DNA from: Ruminococcus sp.
GTDB lineage: Bacteria; Bacillota; Clostridia; Oscillospirales; Ruminococcaceae
Assembly (NCBI GenBank): GCA_017543335.1
Contig: JAFYGE010000079.1
Span: forward strand, 1 to 45,304
DNA length: 45,304 nt
Direction of reading: 5' to 3'
The notes beneath the pieces are model-generated. The model saw only the letters and a program-made list of their open reading frames with translations. It was not told the DNA's origin and did not search any database. The translations under genes were made by a program, and so were the position numbers. Below are positions 1 to 45,304 of this stretch, piece after piece. The stretch's first letter is position 1, and every line of letters starts with the position of its first letter.

Positions 1-221
1 CGATGACCCTCTGTCCTTACGGACATCTCCCTGTACTACAGGGAGTAACCCCACTGTGTGGGGAGATGTCACGAAGTGACAAAGGGGACGTGGCGGTTAG
101 CCTATTATCCCTTTGGTCAGGTCAAGGGCTGACAGCCCTTGTGGGGTGTGGGGCAAAGCCCCACATATAGTCGCAAAACGCTCCGCAAGAGGGGGACGCC
201 CTGCACGAGAGGGCATCCCCT
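1..221. repeat. Array of seven small hairpins (intergenic repeat)
   Basis: Seven perfect or near-perfect stem-loops stand almost end to end: TGTCC/GGACA (12-25), CTCCCTGT/ACAGGGAG (27-45), CCCCAC/GTGGGG (49-63), GTCAC/GTGAC (68-80), AAGGGCT/AGCCCTT (124-140), TGTGGGGC/GCCCCACA (147-165) and a longer imperfect one at 191-220. The string ATTATCCCTTTGG near 107-119 recurs in the repeat at 31903-32058. No convincing gene is present. This looks like a composite of dispersed palindromic repeats and may continue beyond the left edge. Confidence 0.7.
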
Positions 222-246
222 AAAGATTAATATTTTTTCGACAAGC

Positions 247-283
247 AAAAAGAGCTGTTTCCATTGCGGAAACAGCTCTTTTA
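247..283 (-). terminator. Rho-independent terminator of guaB
   Basis: A 12-bp perfect stem (AGAGCTGTTTCC, 251-262, with GGAAACAGCTCT, 268-279) has a 5-nt loop and is flanked by A and T tracts. It lies 15 bp past the guaB stop on the minus strand. The flanking tracts would also allow termination in the other direction. Confidence 0.9.
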
Positions 284-297
284 TTATTATTATTGAC

Positions 298-1782
<1,485 letters not shown>

Positions 1783-1805
1783 TTACAATAAGTTTATTAA
1801 CTTTA

Positions 1806-1834
1806 ATCATACTATTTTTACACGGATATGTCAA
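1806..1834 (-). promoter_or_regulatory. SigA-type promoter of guaB
   Basis: On the minus strand TTGACA (1829-1834) and TATGAT (1806-1811) are separated by exactly 17 bp, about 35 bp upstream of the guaB start. The short leader leaves no room for a riboswitch. Confidence 0.85.
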
Positions 1835-1951
1835 TACCTGTTTAGAGCTGGGCGGTATAGAAATTTATAGTCGAAAAAAGAAGTGTTTTGGCAAAAAAAG
1901 CAATGTAACATTTTAAAGCATCAACACATCAAAGCGGATCGTTTGTAGTTT

Positions 1952-3154
1952 TCAGGACATTCCGGCTTCTGCATACATTTTTAGTATAATAGAAGCGTCG
2001 GAGCCATCAACATCTCCGCTGTTATCGCAGTCGGCAGCCATTACGCCGAAGGCATTAAGTTCGCCGTCGAACTCGCTTGCGATGAGAGAATATTCTCTGA
2101 GAGCGATAGCTGCATCAGAGCCGTCGACACTGCCGTCGTCGTCGACATCACCGAGAATGAACGGACGCAGCTCGATACCGGAGGAACCGGCATATTTTTC
2201 GGCAGCAGAGCCTTCCTCACCGTGCAGCGAGAAATTAGCGATATTCTCGACAGCACCTGTTCTGATGCTGTAATGGAATCCTATAGCCTGATCGCCTATC
2301 TGAGTAACAGTTTCCGGAATATAGAGTCCATATAATTCGGTGCAGCCGAAGAAAGCGTTATCACCTATAGTCTGGGTCGAAGCGGGTATAGTTATGTATG
2401 TAAGAGCTGAGCAGGCATTAAAAGTATTGGTATTGATACTTTTAAGCTGTTCGCTCAGTCTGACTTTCTTTAGGTTAGAGCAGGACATAAAGCAGCTCTT
2501 GCCGATATTCTTGACGGAATCCGGTATATCGAGAGTTTTCAGTGAGGTACAGCCGGAAAAAGCAAAGTCACCAAGTGCGGTAACGCTATCGGGAATGTCA
2601 ACGGACAAAAGAGCGGTTTTGCCGAGAAAAGCGGCTTTACCGATAGTTTTTACAGACTCCGGAATGACGGCATTATTGTCACCGGCATAGACTAAAAGTG
2701 AAGAGCCTTTGTCTTTTGCAAGACATCCGTTCACAGAAGAAAAACTGCTGTTTTTAGCGGCAACAGTTATACTTTTCAGTTTAGGACAAGCTGAAAATGA
2801 GTAATCGCCAAGAGTATTCAGTCCTGAGCCTATGGTAATATCGGTAAGCTCCGGACAAGCAGAAAAGCTGCGTTCACCTATAGAAACAACGCTGTCCGGT
2901 ATGACTAAAGACTCTATGTCCTCCGCACCCATTAAAGTATTATCGGCAATAGCAGTCACGGTAAGACCGTCTATAGTCTGAGGTATCACGAGGTCTTTTT
3001 CATAGCCGTTTATTCCGATTATAACGGCATTTTCTCCCTGTACTTCATAGGTGAAGGACATAGTTTTCCCGGAATCAGCATTTACAGCTGTAAAGGGAAC
3101 TGCCGCCGCAGTTAATGCGGCGGCTGAAATAAATGAAAGTATTCTATGTTTCAT
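1952..3154 (-). CDS. Secreted BspA-type leucine-rich repeat protein with C-terminal dockerin
   Basis: A 400-residue protein. It opens with a signal peptide (MKHRILSFISAAALTAAA, cleavage likely after AVNA near residue 26). Residues of about 60-300 form BspA/LRR_5-type repeats of roughly 23 residues, with recurring phrases such as IPDSVVSIGERSF and DIPDSVTALGDFAF. The C terminus (about 333-400) is a type I dockerin with two calcium loops, GDVDDDGSVDGSDA and ADCDNSGDVDGSDA. The chosen ATG at 3154 follows GGGAGG; the reading frame is open 13 codons further upstream, but that would overlap the amidohydrolase gene. Its ribosome binding site lies inside the end of the amidohydrolase gene, so the two are probably translationally coupled. 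Likely role: cohesin-anchored surface or cellulosome-associated binding protein; the ligand is unknown. Confidence 0.88.
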   Translation of the reverse strand: MKHRILSFISAAALTAAAVPFTAVNADSGKTMSFTYEVQGENAVIIGINGYEKDLVIPQTIDGLTVTAIADNTLMGAEDIESLVIPDSVVSIGERSFSACPELTDITIGSGLNTLGDYSFSACPKLKSITVAAKNSSFSSVNGCLAKDKGSSLLVYAGDNNAVIPESVKTIGKAAFLGKTALLSVDIPDSVTALGDFAFSGCTSLKTLDIPDSVKNIGKSCFMSCSNLKKVRLSEQLKSINTNTFNACSALTYITIPASTQTIGDNAFFGCTELYGLYIPETVTQIGDQAIGFHYSIRTGAVENIANFSLHGEEGSAAEKYAGSSGIELRPFILGDVDDDGSVDGSDAAIALREYSLIASEFDGELNAFGVMAADCDNSGDVDGSDASIILKMYAEAGMS

Positions 3155-3155
3155 A

Positions 3156-4325
3156 TTATACCTCCCTGCGGCAGATGTCACCGCTAATGACAACGAGGGC
3201 AGGTTCGGTCATCAGGTCGAGAGGGTTCTCGCCCTTTCTATATAGCTGTATATCGGCATCCTTGCCGACTGTGAGCGAGCCGGTCTCTTCGTCGATACCG
3301 AGTATCTCGGCAGGATTTATAGTTAGCATTTTCAGAGCTTCCTCCGGATCGAGACCGCCTTTTACGGCAGCCTGAGCAGAAAGCGGAAGATACTGTATAG
3401 GAATTACAGTGTGGTCAGTGCATATAGCGAGCTTAACTCCGTTTTCGTGCATAACAGAGGTGTTTCTGAGCTCAAGACCTTTCATTTCGGGCTTGCATCT
3501 GTCGCATATTATCGGACCGCATATCACCGGTATCTTTTCACCGGCGATTATGTCAGCTATCTTATGTCCCTCAGTACCGTGTATAATGACAGCGTCGAGT
3601 GAAAACTCCTTTGCGATACGCATAGCAGTGCAGATATCGTCGGCACGGTGACAGTGGAAGAAAGCTTTCATTTTTCTGTCGAGGAGCATCATAAGTGCTT
3701 CACATTTTATATCGTACTCCGGCGGGTCATAGTTTTCGCTGTCGGAGTAATAGCTATCCATATCGTGGACATATCTTTTAGCCTTATAAAGTCCCTCACG
3801 TATAAGAGCGGTAACAGCCATACGTGTTACGGGAGTTTCCTCACGTCCGTTATAGACATTTTTAGGATTTTCGCCCATAGCGAATTTTATACCGCACGGC
3901 TTTATGAGCATATCGTCGATTCTTCTGCCGTTGGTTTTTATAGCACATATCTCACCGCCGCAGGCATTTGCACTTCCCGGACTTGAAGCCACAGCAGTTA
4001 TGCCACGCATACGAGCTTCCTCGAAGCAGCGGTCGAAAGGGTTGATACCGTCAATGGCTCTCATCTGAGGAGTAAACGGGTCAGTAGACTCATTGCAGTC
4101 ATCGCCCTCGAAGTCGAGACCGTCCTCGATAATTCCGAGGTGAGTATGAGCGTCGATAAAGCCGGGCAGGAGCATACCTCCCTCAGCGTTGATGCTGTCC
4201 TCAGGGATGAGGTCAGGCACGCCCTCACCGATACCGGTTATTACACGATCCTCTATTTTCAGCCAGCCGTTTTTGATGACTCCGGCGGAGTCCATGGTAT
4301 GGATTTCAGCATTATATATAAGCAT
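3156..4325 (-). CDS. Metal-dependent amidohydrolase (imidazolonepropionase-like superfamily)
   Basis: A 389-residue cytosolic hydrolase of the amidohydrolase superfamily. The N-terminal beta-sandwich leads into the metal motif GFIDAHTHLG (HTH at residues 60-62). Further candidate ligands are FHCHRADD, VIIHGTEGHK and the late Asp in CTDHTVIP. A C-terminal composite-domain sequence (GSLTVGKDADIQLY) is typical of this family. The ATG at 4325 has GGAG 5 nt upstream. The frame stays open for 11 more codons upstream, but that start would overlap aroK and lacks a site. The substrate cannot be read from sequence; it need not be related to shikimate. Ends one base before the dockerin protein start. 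Confidence 0.85.
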   Translation of the reverse strand: MLIYNAEIHTMDSAGVIKNGWLKIEDRVITGIGEGVPDLIPEDSINAEGGMLLPGFIDAHTHLGIIEDGLDFEGDDCNESTDPFTPQMRAIDGINPFDRCFEEARMRGITAVASSPGSANACGGEICAIKTNGRRIDDMLIKPCGIKFAMGENPKNVYNGREETPVTRMAVTALIREGLYKAKRYVHDMDSYYSDSENYDPPEYDIKCEALMMLLDRKMKAFFHCHRADDICTAMRIAKEFSLDAVIIHGTEGHKIADIIAGEKIPVICGPIICDRCKPEMKGLELRNTSVMHENGVKLAICTDHTVIPIQYLPLSAQAAVKGGLDPEEALKMLTINPAEILGIDEETGSLTVGKDADIQLYRKGENPLDLMTEPALVVISGDICRREV

Positions 4326-4341
4326 AAAGTTCTCCGTAAAA

Positions 4342-4839
4342 TTATTTTTTAAGGGCATCCGCTATTTTTTCAGCGATCTCTATCGGACTTCCGGTGCAGT
4401 CTATCCTTATGGTCGAATTCTGCATATACACGCTTTTACGCTGATCGTAGAGAGCATTCAGTTCTTCTTTGGTAGACTTCATAACTATAGGGCGATTTGT
4501 GTCGCCTGCAATACGTTCATAGCAAGTCTCGAAAGGCACATCGAGGAAAACAACGGCACTTCCGGAAGCCTTTGCAGCAGATGCTGTATCGCTGTTGAGC
4601 ATAGCTCCGCCGCCGCAGGCAGCAACAGTAGTTTTACCGCAGAGCGATCTTACTATCTCAGCTTCAACATGGCGAAAGAAAGGCTCACCCTTTTTCTCGA
4701 AAATTTCAGGTATAGTCATATCAAGAGTTCTTTCGATAAGATCATCGGTGTCGCAGAATCCGCAGCCGAGTTTTTTTGCTGCAAGCTTTCCGACAGTTGT
4801 CTTTCCGCAGCCCATAAAGCCGCATAAAAATACAGTCAT
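4342..4839 (-). CDS. aroK: Shikimate kinase
   Basis: Phosphorylates shikimate with ATP in the aromatic amino acid pathway. The 165-residue length is standard. The P-loop GFMGCGKTT (residues 7-15), the substrate-binding DTDDLIE segment (near 31-37), the FFRHVE motif and the GGGA motif are all present. ATG at 4839 follows GGAGG. The gene lies 26 bp after aroE in the same operon, so two consecutive shikimate pathway steps are expressed together. Confidence 0.96.
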   Translation of the reverse strand: MTVFLCGFMGCGKTTVGKLAAKKLGCGFCDTDDLIERTLDMTIPEIFEKKGEPFFRHVEAEIVRSLCGKTTVAACGGGAMLNSDTASAAKASGSAVVFLDVPFETCYERIAGDTNRPIVMKSTKEELNALYDQRKSVYMQNSTIRIDCTGSPIEIAEKIADALKK

Positions 4840-4865
4840 AACATACCTCCGTTACCTGACCGGTA

Positions 4866-5699
4866 TTACTTGTTCATAGCTTCAACAGCTTTTCCGACCT
4901 CAGTGATGATATTATCAATATCCTCGCTGCGGAATTTGCCGCCGTACCATATCTCGTGAGCCTTTACAGCTTGATATACGAGCATTGCAGCTCCGCCGAC
5001 AGCTGTTTTTCCCATAGCTCTTGCCTTTTTCATAAGGAGAGTTTCGATCGGGTTATAAATTACATCAAAAACGCTTCCGCTGTTTTCGATCACCTTGTCG
5101 CTTACGGCACAAGCGTCTGTTTTCGGGTACATACCTACAGGAGTTGCATTTATGAGCAGGTCAAATTTGCCGTCAAGTTCAGAAATATCGGTTATTCTGA
5201 CGCAGGCTCCGTTGCTTTTTTCGAGTATCTCAGCCATAAGGAGCTGAGCTGTCTTCACATCCTGAGGAATAACAGCAAGGGTGATATTTCCGCCGTGGAG
5301 AGCGGTCTCAATAGCGATCATTCTGCCTACTCCGCCGCATCCGAGAATAGCTACATTTCCGCCGATAGGAAGACCCTCGGCAGAGAGCAGGAAACCGTCA
5401 CAATCGGTATTGTAGCCGATGAGTTTACCGTTATCATTCTTGATGCAGTTTACGGAATTATAACGCAAAGCACTGTCGCCAAGCTCGTCCATAAGATGGA
5501 TAACAGCCTGTTTATGGGGGATAGTAACGTTCATGCCCTTATGCTGGAGTATGAGCGGACGGCTTTCTGTTATGTCTTTAGGTTCAATGTCGATGAGAGA
5601 ATATTCGGCATCCAGACCGCTGAGAGCGAAAAGTCTCTCATGAATGAGCGGCGACATCGAGTGTCCGAGCGGATGACCTGTAAGTGCAAACTTATCCAT
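4866..5699 (-). CDS. aroE: Shikimate dehydrogenase
   Basis: NADPH-dependent reduction of 3-dehydroshikimate to shikimate. The 277-residue protein shows the substrate motif GHPLGHSMSP at the N terminus, the NVTIPHK segment with the catalytic lysine, YNTDCDG, and the dinucleotide-binding GCGGVGR. The start at 5699 was chosen because AAGGAG lies 9 nt upstream. This ATG is inside the last codons of fabD, giving an 8-bp overlap and probable translational coupling. A longer version would extend 17 codons into fabD and is unlikely. Confidence 0.96.
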   Translation of the reverse strand: MDKFALTGHPLGHSMSPLIHERLFALSGLDAEYSLIDIEPKDITESRPLILQHKGMNVTIPHKQAVIHLMDELGDSALRYNSVNCIKNDNGKLIGYNTDCDGFLLSAEGLPIGGNVAILGCGGVGRMIAIETALHGGNITLAVIPQDVKTAQLLMAEILEKSNGACVRITDISELDGKFDLLINATPVGMYPKTDACAVSDKVIENSGSVFDVIYNPIETLLMKKARAMGKTAVGGAAMLVYQAVKAHEIWYGGKFRSEDIDNIITEVGKAVEAMNK

Positions 5700-6606
5700 A
5701 GATCTTATCTCCTTCGATAGCTTCGATTTTTTCAACATTATAAGCTTCAACGTCCTTGAAAGTCTTCTTTACGAGACCTGTAAGAGTTTTTCCGGGACCG
5801 AATTCTACGAATTTATCAGCTCCGGCATTTTTCATAGCGACGAGCTCCTCACTGAAACGTACAGGAGAAACTATGTGTTTAGCGAGCATTGAAGGCATAT
5901 CAGAGAAATCTGTGAGCTCTCCGCCTGTGAGGTTTGAGTAGTACTTTACCTGCGGAGCTTTGAATGTTACAGTTTTAGCTGTCTCATAGAACTTATCGGC
6001 AGCAGACTGCATGAATTTGGAGTGGAAAGCACCGGCGACCTTCAGCGGCATAACACGGGCTTTCATCTCTTTGAATATAGGAGCTACCTCCTCAATACCC
6101 TCAGGAGTACCGGCAATAACTGTTTGGAGAGGGGAGTTGTAGTTTACAGGAACTACATATTCCTTAGCGGCAGCACAAACTTCCTCTACTTTGTCTGCAC
6201 CTATTTTAACAATAGCAGCCATAGTACCGTTTGTGGTTGAAGCAGCCTCGTCCATAGCAGCAGCTCTTGCTTTTATAAGGCGGAAAGCGTCCTCAAGAGT
6301 AATCATGCCTGAAGCGTACATAGCGGAGTATTCGCCAAGAGAGTGGCCTGCAACTCCGTCGAAAGTGAATCCCTTTGACTGAGCAGCTCTGAGGCAAACC
6401 ATAGAAGTTGCCATGATAGCAGGCTGAGAATATATTGTCTTAGCAAGCTCCTCGTCTTCAGCCTCGTGGCATATAGCTCTGAGGTCGAAACCGAGAATTT
6501 CCGAACCGATATCATATATCTCTGCGGTTTCAGGAAATGCCTCAGCGATGTCAGCACCCATGCCTTTAGTCTGAGAACCTTGTCCGGAAAATAGTGAAAT
6601 TGTCAT
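5692..6606 (-). CDS. fabD: Malonyl-CoA:ACP transacylase
   Basis: Transfers malonyl from CoA to ACP to feed fatty acid elongation. The 304-residue protein has the N-terminal FSGQGSQ motif and the active-site GHSLGEYSA, with serine at residue 89. An arginine and histidine of the catalytic set are expected in KARAAAMDEA and GAFHSKFM. The start at 6606 fits AAAGGA 11 nt upstream; an ATG four codons earlier abuts that site and is unlikely. Unusually, fabD is not in the main fab operon: it heads the divergent operon with aroE, aroK, an amidohydrolase and a dockerin protein. Confidence 0.96.
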   Translation of the reverse strand: MTISLFSGQGSQTKGMGADIAEAFPETAEIYDIGSEILGFDLRAICHEAEDEELAKTIYSQPAIMATSMVCLRAAQSKGFTFDGVAGHSLGEYSAMYASGMITLEDAFRLIKARAAAMDEAASTTNGTMAAIVKIGADKVEEVCAAAKEYVVPVNYNSPLQTVIAGTPEGIEEVAPIFKEMKARVMPLKVAGAFHSKFMQSAADKFYETAKTVTFKAPQVKYYSNLTGGELTDFSDMPSMLAKHIVSPVRFSEELVAMKNAGADKFVEFGPGKTLTGLVKKTFKDVEAYNVEKIEAIEGDKIYG

Positions 6607-6703
6607 AATAATATACATCCTTTCTGTTGGTTATACACAATACTAAAATAAAACGAGTAAATACTGCCAGATTTTTTGTGTAAAATGATGATGTTTTGTC
6701 AGG

Positions 6704-6722
6704 TTTTTGACAAAGTCAAAAA
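6704..6722. promoter_or_regulatory. Palindromic candidate operator between fabD and fabH
   Basis: A perfect palindrome with arms TTTTTGAC and GTCAAAAA around AAA lies 7 bp upstream of the fabH -35 box. It overlaps a second inverted repeat, TTGTCA/TGACAA with a 6-bp spacer (6696-6713). The TTTGA/TCAAA half-sites resemble those of the MarR-family fatty acid regulator FabT, but the spacing here is 5 bp rather than 3. No regulator gene is in the window, so assignment to FabT is only a suggestion. Confidence 0.5.
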
Positions 6723-6728
6723 ATATCA

Positions 6729-6757
6729 TTGCAAAAAAACTGGAAATGATTTATAAT
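6729..6757 (+). promoter_or_regulatory. SigA-type promoter of the fab operon
   Basis: TTGCAA (6729-6734) and TATAAT (6752-6757) are separated by 17 bp. The leader to fabH is about 95 nt and contains a small stem-loop (CAGGTT/AACCTG, near 6808-6823) followed by a T run, which could be a weak attenuator or another operator. Confidence 0.8.
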
Positions 6758-6857
6758 ATAAAATGTGTGGGATGATATATCCCTTTTATAATATAACATA
6801 AAATTTCAGGTTTTACAACCTGTTTTTAGAAATTATAGTTATTAAGGAGATTTTTTA

Positions 6858-7850
6858 ATGGGTATCAACATTCTGGGCATGGGAAAATATGTGCCTGAGC
6901 AGGTCTTGACAAACGATGATTTTAAACGATTCATTGACACTAATGATGAGTGGATAAGAACAAGAACAGGCATCGTCAGCAGACCTATGGCAGGCTGGGA
7001 GCCTACTTGGTACATGGGTAAACTGGCTGCTTTACAGGCAATAGAGAGAGCAGGCATAGCTCCGGAAGATATAGGACTCGTTATTTCTACTACCGCTACC
7101 GCAGATTTCCATACTCCGAGCATGGCAAGCGTTATACAGTATGAGACAGGGGCTGTAAATGCAGGTGCATTTGACCTCAATGCTGCTTGTACGGGATTTG
7201 TCTATGCTCTTGATACCGCAAGAAGATTCCTTGAAACAGACAGAACAATGAAATATGTGTTGGTCGTGGCTAACGAGTCACTTTCACGCTTCCTTGATTT
7301 TACAGACAGAGGCTCATGCATTCTTTTTGGCGACGGTGCTGCTGCTGCTGTAGTTGAATACAGCGATAAGCTCTTCACATCAGCTCTTGGTTCACAGGGA
7401 GAGGGCGGCAAGTACCTCTATGCACGTTCAATGCAGATAGCTCCGGAAGTACAGACCGAAGCTCCTGAGGACTTCACTTCTGATTACGCCGAAACACCTC
7501 TGCACAAGCTGTTCCAGAACGGCAAGGAAGTATATAAATTTGCAGTTCAGGCACTCCCTAAATCGTTTGAACTTGCAGCTGCAAAGGCTGGTCTGACAAA
7601 GGACGATATCGACTGGTTCATCCCGCATCAGGCTAATATCAGAATAATAGAGACTGCTGCAAAGAAACTTGATGCTCCGATGGATAAGTTCATAATAACA
7701 CTTGACCATTACGGAAATACATCAAGTGCATCCATACCTCTCGCACTGAATGAAGCGGTCGAAAAAGGTGTGGTAAAAAGAGGTCAGAAGCTGGCACTTA
7801 TCGGATTTGGTGCCGGATTGACATATGGTGGAATAATTATGGAATATTGA
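6858..7850 (+). CDS. fabH: 3-oxoacyl-ACP synthase III
   Basis: Condenses acetyl-CoA or a branched acyl-CoA primer with malonyl-ACP to start fatty acid synthesis. The 330-residue protein carries the full catalytic triad: Cys111 in ACTGFVYAL, His257 in IPHQANIRI and Asn287 in GNTSSASIP. ATG follows AAGGAG. It is first in an operon running through acpP at 15998, with short gaps throughout. Confidence 0.97.
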   Translation: MGINILGMGKYVPEQVLTNDDFKRFIDTNDEWIRTRTGIVSRPMAGWEPTWYMGKLAALQAIERAGIAPEDIGLVISTTATADFHTPSMASVIQYETGAVNAGAFDLNAACTGFVYALDTARRFLETDRTMKYVLVVANESLSRFLDFTDRGSCILFGDGAAAAVVEYSDKLFTSALGSQGEGGKYLYARSMQIAPEVQTEAPEDFTSDYAETPLHKLFQNGKEVYKFAVQALPKSFELAAAKAGLTKDDIDWFIPHQANIRIIETAAKKLDAPMDKFIITLDHYGNTSSASIPLALNEAVEKGVVKRGQKLALIGFGAGLTYGGIIMEY

Positions 7851-7871
7851 TAAGATCGTGAGGGGTCAATT

Positions 7872-8798
7872 ATGAAAACAAAAATTACTGAACTTTTAGG
7901 CTGCGAATATCCTATAATTCAGGGAGGTATGGCTTGGGTAGCTGAAAATACTCTTGCTTCTGCTGTTTCAAATGCAGGAGGAGTAGGTCTTATAGCAGGA
8001 GGAAACGCTCCTATAGACTACCTCAGAGAGCAGATACGTCTCTGTAAGGAAAAGACAAATAAGCCTTTCGGCGTGAATATAATGCTTATGAGCCCTAATG
8101 CTGACGATCTCGCTCAGCTCGTGATAGACGAGGGAATAAAGGTCGTTACTACAGGTGCAGGTAATCCGGGAAGGTATATAGCTGCATGGAAAGAAGCAGG
8201 AGTAAAGGTAATACCTGTTGTTCCTTCAGTAGCACTTGCAAAGAGAATGGAAAAGAGCGGAGCTGACGATGTTATCGCTGAGGGAACAGAGTCCGGCGGA
8301 CATATCGGTGAGAATACTACAATGTGTCTCGTGCCGCAGGTAGTTGATGCTGTTCAGATACCTGTTATCGCCGCAGGCGGTATCGCTGACGGCAGAGGTA
8401 TGGCTGCTTCATTCATGCTCGGTGCTGAGGGCGTTCAGATCGGTACACGCTTCCTCGCTTCCGAGGAATGTCAGATACATCCTGTATTCAAAGAACTTGT
8501 TATCAAGGCTAAAGATACTGACAGCGTTGTTACAGGAAGATATACAGGTCACCCATGCCGCAACGTAAAGACAAAGTTCGCTAAGAAGCTTGCTGCCGGA
8601 GAAAAGGACGGTACTCTTTCACCTGATGAGTTCGAGAAGCTCACAGTAGGTGCTCTCAGAAGAGCAGTTGTTGAGGGCGATGTAGAGTCCGGTTCATTCC
8701 TCTGCGGAGCTATCGCAGGTATGATAAACGAAGTTAAGACCTGTGCAGAGATAGTCAAGGAAATAAACGACGGAGCTGAGAAGCTTCTTAAATTATAA
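7872..8798 (+). CDS. fabK: Enoyl-ACP reductase II (FMN-dependent)
   Basis: Carries out the last reduction of each elongation cycle with FMN and NAD(P)H. The 308 residues match FabK: the N-terminal YPIIQGGMAWVA, the FMN phosphate region AEGTESGGHIGE, and VIAAGGIADGRG followed by LGAEGVQIGTRFLAS. This TIM-barrel family is related to 2-nitropropane dioxygenases, but the operon context fixes the role. No FabI-type reductase is in the window. The ribosome site is GAGGGG, slightly unusual. Confidence 0.95.
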   Translation: MKTKITELLGCEYPIIQGGMAWVAENTLASAVSNAGGVGLIAGGNAPIDYLREQIRLCKEKTNKPFGVNIMLMSPNADDLAQLVIDEGIKVVTTGAGNPGRYIAAWKEAGVKVIPVVPSVALAKRMEKSGADDVIAEGTESGGHIGENTTMCLVPQVVDAVQIPVIAAGGIADGRGMAASFMLGAEGVQIGTRFLASEECQIHPVFKELVIKAKDTDSVVTGRYTGHPCRNVKTKFAKKLAAGEKDGTLSPDEFEKLTVGALRRAVVEGDVESGSFLCGAIAGMINEVKTCAEIVKEINDGAEKLLKL

Positions 8799-8824
8799 TA
8801 AAATCAGAAAAGGAGATCATAATT

Positions 8825-9565
8825 ATGGCAACAGCAATCATAACAGGTGCTTCACAGGGCATCGGAGCTTGTATAGCAAGAAGACTTGCTAAGGACGGTT
8901 TTGATGTGGCTATCAATCACTATCCAAGTGATGGAGATAAGGAAAAGGCACTTGCAGTTGCAGAAGAATGCAGAGCTTTCGGAGTTAAAGCAGAGTGCTA
9001 TGCGGCTGACGTTTCAAAGTTCGATCAGTGCGAAGCTATGGTAAAGCAGGTAAAGGAAGATTTCGGCACTATAGATGCTCTTGTTAATAATGCAGGTATC
9101 ACAAAGGATAAGCTCCTTGCACGTATGACAGAGGATGAATATGACGTTGTTATCGCTGTAAATCAGAAGAGCGTATTCAATATGACTAAATTCGTTACTT
9201 CTGTAATGATGAAGCAGAAGCATGGACGTATAGTAAACGTTGCATCTGTTGCAGGTCTTTACGGTAATCCGGGTCAGATGAATTACTCAGCAACAAAGGC
9301 TGCTATAATCGGTATGACAAAGACAACTGCTAAGGAATTCGGCAAGAAGAATATAACCTGCAATGCAGTTGCTCCGGGATTCATACATACTCCGATGACT
9401 GATGTGCTTTCAGATGAGATAAAGGCAAAAATGCTCGATGCAGTTGCTCTCAAGAGATACGGAGAGCCTGAGGAGATCGCTTCCGTTGTCTCTTTCCTCG
9501 TTTCCGATAACGCTTCTTACGTTACAGGACAGGTAATAGAGATCTCCGGCGGTCTTGCAATGTAA
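8825..9565 (+). CDS. fabG: 3-oxoacyl-ACP reductase
   Basis: NADPH-dependent short-chain dehydrogenase that reduces 3-oxoacyl-ACP. The 246 residues show the cofactor motif GASQGIG (residues 8-14), the NNAG motif near 88-91, and the catalytic Ser141, Tyr154 and Lys158 in NYSATK. Strong AAGGAG site upstream. Located between fabK and fabF in the same operon. Confidence 0.97.
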   Translation: MATAIITGASQGIGACIARRLAKDGFDVAINHYPSDGDKEKALAVAEECRAFGVKAECYAADVSKFDQCEAMVKQVKEDFGTIDALVNNAGITKDKLLARMTEDEYDVVIAVNQKSVFNMTKFVTSVMMKQKHGRIVNVASVAGLYGNPGQMNYSATKAAIIGMTKTTAKEFGKKNITCNAVAPGFIHTPMTDVLSDEIKAKMLDAVALKRYGEPEEIASVVSFLVSDNASYVTGQVIEISGGLAM

Positions 9566-9616
9566 TAACAAATACTGATTTTAGATTAAAGTTTGAAAGG
9601 AAATATTGAAAGATTT

Positions 9617-10873
9617 ATGAGCAGACGAGTTGTAATTACCGGAATGGGTGCTGTTACTCCTCTCGGTACAGGCGTAGACAAATTCTGGCAGGGGATAAAG
9701 GACAATAAGATAGGTTTTTCTTTTATCGACGCTTTTGATACAGAGAGAACAGGTGTTAAGATAGGCGGTATCGTAAGAGATTTCGACGAGACACAGTATT
9801 TTGACGTTGAAGGCTGTTTCGATAAAAAAGAGTCAAAGCGTATGGATACTTTTACAAAGTATGCAGTAGTTGCTTCACATGAGGCTCTTGTGGATGCCGG
9901 TTCTGACTTTTCAGACATTGATCCTTACAGAGCAGGTGTTATAATCGGTTCAGGTATTGGCGGAATCGACCTCACTCTCAGTGAGCATAATAAATTCCTC
10001 GCAAAAGGACCGGGCAGAATGTCCGCATTCTATATCCCTATGATGATAAGCAATATGGCTGCCGGAACTGTTTCAATGAAGACCGGCTTCAGAGGTGCTA
10101 ATTTCGATATAACAACAGCTTGTGCAAGCTCAACTCATTCTATTGGCGAGGCTTTCAGAAAGATAAAGGACGGCTACCTTGATGTCGCTCTTGCAGGCGG
10201 TACAGAGAGTACTAACGTTGAATTCACTTACGGCGGATTCGCTAATATGAAGGCTCTTACAAAGTCCGGCGATCTTGAAAGAGCTTCAATTCCTTTTGAT
10301 AAAGAGAGAAACGGCTTCGTCCTCGGCGAGGGAAGTGCAGTTCTTGTGCTTGAAGAGTATGAGCACGCAAAGGCAAGAGGAGCTAAGATATACGCAGAAG
10401 TAGCAGGATATGGTGCTACTTGTGACGGCTATCACATGACATCTCCGATGCCATCCGGTGAGGCTGCCGGTATGGGTATGAAGCTTGCTATGGAAGAAGC
10501 AGGACTTACTCCGGCTGATGTTGATTACATCAACGCTCACGGTACTTCAACAGGTCTTAACGATAAGTACGAGACAGCTGCCATAAAGGTCGCTTTCGGT
10601 GACGAAGCTTATAACGTGAAGATAAATTCCACAAAGTCAATGATAGGTCATCTTCTTGGTGCAGCAGGTGCAGTTGAGGCTGTTGTGTGTGCCAAGTCAA
10701 TAGAGGAAGGCTTTATCCACCGTACTATTGGTTATAAGGTACCGGATGAAGAGTGTGACCTCAATTACTGTACAGAAAAAAATGTGGAGCAGGAGGTTCG
10801 TGCTGCCCTTTCAAATTCACTGGGCTTCGGCGGACACAACGCTACACTTTGTTTTAAAAAAATATATGATTAA
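9617..10873 (+). CDS. fabF: 3-oxoacyl-ACP synthase II
   Basis: Elongating condensing enzyme of fatty acid synthesis. From the ATG at 9617 the protein is 418 residues (MSRRVVITGMGAVTPLG). Catalytic residues are Cys169 in TTACASSTHS, His308 in NAHGTSTG and His345 in IGHLLGAAG. An in-frame TTG eight codons upstream is a less likely start. The ribosome site GAAAGGA is about 15 nt from the ATG, longer than usual for this operon. Confidence 0.96.
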   Translation: MSRRVVITGMGAVTPLGTGVDKFWQGIKDNKIGFSFIDAFDTERTGVKIGGIVRDFDETQYFDVEGCFDKKESKRMDTFTKYAVVASHEALVDAGSDFSDIDPYRAGVIIGSGIGGIDLTLSEHNKFLAKGPGRMSAFYIPMMISNMAAGTVSMKTGFRGANFDITTACASSTHSIGEAFRKIKDGYLDVALAGGTESTNVEFTYGGFANMKALTKSGDLERASIPFDKERNGFVLGEGSAVLVLEEYEHAKARGAKIYAEVAGYGATCDGYHMTSPMPSGEAAGMGMKLAMEEAGLTPADVDYINAHGTSTGLNDKYETAAIKVAFGDEAYNVKINSTKSMIGHLLGAAGAVEAVVCAKSIEEGFIHRTIGYKVPDEECDLNYCTEKNVEQEVRAALSNSLGFGGHNATLCFKKIYD

Positions 10874-10888
10874 CGGGGAGGATCGACG

Positions 10889-11365
10889 ATGAGCGAAATA
10901 TTCGGTATCGTAGATACAGAAACTATCGAAAAGCTTGCGGATATTATAAATAAAAAAGAGCTTTCCGAGCTTACTATTGCTGACGGCGATAAGACAATAA
11001 CTATCAAGGGTAAGAAGTGCCCTCCGCCTGCACCGGCAATGCCAGTGCCATTTATGGGGATGCCTGCTCAGGCAGCTCCGGTACCTGCTGAAACACCAGC
11101 TGCTCCGGAGAGCGAAGCTGCTGCTGTAAGCGGAAATGTTGTAAAATCACCAATAGTCGGAACATTCTATGCAGCTCCATCACCTGACAAGCCGGCATTC
11201 GTCAAGGTCGGCGACGAAGTCAAGAAGGGCGACGTTATAATGATAATCGAGTCCATGAAACTCATGAACGAGATACAGTCCGATTTTGACGGTGTAGTTG
11301 AACAGATACTCGTTTCAGACGGACAGGCTGTAGAATACGATCAGCCAATCATGATAATAAAGTAA
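10889..11365 (+). CDS. accB: Acetyl-CoA carboxylase biotin carboxyl carrier protein
   Basis: Carries the carboxybiotin between biotin carboxylase and carboxyltransferase. The 158-residue protein has an Ala/Pro-rich mobile linker (about 44-80) and a C-terminal biotinyl domain with ESMKLMNE, the biotinylated lysine being residue 124. ATG follows GGGGAGG. It is followed in the operon by an unknown membrane protein rather than directly by fabZ or accC. Confidence 0.96.
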   Translation: MSEIFGIVDTETIEKLADIINKKELSELTIADGDKTITIKGKKCPPPAPAMPVPFMGMPAQAAPVPAETPAAPESEAAAVSGNVVKSPIVGTFYAAPSPDKPAFVKVGDEVKKGDVIMIIESMKLMNEIQSDFDGVVEQILVSDGQAVEYDQPIMIIK

Positions 11366-11412
11366 GAGATAAAAGGATAAAAAGCCTATAAAGGATTATT
11401 TCGGGGTATATT

Positions 11413-12135
11413 ATGGAATACAGATACATAACACCAGAAAATATAAGTACAGGAGAAATTACTGTTTCCTGTGCTGAGGCTTCTGAGGAAGCTAAAAGTT
11501 ATAACAATAAAATGGCTGCTATGATGAGCATAAAGGACTCTTGGGTGAAAATCTCCGACTTCTTTCGGACTCTTCATCTCATAACCTACCTTATGACTCT
11601 CTGCATCTTTTTCAAGCCATTCATTTTTCCGGAGGACACTTCGTTCAATATCGGAGCTTCTATTATCGCAGGAGCAGGTTATTTTTACTTCGTTCTGAGA
11701 TACTGGCATGGAGTGGAAGGATATAATGCTCCGATAGCCGCTGCTCTGGTCGGAGTTATCGGCGTATCACTGAGTATTATACTTCTGAAAGGCGGCTATT
11801 CGTTCAACTCGGGAGCAGCCTTTTTCGGAACGGTAGTTTGTACACTGTTTATGATATTCTATGTCTTCTTTCCAAAGAGATACAGTCTGTGGATATCATT
11901 GCTTGGATGCTGTGCGTATATCGCAGTCAGCTGGATGCCGCTGTTCTATGTTGTGCTGATAGCTGTTACAGCCTTTATAATGGAAAGAAAAGACAGCGTT
12001 ATGAGAGCTTCGGACGGCTATCCTGAATTCCGTCCGCTTAAAATAAGAAACTATACCGACGGAAAAATAACTGTAAGATCTTATGACGGATATAACCGCT
12101 TTGACGGTATAGACGATGAAATGGAAAGTATATAA
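11413..12135 (+). CDS. Uncharacterised six-helix membrane protein inside the fatty acid operon
   Basis: I do not recognise this 240-residue protein. The first 50 residues are polar. About six hydrophobic segments follow, near 57-73, 83-99, 107-126, 134-155, 158-174 and 176-190. The tail of about 50 residues is soluble, with two YDG/YTDG phrases. It lies between accB (47 bp before) and fabZ (18 bp after), on the same strand and without a terminator, so it is probably co-transcribed. The ribosome site is weak (GGGG) compared with its neighbours, suggesting lower expression. Location suggests a role in membrane lipid synthesis or sensing, but nothing in the sequence proves it. Confidence 0.8.
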   Translation: MEYRYITPENISTGEITVSCAEASEEAKSYNNKMAAMMSIKDSWVKISDFFRTLHLITYLMTLCIFFKPFIFPEDTSFNIGASIIAGAGYFYFVLRYWHGVEGYNAPIAAALVGVIGVSLSIILLKGGYSFNSGAAFFGTVVCTLFMIFYVFFPKRYSLWISLLGCCAYIAVSWMPLFYVVLIAVTAFIMERKDSVMRASDGYPEFRPLKIRNYTDGKITVRSYDGYNRFDGIDDEMESI

Positions 12136-12153
12136 AATCAGGAGGATAAACTT

Positions 12154-12606
12154 ATGTCAGATGTGCTTATGAATAAAGAACAGATAATGGAAATAATCCC
12201 CCACCGTGATCCATTCCTGCTTATCGATGAGATAGTTGATATGGAAGTGGGAGTTAAGGTACACGCAAGAAAATATATCAAGGAAGATGATTTCTGGTTC
12301 AAGGGACATTTTCCGGAATATCCTGTAACTCCGGGCGTTCTTATGGTAGAGATGCTCGCTCAGGCAGGAGCAGTTTGTATGCTTTCAAAACCGGAATTCA
12401 AGGGCAAATTAGGCTTCTTCGGCGGTATAGACAAGGCTAAGTTCCGCCGTCAGGTCCTTCCGGGAGACGTTCTTGACCTTGAAGTTGAGATGATACGTCA
12501 GAGAGGTCCTGTAGGAACAGGTAAGGCAGTTGCTTCTGTAGGCGGCGAAAAAGCTGTTTCATGCGAGATAACATTCATAGTATCTGACGGAAATAAATCA
12601 GAGTGA
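12154..12606 (+). CDS. fabZ: 3-hydroxyacyl-ACP dehydratase
   Basis: Hot-dog fold dehydratase that makes trans-2-enoyl-ACP. The 150 residues include PHRDPFLLIDEI and the active-site GHFPEYPVTPGVLMVE with His52 and Glu66. An AGGAGG site precedes the ATG. It is the only dehydratase seen in the window. Confidence 0.96.
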   Translation: MSDVLMNKEQIMEIIPHRDPFLLIDEIVDMEVGVKVHARKYIKEDDFWFKGHFPEYPVTPGVLMVEMLAQAGAVCMLSKPEFKGKLGFFGGIDKAKFRRQVLPGDVLDLEVEMIRQRGPVGTGKAVASVGGEKAVSCEITFIVSDGNKSE

Positions 12607-12658
12607 TTTCTGCGGTATCAGACCGCTTGACAATAATTGATTAAGGAGAACATGAGCG

Positions 12659-14014
12659 ATGTTCAGAAAAGTTCTTATAGCCAACAGAGGCGAAATAGCG
12701 GTCAGGATAATACGTGCCTGCCGTGAACTGGGAGTTCGCTGTGTTGCAGTGTATTCCACTGCTGACAGAAACTCGCTCCATGCACAGATCGCAGATGAGG
12801 CGGTCTGCATAGGACCTCCTGCAACTAAAGACAGCTACCTGAATATGAATGCTATCATACAGGCAGCATTGAATACAGGTGCAGAAGCTATACATCCGGG
12901 ATTCGGTTTCCTTTCGGAAAATTCAGATTTTGCAAGACTTTGTGAGGATAACGGTATAGTATTTATCGGTCCTTCATATAATTCTATTGATATGCTGGGC
13001 AATAAAGCAGCAGCTAAGGAGACTATGGCAGCTGCCGGAGTTCCTGTAATACCGGGAACAAAGGGTGCAGTAAAGTCGCTTAAAGAAGCAAAAGAATTCG
13101 CCGATAAAGCAGGTTATCCTGTACTCGTAAAGGCTTCAGCCGGCGGCGGCGGAAGAGGTATCAGAAGAGTTGACGCTCCGGAAGAGCTTGAACCGCAGAT
13201 AATCGCAGCTCAGCAGGAAGCTAAAAATTTCTTCGGTGATGACTCGGTATATATCGAGAAATTCCTCATAAATCCTCATCACGTAGAGATACAGATAATG
13301 GCTGATAAGCATGGCAATTACATATACCTCGGCGAGCGTGACTGCTCTATGCAGAGAAGAAATCAGAAGGTTCTTGAGGAGTGTCCGAGCCCGATAGTTG
13401 ATGAGGCTCTCAGAAAACGTATGGGACAGGCAGCTATAACCGCTGCTAAGGAGTGCGGATACTATAACGCAGGTACTATCGAGTTCCTCGTTGACGATAA
13501 CCGTGACTTCTACTTCATGGAAATGAATACACGTATACAGGTAGAACACCCGATAACTGAGGAGGTTACCGGTTTTGACCTTGTAAAAGCTCAGATAGAA
13601 GTTGCGGCAGGTATGTCACTAAGCGTTACACAGAACGATATAAAGCTCCGTGGCCACGCTATAGAGTGCCGTATCAATGCAGAGAATCCGGAACTTGATT
13701 TCCGTCCTTCTCCGGGAACTATCACAGACCTCTATATGCCGGGAGGTCCGGGAATAAGAATCGACGGAGCCGTATTTCAGGGATATACGATAACTCCTTA
13801 TTACGATTCAATGATAAGTAAGCTCATAGCTCACGGCTCTGACCGTCAGGACGCTATCAACAAAATGGCATGGGCACTTTCAGAGTTCCTCGTAAGAGGA
13901 GTTGATACAAATATCGATTTCCAGCTTTCACTTATCAGAAATCCTGATTTCAAGGAAGGAAATTACGATATAGGCTTCCTTGGAAGATATATGGAAGAGT
14001 ACAAGAAGAAATAA
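12659..14014 (+). CDS. accC: Acetyl-CoA carboxylase, biotin carboxylase subunit
   Basis: ATP-dependent carboxylation of the biotin on AccB. The 451-residue protein starts FRKVLIANRGEIAVRIIRA. It has the ATP-grasp glycine loop KASAGGGGRGIR and the catalytic region EMNTRIQVEHPITEEVTG. Full length for the family. AAGGAG lies 10 nt upstream of the ATG; another ATG at 12652 is out of frame. Confidence 0.97.
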   Translation: MFRKVLIANRGEIAVRIIRACRELGVRCVAVYSTADRNSLHAQIADEAVCIGPPATKDSYLNMNAIIQAALNTGAEAIHPGFGFLSENSDFARLCEDNGIVFIGPSYNSIDMLGNKAAAKETMAAAGVPVIPGTKGAVKSLKEAKEFADKAGYPVLVKASAGGGGRGIRRVDAPEELEPQIIAAQQEAKNFFGDDSVYIEKFLINPHHVEIQIMADKHGNYIYLGERDCSMQRRNQKVLEECPSPIVDEALRKRMGQAAITAAKECGYYNAGTIEFLVDDNRDFYFMEMNTRIQVEHPITEEVTGFDLVKAQIEVAAGMSLSVTQNDIKLRGHAIECRINAENPELDFRPSPGTITDLYMPGGPGIRIDGAVFQGYTITPYYDSMISKLIAHGSDRQDAINKMAWALSEFLVRGVDTNIDFQLSLIRNPDFKEGNYDIGFLGRYMEEYKKK

Positions 14015-14029
14015 ATTTAAAGAATTGCG

Positions 14030-14887
14030 GTGATACGATTGTTTGAGGATTTTTTTGGTGTTGTAAAAAAGCGTTTTAACAGCGGTATTGAAGATGAGTA
14101 TAAACCACCGATGTTCAAATGCCCACGCTGCCAGTCGCTTAGTCCGCTTTCAAAGTATGAGGAGCTTCACAGGGTATGCCCGTTGTGTAATTATCACGGA
14201 AGACTCTCTGCTGCAGAGCGTATCGCAGTTACTGTGGATAAGGGCAGCTTTAAGGAATTCGATGCAGATATGAAGAGCGGAAATCCTATCGATTTCCCTG
14301 ACTATAAAGAAAAGCAGGAAAAGCTCCGTGAGAGCACAGGTATCAATGACGCTGTTGTGACAGGTACTGCTATGATAAAAGGCTCTGAAGTAGTCATAGG
14401 AATAATGGATTCCCGCTATATGATGGGAAGTATGGGCAGTGTTGTCGGCGAAAAGATAGCTCGTGCATTTGAGTACGCAACAGAGCACGGACTTCCTGTA
14501 GTTATGTTCACAGCTTCCGGCGGAGCTCGTATGCAGGAGGGTATCGTGTCCCTTATGCAGATGGCTAAAACATCAGGAGCAGTTAAGCTCCACAGTGATA
14601 ACGGCGGTCTGTATATTGCTGTTATGACTGACCCGACTACAGGCGGTGTTACTGCCAGCTTTGCTTCACTCGGTGATATAATCATTGCAGAGCCAAAGGT
14701 TATTATAGGATTCGCAGGCAGAAGAGTAATCGAGAATACTATCAAGCAGAGACTTCCGGAAGACTTCCAGCTTGCTGAGTTTATGCACGAAAAAGGCTTT
14801 GTGGATATGATAGTTGAACGCAGAAAGATGAGAAGCGTTCTTTCACATCTTCTGAAGCTCCACGGCTATGACAAGAAGGAGGTCTGA
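14030..14887 (+). CDS. accD: Acetyl-CoA carboxylase, carboxyltransferase beta subunit
   Basis: With AccA it transfers the carboxyl from biotin to acetyl-CoA. The 285-residue protein has an N-terminal four-cysteine zinc ribbon (CPRC near residue 27, CPLC about 20 residues later) and the crotonase-fold core with MFTASGGARMQEG and TDPTTGGVTASFASLGD. The start is uncertain: GTG at 14030 or TTG at 14039, and neither has a strong ribosome site, unlike the other genes of the operon. Ends 3 bp before accA. Confidence 0.95.
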   Translation: MIRLFEDFFGVVKKRFNSGIEDEYKPPMFKCPRCQSLSPLSKYEELHRVCPLCNYHGRLSAAERIAVTVDKGSFKEFDADMKSGNPIDFPDYKEKQEKLRESTGINDAVVTGTAMIKGSEVVIGIMDSRYMMGSMGSVVGEKIARAFEYATEHGLPVVMFTASGGARMQEGIVSLMQMAKTSGAVKLHSDNGGLYIAVMTDPTTGGVTASFASLGDIIIAEPKVIIGFAGRRVIENTIKQRLPEDFQLAEFMHEKGFVDMIVERRKMRSVLSHLLKLHGYDKKEV

Positions 14888-14890
14888 ACA

Positions 14891-15697
14891 ATGGAAGAAA
14901 AAAGATCAGCATGGGAGCGTCTCCAGCTTGTTCATACAAAGGGCAGACCAACTGTAAGAGATTATATTCCGCTTGTTTTCTCGGATTTCTACGAAATGCA
15001 CGGCGACCGCCTTTACGGTGACGATAAGGCTATACTCGGCGGTATCGGACGTCTGGACGGCAGACCTGTTACCATAATAGGTCAGGTTAAGGGCAGAGAC
15101 CTTAATGAAAATAAAGTCTGCAATTTCGCTATGCCTCATCCGGAGGGCTACAGAAAGGCTCTCAGACTTGCAAGACAGGCAGAGAAATTCCATAGACCTA
15201 TAGTTTGCTTTATCGATACTCCCGGAGCTTTCTGTGGCGTTGCAGCTGAGGAAAGAGGTATGGGAGAAGCTATCGCTAAGAATATAGCAGAGTTTATGAC
15301 CCTGCGTACTCCGATCATTTCAATAGTGCTCGGAGAAGGCGGAAGCGGCGGAGCTCTCGCACTCGGCGTTTGTGACGAACTTGCTATGCTGGAGAATGCT
15401 CAGTACTCAGTACTCTCTCCAAGAGGTTTTGCCACAATTCTCTGGAAGGATGCGTCCCGTGAGCAGGAAGCAAGCGAAATTATGCGAATTACAGCCGAAG
15501 ATATGGTCTCGCTCGGCGTTGCTGAGGCTATCATCGAAGAGCCGCTCGGCGGAGCACACAACGATTTAGACAAAATTTCAGAAAATATTAAGGAATATTT
15601 GTCACTGAAAATTCCAGAAAAATGCCAAAAAGATATTGACGTTTTATTAAAAGAACGTTATACTAAGTTTAGAAAGATCGGAGAGTTCATTGAATAA
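14891..15697 (+). CDS. accA: Acetyl-CoA carboxylase, carboxyltransferase alpha subunit
   Basis: Partner of AccD. The 268 residues include GRLDGRPVTIIGQVKGRD, the core FIDTPGAFCGVAAEERG, and the oxyanion-type glycine run GEGGSGGALALG. It is slightly shorter than proteobacterial AccA, as is common in Clostridia. AAGGAGG overlaps the end of accD, so the two subunits are probably made in a fixed ratio. Confidence 0.97.
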   Translation: MEEKRSAWERLQLVHTKGRPTVRDYIPLVFSDFYEMHGDRLYGDDKAILGGIGRLDGRPVTIIGQVKGRDLNENKVCNFAMPHPEGYRKALRLARQAEKFHRPIVCFIDTPGAFCGVAAEERGMGEAIAKNIAEFMTLRTPIISIVLGEGGSGGALALGVCDELAMLENAQYSVLSPRGFATILWKDASREQEASEIMRITAEDMVSLGVAEAIIEEPLGGAHNDLDKISENIKEYLSLKIPEKCQKDIDVLLKERYTKFRKIGEFIE

Positions 15698-15752
15698 CTC
15701 CGAACTTATATAAATGCAGTTGTGACTGCACAAAACTAAGGAGGATAAATAC

Positions 15753-15998
15753 ATGATTTTTGAAAAGCTCAAGGATATTATTGCTGAACAGCTCGGTGTA
15801 GAGGCTGAGGAAGTTACTATGGAAGCAAATATTCAGGACGATCTCGGTGCTGATTCACTCGACGTTGTTGACCTTATCACAACTATCGAGGACGAGTTCG
15901 ATCTCTCTATCCCTGATGAGGCTGTTGAAGAGATCAAGACAGTTGGCGATATTGCTAACTACATCGAGAAGAACACAGAATCTGAGGATGCTGAATAA
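15753..15998 (+). CDS. acpP: Acyl carrier protein
   Basis: An 81-residue acidic four-helix carrier with the phosphopantetheine site DDLGADSLD, serine at residue 35. It closes the fatty acid operon, with AAGGAGG upstream and a strong terminator 35 bp downstream. It is activated by a holo-ACP synthase; the only phosphopantetheinyl transferase in the window is the Sfp-type gene at 32110. Confidence 0.97.
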
Positions 15999-16032
15999 TC
16001 CTGTCTGAAAGTTTTTCTTAAAGAAAAGTACG

Positions 16033-16067
16033 TTACCGAGTCAGAAAATGACTCGGTAATTTTTTTG
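16033..16067 (+). terminator. Terminator of the fab operon
   Basis: An 11-bp perfect stem (TTACCGAGTCA, 16033-16043, with TGACTCGGTAA, 16049-16059), a GAAAA loop and an eight-T run. The ECF promoter of the next gene begins only 10 bp later. Confidence 0.95.
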
Positions 16068-16077
16068 TCTGAAAAAA

Positions 16078-16106
16078 TGTAACCTTTTCTATTCATGTTT
16101 CGTATA
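16078..16106 (+). promoter_or_regulatory. ECF-type promoter of the sigma factor gene
   Basis: TGTAACCTTTT (from 16078) and CGTATA (16101-16106) with 17 bp between TGTAAC and CGTATA match the shape of Bacillus SigW-like ECF promoters (TGAAAC...CGTA). It lies 31 bp upstream of the sigma gene, so the factor probably activates its own transcription. Confidence 0.75.
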
Positions 16107-16136
16107 TAAGGCAGAAGGGCGAAAGGAGGGAGTACG

Positions 16137-16679
16137 ATGGATGACGAAAAGCTCGTCAGGCTGCTCAGGAAAAAGAAGGAAGAAGCTCTTGAAGCACTCG
16201 TAGAAAAATATAGTGCATACGTAAGTACAGTCGCAAGGAACGTCGCAGGCGGTACGCTTGGCAACAGTGATATAGAGGAGATAACCGCTGACGTTTTTAT
16301 AACGGTCTGGAAAAAGAGCAGTGAACTCTGTGCGGATACATTAAGATCATATCTCGCAGTCATTGCAAGAAACATTTCAATAGACCGCTTGCGAAAACTT
16401 CATTATACAGTGCCGATAGATGAGCTTGAGATAGACGATAGTTCCGATGTTGAATCAAATACCGATCAAAGACTTATAGCGGATGAATTCAATTCGGTGA
16501 TAAACGAAATGTCTCAGCGTGACAGAGAGCTCCTCCTGAGGTATTACTTCTATTATCAGAAGATACCGCAGATAGCAGCTGAAATGAGTATCAGCGAATC
16601 TTCATGCAAAACAGGTTTGTTTCGTGCACGAAACAGGTTGAAAGAAAAATTAATAGAAAGAGGTTATGGTTATGAGTAA
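16137..16679 (+). CDS. ECF-family RNA polymerase sigma factor
   Basis: The 180-residue protein has sigma region 2 at about 15-82, including the -10 recognition helix DIEEITADVFITVWK, and region 4 at about 120-172 with the helix-turn-helix KIPQIAAEMSISESSCKTGLFRARNRLKEKL. There is no region 1 or 3, as expected for ECF factors. Strong AAAGGAGG site. It overlaps the following gene by 8 bp, the usual sign of a sigma/anti-sigma pair, and an ECF-like promoter lies directly upstream. The inducing signal is not apparent. Confidence 0.93.
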   Translation: MDDEKLVRLLRKKKEEALEALVEKYSAYVSTVARNVAGGTLGNSDIEEITADVFITVWKKSSELCADTLRSYLAVIARNISIDRLRKLHYTVPIDELEIDDSSDVESNTDQRLIADEFNSVINEMSQRDRELLLRYYFYYQKIPQIAAEMSISESSCKTGLFRARNRLKEKLIERGYGYE

Positions 16680-17898
16680 AAATTTATATGATCTTTTTTC
16701 TGAATACAAGGGTGAACTTCCTGAAATAAAAGAAGAGAAGTGCGACAGCGAGCGTATCAAGCAGCTCGTTCGTCAGCAGACTTCCGAGAAGAAGAATATA
16801 AAAGTACGCAGAAATCCAAAGATGTTCATTATTAGTATAGCAGCTGCCCTTACTGCTGTCACAAGTATAACAGCTGCTGCGTATAGCGATAATTTTGGCG
16901 GCTTCAAGAAAGTACTCCGCCGCACAGAGGCAAGTCCGGCAGTAAACAGCGAACTTCCTCTTGTAAACGGAAGCGATACTGACGGTATGGAGGATAATAT
17001 CTCCGTTGACTCAGTTGCATTTACAGGCAGTGACAGCGTCAGCGTAAAAACTGCCGGAATGTATTACGATAACAATACCTTTATGCTTTCTGTAGAAATG
17101 AAAGTCGGTAACGGCATCACTATACCTGATAACGCTGTTGTACTGCCTTATTTCACTAAGTATGCAAACGGTCAGGCAGAAGAACTCCGTGAGCAGAGCG
17201 GTTCGGGAAATGCTGCAAAGCTCGTAAAGGGTGACGATGCTCAGACTTACTACGCAACATTCTATATCTCTGATGAAGACCTTGCCGGAAGTACTATCGG
17301 AGTTCGCCTTGAAAATATAATAAACCAAAATGTAGTATCCGATTGTCAGAGTGCTCTTGTAGCTGAGCAGAACAAGTGGCATGAGGAGTTCGGCACTGAC
17401 AGTAGCATTGAGGATTGGAAGGCTTACTGGAAGGAGAATAACCTCGATAAGCGTACTCTTGACTTCATGGCTTCTTATTACAGAGACTGCGACAAGATAG
17501 TTGAGGGAAGCTGGAATGCTGAAGTTGAAGTGCCTGTCGACATTGCTGACACAAACACATTTGAAAATAACGGATTCAGAGTAAAGACTGATACACTTTC
17601 TATCACTGTTGATGCTGAAAGAGATATTCCGGAGGGTGCAGCTTATGAGCCTGTTATCACTCTGAAAAACGGCGATGTGATATTCACTACAGGTACTAAA
17701 GAGACTGAGTGGCTCAGAGAAAATGGAGTGTTTACTTCCGAGGATAAGCACGAGAATTTTGCAAGCATTTACTCGAACATATTCAGCTACAGCAAGCCTC
17801 ACGATGTTGACGATATTGCAGAGATAGCTGTATATATCTTCAATTATGAGGGTGCGGAGCTGACTGTTGAGAAGAATCTTGTATATACTGCTGATTGA
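16672..17898 (+). CDS. Probable membrane-anchored anti-sigma factor
   Basis: A 408-residue protein. The cytoplasmic N terminus (about 1-45, charged) would bind the sigma factor. A single transmembrane segment follows (MFIISIAAALTAVTSITAAA, about 47-66). The rest is a large extracytoplasmic region without cysteines or an obvious enzyme motif. The architecture fits the DUF4179-type anti-sigma proteins of Clostridia. The ATG at 16672 was preferred over one two codons earlier because AAGAGG lies 8 nt upstream. The overlap with the sigma gene supports the role; the assignment is by context rather than by a recognised zinc-binding anti-sigma motif. Confidence 0.75.
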   Translation: MSKNLYDLFSEYKGELPEIKEEKCDSERIKQLVRQQTSEKKNIKVRRNPKMFIISIAAALTAVTSITAAAYSDNFGGFKKVLRRTEASPAVNSELPLVNGSDTDGMEDNISVDSVAFTGSDSVSVKTAGMYYDNNTFMLSVEMKVGNGITIPDNAVVLPYFTKYANGQAEELREQSGSGNAAKLVKGDDAQTYYATFYISDEDLAGSTIGVRLENIINQNVVSDCQSALVAEQNKWHEEFGTDSSIEDWKAYWKENNLDKRTLDFMASYYRDCDKIVEGSWNAEVEVPVDIADTNTFENNGFRVKTDTLSITVDAERDIPEGAAYEPVITLKNGDVIFTTGTKETEWLRENGVFTSEDKHENFASIYSNIFSYSKPHDVDDIAEIAVYIFNYEGAELTVEKNLVYTAD

Positions 17899-17904
17899 TA
17901 CAAT

Positions 17905-17936
17905 AAAAAGGGACTGCCGCAGCAGTCCCTTTTTTT
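17905..17936. terminator. Bidirectional terminator between the anti-sigma gene and nptA
   Basis: GGGACTGC (17910-17917) pairs with GCAGTCCC (17922-17929) around a 4-nt loop, flanked by A5 and T7 tracts. It serves both convergent genes and overlaps the last bases of the cotransporter gene. Confidence 0.92.
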
Positions 17937-19737
17937 ATGCCTGATTTGAAACCGGAGCATCAAGCTTTGAGAAGTAATTCTCCGCATAAGCTCTGTAATC
18001 GTTTCTGAAAGTTTCGTCGTTTTCTTTTACATCATGCAGATAAGCGTGGATGTTAGTTTTTTCGTCAGTCTCGATGAGGCATCCGGCGATATTGGAGCAA
18101 TGGTCCGAGATACGTTCGAGGTTTGTGAGTATATCTTGGAAGATATAGCCGAGCTCAACAGTACACTCGTCGTTCTGCAAACGGCGTATATGACGATTTT
18201 TAAGCTCTGTGCTGAGGTTGTCTACCACTTCTTCAAGCGGTTCAACTTTGTGAGCGATAGCAAGATCGTCATTTTTGTAGGAGTCGAAAGCGTTATTTAT
18301 ATTCTCGGAAATAGCCTCGTTTATGACAGAGATCTCGTTGAGACATTCAGCAGAGAATTTTATATTCTTCTCATGCATTTCCTGAGCGGATTCAATGAGG
18401 TTTACAGCGTGGTCGGAAATACGTTCAAAATTGCCTACACAGTGCATCATTTTTGAGACACGGCGGCTGTCCTTGCCGGTCACACTGCTCTTGGAAATTC
18501 TCACGAGATAGCTGTTTATCTTGTCTTCATAATCGTCTATAATATCCTCATTCTCAATAATGAGAGCGGCAGTATCCTCGTTGTATGAGGTGATCGTTTC
18601 AAGTGCAAGGAGAATGGTTTTTTCGGTCAGCTCAGCCATAGCTTCCGTTGTACGGCGGCAGGCTTCAACAGCAACAGCCGGAGTTTTAAGGAAACGTTCA
18701 TCAAGACCTCTCAGATGATTGATCTCTGCTTCAGCAGCTTCACCGCTCTTCTTATCGGATATGATGATGCGTGAAAGCTTAACGAGCATAGATGCAAATG
18801 GTAAAAGAATAATAGTTATTGTGATATTAAAGATAGAATGCATTACAGCAATTCCGATATATCCGACTGTCTGGTCAAATATTTCAAGATGTATAACGTT
18901 TTGCAATATCAGAGATATTGGTAAGAGTATCAAAGTGCCGAGGATCTTGATAAGTATGTGTATACAAGCAACTCGCTTTGCATTTTTATTAACTCCGATA
19001 CTGGAGATAAGAGCTGTAACACAGGTACCGATATTAAGACCCATGATAATCGGCAGAGCCATTCCGTAAGTAAGGGCACCGGTCTGTGAAAACGCTTGCA
19101 GTATACCGATAGAAGCAGCGGAGCTCTGGATAATTCCGGTGAATCCTGCACCGACAAGCACACCTAATATAGGATTCTGGAAAGCGGTGAGTATTTTTTG
19201 GAATTTAGGAGAATCTGCAAGCGGTGTTACAGCGTCAGACATTAATGTCATACCGGTCATAATAATTGCAAATCCGACAAGGATACGTCCGATATCTTTT
19301 TTCTTGTTTTTCTTAGCACCCATTATCATTATAACACCTATAAGTGCAACTAAAGGTGCGAATGAAGAAGGTTTAAGCATTTTTATAAACGGATTTTTTC
19401 CGTCTACTCCGGCAAGGCTGAGTATCCATGCTGTAAGAGTTGTACCTATATCAGAACCGAAACAGACTGCAACGGTCTGGTCGAGCGACATAAGTCCGGA
19501 GTTTACAAATCCGATCAGCATAACAGTCATTGCTGATGAGGACTGTATCGCAACAGTAACTCCAAGACCGAGAAGTATCGCTTTTATTTTGTTTGAGGTC
19601 ATTTTCTGGAGTGCGGCTTCCAGCTTGCCGCCGGTGAGTTTTTCCAATCCGGTAGACATTACGTTCATACCATAAAGGAAGAAAGCAAGTCCGCCGAGCA
19701 TGGTGAAGATGTTAAAAATAGTAAATTTTTCGTCCAT
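17935..19737 (-). CDS. Na/phosphate cotransporter with PhoU-like domain
   Basis: The 600-residue membrane protein has the two inverted NptA/PNaS repeats, marked by AIQSSSAMT (QSSSA 65-69) and IIQSSAASIG (QSSAA 204-208). Hydrophobic segments run to about residue 330. The C-terminal portion (about 350-560) is helical and PhoU-like. It imports phosphate using the sodium gradient. ATG at 19737 follows AGGAG. The promoter (19835-19863) has a tandem 9-bp direct repeat directly upstream, suggesting phosphate-responsive control. Confidence 0.92.
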   Translation of the reverse strand: MDEKFTIFNIFTMLGGLAFFLYGMNVMSTGLEKLTGGKLEAALQKMTSNKIKAILLGLGVTVAIQSSSAMTVMLIGFVNSGLMSLDQTVAVCFGSDIGTTLTAWILSLAGVDGKNPFIKMLKPSSFAPLVALIGVIMIMGAKKNKKKDIGRILVGFAIIMTGMTLMSDAVTPLADSPKFQKILTAFQNPILGVLVGAGFTGIIQSSAASIGILQAFSQTGALTYGMALPIIMGLNIGTCVTALISSIGVNKNAKRVACIHILIKILGTLILLPISLILQNVIHLEIFDQTVGYIGIAVMHSIFNITITIILLPFASMLVKLSRIIISDKKSGEAAEAEINHLRGLDERFLKTPAVAVEACRRTTEAMAELTEKTILLALETITSYNEDTAALIIENEDIIDDYEDKINSYLVRISKSSVTGKDSRRVSKMMHCVGNFERISDHAVNLIESAQEMHEKNIKFSAECLNEISVINEAISENINNAFDSYKNDDLAIAHKVEPLEEVVDNLSTELKNRHIRRLQNDECTVELGYIFQDILTNLERISDHCSNIAGCLIETDEKTNIHAYLHDVKENDETFRNDYRAYAENYFSKLDAPVSNQA

Positions 19738-19834
19738 GATCTTATCTCCTGATCTTTGATAGTACTTTTTTCAGCAGATGATATGTTGCTGAAATAGATT
19801 AATTCATCCAAATTTATCTTTATATCCGATTTCC

Positions 19835-19863
19835 ATTATAAGAAAGAACAGACGAAAGGTCAA
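19835..19863 (-). promoter_or_regulatory. SigA-type promoter of the phosphate cotransporter
   Basis: On the minus strand TTGACC (19858-19863) and TATAAT (19835-19840) are separated by 17 bp, about 100 bp upstream of the start codon. Confidence 0.8.
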
Positions 19864-19875
19864 TAGTTATTCTTA

Positions 19876-19895
19876 GAATTTAACGTGAATTTAAC
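19876..19895. promoter_or_regulatory. Tandem 9-bp direct repeat, Pho-box-like
   Basis: GAATTTAAC occurs at 19876-19884 and again at 19887-19895, an 11-bp period. It ends 12 bp upstream of the cotransporter -35 box. Direct repeats containing TTAA(C) on an 11-bp period are the architecture of PhoP/PhoB sites in Gram-positive bacteria. The match is by shape, not a proven consensus. Confidence 0.55.
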
Positions 19896-19957
19896 ATACA
19901 CAAGCATCTGCTTTATATTATTTTTCCCTGACAAATGTTCACATATCAGAAAAGCAC

Positions 19958-19986
19958 TTGCAATTATGAAAATATCGTGTTATAAT
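19958..19986 (+). promoter_or_regulatory. SigA-type promoter of the ATPase/VOR region
   Basis: TTGCAA (19958-19963) and TATAAT (19981-19986), 17-bp spacing, 43 bp upstream of the ATPase start. Confidence 0.8.
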
Positions 19987-20029
19987 ATAACTTAAAGAAT
20001 TTTTCATTACCCAAGGATAGATGTTGTTT

Positions 20030-20683
20030 ATGAAAAAAATAATAGTTGTTACCGGTCACTACGGCAGCGGAAAAACTAACCTTTCTGTAAACCTTGCAGT
20101 GAAAGCTGCAAAGGAAGGACGCTCTGTTGCAATAGTCGACCTTGATATTGTGAACCCCTATTTCCGCACCACGGATTTCCGTGACCTTTTTGCTGAAAAG
20201 GGTATCAAGCTTATTGCTCCGGATTTTGCAAATACAAATCTGGATATACCGTCAATACAGTTCGATGTTGAGCAGCTTGCTGCAAGTGAGGACTGCCTTA
20301 TCATAGACGTTGGCGGAGATGACGCAGGTGCGATCGCTCTCGGACGCTATGCTGAGTCACTCGAAAAATACGGCGATGAGCTTGAAATGTTTTATGTTAT
20401 AAATCAGAGACGCTACCTCACTCACACTCCTGATGAGGTCATAAAGCTCATGTACGAGATAGAAGCTGCTTCACGCATGAAGCATACAGCTATCGTAAAT
20501 AATACAAATCTCGGAAAAGAGACTACTTCAGAAATTATCGAAGCTTCCCGGCCTTTCGCAGAGGAAACTGCTGAGAGAACAGGTATACCGATAAAATATA
20601 CCGTTTACCCGGAGGGATGTTCCGGAAACGGAGCTTCCGACGAGCTTCCGGTAAAGGTCTATGTAAAGGCTATCTGGGATTGA
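20030..20683 (+). CDS. P-loop ATPase, ParA/MinD/CobQ-like nucleotide-binding protein
   Basis: A 217-residue protein beginning MKKIIVVTGHYGSGKTN, a P-loop at about residues 9-16. The later motifs are VDLDIVNPYFR (switch-like Asp) and IIDVGGDDAGAIALG (Walker B). The fold is that of the SIMIBI class, close to the CobQ/MinD group. The ATG at 20030 has AAGGAT 11 nt upstream; an ATG three codons earlier is nearly on top of that site. It lies upstream of the 2-oxoacid:ferredoxin oxidoreductase genes, from which it is separated by an inverted repeat. A role in cofactor insertion or regulation of that enzyme is only a guess from position. Confidence 0.75.
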   Translation: MKKIIVVTGHYGSGKTNLSVNLAVKAAKEGRSVAIVDLDIVNPYFRTTDFRDLFAEKGIKLIAPDFANTNLDIPSIQFDVEQLAASEDCLIIDVGGDDAGAIALGRYAESLEKYGDELEMFYVINQRRYLTHTPDEVIKLMYEIEAASRMKHTAIVNNTNLGKETTSEIIEASRPFAEETAERTGIPIKYTVYPEGCSGNGASDELPVKVYVKAIWD

Positions 20684-20700
20684 TGTATTTGTAAAATGTT

Positions 20701-20778
20701 CCTTTACAGGGAACGCCGCCCGGGATGTTCTTAGTGATCTGCTTTCGGACATCCGGGGCGGCATCCCCTGTATAAAGG
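20701..20778. repeat. Long imperfect inverted repeat
   Basis: Arms at 20701-20728 and 20749-20778 (CCTTTACAGGG... against ...CCCTGTATAAAGG, with a GC-rich CGCCGCCCGG core) pair almost fully around a 20-nt loop. It has no T tract, so it is not a classic terminator. It separates the ATPase gene from the ferredoxin gene. Confidence 0.7.
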
Positions 20779-20822
20779 TACAATATATAAAATGGTATTC
20801 TATGGAAAGGATGTGTGAATGA

Positions 20823-21029
20823 ATGGCAAAGATGACTGTCATTACTGAACGCTGCAAGGGCTGCGGACTTTGTACAGCTGCCTGTCCTAAGCAGATAGTT
20901 GCCCTCCAGAAGGAGAAGCGTAACAAAAAGGGTTATTTCTATGCTGAATGCACCGACCAGTCCGCTTGTATCGGCTGTGCAATGTGTGCAATGATGTGCC
21001 CGGACTGTGCTATTACTGTTGAAAAATAA
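20823..21029 (+). CDS. 2x[4Fe-4S] ferredoxin subunit of 2-oxoacid:ferredoxin oxidoreductase
   Basis: The 68-residue protein contains two complete cluster motifs, CKGCGLCTAACP and CIGCAMCAMMCP, the pattern of the VorD/KorD delta subunit. It passes electrons from the thiamine diphosphate site to external ferredoxin. AAAGGA upstream. First of four consecutive subunit genes. Confidence 0.93.
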   Translation: MAKMTVITERCKGCGLCTAACPKQIVALQKEKRNKKGYFYAECTDQSACIGCAMCAMMCPDCAITVEK

Positions 21030-21059
21030 TTATCGTTACTTGAAAGGAGCTGTTTAGCT

Positions 21060-22118
21060 TTGGAAAGAAATCTTATGAAGGGTAACGAGGCTCTCGCAGA
21101 GGCTGCTATCAGAGCAGGCTGTAAGTGCTTCTTCGGTTATCCGATCACTCCACAGACAGAGCTTGCCGCTTATATGGCAAAGCGTATGCATAAGGCAGGC
21201 GGTGTATTCCTTCAGGCTGAGTCTGAGATCGCTGCTATAAATATGGTTCTTGGTGCTGCTTCAACAGGTGTAAGAGCTATGACTTCTTCATCTTCTCCCG
21301 GAGTTTCACTCAAGAGCGAAGGTGTTTCATATATTGCAGGTTCTGATCTTCCTGCTGTTATCATAAATGTTCAGAGAGGCGGTCCGGGACTCGGCGGTAT
21401 CCAGCCATCACAGGCTGACTACTGGCAGGCTACAAAGGCTCTTGGTCACGGCGACTTCCAGCTTCTCGTTTACGCTCCTGCTTCAGTTCAGGAAATGGTA
21501 GACTACGTTGTTAAGGCTTTCGACCGTGCTGATAAGTACCGTATGCCTGCTATGATCCTCGCTGACGGTCTTCTCGGTCAGATGATGGAGCCTGTTTCAT
21601 TCCCGGAGATCAATCCAAATGCTTATGATAAGAGCGGCTGGGCTGCAAACGGTCATAAGAATTCAAGAGAGCACCATATAATCAACTCTCTCTACCTCAA
21701 GCCTGATGAGCTCGAAAAGTCCATCGTTGATCGTTATAAGAAGTACGACATCATCAAGGAGACTGAGACAGAGGCTGAGCTTTATCTCACAGAGGACTGC
21801 GATGTTCTCGTTTGTGCATTCGGTGCAACAGCAAGAGTCGTAAAGTCTGCTGTAAACGATGCAAGAGCACTCGGCATCAAGGCTGGTCTCTTCCGTCCTA
21901 AGACACTCTGGCCATTCCCTGTAAAGGAAATAAACGAGGCTGCTAAGAGTGCTAAGAAGCTTCTCAGCGTAGAAATGTCTATGGGACAGATGGTAGACGA
22001 TATCAGACTCGCTATCAACTGCTCAAAGCCTGTTGAGTTCTTCGGAAGAACCGGCGGCGTTATCCCGACCCCTGCTGAGGTACTGGATGAGATCAAAAGG
22101 TTAGGAGGTTCTCTGTAA
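21060..22118 (+). CDS. vorB: 2-oxoacid:ferredoxin oxidoreductase alpha subunit (VorB/KorA type)
   Basis: The 352 residues start MERNLMKGNEALAEAAIRAGC and contain FFGYPITPQTE, the typical alpha-subunit opening, followed by the central STGVRAMTSSSSPG segment. The start is TTG at 21060, placed by AAAGGAG 10 nt upstream; an ATG five codons later is 25 nt from the site. The C-terminal domain (about 230-345) is transketolase-C-like. Branched-chain 2-oxoacids or 2-oxoglutarate are the likely substrates; sequence alone does not separate VOR from KOR. Confidence 0.93.
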   Translation: MERNLMKGNEALAEAAIRAGCKCFFGYPITPQTELAAYMAKRMHKAGGVFLQAESEIAAINMVLGAASTGVRAMTSSSSPGVSLKSEGVSYIAGSDLPAVIINVQRGGPGLGGIQPSQADYWQATKALGHGDFQLLVYAPASVQEMVDYVVKAFDRADKYRMPAMILADGLLGQMMEPVSFPEINPNAYDKSGWAANGHKNSREHHIINSLYLKPDELEKSIVDRYKKYDIIKETETEAELYLTEDCDVLVCAFGATARVVKSAVNDARALGIKAGLFRPKTLWPFPVKEINEAAKSAKKLLSVEMSMGQMVDDIRLAINCSKPVEFFGRTGGVIPTPAEVLDEIKRLGGSL

Positions 22119-22891
22119 TGGCTGTTGTATTTGAAAGACCAAAGTCTCTTATTGATATCCCCACACATTACTGCCCTGGCTGTACTCACGGTATAGTTCA
22201 CAGAATTCTCTGTGAGGTTATCGACGAAATGGGTATCGAGGGCGATACTATCGGTGTATGTCCTGTTGGATGTTCCGTTATGGCTTACGATTATTTCAAT
22301 TGTGATATGATCGAGGCTGCTCACGGACGTGCTCCGGCTGTTGCTACAGGCGTTAAGCGTACAAATCCTGATAAGTTCGTATTTACATATCAGGGCGACG
22401 GCGACCTCGCTGCTATCGGTACTGCTGAGACTGTTCATGTTGCTACAAGAGGCGAAAATATCGTCGTTATCTTCATAAACAATACTATCTACGGTATGAC
22501 AGGCGGTCAGATGGCTCCTACAACTCTGCCGGATCAGGTTACTCAGACAACTCCTTTCGGCCGTGACCCTAAGCTTGCTGGTTTCCCTGTAAAGGTTTGT
22601 GAGATGCTCTCTACTCTTACCGGTACAGCTCTCGCTCAGCGTGTTGCTGTTGACAGCGTTCCTCATATCCGTGATGCTAAGAAGGCTATAAGAAAGGCTT
22701 TCGAGAATCAGAAGGCTGGCAGAGGCTTCTCTATCGTTGAAGTTCTCTCAACTTGCCCTACAAACTGGGGACTCGCTCCTCTTGACGCTATCAAGAGACT
22801 TCAGGACGAAATGATCCCTTACTATCCTCTCGGCGTTTATAAGGACGTTACTGAGGGCGTTTTCGATAATCTCAAGGGAGGTAATGAGTAA
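22118..22891 (+). CDS. 2-oxoacid:ferredoxin oxidoreductase beta subunit (thiamine diphosphate-binding)
   Basis: The 257-residue subunit contains CPGCTHGIVHR at the N terminus and the thiamine diphosphate motif GDGDLAAIGTAE followed by NNTIYGMTGGQMAPTT. Its ATG overlaps the stop of the alpha gene by one base (TAATG). It supplies the cofactor that decarboxylates the 2-oxoacid. Confidence 0.94.
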   Translation: MAVVFERPKSLIDIPTHYCPGCTHGIVHRILCEVIDEMGIEGDTIGVCPVGCSVMAYDYFNCDMIEAAHGRAPAVATGVKRTNPDKFVFTYQGDGDLAAIGTAETVHVATRGENIVVIFINNTIYGMTGGQMAPTTLPDQVTQTTPFGRDPKLAGFPVKVCEMLSTLTGTALAQRVAVDSVPHIRDAKKAIRKAFENQKAGRGFSIVEVLSTCPTNWGLAPLDAIKRLQDEMIPYYPLGVYKDVTEGVFDNLKGGNE

Positions 22892-23421
22892 TGACTACTG
22901 AAATTCTTCTTGCCGGATTCGGCGGACAGGGCATTCTCTTCGCCGGAAAGATACTCGCTTACTGCGGTCTTATGGACAATAAAGAGCTTTCATGGCTCCC
23001 TTCTTACGGTCCTGAGATGCGTGGCGGTACCTGCAACTGCTCAGTTACTATTTCCGATGACCCGATCGGTTCTCCGCTCGTACTTACTCCACACCTCCTC
23101 ATCGCTATGAATCAGCCTTCTTTTGATAAGTTCGTTTCATGCGTAAGACCTGGCGGTAAGGTGTTCTTCGACAGCACACTCATCGAGCCTGAGTGCGACA
23201 GAACTGATATCGAGCTCTTTGGTATCCCTTCACAGCAGATGGCTGACGATAACAACCTCAAGGGCGGTTCAAATATCATACTCCTCGGCAAGCTCCTCAA
23301 AGAGACAAATATCTGCTCTCTTGAGACTATGCAGAAGGCTATTGAGAAGGTTGTTCCTCCTAAAAAGGCTGCTCTTATCCCTAATAACTTCAAGGCTATC
23401 GAGCTTGGTATGAATGCCTGA
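22891..23421 (+). CDS. 2-oxoacid:ferredoxin oxidoreductase gamma subunit
   Basis: The 176 residues open with [20 protein letters not shown], the signature of the gamma subunit, and include [15 protein letters not shown]. Coupled by a TAATG overlap to the beta gene with GGGAGG upstream. With the ferredoxin, alpha and beta genes it completes a four-subunit enzyme in the order delta-alpha-beta-gamma. Confidence 0.94.
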
Positions 23422-23543
23422 GTAGGGATGTCATCCCTGCACCCTTCTCACGCTTCGCTCGTAAACTCGCTTACTATTGCGGAGTCGGGAAGTTATTGTC
23501 GCATACGGATGTAAGTCTGTATCCGGTGATGTAATAAAAATAT

Positions 23544-23578
23544 TGCCCCTGAACTTTTTTAGGTTCAGGGGCATTTTT
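23544..23578. terminator. Bidirectional terminator between the VOR operon and the XRE gene
   Basis: TGCCCCTGAAC (23544-23554) pairs perfectly with GTTCAGGGGCA (23563-23573), followed by TTTTT. It lies 10 bp past the XRE stop on the minus strand and about 120 bp after the gamma gene. The stretch between (23422-23543) holds only small repeat fragments. Confidence 0.9.
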
Positions 23579-23587
23579 GTATGTTGT

Positions 23588-23794
23588 TTACCGCAGAAAA
23601 GTAGGATTATCTGTTCGTTCCAGCAGATAATCGATAGATACTCCAAAATAGTCAGCGATACGGATAAGCGTCTGATAATCGGCTTGACGCTCTCCACTTT
23701 CGTATCGGCTTATAGTATTTTGATTTGTATCAAGTTCAATAGCGAGTCTTAACTGGGTCATCCCTTTTTGCTTGCGAAGTTCTTTTAATCTCAT
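23588..23794 (-). CDS. XRE-family transcriptional regulator
   Basis: From the internal ATG at 23794 this is a 68-residue single helix-turn-helix protein, MRLKELRKQKGMTQLRLAIELDTNQNTISRYESGER split over the five-helix fold, ending in the usual IADYFGVSIDYLL. An upstream ATG at 23863 would add 23 hydrophobic residues unlike this family and sits inside the promoter region, so it was rejected. The likely operators are the two palindromes between this gene and the divergent zinc-ribbon protein. Confidence 0.85.
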   Translation of the reverse strand: MRLKELRKQKGMTQLRLAIELDTNQNTISRYESGERQADYQTLIRIADYFGVSIDYLLERTDNPTFLR

Positions 23795-23856
23795 AGCAGC
23801 TTCACCAAAATCCAAATAATCAATTTGTAACAAAGATATAATTATTCTTATTACTA

Positions 23857-23885
23857 TTGACATAATTATACCAGTTTGGTATAAT
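23857..23885 (+). promoter_or_regulatory. SigA-type promoter of the zinc-ribbon protein
   Basis: TTGACA (23857-23862) and TATAAT (23880-23885), spacing 17 bp. The spacer and the -10 box are covered by the first palindrome, so a bound repressor would block polymerase directly. Confidence 0.85.
23865..23885. promoter_or_regulatory. Palindromic operator 1
   Basis: Perfect 9-bp arms ATTATACCA and TGGTATAAT around GTT. Shares the CCA-N3-TGG core with operator 2. Confidence 0.75.
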
Positions 23886-23914
23886 ATAAATATCCCAAAA
23901 TGGGATATTTATAT
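23884..23914. promoter_or_regulatory. Palindromic operator 2
   Basis: Perfect 14-bp arms ATATAAATATCCCA and TGGGATATTTATAT around AAA, lying between the -10 box and the start codon. As RNA it would also form a stable hairpin in the leader, just before the ribosome site. Confidence 0.75.
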
Positions 23915-23931
23915 TATAAGGAGTGGTTGTT

Positions 23932-24528
23932 ATGAAAGATACTTCACCAACAAAATTATGTAAACATTGTAAATCAGAGATGAAAAAAGGAGCTAAGGTA
24001 TGTCCTACTTGCGGCAAAAGACAGAGAATTAGTTTAGGCTGTCTGATTCCTTTGATAATAGTTGGTGCTGTTTTCTTATTCATAGTACTGTTTATAAGTG
24101 CATGTAATAAGGGTGTCGATGAAGTTATAAAGGAAGATAAGCAAAAGAAAGAGGATAAAAAAGTTTCAGTAGAAGAAGTCGTATATGATAATGACGGAAT
24201 CAAAATAACGTATATGGGTATGGAAGCAGCAACATTAAATGTAAGCACAAATATTAAATTTAAGATTGAAAATTCAACAGATAAGTCTTTAACGATTTCA
24301 ACTGATGATTTCTCAGTGGATGGTTATTCAATAAATGCAACAATGTATGCGGAAGTTCCAGCTGGTAAAATAGCAAATGATTCTATTGGAGTTCTTGATT
24401 CTTATTTAAAAGACAATGGATTGTCTTATGACAGTATCAAAGAAGCTGAATTTAAGATACGGATAACCGATAGTGATCATATATTAAAGAGTGAAAAAAG
24501 CGACGTTATAAAAGTAAAACTCAGATAA
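23932..24528 (+). CDS. Zinc-ribbon membrane-anchored protein of unknown function
   Basis: A 198-residue protein. Its N-terminal zinc ribbon has CKHC (about 10-13) and CPTC (about 24-27). One hydrophobic segment (LGCLIPLIIVGAVFLFIVLFI, about 35-55) ends at a cysteine, followed by a charged linker (KQKKEDKK). The outer domain (about 80-198) looks beta-rich, similar in style to DUF4352/DUF5067-type telokin-like domains. The start is ATG 23932 with GGAG 8 nt upstream. Divergent from the XRE gene and probably its regulatory target. Confidence 0.75.
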   Translation: MKDTSPTKLCKHCKSEMKKGAKVCPTCGKRQRISLGCLIPLIIVGAVFLFIVLFISACNKGVDEVIKEDKQKKEDKKVSVEEVVYDNDGIKITYMGMEAATLNVSTNIKFKIENSTDKSLTISTDDFSVDGYSINATMYAEVPAGKIANDSIGVLDSYLKDNGLSYDSIKEAEFKIRITDSDHILKSEKSDVIKVKLR

Positions 24529-24534
24529 AAGTCA

Positions 24535-24575
24535 GCCCCCCTTGCAGCAAGAAAGCTTCAAGGGGGGCAAAACTT
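24535..24575 (+). terminator. Terminator-like hairpin
   Basis: GCCCCCCTTG (24535-24544) pairs with CAAGGGGGGC (24559-24568). The T tract downstream is weak, but the stem is very stable and directly follows the stop codon. Confidence 0.7.
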
Positions 24576-24586
24576 TAATACATCTG

Positions 24587-24615
24587 TTGACTTACAGGTG
24601 GAAATGTGATATAAT
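24587..24615 (+). promoter_or_regulatory. SigA-type promoter of the acidic lipoprotein and azlCD
   Basis: TTGACT (24587-24592) and TATAAT (24610-24615), spacing 17 bp, 38 bp before the lipoprotein start. Confidence 0.85.
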
Positions 24616-24653
24616 TTAGAAACATTGATATATTTATAACGGAGGATAAAACC

Positions 24654-25532
24654 ATGAATCTTATAAAAAAGACCGCACTTGTACTCACGATGCTCGTAGG
24701 ACTTATGACATTCGCATCATGCGGAGATAGTGACGATGATGATTCAGCAAGCAAGAGCTCATCAAAGAAGAGCAGCAGTGTATCATCAGTAGATGATGAA
24801 GAAGATGAAGACGCTGAAGAGTCCGACGAGGATGAGGACGAAGATGACGAGGAAGAAGCAACAACAAAAAAGAAGAAGTCCAAGAAAACTGAGGAAGAAG
24901 ACGAAGGTGAGGAAATAACTACCGAGGCTGAGGAAGAGGAGGAAGTTGAAGAAGAAACAGAGTCCGCAGCAGCTTCCGGTACAAACTTCCAGCCGGGAAC
25001 AGTTTCCGATAATACTTATGAGAATGAGTTCTTAGGTGTAAAGTTCACAGCTCCTTCTGACTTTACATATCTGTCACGTACTCAGATAGACCAGAGCATG
25101 AATAACGGTTTTGAGATAACTAAAACCGATTCTTCTGTAAATGATATGTTAAAGCTTACGACTATTTATGACGCAGTTGCAAGAAATACATCAGGTGAAA
25201 CTATTCAGTTTATGTACGAGAATCTTTCAAAGTCTGTTCCTGATCCGGATGCATATGACGAAGAAGCGTACATAAAGGCTGCATCTGAAACTGTTGCGAG
25301 AGTAAGTCCGGGTATGGAAATGAAGGTTGAAGATGAAGGCGAGAAGATCAAGCTTGGCGGAAAGGAATTCACTAAATTCACGATAAAAAGTACCTATCCT
25401 GATTACAACATAACTGTAGATCAGATAATGTGTGTCAGAAAGGTAGACGAGTTTATGTGTGTAGTAACATATACGTCACTTTCAGGTGGAGATTTCGATA
25501 AATATATCGACTGTTTCGAGGCTATAGACTAA
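24654..25532 (+). CDS. Lipoprotein with hyperacidic linker
   Basis: The 292-residue protein has a lipoprotein signal peptide ending in TFASC (lipidated Cys23). Residues of about 25-104 are an Asp/Glu/Ser/Lys-rich low-complexity stretch, which probably lifts the folded domain off the membrane. Residues of about 110-292 form a compact unknown domain (ENEFLGVKFTAPSDFTY near its start). Good GGAGG site. The stop codon is immediately followed by the azlC ATG, so the three genes are likely one transcript. Function unknown. Confidence 0.82.
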   Translation: MNLIKKTALVLTMLVGLMTFASCGDSDDDDSASKSSSKKSSSVSSVDDEEDEDAEESDEDEDEDDEEEATTKKKKSKKTEEEDEGEEITTEAEEEEEVEEETESAAASGTNFQPGTVSDNTYENEFLGVKFTAPSDFTYLSRTQIDQSMNNGFEITKTDSSVNDMLKLTTIYDAVARNTSGETIQFMYENLSKSVPDPDAYDEEAYIKAASETVARVSPGMEMKVEDEGEKIKLGGKEFTKFTIKSTYPDYNITVDQIMCVRKVDEFMCVVTYTSLSGGDFDKYIDCFEAID

Positions 25533-26234
25533 ATGAGATCAAGATTTGTAAGGGGGATGTATCATGGCATCCCCATTGCTTTGGGATATCTTTCGGTGTC
25601 GTTTGGGTTTGGCATCATGGCTGTAAGGGCTGGACTGACTCCTTTAGCAGCTACGCTGATTTCAGCGTCAAACCTGACATCCGCCGGACAAGCTGCCGGA
25701 GTTGATATTATTGCTGCCAGCGGAGCTATCATAGAAATGATACTTGTTCAGCTGACCATAAATATAAGGTACTCGCTCATGGCACTTTCACTTTCGCAGA
25801 AGTTGGACAAGAAATTTTCGACACCGCATAGATTTGCAGCATCATTTGGTATAACCGATGAGATATTTGCAGTATGTTCAGCACAGATCGAACCTCTTAC
25901 ACCTGCGTATATGTACGGCATGATACTTGTGGCATTTCTTGGCTGGGTGAGCGGTACTGCTCTCGGAGCTGCCGCCGGACAGCTTCTGCCGGCTGCGGTA
26001 AGCAGTGCCCTTGGTATAGTATTATACGGAATGTTTCTTGCGATAATCATACCACCGTCAAGGAAGCATAAGAGCGTGCTTATAGTTGTTCTTGCGGCAG
26101 CAGCCGTAAGCATATTGTTCAGATATGTTATAACAGTAGTAAGCGGAGGTTTTGCAGTAATTATAAGTGCAGTTATTGCTTCAGCAGTGGGAGCGTTATT
26201 GTTCCCGGTAAAAGATGAGGAGGCTGAGGAATGA
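25533..26234 (+). CDS. azlC: AzlC family branched-chain amino acid exporter, large subunit
   Basis: The 233-residue integral membrane protein opens GMYHGIPIALGYLSVSFGFG and contains the family region ITDEIFAVCSAQ. Five or more hydrophobic helices follow. With AzlD it exports branched-chain amino acids or analogues. It begins at the base after the lipoprotein stop and overlaps azlD by 4 bp (ATGA). Confidence 0.9.
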   Translation: MRSRFVRGMYHGIPIALGYLSVSFGFGIMAVRAGLTPLAATLISASNLTSAGQAAGVDIIAASGAIIEMILVQLTINIRYSLMALSLSQKLDKKFSTPHRFAASFGITDEIFAVCSAQIEPLTPAYMYGMILVAFLGWVSGTALGAAAGQLLPAAVSSALGIVLYGMFLAIIIPPSRKHKSVLIVVLAAAAVSILFRYVITVVSGGFAVIISAVIASAVGALLFPVKDEEAEE

Positions 26235-26530
26235 CAGTTGCTTTGTATATAATAGTTATGGCTCTGGTGACCTATCTCATACGAATGATACCATTTGTAT
26301 TTTTTCGCAAGAAGATAAAGTCACGTTTTTTCAGGAGCTTCCTGTACTATATCCCGTATGCAGTACTGAGTGCAATGACTATCCCTGCTATTTTTTATAG
26401 TACCGGCAGTGTTATAACTGCTGTAGTTGGAACTGTTGCAGCTGCTGTGCTTGCTTATTTCGGACTGCCTCTTATAGCAGTTGCCCTGACAGCCGCCGCT
26501 GCCGTTTTTGCCGCAGGGTTCTTTATATAA
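26231..26530 (+). CDS. azlD: AzlD family branched-chain amino acid exporter, small subunit
   Basis: The 99-residue membrane protein has three to four helices and the conserved early YLIRMIPFVFFRKK phrase. The ATGA overlap with azlC indicates coupling. Its stop codon is the first few bases of the large palindromic element. Confidence 0.88.
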   Translation: MTVALYIIVMALVTYLIRMIPFVFFRKKIKSRFFRSFLYYIPYAVLSAMTIPAIFYSTGSVITAVVGTVAAAVLAYFGLPLIAVALTAAAAVFAAGFFI

Positions 26531-26820
26531 GTCTGTATTTTAGGAGAGCGTGTATTCTTACGGTTATTATTGAGGGAAACCCTTTTGAAAAAGGGTTCTC
26601 CCTCAAACTCCCTTCCTAAAACTTTCGGCTTCATTTTTCCCCAGATATAGTGCTCCAGTAGTAAGCAAACTACTGATTTTTATATTTTCAAGAGCACTAT
26701 ATCTGGGGAAAAATCAGGCTGAAAGTCTTTGGAAAGGGGTTCGGGGAAGAACCTTTCTTCAGAAAGGTTTGCCCCGATAAATGCACGTAAGAATACACGC
26801 TCCCCCAAACACAGACCTAT
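26527..26820. repeat. Three-hairpin palindromic element, copy A
   Basis: A 294-bp imperfect inverted repeat fills the whole gap between convergent azlD and the lipoprotein gene. The central stem is 22 bp and perfect (26634-26655 with 26692-26713) around a 36-nt loop that has its own small hairpin (CAGTAGT/ACTACTG). Each outer arm folds into a separate hairpin (GAGGGA...TCCCTC at 26572-26604, and a CGGGG...CCCCG one around 26742-26776). The arms close with TCTGT...GCGTGTATTCTTACG and its complement. Copy B lies inverted at 37171-37418. No coding potential. Confidence 0.88.
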
Positions 26821-26827
26821 AAAAAAA

Positions 26828-27667
26828 TCAGTATGGAAGGACGAACTGACCAGCGTAGAGCTTATTATCGCTGCCAATAACAGCAGAGAAGTCGTTAGTT
26901 TTTGAAGTTGGGGTATCCGGAGACATATCCGAGCCTGAATAGAAGCTTTCGACAGAGAAAACTATCTCGTTCATATTTCTCTCTTTTACGGAAGTGACCT
27001 TAGAAGCTGTATAGTAGAGGTCCTGACCTCTTGCGGCAGATAAAGCGTACACTGCACCGTCCTTTTCGATATACAGGTCAGCGAGCTGGCCTTCGTGAGT
27101 ATCGCTGAACACCTTATGGTAATCTCTGAGCACATCGCTGTACGAGCTTATACCCGGAGTTATGATACGGTGATACTGCCAGCCGAAGTCATTTTCGATG
27201 AAATCGTCGTTATCGAGCTCATATGGACAGCCGACAGTATAGCTCCATTCGGTACGGCAAGCGGACTGAAACAGAGCCTGTCCGGCAGAGAGGAGCTCAG
27301 CTTCATCGAGTTCTGAAATATCCTTTTTGAGAACAACAGCACCGCTTTCGTCATAAGAAAAAGCTGAGTTAGCTAAGGGATCGAGCTGCTGTTCTTCCTC
27401 TGTATCAGTTTCCGTGGACTGTGAGTTTGTAGTTTCAACAGAGCCGGCTGAACCTGAAACGACAGCAGTAGTGTCCTGCTGTTGAGGAGCCTCGGTAGTA
27501 GGAGCGAGGGGGGCGGACTGAGTGATGATTTCCTCCGCTGCTGATACGGGAGCGGTCGGAGTTTCGGAAGACAAAGTGCTTGAAGCGATAGAGGCTTTTT
27601 TGCCGCATCCGGCAGAAAGGCATAAAACAGCTGAAAATGCAATAAATGCGGATAAATATCTATTCAT
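26828..27667 (-). CDS. Lipoprotein of unknown function
   Basis: A 279-residue protein with lipobox LSAGC (Cys21), then a Ser/Thr/Pro/Gln-rich linker (about 25-95). The soluble C-terminal domain (about 100-279) includes a conserved-looking AELLSAGQALFQSACRTEW stretch. Start at ATG 27667 with AGGAG 6 nt upstream, only 4 bp after the rnr stop. The frame is open for 26 more codons into rnr, but those encode no signal peptide. Coupling of a lipoprotein to rnr is unexpected; no function can be assigned. Confidence 0.8.
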   Translation of the reverse strand: MNRYLSAFIAFSAVLCLSAGCGKKASIASSTLSSETPTAPVSAAEEIITQSAPLAPTTEAPQQQDTTAVVSGSAGSVETTNSQSTETDTEEEQQLDPLANSAFSYDESGAVVLKKDISELDEAELLSAGQALFQSACRTEWSYTVGCPYELDNDDFIENDFGWQYHRIITPGISSYSDVLRDYHKVFSDTHEGQLADLYIEKDGAVYALSAARGQDLYYTASKVTSVKERNMNEIVFSVESFYSGSDMSPDTPTSKTNDFSAVIGSDNKLYAGQFVLPY

Positions 27668-27671
27668 AGTA

Positions 27672-29837
27672 TTACTCCTGTTCTTCGTCTGATTCAAGGA
27701 CGAAATCGATGATACCGTCGCTGACGTTGACAGCGGCACAAACAACTCTTACGGGCTGACCGAGAGTATAGGAAACTCCGCTGAATTTCTCTGTAAGAGA
27801 AACAGGTTCGGAGTAGTCATATTCACCCTCAGGCAGAGTGCGGATATGGATAAGACCTTCGATAGTGTTTGGGAGCTCGGCATAGAATCCGAATTCGGTA
27901 ACGCTGGAGATACGTGCATCGAAAGCCTCACCGATATGTGAACGCATATACTCGGCTTTGTAGCAGTCTTCGCATTCACGTTCAATGGTAACAGCTCTTA
28001 TCTCGGCAGCTGATGAGCGTTCAGCGGCATTAGAAGCGAATCCGGCATAGCGTTTGCTGAGCCATTTATCGTCATAGCCGGCGAGGATGTCGGTTATGAT
28101 GCGGTGTATAGCGAGGTCGGGGTATCTTCTTATAGGTGAAGTGAAGTGAGCGTAGTCATCAAGCACAAGACCAAAATGACCGAGCGGTTCAGTTGAGTAT
28201 TTAGCCTTTGCCATTGACCTGAGTATCATAAGGTTCACAGCTTCGTACTTGTCCGTACCCTTAGCACTTTCGAGTATTTTAGCGGCATGATATGGCTTGA
28301 ACTCGGTGAAATGCGGACATTCGAGTCCGAATTTCGGGAGAAGCTCATGAAGATTCTCGACCTTAGCTTCCGGCGGAGCTTCGTGGATACGATAGACGAA
28401 TGGGACTTTTTTATCTCTTGCGAGTTTAGCGGCAGCCTCATTGGCAGTGAGCATAAACTCCTCAATAATACGCTCAGACTTACCTCTCTCACGAGGAAGA
28501 ACACCGCAGCAGACACCGTTTTCGTCTATGAGCAGTTTACTTTCAACGGTCTCTATCTCCGGAGCATTTCTGCGTGAACGTTTAGCAATGAGCAAGTCAG
28601 CGAGCTCATCCATAAGGAAGATATCGTCCTTGACCTCAGCGTACTTTTCGGTTATATCAGCGGAGCAATTGCCGCTGAGGATAGAGTTTACTTCGGAATA
28701 TACGCCCTTTACCTTAGAACTTATAACGCTCTTGCAGAAGCGGTAAGAGAGCATATTTCCGTCTCTGTCGAGCTCCATAAAAGCGGAGAGGGTGAGTCGG
28801 TTTTCATTTGGATTGAGCGAGCAGATGCCGTTTGAGAGCTCTTTCGGGAGCATAGGAATGACCTTATCGGCATAGTAGATACTTGTACCACGCTTCATAG
28901 CGTCCTTATCGATAGCACTGTTGCCCTTTACGTAGTGTGAAACGTCAGCGATGTGAACTCCGAGCGACCAGCCATTGTTGGTCTTTTTAATGGACACAGC
29001 ATCATCGAGGTCTTTTGACTCAGCACCGTCAATAGTGAAAATATTCAAATCTCTGAGGTCCTCACGATTATTCAGACAGAAGTCCTGCACACCGCCCTCC
29101 TCGATTTTTCTTGCTTCTTTCAGAACATCATCCGGGAACACAGTTTCAGCACCATGCAGAGCGAGTATCGAAGCCGCACACGAAGCCGCCTGTTCGGAGC
29201 AGCCGAAAACTGCGGTTATTTTTACTTTATGTTCCGCATGACGTTTTCCACGATAGGCTATTTCAGCGAGTACCTTGTCGCCGTTGCTGTAAGGCACACT
29301 GTCGTCCCTAATGATAATCATATGATTTTTGGATGCTATATCCGGTACGAGGTAAAGTTCATCATCGACCTCCTCAATACGTCCTGTTAGGACGGAGTTT
29401 CCGAACTGTATAATATCGACTACTTCGCCCTCCGGTTCACCGGAGCGTGAAGGAATATCCTCGACGAGGACTCTGTCGCCGGGCATTGCACCGAGCATAC
29501 ATTTGCCGGGGACGAAATACTCCGTACCGTTATCAGTCATAACGAAGCCGAAAGTACGGCTAAGACGTGAGACTGTACCGCATTTTACTCCAAGGCGACC
29601 GCAAAGACCAGTCTTCATGCCCTTTTTCATGAGGATATAGCCTTCTGTACGAAGCTCGTCGAAGGCTTTTATGAAGTTATCACGTCCCTGTTTTTTGGTT
29701 CGGCACTTAGTTTCGAGTTCGCTGAGGGGCATTAATTTTTTATCGTAAGTACCCAGAAAAGTGAGTATTTTTTTTCTATAGCTTTCGACGGTGCAAAGAC
29801 CGCCGGATTTTTTTACTGAGGCTTTCTTTTTAGCCAT
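27672..29837 (-). CDS. rnr: Ribonuclease R
   Basis: Processive 3'-5' exoribonuclease that degrades structured RNA. The 721-residue protein has N-terminal winged-helix and cold-shock-like domains (to about 220). The RNB catalytic region begins with the metal-binding TIDGAESKDLDDAVSI near residue 265 and includes the RRYPDLAIHR motif. A C-terminal S1 domain spans about 640-715 (GEAFDARISSVTEFGFYAEL). ATG follows GGGAGG. Downstream of secG, the usual order in Firmicutes; smpB does not follow here. Confidence 0.96.
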   Translation of the reverse strand: MAKKKASVKKSGGLCTVESYRKKILTFLGTYDKKLMPLSELETKCRTKKQGRDNFIKAFDELRTEGYILMKKGMKTGLCGRLGVKCGTVSRLSRTFGFVMTDNGTEYFVPGKCMLGAMPGDRVLVEDIPSRSGEPEGEVVDIIQFGNSVLTGRIEEVDDELYLVPDIASKNHMIIIRDDSVPYSNGDKVLAEIAYRGKRHAEHKVKITAVFGCSEQAASCAASILALHGAETVFPDDVLKEARKIEEGGVQDFCLNNREDLRDLNIFTIDGAESKDLDDAVSIKKTNNGWSLGVHIADVSHYVKGNSAIDKDAMKRGTSIYYADKVIPMLPKELSNGICSLNPNENRLTLSAFMELDRDGNMLSYRFCKSVISSKVKGVYSEVNSILSGNCSADITEKYAEVKDDIFLMDELADLLIAKRSRRNAPEIETVESKLLIDENGVCCGVLPRERGKSERIIEEFMLTANEAAAKLARDKKVPFVYRIHEAPPEAKVENLHELLPKFGLECPHFTEFKPYHAAKILESAKGTDKYEAVNLMILRSMAKAKYSTEPLGHFGLVLDDYAHFTSPIRRYPDLAIHRIITDILAGYDDKWLSKRYAGFASNAAERSSAAEIRAVTIERECEDCYKAEYMRSHIGEAFDARISSVTEFGFYAELPNTIEGLIHIRTLPEGEYDYSEPVSLTEKFSGVSYTLGQPVRVVCAAVNVSDGIIDFVLESDEEQE

Positions 29838-29856
29838 AAATTACCTCCCGAAAATT

Positions 29857-29886
29857 AAAAAGCCCTATGACCGGAAGTCACAGGGC
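29857..29886 (-). terminator. Terminator between secG and rnr
   Basis: On the minus strand GCCCTGTGAC and GTCATAGGGC pair with one G-U, then TTTTT. It sits 8 bp past the secG stop and before the rnr ribosome site, so rnr is probably reached by partial read-through. Confidence 0.8.
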
Positions 29887-29893
29887 AGCGTTC

Positions 29894-30151
29894 TTACTTA
29901 GAAAGAATTGGAACAAGGTTGATCGCAAGGACGATGATAAACATTATAATACCGAGTGCTCTTGTGATCTTATTGAGGATAGCTTCTTTAGTTCTGCCTT
30001 CATTCTTACCGTAGAATGAATCGGTGCTTGCACCTGTGAGGGCAGCTGACATACTGTCCTGTGATTTCTGCTCCTGAGAGAGACAAATGATAATAACTAA
30101 TGCACAAATAACAAGGAGAACAATTCCTCCTACGATTTCAAGACCTGACAT
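29894..30151 (-). CDS. secG: Preprotein translocase subunit SecG
   Basis: The 85-residue protein has two membrane helices (about 5-24 and 62-82) joined by a polar loop with the family motif SAALTGASTDSFYGKNEGRT. It is part of the SecYEG channel. GGAGG upstream and a clear promoter at 30232-30260. Confidence 0.92.
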   Translation of the reverse strand: MSGLEIVGGIVLLVICALVIIICLSQEQKSQDSMSAALTGASTDSFYGKNEGRTKEAILNKITRALGIIMFIIVLAINLVPILSK

Positions 30152-30231
30152 AATAAAAATACCTCCGTTTTATGTTCTATGGCAGGTGCCGACATAAGAC
30201 ACTTTGCCTATATATTTCAAGTAACTATAGT

Positions 30232-30260
30232 ATTATATCATATATTCACCTGTTTTTCAA
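30232..30260 (-). promoter_or_regulatory. SigA-type promoter of secG
   Basis: On the minus strand TTGAAA (30255-30260) and TATAAT (30232-30237), 17-bp spacing, about 80 bp before the secG start. Confidence 0.8.
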
Positions 30261-30340
30261 GTGTTTTTAAGAAAAAAGCGTAAGAAATTTTTTTGTATAA
30301 TTTGTTGGAAATGTACAAGTAGGAGCGTATCGAAAAAATA

Positions 30341-30368
30341 TTGAAAGTCCGGAGTATTATGTTATAAT
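30341..30368 (+). promoter_or_regulatory. SigA-type promoter of the kinase/PqqD/peptidase cassette
   Basis: TTGAAA (30341-30346) and TATAAT (30363-30368), 16-bp spacing, 28 bp upstream of the kinase start. The 30152-30396 gap shows no small peptide gene with a ribosome site. Confidence 0.75.
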
Positions 30369-30396
30369 ATACTCACATAAAAGATTGGAGATATGT

Positions 30397-31131
30397 ATGT
30401 TTATTGGTAAATATAAAATGGCAGACAAAGTGATAGAGGTCACTTCAATTTACAATAAAGTTCACGATTACTGCAAGGACTATATATCTGAAGGGAAACC
30501 TGATTTTTCAGTGGTCACATCACAGGCTGATATAGAATACGAGAAGCAGCGTGAGCTGAAATGTGCAAAAGCTGAAAACCGTCAGCCTCTCGTTACATCT
30601 GATGATTATTGCGAGGAGCTTGCAGTATACCGTAAAATAGCAGAAAAAATGCCGGACTATGACACTGTTTTATTTCATGGTTCAGTCATAGCAGTTGACG
30701 GTCAGGGATTTTTGTTCACTGCAAAATCAGGCACAGGAAAGTCCACACATACAAGGCTTTGGAGGGAATATCTCGGAGACAAAGCAGTAATGGTCAACGA
30801 TGATAAGCCGCTTCTGAAGATAACAGAGGATTCTGTTATAGCCTATGGAACTCCATATAACGGCAAACACCGACTTGGAAGCAATATGTCAGTAAAGCTG
30901 AAAGGAATATGTGTGCTTACGAGAAGTCCGCAGAACAGCATATGTCGTATAACAAAAGCTGAGGCTTATTCAATGCTGTTACAGCAGATATACCGTCCGG
31001 CTGACCCTGTACAAATGACTAAGACTATGAAACTTGCAGACCGTATAGCTGAAAATACCGAGCTTTATAAGCTCGGATGCAATATGGATATAGAAGCGGC
31101 AGAAGTCGCATATAACGGAATGAAAGGATGA
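30397..31131 (+). CDS. HprK-like (phosphoenolpyruvate carboxykinase fold) kinase
   Basis: The 244-residue protein has the HprK-type P-loop FTAKSGTGKSTHTRLW (lysine in the 109-117 loop) and the acidic VNDDKPLL motif (134-138). It lacks the N-terminal HPr kinase domain and does not look like the true HPr kinase. Homologous short kinases occur beside PqqD proteins in peptide-modification clusters, for example the lasso-peptide serine kinases. Start at ATG 30397 with GGAG 7 nt upstream; an earlier TTG includes the ribosome site itself. The substrate is unknown. First of three tightly coupled genes. Confidence 0.85.
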   Translation: MFIGKYKMADKVIEVTSIYNKVHDYCKDYISEGKPDFSVVTSQADIEYEKQRELKCAKAENRQPLVTSDDYCEELAVYRKIAEKMPDYDTVLFHGSVIAVDGQGFLFTAKSGTGKSTHTRLWREYLGDKAVMVNDDKPLLKITEDSVIAYGTPYNGKHRLGSNMSVKLKGICVLTRSPQNSICRITKAEAYSMLLQQIYRPADPVQMTKTMKLADRIAENTELYKLGCNMDIEAAEVAYNGMKG

Positions 31132-31135
31132 TATT

Positions 31136-31396
31136 ATGAAACTCAGCAGCTCATTTATAACACATGACGATGGTGATGAAAAACTGGTCGTATCAACAGG
31201 AAGTGCAGATTTTTCCGGACTTGCAAGAGGAAATGCAACCGCAGGATTCATCATAAACTGTCTTGAAAATGACACTACAGAGGACGAGATAGTTGATAAA
31301 ATGCTCGAAAAATTTGATGCTCCGAGAGAGGTCATCGCAGAGGACGTGCATAAAATAGTTGAGCAGCTCAGAAGCATAGGTGCAATAGATGACTGA
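31136..31396 (+). CDS. PqqD-family peptide-binding protein
   Basis: An 86-residue winged-helix-like RRE/PqqD protein. The core LARGNATAGFIINCLENDTTEDEIVDKMLEKF aligns in style with the PqqD helix pair, followed by VHKIVEQLRSIGAI. In RiPP systems this domain binds the leader of a precursor peptide and presents it to the modifying enzyme. AAAGGAT upstream, 4 bp after the kinase stop, and its last codons overlap the peptidase start. Confidence 0.85.
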   Translation: MKLSSSFITHDDGDEKLVVSTGSADFSGLARGNATAGFIINCLENDTTEDEIVDKMLEKFDAPREVIAEDVHKIVEQLRSIGAIDD

Positions 31397-31820
31397 GCTT
31401 ACATATGAGGAATACCTCGAAAAAAACGGCTCTATGACCTATAGCAATGTAGGCACGAGCATGATGCCGCTGCTGAAACAGGGGCGTGACCTTTTTACTG
31501 TGACTAAAAAAGGCAGTGAGAGGTGCAGAAAATACGATGTAGTCCTCTACCGCCGACCGCCGGATAAATATGTGCTCCACAGAGTTGTAAAGGTCAGGGA
31601 AAACGACTATGTTATACTTGGCGATAACTGCATAAATAAAGAGTACGGTATAACAGACGACGACATATTAGGTGTTATGACCAGCTTTGTCCATAAGGGC
31701 AAGCAGCATACAGTGAATGATATGACATATAGGATATACAGTCACTTATGGGTCGACCTGTCATTTTTTCGTGTAAAGCTGAAAAAGCTCCGCATGAAGA
31801 TAAAAAGAAAGAGAAAATGA
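31389..31820 (+). CDS. S24/S26-family peptidase without membrane anchor
   Basis: The 143-residue protein has the signal-peptidase nucleophile motif NVGTSMMPLL (Ser24) and a second motif YVLHRVVKV in which histidine (His64) stands where bacterial signal peptidases have lysine, as in the SipW/ER type. The GDN motif follows at about 78-80. There is no N-terminal transmembrane helix and the C terminus is very basic (KLKKLRMKIKRKRK), so it is probably cytosolic or peripheral. An 8-bp overlap with the PqqD gene suggests a joint role, perhaps leader removal. Confidence 0.82.
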   Translation: MTELTYEEYLEKNGSMTYSNVGTSMMPLLKQGRDLFTVTKKGSERCRKYDVVLYRRPPDKYVLHRVVKVRENDYVILGDNCINKEYGITDDDILGVMTSFVHKGKQHTVNDMTYRIYSHLWVDLSFFRVKLKKLRMKIKRKRK

Positions 31821-31825
31821 AATCA

Positions 31826-31855
31826 GCTCCCTTGCAAGGCAGGGGAGTAGTTTTT
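31826..31855 (+). terminator. Possible terminator after the peptidase gene
   Basis: A short CTCCC/GGGAG stem (31827-31831 with 31843-31847) containing a CCTTGCAAGG core is followed by TTTTT. The stem is modest. Confidence 0.5.
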
Positions 31856-31902
31856 GTGCGGAGTATCTGATATATTGCTTCTGCAAATAAATATCTATAA
31901 AA

Positions 31903-32058
31903 CGACGAAGTCGGCAAAAATGGGATTCCAAAGGGATTATTATCCCTTTGGCGGAGAGGTGTGCGAGGGGAGGCAGAGCCTCCCCTAAAAAGTAGTAAAA
32001 CCAGCGTAGCGAGGTTTTACGAACCGTCCACATTTCTTCCCTCGGCTTGACCGACGAG
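31903..32058. repeat. Hairpin-rich dispersed repeat, copy C
   Basis: A 156-bp element beginning with CGACGAAGTCG and ending with TCGGCTTGACCGA. Internal hairpins are CCAAAGGGAT/ATCCCTTTGG (31928-31951), AGGGGAGGC/GCCTCCCCT (31966-31986) and GTAAAACC/GGTTTTAC (31995-32020). A shorter relative in the same orientation lies at 38454-38562. It separates the peptidase and phosphopantetheinyl transferase genes. Confidence 0.8.
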
Positions 32059-32109
32059 AGTTTTATCAATATATTACTGCCGTATTAATATTAGGGAAGG
32101 GGTGATCAT

Positions 32110-32643
32110 ATGCTGATGATCTCCATGATAGACATTGAAAAGAAAAAACAGCACACTCATGCTCATGCGGTGCTGCGAGAGATGCTAAGGCTGAAAAATA
32201 TAGAATATACCAGTGATACGCCTGTCGTAAAGGGAGAATACGGCAAACCCTCACTTGCGGAGCATCCTGATGTGTACTATAATCTGTCCCATGCTAATGG
32301 CATTGTGGCTTGTATAGTGACTGACGCTGAGTGCGGTATAGACTGTGAAAATGTGCGTACTTACCGACCAAATGTAATGAAAAGAGCATTTTCTGAAAGC
32401 GAAAGAGAGTGCGTCGAAAATGCATCAGAGGATGAGCGTGACCTGCTTTTCTTTCGCTTCTGGACTCTCAAAGAAGCTTACGTTAAGGCGATAGGCATGG
32501 GAATATGTTACCCTATGGAGCAAGCTGAATTTTCGTTTGAGGGACAAAATATAGTGACCCCTATCGAGGGATACAAGTTCAGACAGTACATAGTCAGGGA
32601 CGGAAAGTATGTTGTGTCAGTATGTGAAAAGCTGAGAAAATGA
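32110..32643 (+). CDS. Sfp-type 4'-phosphopantetheinyl transferase
   Basis: Attaches phosphopantetheine from CoA to a carrier-protein serine. The 177-residue protein contains GKPSL (45-49), YYNLSHANG (56-64), the Mg-binding GIDCE (76-80) and FWTLKEAYVKAIGMG (117-131). It is shorter than Sfp itself, closer to AcpT-like forms. It could serve AcpP of the fatty acid operon or a separate carrier. No NRPS or PKS gene is in the window. GGGGTGAT precedes the ATG. The gap to the peptidase gene is filled by repeat C, so membership of the upstream cassette is uncertain. Confidence 0.93.
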   Translation: MLMISMIDIEKKKQHTHAHAVLREMLRLKNIEYTSDTPVVKGEYGKPSLAEHPDVYYNLSHANGIVACIVTDAECGIDCENVRTYRPNVMKRAFSESERECVENASEDERDLLFFRFWTLKEAYVKAIGMGICYPMEQAEFSFEGQNIVTPIEGYKFRQYIVRDGKYVVSVCEKLRK

Positions 32644-32697
32644 GGATATTTCGTCAAATTTCACAATGCAAGTCATAGTTATTTTACAATTTGTCAA

Positions 32698-32726
32698 TTG
32701 ACTTCTATGGAATGATATGGTATACT
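32698..32726 (+). promoter_or_regulatory. SigA-type promoter of the dockerin genes
   Basis: TTGACT (32698-32703) and TATACT (32721-32726), 17-bp spacing. The leader to 32846 is about 110 nt, AT-rich, with no recognised riboswitch. Confidence 0.8.
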
Positions 32727-32845
32727 GGTGTTAGTAAAATATATTTTACACGACAGCGTTAGTATAGTACGTTTTTTTAACTAAACATCCTTGTTTTATC
32801 ATAATTATCAATGTAACTATGAACAACTATTAAGGAGGTTTAACT

Positions 32846-33676
32846 ATGAAAGTTTTCAAAAAATGTTTATCCGCTGTTATGACATCATTAACAATCATGG
32901 CGTCTCTTCCTGTTGCTTCTTCTTATGCAGCACCCGCTCCCTCAACTGATCCTCAGTTCTATATTGATTTTACAGTAGAGGCTGACGGAAAGATAAGAGG
33001 AGATGTGATGCTTGCAAATGTGCCAAATCTTTCCGCTATTGGATTTCATATTAATTTAGGAGACGGATTTGAATTTGTCCCATTACCAGATGACCCGAGT
33101 TGTTATACAGAAATCAAAACTCAGTTTCATGGTGCGTATGCAGATGCATTAATTGATGACCAACGTCTTTTCTTTGCTGGTGCAAGTGTAACATCAGAAA
33201 ATGTTAATGGTCATTTTTTATCATTTTATGTAGAAAGAACAGCACAAAGCACAGATTATAACTCGACAGGAGAAATCGAATTTGTCAGTGGAGGATTAGA
33301 TGGTATATATGATAATGGTAGTTATATCTATAATCCTCCGCATATAATAATACCTATTGATACTCCGCCGATTCTTGAATCCGGTGAATTCATATACGGT
33401 GATGCAGATGATGATGGTTATGTTGATGCCTCAGATGCTGGACGTATAATGAGTGCGATTTCTGAAAATGGCGGTGCGATTTCAATCGCATCTTTCACAG
33501 AATCGACTTTGACATATCTCCCAACATATCGAACTGCATTTGCTGCTGATGTTAATACCGACGGTTATATTTCCAATGATGATGCTTCAGCGATTTTAAA
33601 CTATTATGTTACTATCGGAGCTGGAATCCCATACACTGGTAATATAAATACTGTCGATATATATGAAATATATTAA
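32846..33676 (+). CDS. Secreted protein with cohesin-like domain and dockerin
   Basis: The 276-residue protein has a signal peptide (about 1-29, ending SSYA). Residues of about 36-170 form a beta-rich domain whose VMLANVPNLSAIGFHINLG resembles the opening strands of cohesins. The C-terminal dockerin (about 184-258) has loops GDADDDGYVDASDA and ADVNTDGYISNDDA. A cohesin plus a dockerin is the plan of an adaptor scaffoldin (for example ScaC of Ruminococcus flavefaciens); the cohesin call is by pattern and less certain than the dockerin. AAGGAGG upstream; 14 bp before the next dockerin gene. Confidence 0.75.
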   Translation: MKVFKKCLSAVMTSLTIMASLPVASSYAAPAPSTDPQFYIDFTVEADGKIRGDVMLANVPNLSAIGFHINLGDGFEFVPLPDDPSCYTEIKTQFHGAYADALIDDQRLFFAGASVTSENVNGHFLSFYVERTAQSTDYNSTGEIEFVSGGLDGIYDNGSYIYNPPHIIIPIDTPPILESGEFIYGDADDDGYVDASDAGRIMSAISENGGAISIASFTESTLTYLPTYRTAFAADVNTDGYISNDDASAILNYYVTIGAGIPYTGNINTVDIYEIY

Positions 33677-33690
33677 AGGAGGACGAGAAT

Positions 33691-34110
33691 ATGAAAAAGT
33701 TGATTTCACTTTTATCCGTGGCTGCACTCGGATTTGCAGCTGTTCCAATGACCTCTGTTGCTGAGGAGTATGTCTTTGACGTTAACAACGCTATTCTTGG
33801 CGATGTTAACTGCGACGGTGCTCTTGATGCCAGTGATGCTTGTGAGGTTCTTCGCTATTACGTTGTTATAGGTGCAGCAGGTGGTGCTGATAAGGTAGAC
33901 AGAGATGTGCTTCTTGCTCAGGTACCGCATCTTGCAGGAATAGAGCTTCTTGGCGACTTTAACGGCACTGGCAATGTAGACGGTGCTGATGCAGCAGATA
34001 TTCTGGCAGCTTACGCAAAGAATACAGGCAGAACACCGGCTGAAATATCAGCTGAGGCAAACCAGTACCTAAGAGCACATCGTAGCGAATTTGACAAAGT
34101 TATTGAATAA
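33691..34110 (+). CDS. Small secreted dockerin protein
   Basis: The 139-residue protein consists of a signal peptide (about 1-24) and essentially only a dockerin. The two calcium loops are GDVNCDGALDASDA (38-51) and GDFNGTGNVDGADA (88-101). They are separated by about 37 residues rather than the usual short linker, and a 28-residue helical tail follows. No catalytic or binding module is attached. Strong AAAGGAGG site; probably co-transcribed with the cohesin-like gene and closed by the terminator at 34125. Confidence 0.88.
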   Translation: MKKLISLLSVAALGFAAVPMTSVAEEYVFDVNNAILGDVNCDGALDASDACEVLRYYVVIGAAGGADKVDRDVLLAQVPHLAGIELLGDFNGTGNVDGADAADILAAYAKNTGRTPAEISAEANQYLRAHRSEFDKVIE

Positions 34111-34124
34111 TAGGTAAAAATAGT

Positions 34125-34165
34125 TTTGCCGCAGTTCTTTTTTAGTAAAGGACTGCGGCATTTTT
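34125..34165 (+). terminator. Terminator of the dockerin genes
   Basis: GCCGCAGTT (34128-34136) pairs with GACTGCGGC (34151-34159), followed by a T run. The phage-type cluster ends just beyond, at 34169, on the opposite strand. Confidence 0.85.
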
Positions 34166-34168
34166 AGT

Positions 34169-35098
34169 TCAAGGGTCTCTTGGAAATTTATCTTCGTAGA
34201 CGCTTATTTCGGTTATTACACCTCTTTGACTTCCCCTGACGGAGACAGCAGCGATCCTTTGAGAAATGATATTCTGAAAAGTTACGATATCAGAAATATC
34301 TTCACCGTTATAGCCGCTGTATGAGCAGAAGAAGCGTTTTCTGGCTCTGAAAGCGTACTTATCACGGAAAAACAGAGCATCCTGAGGGTCACGGAGGAAT
34401 TCCATATCGAGGTCCAAATAGTGATGCCGGACAATTTTAGCATTTACAACATCGGTATCTTCGAGTTCGTATTCGCCGTATTCTCCGGACATATTAGCCA
34501 TATGGAAATGGCTTATGAGCCTTTTGCCGGATATTTCAGAACCAACGGAGAGCAGCTGAGAATTGTTATAGGAAAACACAGCCGGCTGAGGAACAGGAGT
34601 TATCCTCACGCAGTTATCATCTCTGATATAAGGGTATCTTCCGCACTGACGATAAGCGAGATTGACGATAGAGTCCCACATAGTGGAATTTTTATCAACA
34701 TAGATATAGCCGCTTGAATCGGAGTTGTTCTCGTGAGTGATATAAGGCAGGGGATAGAAGCTGTCCATGAGCTGATTGAAAGAGATATTGAATTTTAGTC
34801 CCGGTTCGATCTGATTCTGGTCGAGCATGGAAGTGAATCCACGGGAGCTGAAAGAAGCAATAGAAGTGCCGCCGGACAAAGTTTCCGTAAGAGTATCAAT
34901 AGTGCCGTGATGCAGAAGTTTGTTCCCGATATACAGCGAAACTTCGCAGGAGTTTTTAGGAATATCTGAGGTGCACCTGAGTTTTGCATTCAGTACGGTA
35001 TAGGGCAGGTAAGCGTCTTTCCGGAAACTGAACGAAAGGAGTTCATTCTGATAGGTATACAGACCTGATGCGGTCTTGAAAAGTAAGCGGATATTCAT
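34169..35098 (-). CDS. Phage tail/baseplate-like protein
   Basis: I do not recognise a specific family in these 309 residues. The sequence is beta-rich. SRGFTSMLDQNQIEPG and a later MWDSIVNLAYRQCG segment recall hub-type proteins (gpD/gp27-like) that bind short domains in order. It is last in the phage-type cluster and overlaps the preceding gene by ATGA. If it is a hub, it is unusual that no tape measure or tail tube gene precedes it. Confidence 0.55.
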   Translation of the reverse strand: MNIRLLFKTASGLYTYQNELLSFSFRKDAYLPYTVLNAKLRCTSDIPKNSCEVSLYIGNKLLHHGTIDTLTETLSGGTSIASFSSRGFTSMLDQNQIEPGLKFNISFNQLMDSFYPLPYITHENNSDSSGYIYVDKNSTMWDSIVNLAYRQCGRYPYIRDDNCVRITPVPQPAVFSYNNSQLLSVGSEISGKRLISHFHMANMSGEYGEYELEDTDVVNAKIVRHHYLDLDMEFLRDPQDALFFRDKYAFRARKRFFCSYSGYNGEDISDIVTFQNIISQRIAAVSVRGSQRGVITEISVYEDKFPRDP

Positions 35099-35493
35099 TC
35101 AGTCACCTCGTTTACAGCTGCCGGAGCCGGAGTTATAAGTGTGATAGAAGCATAGATGAAGTCGTCGCCCTTATCCTCGGCACGGAAGGACTGTATACGG
35201 CAATCCGTGAAAGAAAGTCCACGGTAGCCGGTGGAGAAAGAAACATTATTTCTCAGCATATAGCTTATGTCAGCGATTATCGCAAGCGGAGAAGCTCCGC
35301 CTGAAATTCTGCCGCTGAAAGATAGCTTCATAGCTTTGGGAGCTGAGTTCGTGATAATATCGTCACCCGAAACAGAAGGAGCTTCCGAGAAAATTCTGCT
35401 GCCCTCCGCCTTGAATTCCTCGCACCATAGAGTGATACTGCCGATAGAAACGGGAACTGCTTCTCTTTGACTGATAGAGACTGAGCTGCTCAT
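35095..35493 (-). CDS. Uncharacterised phage-cluster protein (tail-associated?)
   Basis: A 132-residue protein with no motif I can name. It is predicted mostly beta, with ITLWCEEFKAEGSRIF near the N terminus and SLTFTDCRIQ-like strands (GLSFTDCRIQSF) near residue 95. It overlaps both neighbours by ATGA and has AAAGGAG upstream. Size and position fit a small tail or connector protein. Confidence 0.5.
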   Translation of the reverse strand: MSSSVSISQREAVPVSIGSITLWCEEFKAEGSRIFSEAPSVSGDDIITNSAPKAMKLSFSGRISGGASPLAIIADISYMLRNNVSFSTGYRGLSFTDCRIQSFRAEDKGDDFIYASITLITPAPAAVNEVTE

Positions 35494-35900
35494 ACAGGAC
35501 TCCTTTCGTCTTTTATCATACCTGCTGTTGAGAAGTCGACAGTAAGCACGAGTCTGTGGATATTAGAGTCCGGCTTAATGGTTATGTCGTTGATAGAGCT
35601 GTTAAGCGATGACATACTTTTGACAGCCGGAGCAATAAGCTCGTCAAAATAGGTATAGAGCCTGTCCATAGTCCAGCTCTCCGGAGCAGTTATGCGGAGC
35701 GAAATATCCGCTTTAAACGGTATATAGACATAATTCTGGGAGTATATCGGTACAGAGCTGCTGAACGAGCGTATCTCTGCAACCGAGAAGATACCCTTGC
35801 TTTTACGCTGAATATCGACTGCATCGAAAGCACTGTACACTTCTTTTACACCGTGTTCAGTGAGGAGATTTATTATATCAGAAATTATAGTTTTCAGCAT
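35490..35900 (-). CDS. Probable tail terminator or head-closure protein
   Basis: A 136-residue protein from ATG 35900 (MLKTIISDIINLLTEHG). The alpha/beta pattern and ELIAPAVKSMSSLNSSINDITIKPDSN tail resemble phage tail-terminator proteins (gpU-like), based on size, position and style only. An open frame 23 codons longer overlaps the preceding gene and lacks a site. The start overlaps the stop of the preceding gene. Confidence 0.5.
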   Translation of the reverse strand: MLKTIISDIINLLTEHGVKEVYSAFDAVDIQRKSKGIFSVAEIRSFSSSVPIYSQNYVYIPFKADISLRITAPESWTMDRLYTYFDELIAPAVKSMSSLNSSINDITIKPDSNIHRLVLTVDFSTAGMIKDERSPV

Positions 35901-36268
35901 GGTATCATTTCCTTTCCTGAGGAAGTACCGAAGAATACGAAGGTCTTGGGACTTATGAGGTCGCTGCAAAGGGTAAGGTAGTCTCTCAGCATTCTTTCGG
36001 AGTACAAAAGTGCAGGGTTTGAGCTGTTGCTGTTCATTTTACCTGCGTAGGTATATTTGGAATTGTCACGGGAGGCTTCTGCCTGTCGCAGACGATAAGC
36101 TGCAATAGAAGCTGTGAGGAAGTCAAGACGAATATCTGAACTGTCAGCGTCCGGCAGGAGCATCTTTTCAGTTTCGGTCATAGCGAGCTGAATGAAAGGG
36201 ACGTAAGTACTTATATCGTCCTCACCTATAAATAGGGCGAAAATAGACTTAACTGATTCTAAGTTCAT
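35894..36268 (-). CDS. Probable head-tail connector protein
   Basis: A 124-residue mostly helical protein (SVKSIFALFIGEDD, then LDFLTASIAAYRLRQAEAS). The helical fold, size and position after the capsid/protease genes match gp6/gp15-type connectors. AGGAG upstream, 11 bp after the protease stop. Confidence 0.55.
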   Translation of the reverse strand: MNLESVKSIFALFIGEDDISTYVPFIQLAMTETEKMLLPDADSSDIRLDFLTASIAAYRLRQAEASRDNSKYTYAGKMNSNSSNPALLYSERMLRDYLTLCSDLISPKTFVFFGTSSGKEMIPC

Positions 36269-36279
36269 TAGTCACACTC

Positions 36280-37113
36280 CTATCTCATAGAAAAGTCGGA
36301 AGTATTATCGTTATCTCCGGATTGGTCCTCAAGCTGTATCTCTATACCGCCTGAGGAGCGTTTTGCTTCGAGGGCTTTTTTTAGTTTTAAAAGCTGACTT
36401 GTGTCCATATTTTTAGATGATACAGCAACGGTGTCCGCAGCGAGTTTGCCTCCGGAGAAATATGCAAGTCTGCGGATGTCACGGCGAAGCTCCTCATCAG
36501 CTTTTTCGAGTATGGCATAAGCAGGTGAAGCAGCTGCCTGTTCGGAGCTGTAATGCTTAGTTACACCGGCATTGACCTGAGCCGGAACAGCAACAAAGCT
36601 CCATTCATAGGCGTCTTTAATGTCATCGAGAACGGTGTGGCAAAGATTTTTACCGTAGAGCTTGTTTGACTTGTGACCGCAATTTTGTACTGATTTATCG
36701 CATCCGCAAATTGAGCATATCCTTTTTGCAGCAGAGCAGGAGATGCTTACTTCCTTTTTGATGCCGCCGTCGATTTCTGCGATGAGGTCATGGTTGTCAG
36801 TAGTCCTGACCATGTAAGCGTAAGCTTTGACGTACTTGTAAGGCGAGCCATATTTAGTAGTGCGAGCCTCGTCAGTTATGAGTTCGGTATCAAAAATACG
36901 AGCAGTCTGATTTGAAGCACTTGGGTCGTGGTCGGAGATGCCGGTCTTACCGATGAAAAGACTGCATATCTGTTCAAGAGCATTGTCCGAGAAACGTTCG
37001 CAGTCACGGTCTATATCATTATCACAGAGAATGACAGAAAATGTGTATATTTCGTCCTCTGTAAACTCACGTCTTGTGAATTTGTTTATCTTGGCAAGAG
37101 TTTCAGTATCCAT
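36280..37113 (-). CDS. Prohead serine protease
   Basis: The 277 residues carry the HK97-type protease pattern: His62 in GISDHDPS and Ser123 in GIKKEVSISCSA, followed by FVAVPAQVNAGV, which ends the catalytic domain. A Cys/His cluster (CSICGCDK... NCGHK... LCH) sits between the serine and that motif, as in some Clostridia phage proteases. The C-terminal tail is charged and probably scaffold-like. It cleaves the capsid precursor during assembly. Unusually it follows the capsid gene instead of preceding it. Confidence 0.8.
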   Translation of the reverse strand: MDTETLAKINKFTRREFTEDEIYTFSVILCDNDIDRDCERFSDNALEQICSLFIGKTGISDHDPSASNQTARIFDTELITDEARTTKYGSPYKYVKAYAYMVRTTDNHDLIAEIDGGIKKEVSISCSAAKRICSICGCDKSVQNCGHKSNKLYGKNLCHTVLDDIKDAYEWSFVAVPAQVNAGVTKHYSSEQAAASPAYAILEKADEELRRDIRRLAYFSGGKLAADTVAVSSKNMDTSQLLKLKKALEAKRSSGGIEIQLEDQSGDNDNTSDFSMR

Positions 37114-37170
37114 AATTACCGCCTTTCTGTAGCATTACCGCTCCCCGTTGCTCGTCGTGCTGGTATAGGG

Positions 37171-37418
37171 ATTATACGCCTTTTATCGGGGCAAACCTTT
37201 CTGAGGAAAGGTTCTTCCCCGAACCCCTTTCCAAAGACTTTCAGATTGATTTTTCCCCAGATAGGGTACTCCCCAATATTCAAAAATATGTCAATTAAAA
37301 ATACTCTGGGAGTACCCTATCTGGGGAAAAATAGAGCCGAAAGTTTTAGGAAGGGAGTTTGAGGGAGAACCCTTTTTCAAAAGGGTTTCCCTCAATAAGA
37401 AGCGTAAAAACTCTACAC
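37171..37418. repeat. Three-hairpin palindromic element, copy B
   Basis: A 248-bp element in the 338-bp gap between the capsid and protease genes, in inverted orientation relative to copy A. The central stem is 24 bp and perfect (37250-37273 with 37308-37331) around a 34-nt loop. The outer hairpins match those of copy A closely (CGGGG...CCCCG on the left, GAGGGA...TCCCTC on the right). The central stem differs from copy A at three pairs, each with a matching change on the other arm. No gene is seen in the rest of this gap. Confidence 0.88.
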
Positions 37419-37451
37419 AGTCACGATGAACAACGGGGGCGGTATATGATA

Positions 37452-38417
37452 TTAGTTACTGGAAGTTACTTTGAGTATTTTTACGGCATCGGGAGTAATT
37501 TTTCTGAATCCGCAGGTAATAGAGACAGTGATCTGGTCGAGCTGGCGGTCGATGAGCTTATCGGTCTCCATAACGAGGTCGGTGCTGGTGATAAATTCGA
37601 GAGCGAAGCAGCGGTCGATACCGATGATAGTGGTATTATCAGCAGCAGAGGTCTTAATGAGTTCAGAGCCGAACGGGAGAATGAAACGTCCGTCAGCATC
37701 AGCAGAGCAGTCCTTCATCTGATCCATAGCAGCTATCTTTGAAGCGAGTTCCGGAGAAGCGATAACTGTAGTCATATCGAAGCAGTCGAAGCTGCCATAG
37801 AGCTTAGCAAGATCGTCATAAGTGAGTGCAGATGTAGATATCTGAGCAGCATCTTCAACAAGAGCAGCAATAGCGTCCTTGACTACGGTCACAGCGAGTT
37901 TTACGCCGATGCTTCTGAGCATGATACCGAAGACATCGAGTCTCTGCTGGCGGATAGCTTCATATGAAGCACTGATAAGTCTGCCGTACTTAGCGAGCAC
38001 TGTAGCAGTTGCACTTTCAGTCACGGAAGCAGTCGGGAGCTGGTCAGCCTGATCTGAGGCTGTATATTCCTCAGAGTCATCGAGAGTACAGCCGAGGTAC
38101 TGTCCGGAGCAGCTCATAGTTTTGGCTGCACAAATGGAAGAGAGTACAGTTTCATCGAAACCTTTTCTGATACATCTTGTGACGAATTCAGGGAAGAGGA
38201 CAGCGGTTTCGGTAGAGGAGTAGAACTTTTCCACACGGTCGCAGTCCGGACCGGAAATTCTTATATTGAAGCGTTTGAGCTGACGTTCAAAAGCGTCGAG
38301 CTTTTCGAGTGGAGTACCGGAGTAAGCAGAAGAGGGGTCAAGCTCTTCGAGGGCGGAAGTGAAAGATTTTCCGCTGAGATTGTAAAGACCTTTTTCGAGT
38401 TTAATATCGTTATACAT
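37452..38417 (-). CDS. HK97-fold major capsid protein
   Basis: A 321-residue protein. The N-terminal 85 residues are helical and charged, like a scaffold/delta domain. The middle contains the long spine helix region (AVTVVKDAIAALVED). The C-terminal half has FIL PFGSELIKTSAADNTTIIGIDR and ends ITCGFRKITPDAVKILKV, the typical closing strands of HK97-type capsid proteins. GGAGG precedes the ATG. It stands before the protease gene, and both flanking gaps hold host-type repeats (copies B and D). Confidence 0.75.
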   Translation of the reverse strand: MYNDIKLEKGLYNLSGKSFTSALEELDPSSAYSGTPLEKLDAFERQLKRFNIRISGPDCDRVEKFYSSTETAVLFPEFVTRCIRKGFDETVLSSICAAKTMSCSGQYLGCTLDDSEEYTASDQADQLPTASVTESATATVLAKYGRLISASYEAIRQQRLDVFGIMLRSIGVKLAVTVVKDAIAALVEDAAQISTSALTYDDLAKLYGSFDCFDMTTVIASPELASKIAAMDQMKDCSADADGRFILPFGSELIKTSAADNTTIIGIDRCFALEFITSTDLVMETDKLIDRQLDQITVSITCGFRKITPDAVKILKVTSSN

Positions 38418-38453
38418 AAGTTTACCTCCAAAAATAATATTAAAAATTAATAA

Positions 38454-38562
38454 TACGGCGAAGCCGCAAAAAGGGATTCCAAAGGGTTTGCGAGGGAGAA
38501 CAGCGAGCGAAGCAAAGCTGTACGGACGTTAAGTATTATTACCATCGGCTTGACCGACGAAA
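38454..38562. repeat. Hairpin-rich dispersed repeat, copy D
   Basis: A 109-bp relative of copy C: both begin with a small C-G-rich GAA hairpin (CGGC-GAA-GCCG, 38456-38466), continue GGGATTCCAAAGGG, and end TCGGCTTGACCGACGA. The middle is shorter and different. It fills most of the gap between the portal and capsid genes. Confidence 0.75.
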
Positions 38563-38599
38563 TTACTTTCCTTATTCAGCCAAATATATAGTTGATTGT

Positions 38600-39733
38600 T
38601 TACAAGGCTGCATCAAGCCTGAGTTCAATTTCCCGTGCCTGAGCATTTTTAAGACGTGACTCCGCAAGAACGGATTCATCCTGTAGATTGATATTATCCC
38701 ATTCGACACGGCAGGAAGCCTCAGAGCCAATAGAGCAAAGGAAGGAGTTTCCTATATCGCAGATAACGGGAGTAAGCATACGGCGGTAGTATTCAAGCTC
38801 AGAGGTTAGAATATCCGCCTGCTGAGATGACATTCTCTCGGTGCTGCTCCAGCTTAGTCCGAGCAAAAATGGTGGTATAGAGAGTTTAGCTATGAGCTGT
38901 TCGAGTATCTGCCGAACAGGGATATTGGTGTCGAACATTTTGTTATCAGCACCGATGACCTTAATATCCACGTCTCCTACAGCAATGAAGTCCTTGACCT
39001 GACCGTATTTAGCGGAATTCATACCGTCCGCCCACTGCTCGGCTATCTGCTGAGCACGTTCACGGGAGTAAATAACATCACCGGGGTCGGACTGAGGTCT
39101 GTAGGTCACTGCATATCTTACATTGCCTGCACGGTCGAAGTTCTGACCGATACACTGGTATATTCTAAGGAGAATACTGCTGAGTGACGGAAGACCTCTT
39201 AAAACCGAGTGACCTCCGGTGAGAGCAGCGTAGAGGATGCGTTCGGGATGAGATATAGTTCTTAAAGAGCCGTCAGCTTGACGGAATGAATAGCGGCGGT
39301 CGAAAGGGTCAGAGCCGGGAGAGATCTTTATTCTGGAAATATCTCCGTTCCAAAGACCTGTAATAGTGGAATTTTCGTTATCAGGGACTATTTCTCCTAT
39401 CGCACTTCCATAAGTTATAAGACTATCGAGGAAATTATCGACGAAGCAGTTCACCGAGCGTCCGGTAAGTCCGACAGGGACGTTATCGAGAAAATTATCG
39501 AGAGCATCCTGTACATTCTCGTCTGAGCAGATAACTTTGAAACCTCCGGTCAGTCTGATTATCTTCATTATAGCAGCATCGATTATGGGAACAGCCGCTC
39601 TTAGTCTGTCATAGAGTTCTTTTTCAGCCTGTTCCATGACATTAGGCAGAGCCGTATCTCCACATGGACTTCGCATAGCGGCAGCTATCTCCGGAACATT
39701 TCTGCCGGAGCTTTTTCGTCTGAAAAGTTTCAT
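38600..39733 (-). CDS. Phage portal protein
   Basis: Forms the dodecameric DNA gate of the head. The 377-residue protein shows portal features: IPPFLLGLSWSSTERMSSQQADI (the wing/stem region), repeated helical segments, and an N-terminal region rich in charged helices. Slightly short for tailed phages but no frameshift. AAGGAGG upstream, 32 bp after the terminase gene. Confidence 0.85.
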   Translation of the reverse strand: MKLFRRKSSGRNVPEIAAAMRSPCGDTALPNVMEQAEKELYDRLRAAVPIIDAAIMKIIRLTGGFKVICSDENVQDALDNFLDNVPVGLTGRSVNCFVDNFLDSLITYGSAIGEIVPDNENSTITGLWNGDISRIKISPGSDPFDRRYSFRQADGSLRTISHPERILYAALTGGHSVLRGLPSLSSILLRIYQCIGQNFDRAGNVRYAVTYRPQSDPGDVIYSRERAQQIAEQWADGMNSAKYGQVKDFIAVGDVDIKVIGADNKMFDTNIPVRQILEQLIAKLSIPPFLLGLSWSSTERMSSQQADILTSELEYYRRMLTPVICDIGNSFLCSIGSEASCRVEWDNINLQDESVLAESRLKNAQAREIELRLDAAL

Positions 39734-39765
39734 AAAACCTCCTTTTAAGGAAACTGAACGGTGTA

Positions 39766-41013
39766 TTATCTTGCGACTGAAAAGGTAAAGAGTTCATCAC
39801 CGCACTGCTTACGGAGCATATCCGCTACGAAATAACGCATATCGTCCATAGCGTGGTCATTCTCTTTTATGGGAGCATCCACACCGGCTTTTTCGCTCCA
39901 CCTGTAAAGGTGAAATTCACGTATTATATCTCTGCACGAGCAATGAAATCTGAGTTTATTCTCACGCAGAGCATTACTCACCTGACGTATGCCGGTAATA
40001 ACGTCATTTTCGGCTTTAGCCACTCTGAATCTGCGGTGTCTGCGGATACACTCAATAAAACTTGCTGCGGACGGGTCGACGATGACCTTACTTATATTCA
40101 GATTTCCTGCAAGTTCTTCAAGAGCGGCATAATGCTCCTCATCGGTTCGGGAGACTCCCGTTTTTTTCGAGGAGTAATAGTACTCCCTTATGCGGTACCA
40201 AACGCCTTTATTAAGTCCCCAAAGACCGAATGACGAGGGATTGACAGTGCCGTAATCACAAGATATGACGTACTTTTCGCAAATTACATCTTCTGAGAAA
40301 ACGTGAATTTTCTCGTTGAACATGGGATAGACCACACCCTCCGAAGCGGTCCATTTGCCGAGAACGAACCGGTCGAAAAAGGCTCCGGAGTAAAGCCGTC
40401 TGTAGCGGTCTTTCATAGCTTCTGAGAGTGAAGGGTTATCATCCATAGTGAAGTGAAGATACAGTGCATTTTTTTCTTCAGCCTTTTTTATCCACTCATT
40501 ATAGAACCAATGCGAGGGATTATCTGGATTGCAGTTGAACCACATTTTTGAGCCGTTTACCGAGCATCTTGCGAGAGCCTGTTCAACGAAAGACCGAGGC
40601 ATAAGAGCAGCCTCATCAAAGAAAACTCCCGAAAGAGTCATACCTTGTATCAGAGCAGCGGAGCTTTCGTCCTTACCGCCGAACAGGTAAAAGCGGTTTG
40701 TATTACCGAACATAGAGATGTCGATATAATTGCCGCTTACTTTTTCAGAGCAGACCGCACCGAGGTCGGAGAGCAGCGGAAAGATCGGTGTGACCACATT
40801 TCTTCGCAGAGAAGTGATAGTCTTGCCGCAAAGAGCAAAAGCGTTGCCGTTGAAACTGGCTGAGGCCCAGAAGATAAATCCCACTGACATAGAAAGTGTT
40901 TTACCGCTTCTCACAGCACCGTCGCATATGATAGCGTCACGTTTCTTATAGCGAGGATTCTTCCACCAGTTCATTGTAAGCCTTTGTTTTGGAGAGAGAT
41001 CACTGATCTTCAA
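39766..41013 (-). CDS. terL: Terminase large subunit
   Basis: DNA packaging motor with ATPase and nuclease domains. From the proposed TTG start at 41013 (MKISDLSPKQRLTMNWW, 415 residues) it has Walker A GAVRSGKT (32-39) and Walker B VFFDEAA (130-136). Nuclease acids appear in SCDYGT (Asp253), IVDPSA (Asp313) and NDHAMDDMRY (386-391). All catalytic residues are kept, so the motor could be active. The start is inferred from the GAGGAAGG site; the frame is open a further 29 codons through terS, which is unlikely to be translated. Overlaps terS by 14 bp. Confidence 0.92.
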   Translation of the reverse strand: MKISDLSPKQRLTMNWWKNPRYKKRDAIICDGAVRSGKTLSMSVGFIFWASASFNGNAFALCGKTITSLRRNVVTPIFPLLSDLGAVCSEKVSGNYIDISMFGNTNRFYLFGGKDESSAALIQGMTLSGVFFDEAALMPRSFVEQALARCSVNGSKMWFNCNPDNPSHWFYNEWIKKAEEKNALYLHFTMDDNPSLSEAMKDRYRRLYSGAFFDRFVLGKWTASEGVVYPMFNEKIHVFSEDVICEKYVISCDYGTVNPSSFGLWGLNKGVWYRIREYYYSSKKTGVSRTDEEHYAALEELAGNLNISKVIVDPSAASFIECIRRHRRFRVAKAENDVITGIRQVSNALRENKLRFHCSCRDIIREFHLYRWSEKAGVDAPIKENDHAMDDMRYFVADMLRKQCGDELFTFSVAR

Positions 41014-41494
41014 CAATATCACCTTCCTCTGCGGAAGAGGTAAGAGCCGACATAAGTTCATCAGCTTTACTGCGGTCGCTGAAAGCAGTTTCGAGCTCAT
41101 AAAGTTTTTCGAGAGCTTTCAGCCTGTCGAATAGTTTTACCTCAACTCCGCCGTTTTTGTCACGTTTTATTTCTGATACGTTGAAAAGGTCGAGCTCAGA
41201 GATAACATCAGGCGGCGGGAGTTCCTCAGCGAATACCAGTCTTACAGCGTCGGTACAGCTTCCGAAAGCGAGTCTTTTAAGACCAGCCATAACATTACCG
41301 CTGTCCGACAAAGCATCTCTGTATCTGGAGATCTTGCGTCTGCAATTGACGCTGTCCAGAGCTTTAAGTCCCTCAGAGAGAGCGGACTTGCTGTTGAAAC
41401 CAGCTTTCAGAGCCGCTTCAGCGGCATTGCCGAGAACAGCATAATAGCAGCAGAAAGCGTTCCGTTTGCTTGTTTTTTCATTATCGTCCTGCAA
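41000..41494 (-). CDS. terS: Terminase small subunit
   Basis: Recognises DNA for packaging. From the TTG at 41494 the protein is 164 residues. The N-terminal helix-turn-helix region has FCCYYAVLGNAAEAALKAGFNSKSALSEG, followed by helical oligomerisation sequence (FDRLKALEKLYEL). AAAGGAGG lies 8 nt upstream of this TTG and settles the start; an ATG 24 codons earlier has no site. First gene of the phage-type cluster. I see no good SigA promoter between it and the terminators at 41586-41690. Confidence 0.8.
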   Translation of the reverse strand: MQDDNEKTSKRNAFCCYYAVLGNAAEAALKAGFNSKSALSEGLKALDSVNCRRKISRYRDALSDSGNVMAGLKRLAFGSCTDAVRLVFAEELPPPDVISELDLFNVSEIKRDKNGGVEVKLFDRLKALEKLYELETAFSDRSKADELMSALTSSAEEGDIVEDQ

Positions 41495-41585
41495 TTGATT
41501 TACCTCCTTTCGGTATTGAGCGGAAATGCACCGTTCATAAGGGGGCAGAAAAACGGCATAATTCAATGGAAAACAGTTGTATAAT

Positions 41586-41615
41586 AAAAAAATCTCTCCG
41601 AAGATTCGGAGAGAT
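41586..41615 (-). terminator. Terminator between the lipoproteins and the phage-type cluster
   Basis: ATCTCTCCGAA (41592-41602) pairs with TTCGGAGAGAT (41605-41615), and on the minus strand it is followed by a seven-T run. Confidence 0.88.
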
Positions 41616-41654
41616 CACCAGAAATATGCGGTGTGTTTTGTGAGACTTGAACAA

Positions 41655-41690
41655 TAAAATGGAGTACCACTATAGAATGGTACTCCCGAA
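41655..41690 (-). terminator. First terminator-like hairpin after the lipoprotein genes
   Basis: GGAGTACCA (41661-41669) pairs with TGGTACTCC (41678-41686); on the minus strand ATTTTATT follows. It begins 10 bp after the stop of the lipoprotein gene, giving two tandem terminators before the phage-type cluster. Confidence 0.7.
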
Positions 41691-41695
41691 TATTT

Positions 41696-42727
41696 TTATT
41701 TGACCAGCTCAACAGCCATGTCATAAAGTTCATCAAGGCTGTATTCCTTATCATCGGAGCTGTCGGTACTGATATGGTCATCTTCCTTTACAGGGATGCT
41801 GTTTGCCGGAAAGGTTCCGACCTTGCCTTCTTTGTTCTTTGGATTTAATGCTGAAAATACAGTACAGCCGTCTTCAATAACAACAAAATAATCGAAGTCA
41901 TCCTTTTTATAGAAATAATTCTCAGCGTACTCATCAAGCTTATCAATATCCAAGTCGTCTGGTACATTTACATTCTTGCTGCTGTCTGAGCATATTATAT
42001 ACGTACCGCTGACATCAGCAGCGTCACGGTTTTCTATATCGCACAGAGCTGACGCATAACCTTTTCCTAAAGTACTTGCCGAACTGTTACTGCTGGCTTT
42101 TTTGGACTTATTGATGTATTTCCACATACTTTCGTCCACTTTCCAGCCTTCACCGTCAACATAATAAATGAGCATTTCGCTGTTTTTTTCATCATCGTTG
42201 ACCTTATATTTTACGTTGACTAAATAAGCATCATCAATATTGTAAGGGGACTTGAAGTTTTCTTCCATTTCCGAGTATTTATCCTGCATTTCTTTGAGCT
42301 TTTCCTCATCCATCCCCTGAATATCGTCCATGCTCTTCAAACCGTACTCAGCCATGAGGTCAAGAGGATATTTCATCTTGCCAAGGTAATCAGAAAATTC
42401 GGTTATAGATTCATCAGGAAAATCATTTTCCTTTTTGATCTCTAAAACTTCAATATCCTTGTTCATAAGTTCCTGAAATTCCTCATTTGTGTCGAAATCG
42501 CCGAATTTTTCAAGCATTTTAGCGAGATCATCAGGATACATAAGTTTTAATGCCTTTTCTATATCGCCGTTGTCAACAGTGTCGAAATAATTCTCGATAA
42601 TATCCTTATAATCTGAGGATTTTCCTTTATCGCTGCTGCTGTCGTCGTCGTCTTTAGTAAGTCCGCAGCCGCCAAGAGCTAATCCTGCTGTCAGAGCAGC
42701 TAATGTCAATGAAGTGATTTTTTTCAT
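41696..42727 (-). CDS. Lipoprotein, paralogue 2 of a tandem pair
   Basis: A 343-residue protein with lipobox LGGC (Cys21) and a short acidic Ser-rich linker. A helical middle region (YFDTVDNGDIEKALKLMYPDDL) follows. The C-terminal domain (about 165-320) shares with the upstream paralogue YYVDGEGWK, YINKSKKAS, ASALCDIENRDAADVSG-TYI and FVVIEDGC. The NKSKK...ALTDL helix followed by beta strands resembles the soluble part of pilin-like proteins, but there is no prepilin N terminus. Lies 30 bp after the paralogue, same transcript. Function unknown. Confidence 0.8.
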   Translation of the reverse strand: MKKITSLTLAALTAGLALGGCGLTKDDDDSSSDKGKSSDYKDIIENYFDTVDNGDIEKALKLMYPDDLAKMLEKFGDFDTNEEFQELMNKDIEVLEIKKENDFPDESITEFSDYLGKMKYPLDLMAEYGLKSMDDIQGMDEEKLKEMQDKYSEMEENFKSPYNIDDAYLVNVKYKVNDDEKNSEMLIYYVDGEGWKVDESMWKYINKSKKASSNSSASTLGKGYASALCDIENRDAADVSGTYIICSDSSKNVNVPDDLDIDKLDEYAENYFYKKDDFDYFVVIEDGCTVFSALNPKNKEGKVGTFPANSIPVKEDDHISTDSSDDKEYSLDELYDMAVELVK

Positions 42728-42757
42728 ATTTTTCTCCTTATATTTTACTAATGTTTT

Positions 42758-43921
42758 TTATTTTAATAAATCCTTAGCAAGCTCGTAGAGTTCTTCATAG
42801 GAGTGGTTGAAATTTTCGTCTTTTTCCTTTGAATAGTCGTTAATATCAGCCGGTAAAGTATCAGCCGGATAAGTGCCTATAAATGCATTATCGTCCTTAT
42901 TCATTGTTACAGCATAAATCGGACAGCCATTGTCAATAACGATAAAATAATCAATTTTTACAATATCGTCAAAATAGTTCTTTGTCTGTGACTTTATCTT
43001 GTCAACAGGCTTATTTTCTGCATTTACGTTCATGTTGTCATCGGAGCTTATGATATATTTTCCGCTCAGGTCAACACCTTCAGCGTCCAAATCGGTTAAT
43101 GCGGATGCATAAGCTTTTTCAAGTGAAGAAGCAGCTGCATTAAGAGAGATTTTTTTTGATTTGTTTACATATCCGATCATAGATTCTTCAAATTTCCAGC
43201 CGTCACCGTCGATATAATATACAAGGAAGTACATTTCATCGGGGTTGCCTTCTTCGCCCTCATACTCTATTGCAACATCAACTAAGTATGCCTGTGTTAT
43301 CTTATATCTGGAGTCTCTTACCTCCATTGCAGCTTCCTGCTCTTCTTCGGGGATAGCTTCAACGTCTCCTTTGTATTTTTTAATGAGTTCAGCAGCTGCT
43401 GCGTACTGAGCTAATTCCTCGCCGGCATCTGCGATCTCGTCATCAGGTACTTTTTCTTCACTGATTATACCCTTGTAGATTATCTTTTTACCATTGCTGC
43501 CTAATTCTTCTTTTAATTCGTCCGCCATGTCCGAACGATATTCTAAGATGGTATCGACTACATCAGTAGGGTAATAAGAGTACAAAAGGTCTTTAAAATC
43601 CGAATTGTTTATTTTTTCGATGGCATCTTTGAGAAAATCCAAATAGTCTCCGGACGGCTCAATATAGTTACTGTCTGCCCCGTTATTATTTTCTTTAGTT
43701 TCAGTTTCGGTATTTTCCTCGGTTACGTCTTGTTCGGTTACGTTTTCTTCGGTTGAGTTTGTATTATCCTCGTCTTTTGAATCAGAGTCGCCAGCTTTTT
43801 CGGCGGACTGAGCAGAAGAACTACTGCTCTTTTCGGAAGAACTGCTTTCGTCCTTTCCGCATCCTGTAAGCATCGTGAATACAGTTGTAAAGGCTAAAAT
43901 GCCTGCGATAATTTTTTTCAT
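42758..43921 (-). CDS. Lipoprotein, paralogue 1 of a tandem pair
   Basis: The 387-residue protein has lipobox LTGC (Cys21), then a long Ser/Glu/Asp/Asn-rich linker (about 25-90). The helical middle (SDFKDLLYSYYPTDVVDTI) and C-terminal domain match the downstream gene at YYIDGDGWK, YVNKSKKIS, ASALTDLDAEGVDLSG-KYI and FIVIDNGC. AGGAGG upstream and its own promoter. The two genes clearly arose by duplication and have diverged, so both are probably kept by selection. Confidence 0.82.
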   Translation of the reverse strand: MKKIIAGILAFTTVFTMLTGCGKDESSSSEKSSSSSAQSAEKAGDSDSKDEDNTNSTEENVTEQDVTEENTETETKENNNGADSNYIEPSGDYLDFLKDAIEKINNSDFKDLLYSYYPTDVVDTILEYRSDMADELKEELGSNGKKIIYKGIISEEKVPDDEIADAGEELAQYAAAAELIKKYKGDVEAIPEEEQEAAMEVRDSRYKITQAYLVDVAIEYEGEEGNPDEMYFLVYYIDGDGWKFEESMIGYVNKSKKISLNAAASSLEKAYASALTDLDAEGVDLSGKYIISSDDNMNVNAENKPVDKIKSQTKNYFDDIVKIDYFIVIDNGCPIYAVTMNKDDNAFIGTYPADTLPADINDYSKEKDENFNHSYEELYELAKDLLK

Positions 43922-43961
43922 GGTACACCCTCCTATATTTTTCAGTTAAACTGATAAAAAT

Positions 43962-43991
43962 ATTATATCACTACAATTATATCGATGTCAA
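43962..43991 (-). promoter_or_regulatory. SigA-type promoter of the lipoprotein pair
   Basis: On the minus strand TTGACA (43986-43991) and TATAAT (43962-43967), 18-bp spacing, about 40 bp before the start. Confidence 0.8.
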
Positions 43992-44048
43992 TATAATGCA
44001 TATTATTTGTATATAATGCCAAGGGTAATTGTTAAAAATAAAAAATAT

Positions 44049-44110
44049 GTAAAGTAGACTTGACAAATAATGTAAAGCTTGCTATACTATTATTGTAAAG
44101 TTAACTTTAC
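44049..44110. promoter_or_regulatory. Phased GTAAAG half-sites and palindromic operator
   Basis: GTAAAG occurs at 44049, 44072 and 44095, exactly 23 bp apart. The third copy is half of a perfect 16-bp palindrome, GTAAAGTTAACTTTAC (44095-44110), placed at the expected transcription start. The first two copies straddle the -35 box. Probably the autoregulatory site of the XRE protein that follows. Confidence 0.7.
44060..44088 (+). promoter_or_regulatory. SigA-type promoter of the XRE/membrane protein pair
   Basis: TTGACA (44060-44065) and TATACT (44083-44088), 17-bp spacing, interleaved with the GTAAAG sites. Confidence 0.85.
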
Positions 44111-44129
44111 TTCTGGGGAGGTCGATAAA

Positions 44130-44336
44130 TTGAAAAATAAGATACAGGAGCTTCGGAAAGAAAGGAAGGTCACGCAGCAGGAGCTTGCTGACGCACTTTC
44201 GGTCACGAGACAGACTATAATATCACTTGAAAACGGGAAATACAATGCATCCCTCACGCTTGCACATAAAGCGGCTCAGTTTTTTGGCATTACTATTGAG
44301 GAACTGTTCATTTTTGAGGGCGACGAGAATATTTAA
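44130..44336 (+). CDS. XRE-family transcriptional regulator
   Basis: From the TTG at 44130 the protein is 68 residues: KNKIQELRKERKVTQQELAD followed by the recognition helix VTRQTIISLENGKY and ending IEELFIFEGDENI. GGGGAGG lies 8 nt before the TTG. The frame is open 17 codons further, but that part overlaps the operator and has no site. Small XRE proteins of this type often pair with a downstream membrane protein, as here. Confidence 0.9.
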   Translation: MKNKIQELRKERKVTQQELADALSVTRQTIISLENGKYNASLTLAHKAAQFFGITIEELFIFEGDENI

Positions 44337-44348
44337 AGGAGAATAACT

Positions 44349-44777
44349 ATGGAAGAATTCAGAAAAAAGCTAAAAAAACGTGTAAAAATATTCTGGGCAC
44401 TGATAATTATATTCACAATAAGTTACGTGCTGCTGCTGATATTCGGCAGTGACAAAGATTATGGTATAAGATATAACGGCGGATTTTTTTCTGGTATAAT
44501 TACAGTTTCGGTAATGAATTTAGTCAAGATAAAAAAGTCGCTTAAAGACGAAAAGAAGTTCAAAGAGCAGTATATCCGGGAAAACGATGAGCGGCTTGGT
44601 ACTATCGAAAAAGAGGTAGCTAAGACTACATTTAATGTAACTCTTGTAGTGCTGTGTATGGCAGTTATCGTGTCGAATTATTTTAATATCATTGTAAGCT
44701 GTACATTAGCCTGTGTGCTTGGAATTATCAGTGTGATCTACCTTGGTTCGCTCATTTACTATAACAAAAAGATGTAA
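44349..44777 (+). CDS. Four-helix membrane protein paired with the XRE regulator
   Basis: A 142-residue protein with hydrophobic segments near 14-33, 42-58, 93-113 and 116-137, and a charged cytoplasmic middle loop (KKSLKDEKKFKEQYIRENDER). Similar XRE-plus-membrane pairs (DUF2178/DUF3796-like) are common in Clostridia. 12 bp after the regulator with AAGGAG upstream. No function can be assigned from sequence. Confidence 0.75.
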   Translation: MEEFRKKLKKRVKIFWALIIIFTISYVLLLIFGSDKDYGIRYNGGFFSGIITVSVMNLVKIKKSLKDEKKFKEQYIRENDERLGTIEKEVAKTTFNVTLVVLCMAVIVSNYFNIIVSCTLACVLGIISVIYLGSLIYYNKKM

Positions 44778-44782
44778 AACAA

Positions 44783-44818
44783 AACTCCCCGATACCGTGA
44801 AGTATCGGGGAGTTTATT
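44783..44818. terminator. Bidirectional terminator before nifJ
   Basis: A 13-bp perfect stem (AACTCCCCGATAC, 44783-44795, with GTATCGGGGAGTT, 44802-44814), loop of 6 nt, with A/T-rich flanks. It closes the XRE/membrane pair and, about 70 bp past its stop, nifJ. Confidence 0.9.
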
Positions 44819-44887
44819 ATATTTCCGTAACTAAACGAAAATCCGTCTGAGCATAATAAACACGTTAAACAGCGTCAAACTGTCTGA

Positions 44888-45304
44888 TTAGTCGTTACCG
44901 TAGAGCTTTGTGAGACGTGTGAGGTAATCGTAACGATCCTTAGCGTTCTCAACAGCAGCGTTGAAGAGCTTCTCAGCTCTCTCTGGGTTAGAGCGAGCGA
45001 GTGAGTTGTAACGAACTTCGCCCATGAGGAAGTTCTTGTACTCGTCAACGTTTGGAGCCTTAGAATCAAGGATGAATGGGTTCTTGCCCTCAGCCTTGAG
45101 CTCTGGGTTGTATCTGTAGAGGTGCCAGTAACCAGCCTCAACAGCCTTCTTCTCCTCAGCCTGAGCAGTAGCCATACCAGTCTTGATACCGTGGTTGATA
45201 CATGGAGCGTAGCAGATAACGATTGAAGGACCGTCATAAGCCTCAGCCTCAGTGAATGCCTTGATACACTGGTTCATGTTAGCACCCATAGCAACGTGAG
45301 CAAC
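44888..45304 (-). CDS. nifJ: Pyruvate:ferredoxin oxidoreductase, C-terminal end (partial)
   Basis: The last 138 residues of a large homodimeric PFOR; the gene runs off the right edge. VAMGANMNQCIKAFTEAEAYDGPSIVICYAPCINHGI is the characteristic C-terminal thiamine-diphosphate domain sequence (split here by reading only), followed by YWHLYRYNPELKAEGKNPF. Converts pyruvate and CoA to acetyl-CoA, CO2 and reduced ferredoxin. The codon use is strongly biased, as expected for a highly expressed gene. Confidence 0.95.
   Translation of the reverse strand, partial: VAHVAMGANMNQCIKAFTEAEAYDGPSIVICYAPCINHGIKTGMATAQAEEKKAVEAGYWHLYRYNPELKAEGKNPFILDSKAPNVDEYKNFLMGEVRYNSLARSNPERAEKLFNAAVENAKDRYDYLTRLTKLYGND

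Follow-up and report, generated by a model that had tools for sequence, protein, structure and literature searches.

Do phage head genes that sit in a Ruminococcus chromosome with little of a tail belong to a prophage in decay, or are they kept by the host for the assembly of a particle of its own? The question is raised by a phage-derived module at 34169-41494 of the window (the whole stretch of 45,304 nucleotides that was analysed), which spans 7.3 kb and is carried entirely on the minus strand. The first-pass annotation described a compact head module of eight genes. The module is indeed compact and intact, but the gene count is nine, the last gene (309 aa) being a baseplate-hub homologue. 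The features, in the direction of transcription, are as follows.

41499..41554, minus strand: terS leader, a conserved CCCCTTATGAACGGTG...GAAAGGAGG element whose predicted hairpin would pair with the Shine-Dalgarno sequence
41000..41494, minus strand: terS, terminase small subunit (PF03592, 4e-14)
39766..41022, minus strand: terL, terminase large subunit (PF03237, 8e-19), with ATPase and nuclease residues intact
38600..39733, minus strand: portal protein (phrog_30703, 5e-130)
37452..38417, minus strand: major capsid protein, Phage_capsid_4 (PF25209, 2e-10; phrog_3922)
37225..37350, no strand assigned: palindromic host repeat of 126 bp, inserted between the capsid and protease genes
36280..37113, minus strand: XkdF-like prohead protease (phrog_16951, 3e-91)
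35894..36268, minus strand: g6, head-tail adaptor (hhalign 98.6-99.5% to adaptor families of related clusters)
35490..35900, minus strand: g7, conserved protein of 136 aa at the head-tail connector position
35095..35493, minus strand: g8, predicted tail-tube/tube-initiator-type fold (structural model)
34169..35098, minus strand: hub9, baseplate hub of 309 aa, Mu gp44/T4 gp27 type (homology and structural model)

All reading frames of the window copy are open, and overlaps of 4-7 nt couple hub9 to g8, g8 to g7 and g7 to g6, in agreement with the frameshift-free, overlapping arrangement described earlier. The terS ORF reaches 41566, and its TTG start was placed from the position of the Shine-Dalgarno sequence. 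The terL ORF extends to 41100; since stop codons fall within the first 31 codons of many homologues, its start is probably near 41022. One member of the g6-related adaptor families has a weak match (E 0.038) to a PHROG of head-tail adaptors, and g7 has no family match. Integration and replication genes were absent from the Pfam and PHROG family matches of the nine genes (g7 without match), and single-query searches found no sheath, tape measure, baseplate J or lysis genes in the cluster. The earlier statement that a tail tube is lacking is not quite right, given the fold predicted for g8. Neither a receptor-binding protein nor a lysis gene was identified for the cluster; a holin (PF05105) occurs in 13/22 genomes and is not universal.

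The catalytic residues, reported as intact in the window, are close to invariant among aligned loci. In TerL, the Walker A residues are kept in 92/92 loci (T68 in 90/92), Walker B D162/E163 and nuclease D282 in 92/92, and D342 and D419/D420 in 91/91. DNA packaging therefore seems to be selected. The protease keeps H62 in 89/89 and S123 in 88/89 loci; it carries an inserted C-x2-C...C-x-H (zinc-ribbon-like) motif and shares 41% identity over 186 residues with an annotated XkdF-like protein of Tepidibacter. TerS is less even, with a median identity to the window protein of 49% at residues 36-92 and 77% at residues 93-165.

The absence of regulation claimed in the first-pass annotation is incomplete, as a conserved leader element precedes terS. 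Its 8-mers are common to 40-55 of 76 upstream regions in the genus, as against at most 10 in the five shuffles listed, and TATGAAC is present in 48/81 terS upstream regions. An inner stem of at least five pairs can be formed in 49/70 segments, though base-pair counts are only modest, and comparison with Rfam gave no match at or above the gathering score. Translation of terS could be gated by this hairpin.

Portal is present in 116/125 species-level genomes of the genus, including 66 of the 68 near-complete ones, as a single match in 114 genomes and as two pieces in the other two. Gene order and strand are identical in 83/83 loci. All nine genes are found in 75 of these, and six of the eight loci without the full set lie at a contig end or at most 0.7 kb from one. 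R. flavefaciens FD-1 (L098) and ATCC 19208 (L093) are among the genomes with the full set of nine. The capsid lineage occurs in 101/395 genomes of the order and in 128/200 genomes of another family, some of only 0.9-1.1 Mb; in both sets it is nearly always single-copy, with no stops among the matches listed. Median dN/dS per gene is 0.085-0.19. Many stop codons in homologues had been named as evidence against a domesticated particle; interruptions in the genus are rare, namely stop codons within terL (L062 and L140), loss of capsid (L064), one frameshift (L144) and a truncated hub (L117).

Head-gene distances track those of rpoB (Mantel 0.54, 0/999 permutations as high). The trees agree only in part: supported rpoB splits are contradicted in 4/13 cases by the head-gene tree and in 1/13 by the tail-gene tree, and the two trees conflict in 6/19 supported head splits. 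Distances of hub9 barely follow rpoB (42/999 permutations as high) and those of g6 alone do not (144/999). In the other family, 7/15 splits are contradicted.

The sampled flanking genes are of host type (azlC, feoA, purD/purH), and the cluster position differs between groups of loci and is not fixed genus-wide. Among the matches listed for 21 cluster-bearing genomes of the genus, no integrase lies on the cluster contig, with one exception, where the integrases listed are more than 600 kb from the cluster. Thus, of the variable position with attachment sites and an integrase that had been named as contrary evidence, the position does vary, while an integrase near the cluster was not found among these matches. 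The host-type repeats noted between genes are represented by the 126-bp element, which matches nine other places in its own genome, one only partially. In a phage collection of 50,697 records, the only matches to portal and capsid are five unverified faecal contigs and, for portal at 25%, a Microcystis phage. Portal is also found on 26 short IMG/VR viral contigs, and mobile forms of the cluster are therefore possible.

Presence, gene order, dN/dS, host-type flanks and the rarity of interruptions support the domesticated particle proposed in the first-pass annotation. The cluster is likely to encode a domesticated particle that the host maintains, GTA-like in its packaging and ending in a stub tail. 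It resembles GTAs as a structural cluster of phage origin kept in the chromosome under selection, with host-type flanks and no integration or replication gene recognised among the nine. Because the head genes are near-universal and usually intact, and most genes for a tail or for self-spread are missing, Ruminococcus probably builds small particles packaging its own DNA. A phage with a PBSX/Mu-type tail would have been domesticated by the host. A small capsid would be made and loaded by the terminase with pieces of the host chromosome, and the particle would end in a stub of adaptor, tube-fold ring and gp27-like hub rather than a full tail. The genes would be expressed, and lysis would free the particles to deliver their DNA to other cells.

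The alternative of a prophage remnant, recently spread or decaying, would account for the missing lysogeny and lysis genes and the occasional broken copies; it is contradicted by the spread over species-level genomes, the low dN/dS and the conserved catalytic residues, and appears very improbable. Capsid-forming PICIs encode their own capsid and terminase and no tail, and are mobile islands with an integrase and regulators; satellites are patchily distributed and bring genes for integration and regulation with them. The cluster is similar in having head genes and terminase without a full tail, and could be thought of as a head-only satellite of this class (named in PMC11389934) with its own capsids and tails borrowed from helper phages. 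Near-universality in the genus, the host-type context, the lack of a nearby integrase among the matches listed and the cluster's own hub and tube-fold protein make this improbable, however.

A capsid with a non-transfer role, as a killing particle or a storage or defence compartment, is unlikely, although it has some appeal, as gp27-like hubs are also found in contractile weapons and PBSX packages host DNA yet acts like a bacteriocin (PMC7667829). The near-invariant ATPase and nuclease residues of TerL speak against it, as do the finding of baseplate J in only 1/22 genus genomes and the lack of a match to the Tepidibacter sheath-position protein in 31 genus loci (one query, insensitive). Between the GTA-like and bacteriocin-like forms offered earlier, GTA-like fits better, because the cluster retains a packaging motor, portal, protease and capsid but has a reduced tail. 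Tailocins have the reverse make-up, with the tail kept and the head side lost.

The GTA-like cluster can be compared with known systems. A Tepidibacter phage-plasmid has the same gene order plus a tape measure and baseplate, with XkdF-like protein, tape measure and baseplate J in PBSX/Mu-type order, so that the clusters in bacteria resemble stages in the loss of a tail; its TerL has no BLAST match to the window TerL. PBSX of Bacillus subtilis, whose tail-gene order is the PBSX/Mu plan, has retained its sheath, tube, tape measure and lysis genes. The Ruminococcus cluster shares the XkdF-like protease and the Mu/PBSX-type hub, and the tail-gene order of its wider family follows that plan, but single-query searches revealed no tape measure, sheath or baseplate J in it. 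RcGTA of Rhodobacter, which still has a tail, complete with tape measure and spikes of its own, is of a distinct lineage. PBSX is a GTA-like defective prophage packaging 13 kb (PMC7667829). FpGTA of Faecalibacterium is similar by description, being a short operon of head genes that lacks replication genes and is found throughout a gut genus of the Ruminococcaceae, with 40-nm particles that have no identifiable tails (PMC12946183). It differs in having a second operon, which encodes baseplate, fibre and lysis functions (PMC12946183); none of these genes was found in the Ruminococcus cluster. The search for FpGTA homologues across all scaffolds of that paper is reported for Faecalibacterium, and RCH50849.1 and RCH50851.1 are named there as FpGTA proteins (PMC12946183). 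The same 2026 paper describes GTA-like packaging of 4.6 kb in Ruminococcus callidus, the responsible genes not being named in its accessible text (PMC12946183). The cluster is an obvious candidate for these genes, and the packaged size is smaller than its own 7.3 kb.

A wider reading is put forward tentatively, at somewhat below even chances. An ancient, order-wide GTA-like lineage may have arisen from one PBSX/Mu-tailed phage by stepwise tail loss, through sheath and tube without tape measure, baseplate only, stub and hub (as here) and head only. It may underlie much of the capsid-borne host DNA in gut samples, the R. callidus particles included, and in Ruminococcus an RNA hairpin masking the terS ribosome-binding site may gate its expression.

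Outside the Alphaproteobacteria, GTAs are known in very few cases (PMC12946183). If the GTA-like reading is true, capsid-mediated gene exchange would be a regular trait of these bacteria, since the capsid module is core to most of a genus of gut and rumen and also occurs in many relatives, with genomes as small as 0.9 Mb. The cluster offers candidate genes for the packaging observed in R. callidus, so far without genes, and the related clusters would form a graded series in which to study the conversion of a phage into a GTA without a tail.

Domestication of the cluster is strongly supported. Its make-up in the window is as follows.

34169-41494, minus strand, nine adjacent genes: TerS, TerL, portal, capsid, protease, g6 (head-tail adaptor), g7 (a 136-aa protein), g8 (predicted tail-tube-type fold) and hub (Mu gp44/T4 gp27-like)

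Among the window proteins, TerL, TerS and capsid were matched by Pfam and portal and protease strongly by PHROG; no convincing match to the four tail-side proteins was found in either search. Catalytic residues are nearly invariant both in TerL (92 loci aligned) and in the protease (90 loci aligned). A 126-bp palindromic MITE-like repeat, present at about ten places in the genome, lies at 26610-26738 and, as the one copy inside the head module, at 37225-37350. Two lipoprotein-like genes of one group (41696-43921) lie directly upstream of the cluster, and a weak dockerin match (32846-33676) lies downstream.

Portal profile searches detected the gene in 116 of 125 Ruminococcus genomes and in 66 of the 68 near-complete ones; a first comparison on a smaller sample had placed it in 32/36. 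Portal gave a single match in 114 genomes and two pieces in 2, and a stop codon was seen in 2 of 118 portal rows. Among the nine portal-less genomes, one carries a TerL of 71% identity close to a contig start, another a TerL fragment with a stop, and in two TerL is more distant (50% and 34%); no TerL was found in the remaining five. Named carriers in the 80 loci kept include at least five R. flavefaciens strains (Y1, ATCC 19208, YAD2003, FD-1 and YL228), while R. callidus, R. albus and R. champanellensis were absent from these loci among the matches listed.

Gene content and selection were compared across 94 distinct loci, 83 of which were taken as genus type by portal identity of at least about 62% and not by taxonomy. 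The complete nine-gene set is present in 75 of these 83, and in all 83 the genes that are present keep one order and strand. Median dN/dS per gene ranges from 0.085 (capsid) to 0.19 (g7); individual pairs reach 0.74 for g8. Apparent stops fall mostly in the last codons of a gene or, for terL and terS, in an N-terminal extension, and real damage is found in about five loci (L062, L064, L117, L140 and L144). In L064 (genome G031) the capsid gene is gone save for its last 19 codons and the neighbouring genes are kept, through either natural loss or assembly error.

The flanks of the window cluster and 31 other loci were compared. Flanking genes recur in groups of loci: feoA lies immediately downstream of the cluster in eleven, azlC at most four genes upstream in eight (the azlCD of the window being farther away) and purD within the fetched flank of six, three of which have a Spo0A-C-type-group gene before terS. 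Because the flanks repeat in groups, the position of the cluster is common to groups of loci and not fixed genus-wide. A Spo0A-C-type-group protein was observed upstream of terS in L074, L075 and L080, with one doubtful frame intervening in L075, whose member of the group has a Spo0A C-terminal DNA-binding domain; this protein is a possible regulator of the cluster. No integrase was found near the cluster among the matches listed for 22 Ruminococcus genomes, 21 of them cluster-bearing. In 27 genomes, head-gene distances correlate with those of rpoB (Mantel 0.54, 0 of 999), and the two trees have 8 of 24 splits in common, against 0.2 at random; of 13 supported rpoB splits, four are contradicted by the head tree and one by the tail tree. 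For g6 alone no significant correlation with rpoB was obtained in these genomes.

A conserved leader element precedes terS. Examples of the 8-mers common to 40-55 of 76 genus regions upstream of terS are ATGAACGG and AAAGGAGG, the latter an ordinary Shine-Dalgarno sequence; the five shuffled controls listed gave at most 10 regions, kinship of the loci being uncontrolled. An inner hairpin of at least 5 pairs forms in 49 of 70 leader segments. The leader folds with a mean energy of -16.7, against -11.0 when the upstream sequence is shuffled; pairing of the Shine-Dalgarno site is 78% and 67%, respectively. Compensatory arms were found (TGAACGG/CCGTTCA and TGAGAGGC/GCCTCTCG), but statistical covariation is modest to absent, and none of the Rfam matches attained its gathering score. 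The predicted hairpin may possibly act as a translational gate.

Relatives extend across the order. TerL relatives (E up to 1e-20) occur in 70 of 295 genomes, many at 50-64% identity and others as low as 26%. Capsid profile searches placed the capsid lineage in 101/395 genomes and 52/172 genera, with one match in 98 of the 101 positive genomes and no stops among the matches listed. In one other family it occurs in 128 of 200 genomes (69 of 107 genera), some as small as 0.9-1.1 Mb (G652 and G658, for example), and was not found in the other 72; 127 of the 128 have a single match, again with no stops among the matches listed. In 30 genomes of that family, one per genus drawn from the 69 positive genera, the order TerS-TerL-portal-protease-capsid is invariably kept, and six of them have an hflX-like gene past the cluster's tail end. 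Cluster and rpoB trees agree less well in this family than in Ruminococcus (Mantel 0.585, 0 of 999; 6 of 27 splits in common, with 0.2 expected at random; of 15 supported rpoB splits, 7 are contradicted).

Apart from a Microcystis phage, matched by portal at 25%, the phage collection yielded only five records matching portal and capsid, all of them unverified faecal entries titled 'Bacteriophage sp.'. In one such entry, MT835508, the cluster is surrounded by host-like genes, those of ribosomal proteins among them, as judged from our reading of its frames; the entry looks like a bacterial chromosome fragment. Portal is also encoded by 26 IMG/VR contigs of 2.6-15.5 kb. Pieces of the cluster are filed as phages or viral contigs in public virus collections (L170, which is MT835508; L171, which is MT835769; L031 and others). 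Annotated phages match TerL at up to 49-50%, and Flavonifractor phage Cormatin matches the protease at 40%. The 38.8-kb plasmid of Tepidibacter hydrothermalis (NZ_CP120734.1, locus L292) has the same gene order as the cluster and is annotated with tape measure, 'DNA circularization' protein, baseplate J and an XhlA-family protein. Matches to the cluster were obtained for the plasmid's portal, protease, capsid and TerS; its TerL gave none in the same search and looks unrelated. The plasmid resembles a phage-plasmid, its head and tail genes being arranged as in the cluster.

Apparent stages of tail loss were judged by comparison with this plasmid, using single-query and hence insensitive searches for tail genes. 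Sheath- and tube-like genes are present in some clusters, with tape measure not detected; others have hub and baseplate, and in others still the hub was not detected. Ruminococcus and two more genera of the same family, together with several further loci, have hub without baseplate J, baseplate J being found in 1 of 22 Ruminococcus genomes. Of the 30 genomes of the other family, 21 gave a match for baseplate J, 11 for tube and 3 for sheath; tape measure was found in none (an insensitive single-query search). The 'sheath' and 'tube' genes are presumed to be such from gene order plus known motifs.

GTA-like packaging of 4.6 kb has been described in R. callidus (PMC12946183); in the accessible portions of that paper, genes are named for Faecalibacterium only, and the search for candidate clusters covers four MAGs, none of them Ruminococcus. 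Among the openly available papers listed on GTAs in Ruminococcus, in Oscillospiraceae or in Clostridia with capsids, this one alone concerns GTAs of these bacteria, and no description of the cluster was found in the accessible text. DNA packaging is the best-supported function predicted for the cluster, and putative gene transfer by its predicted particles is plausible.
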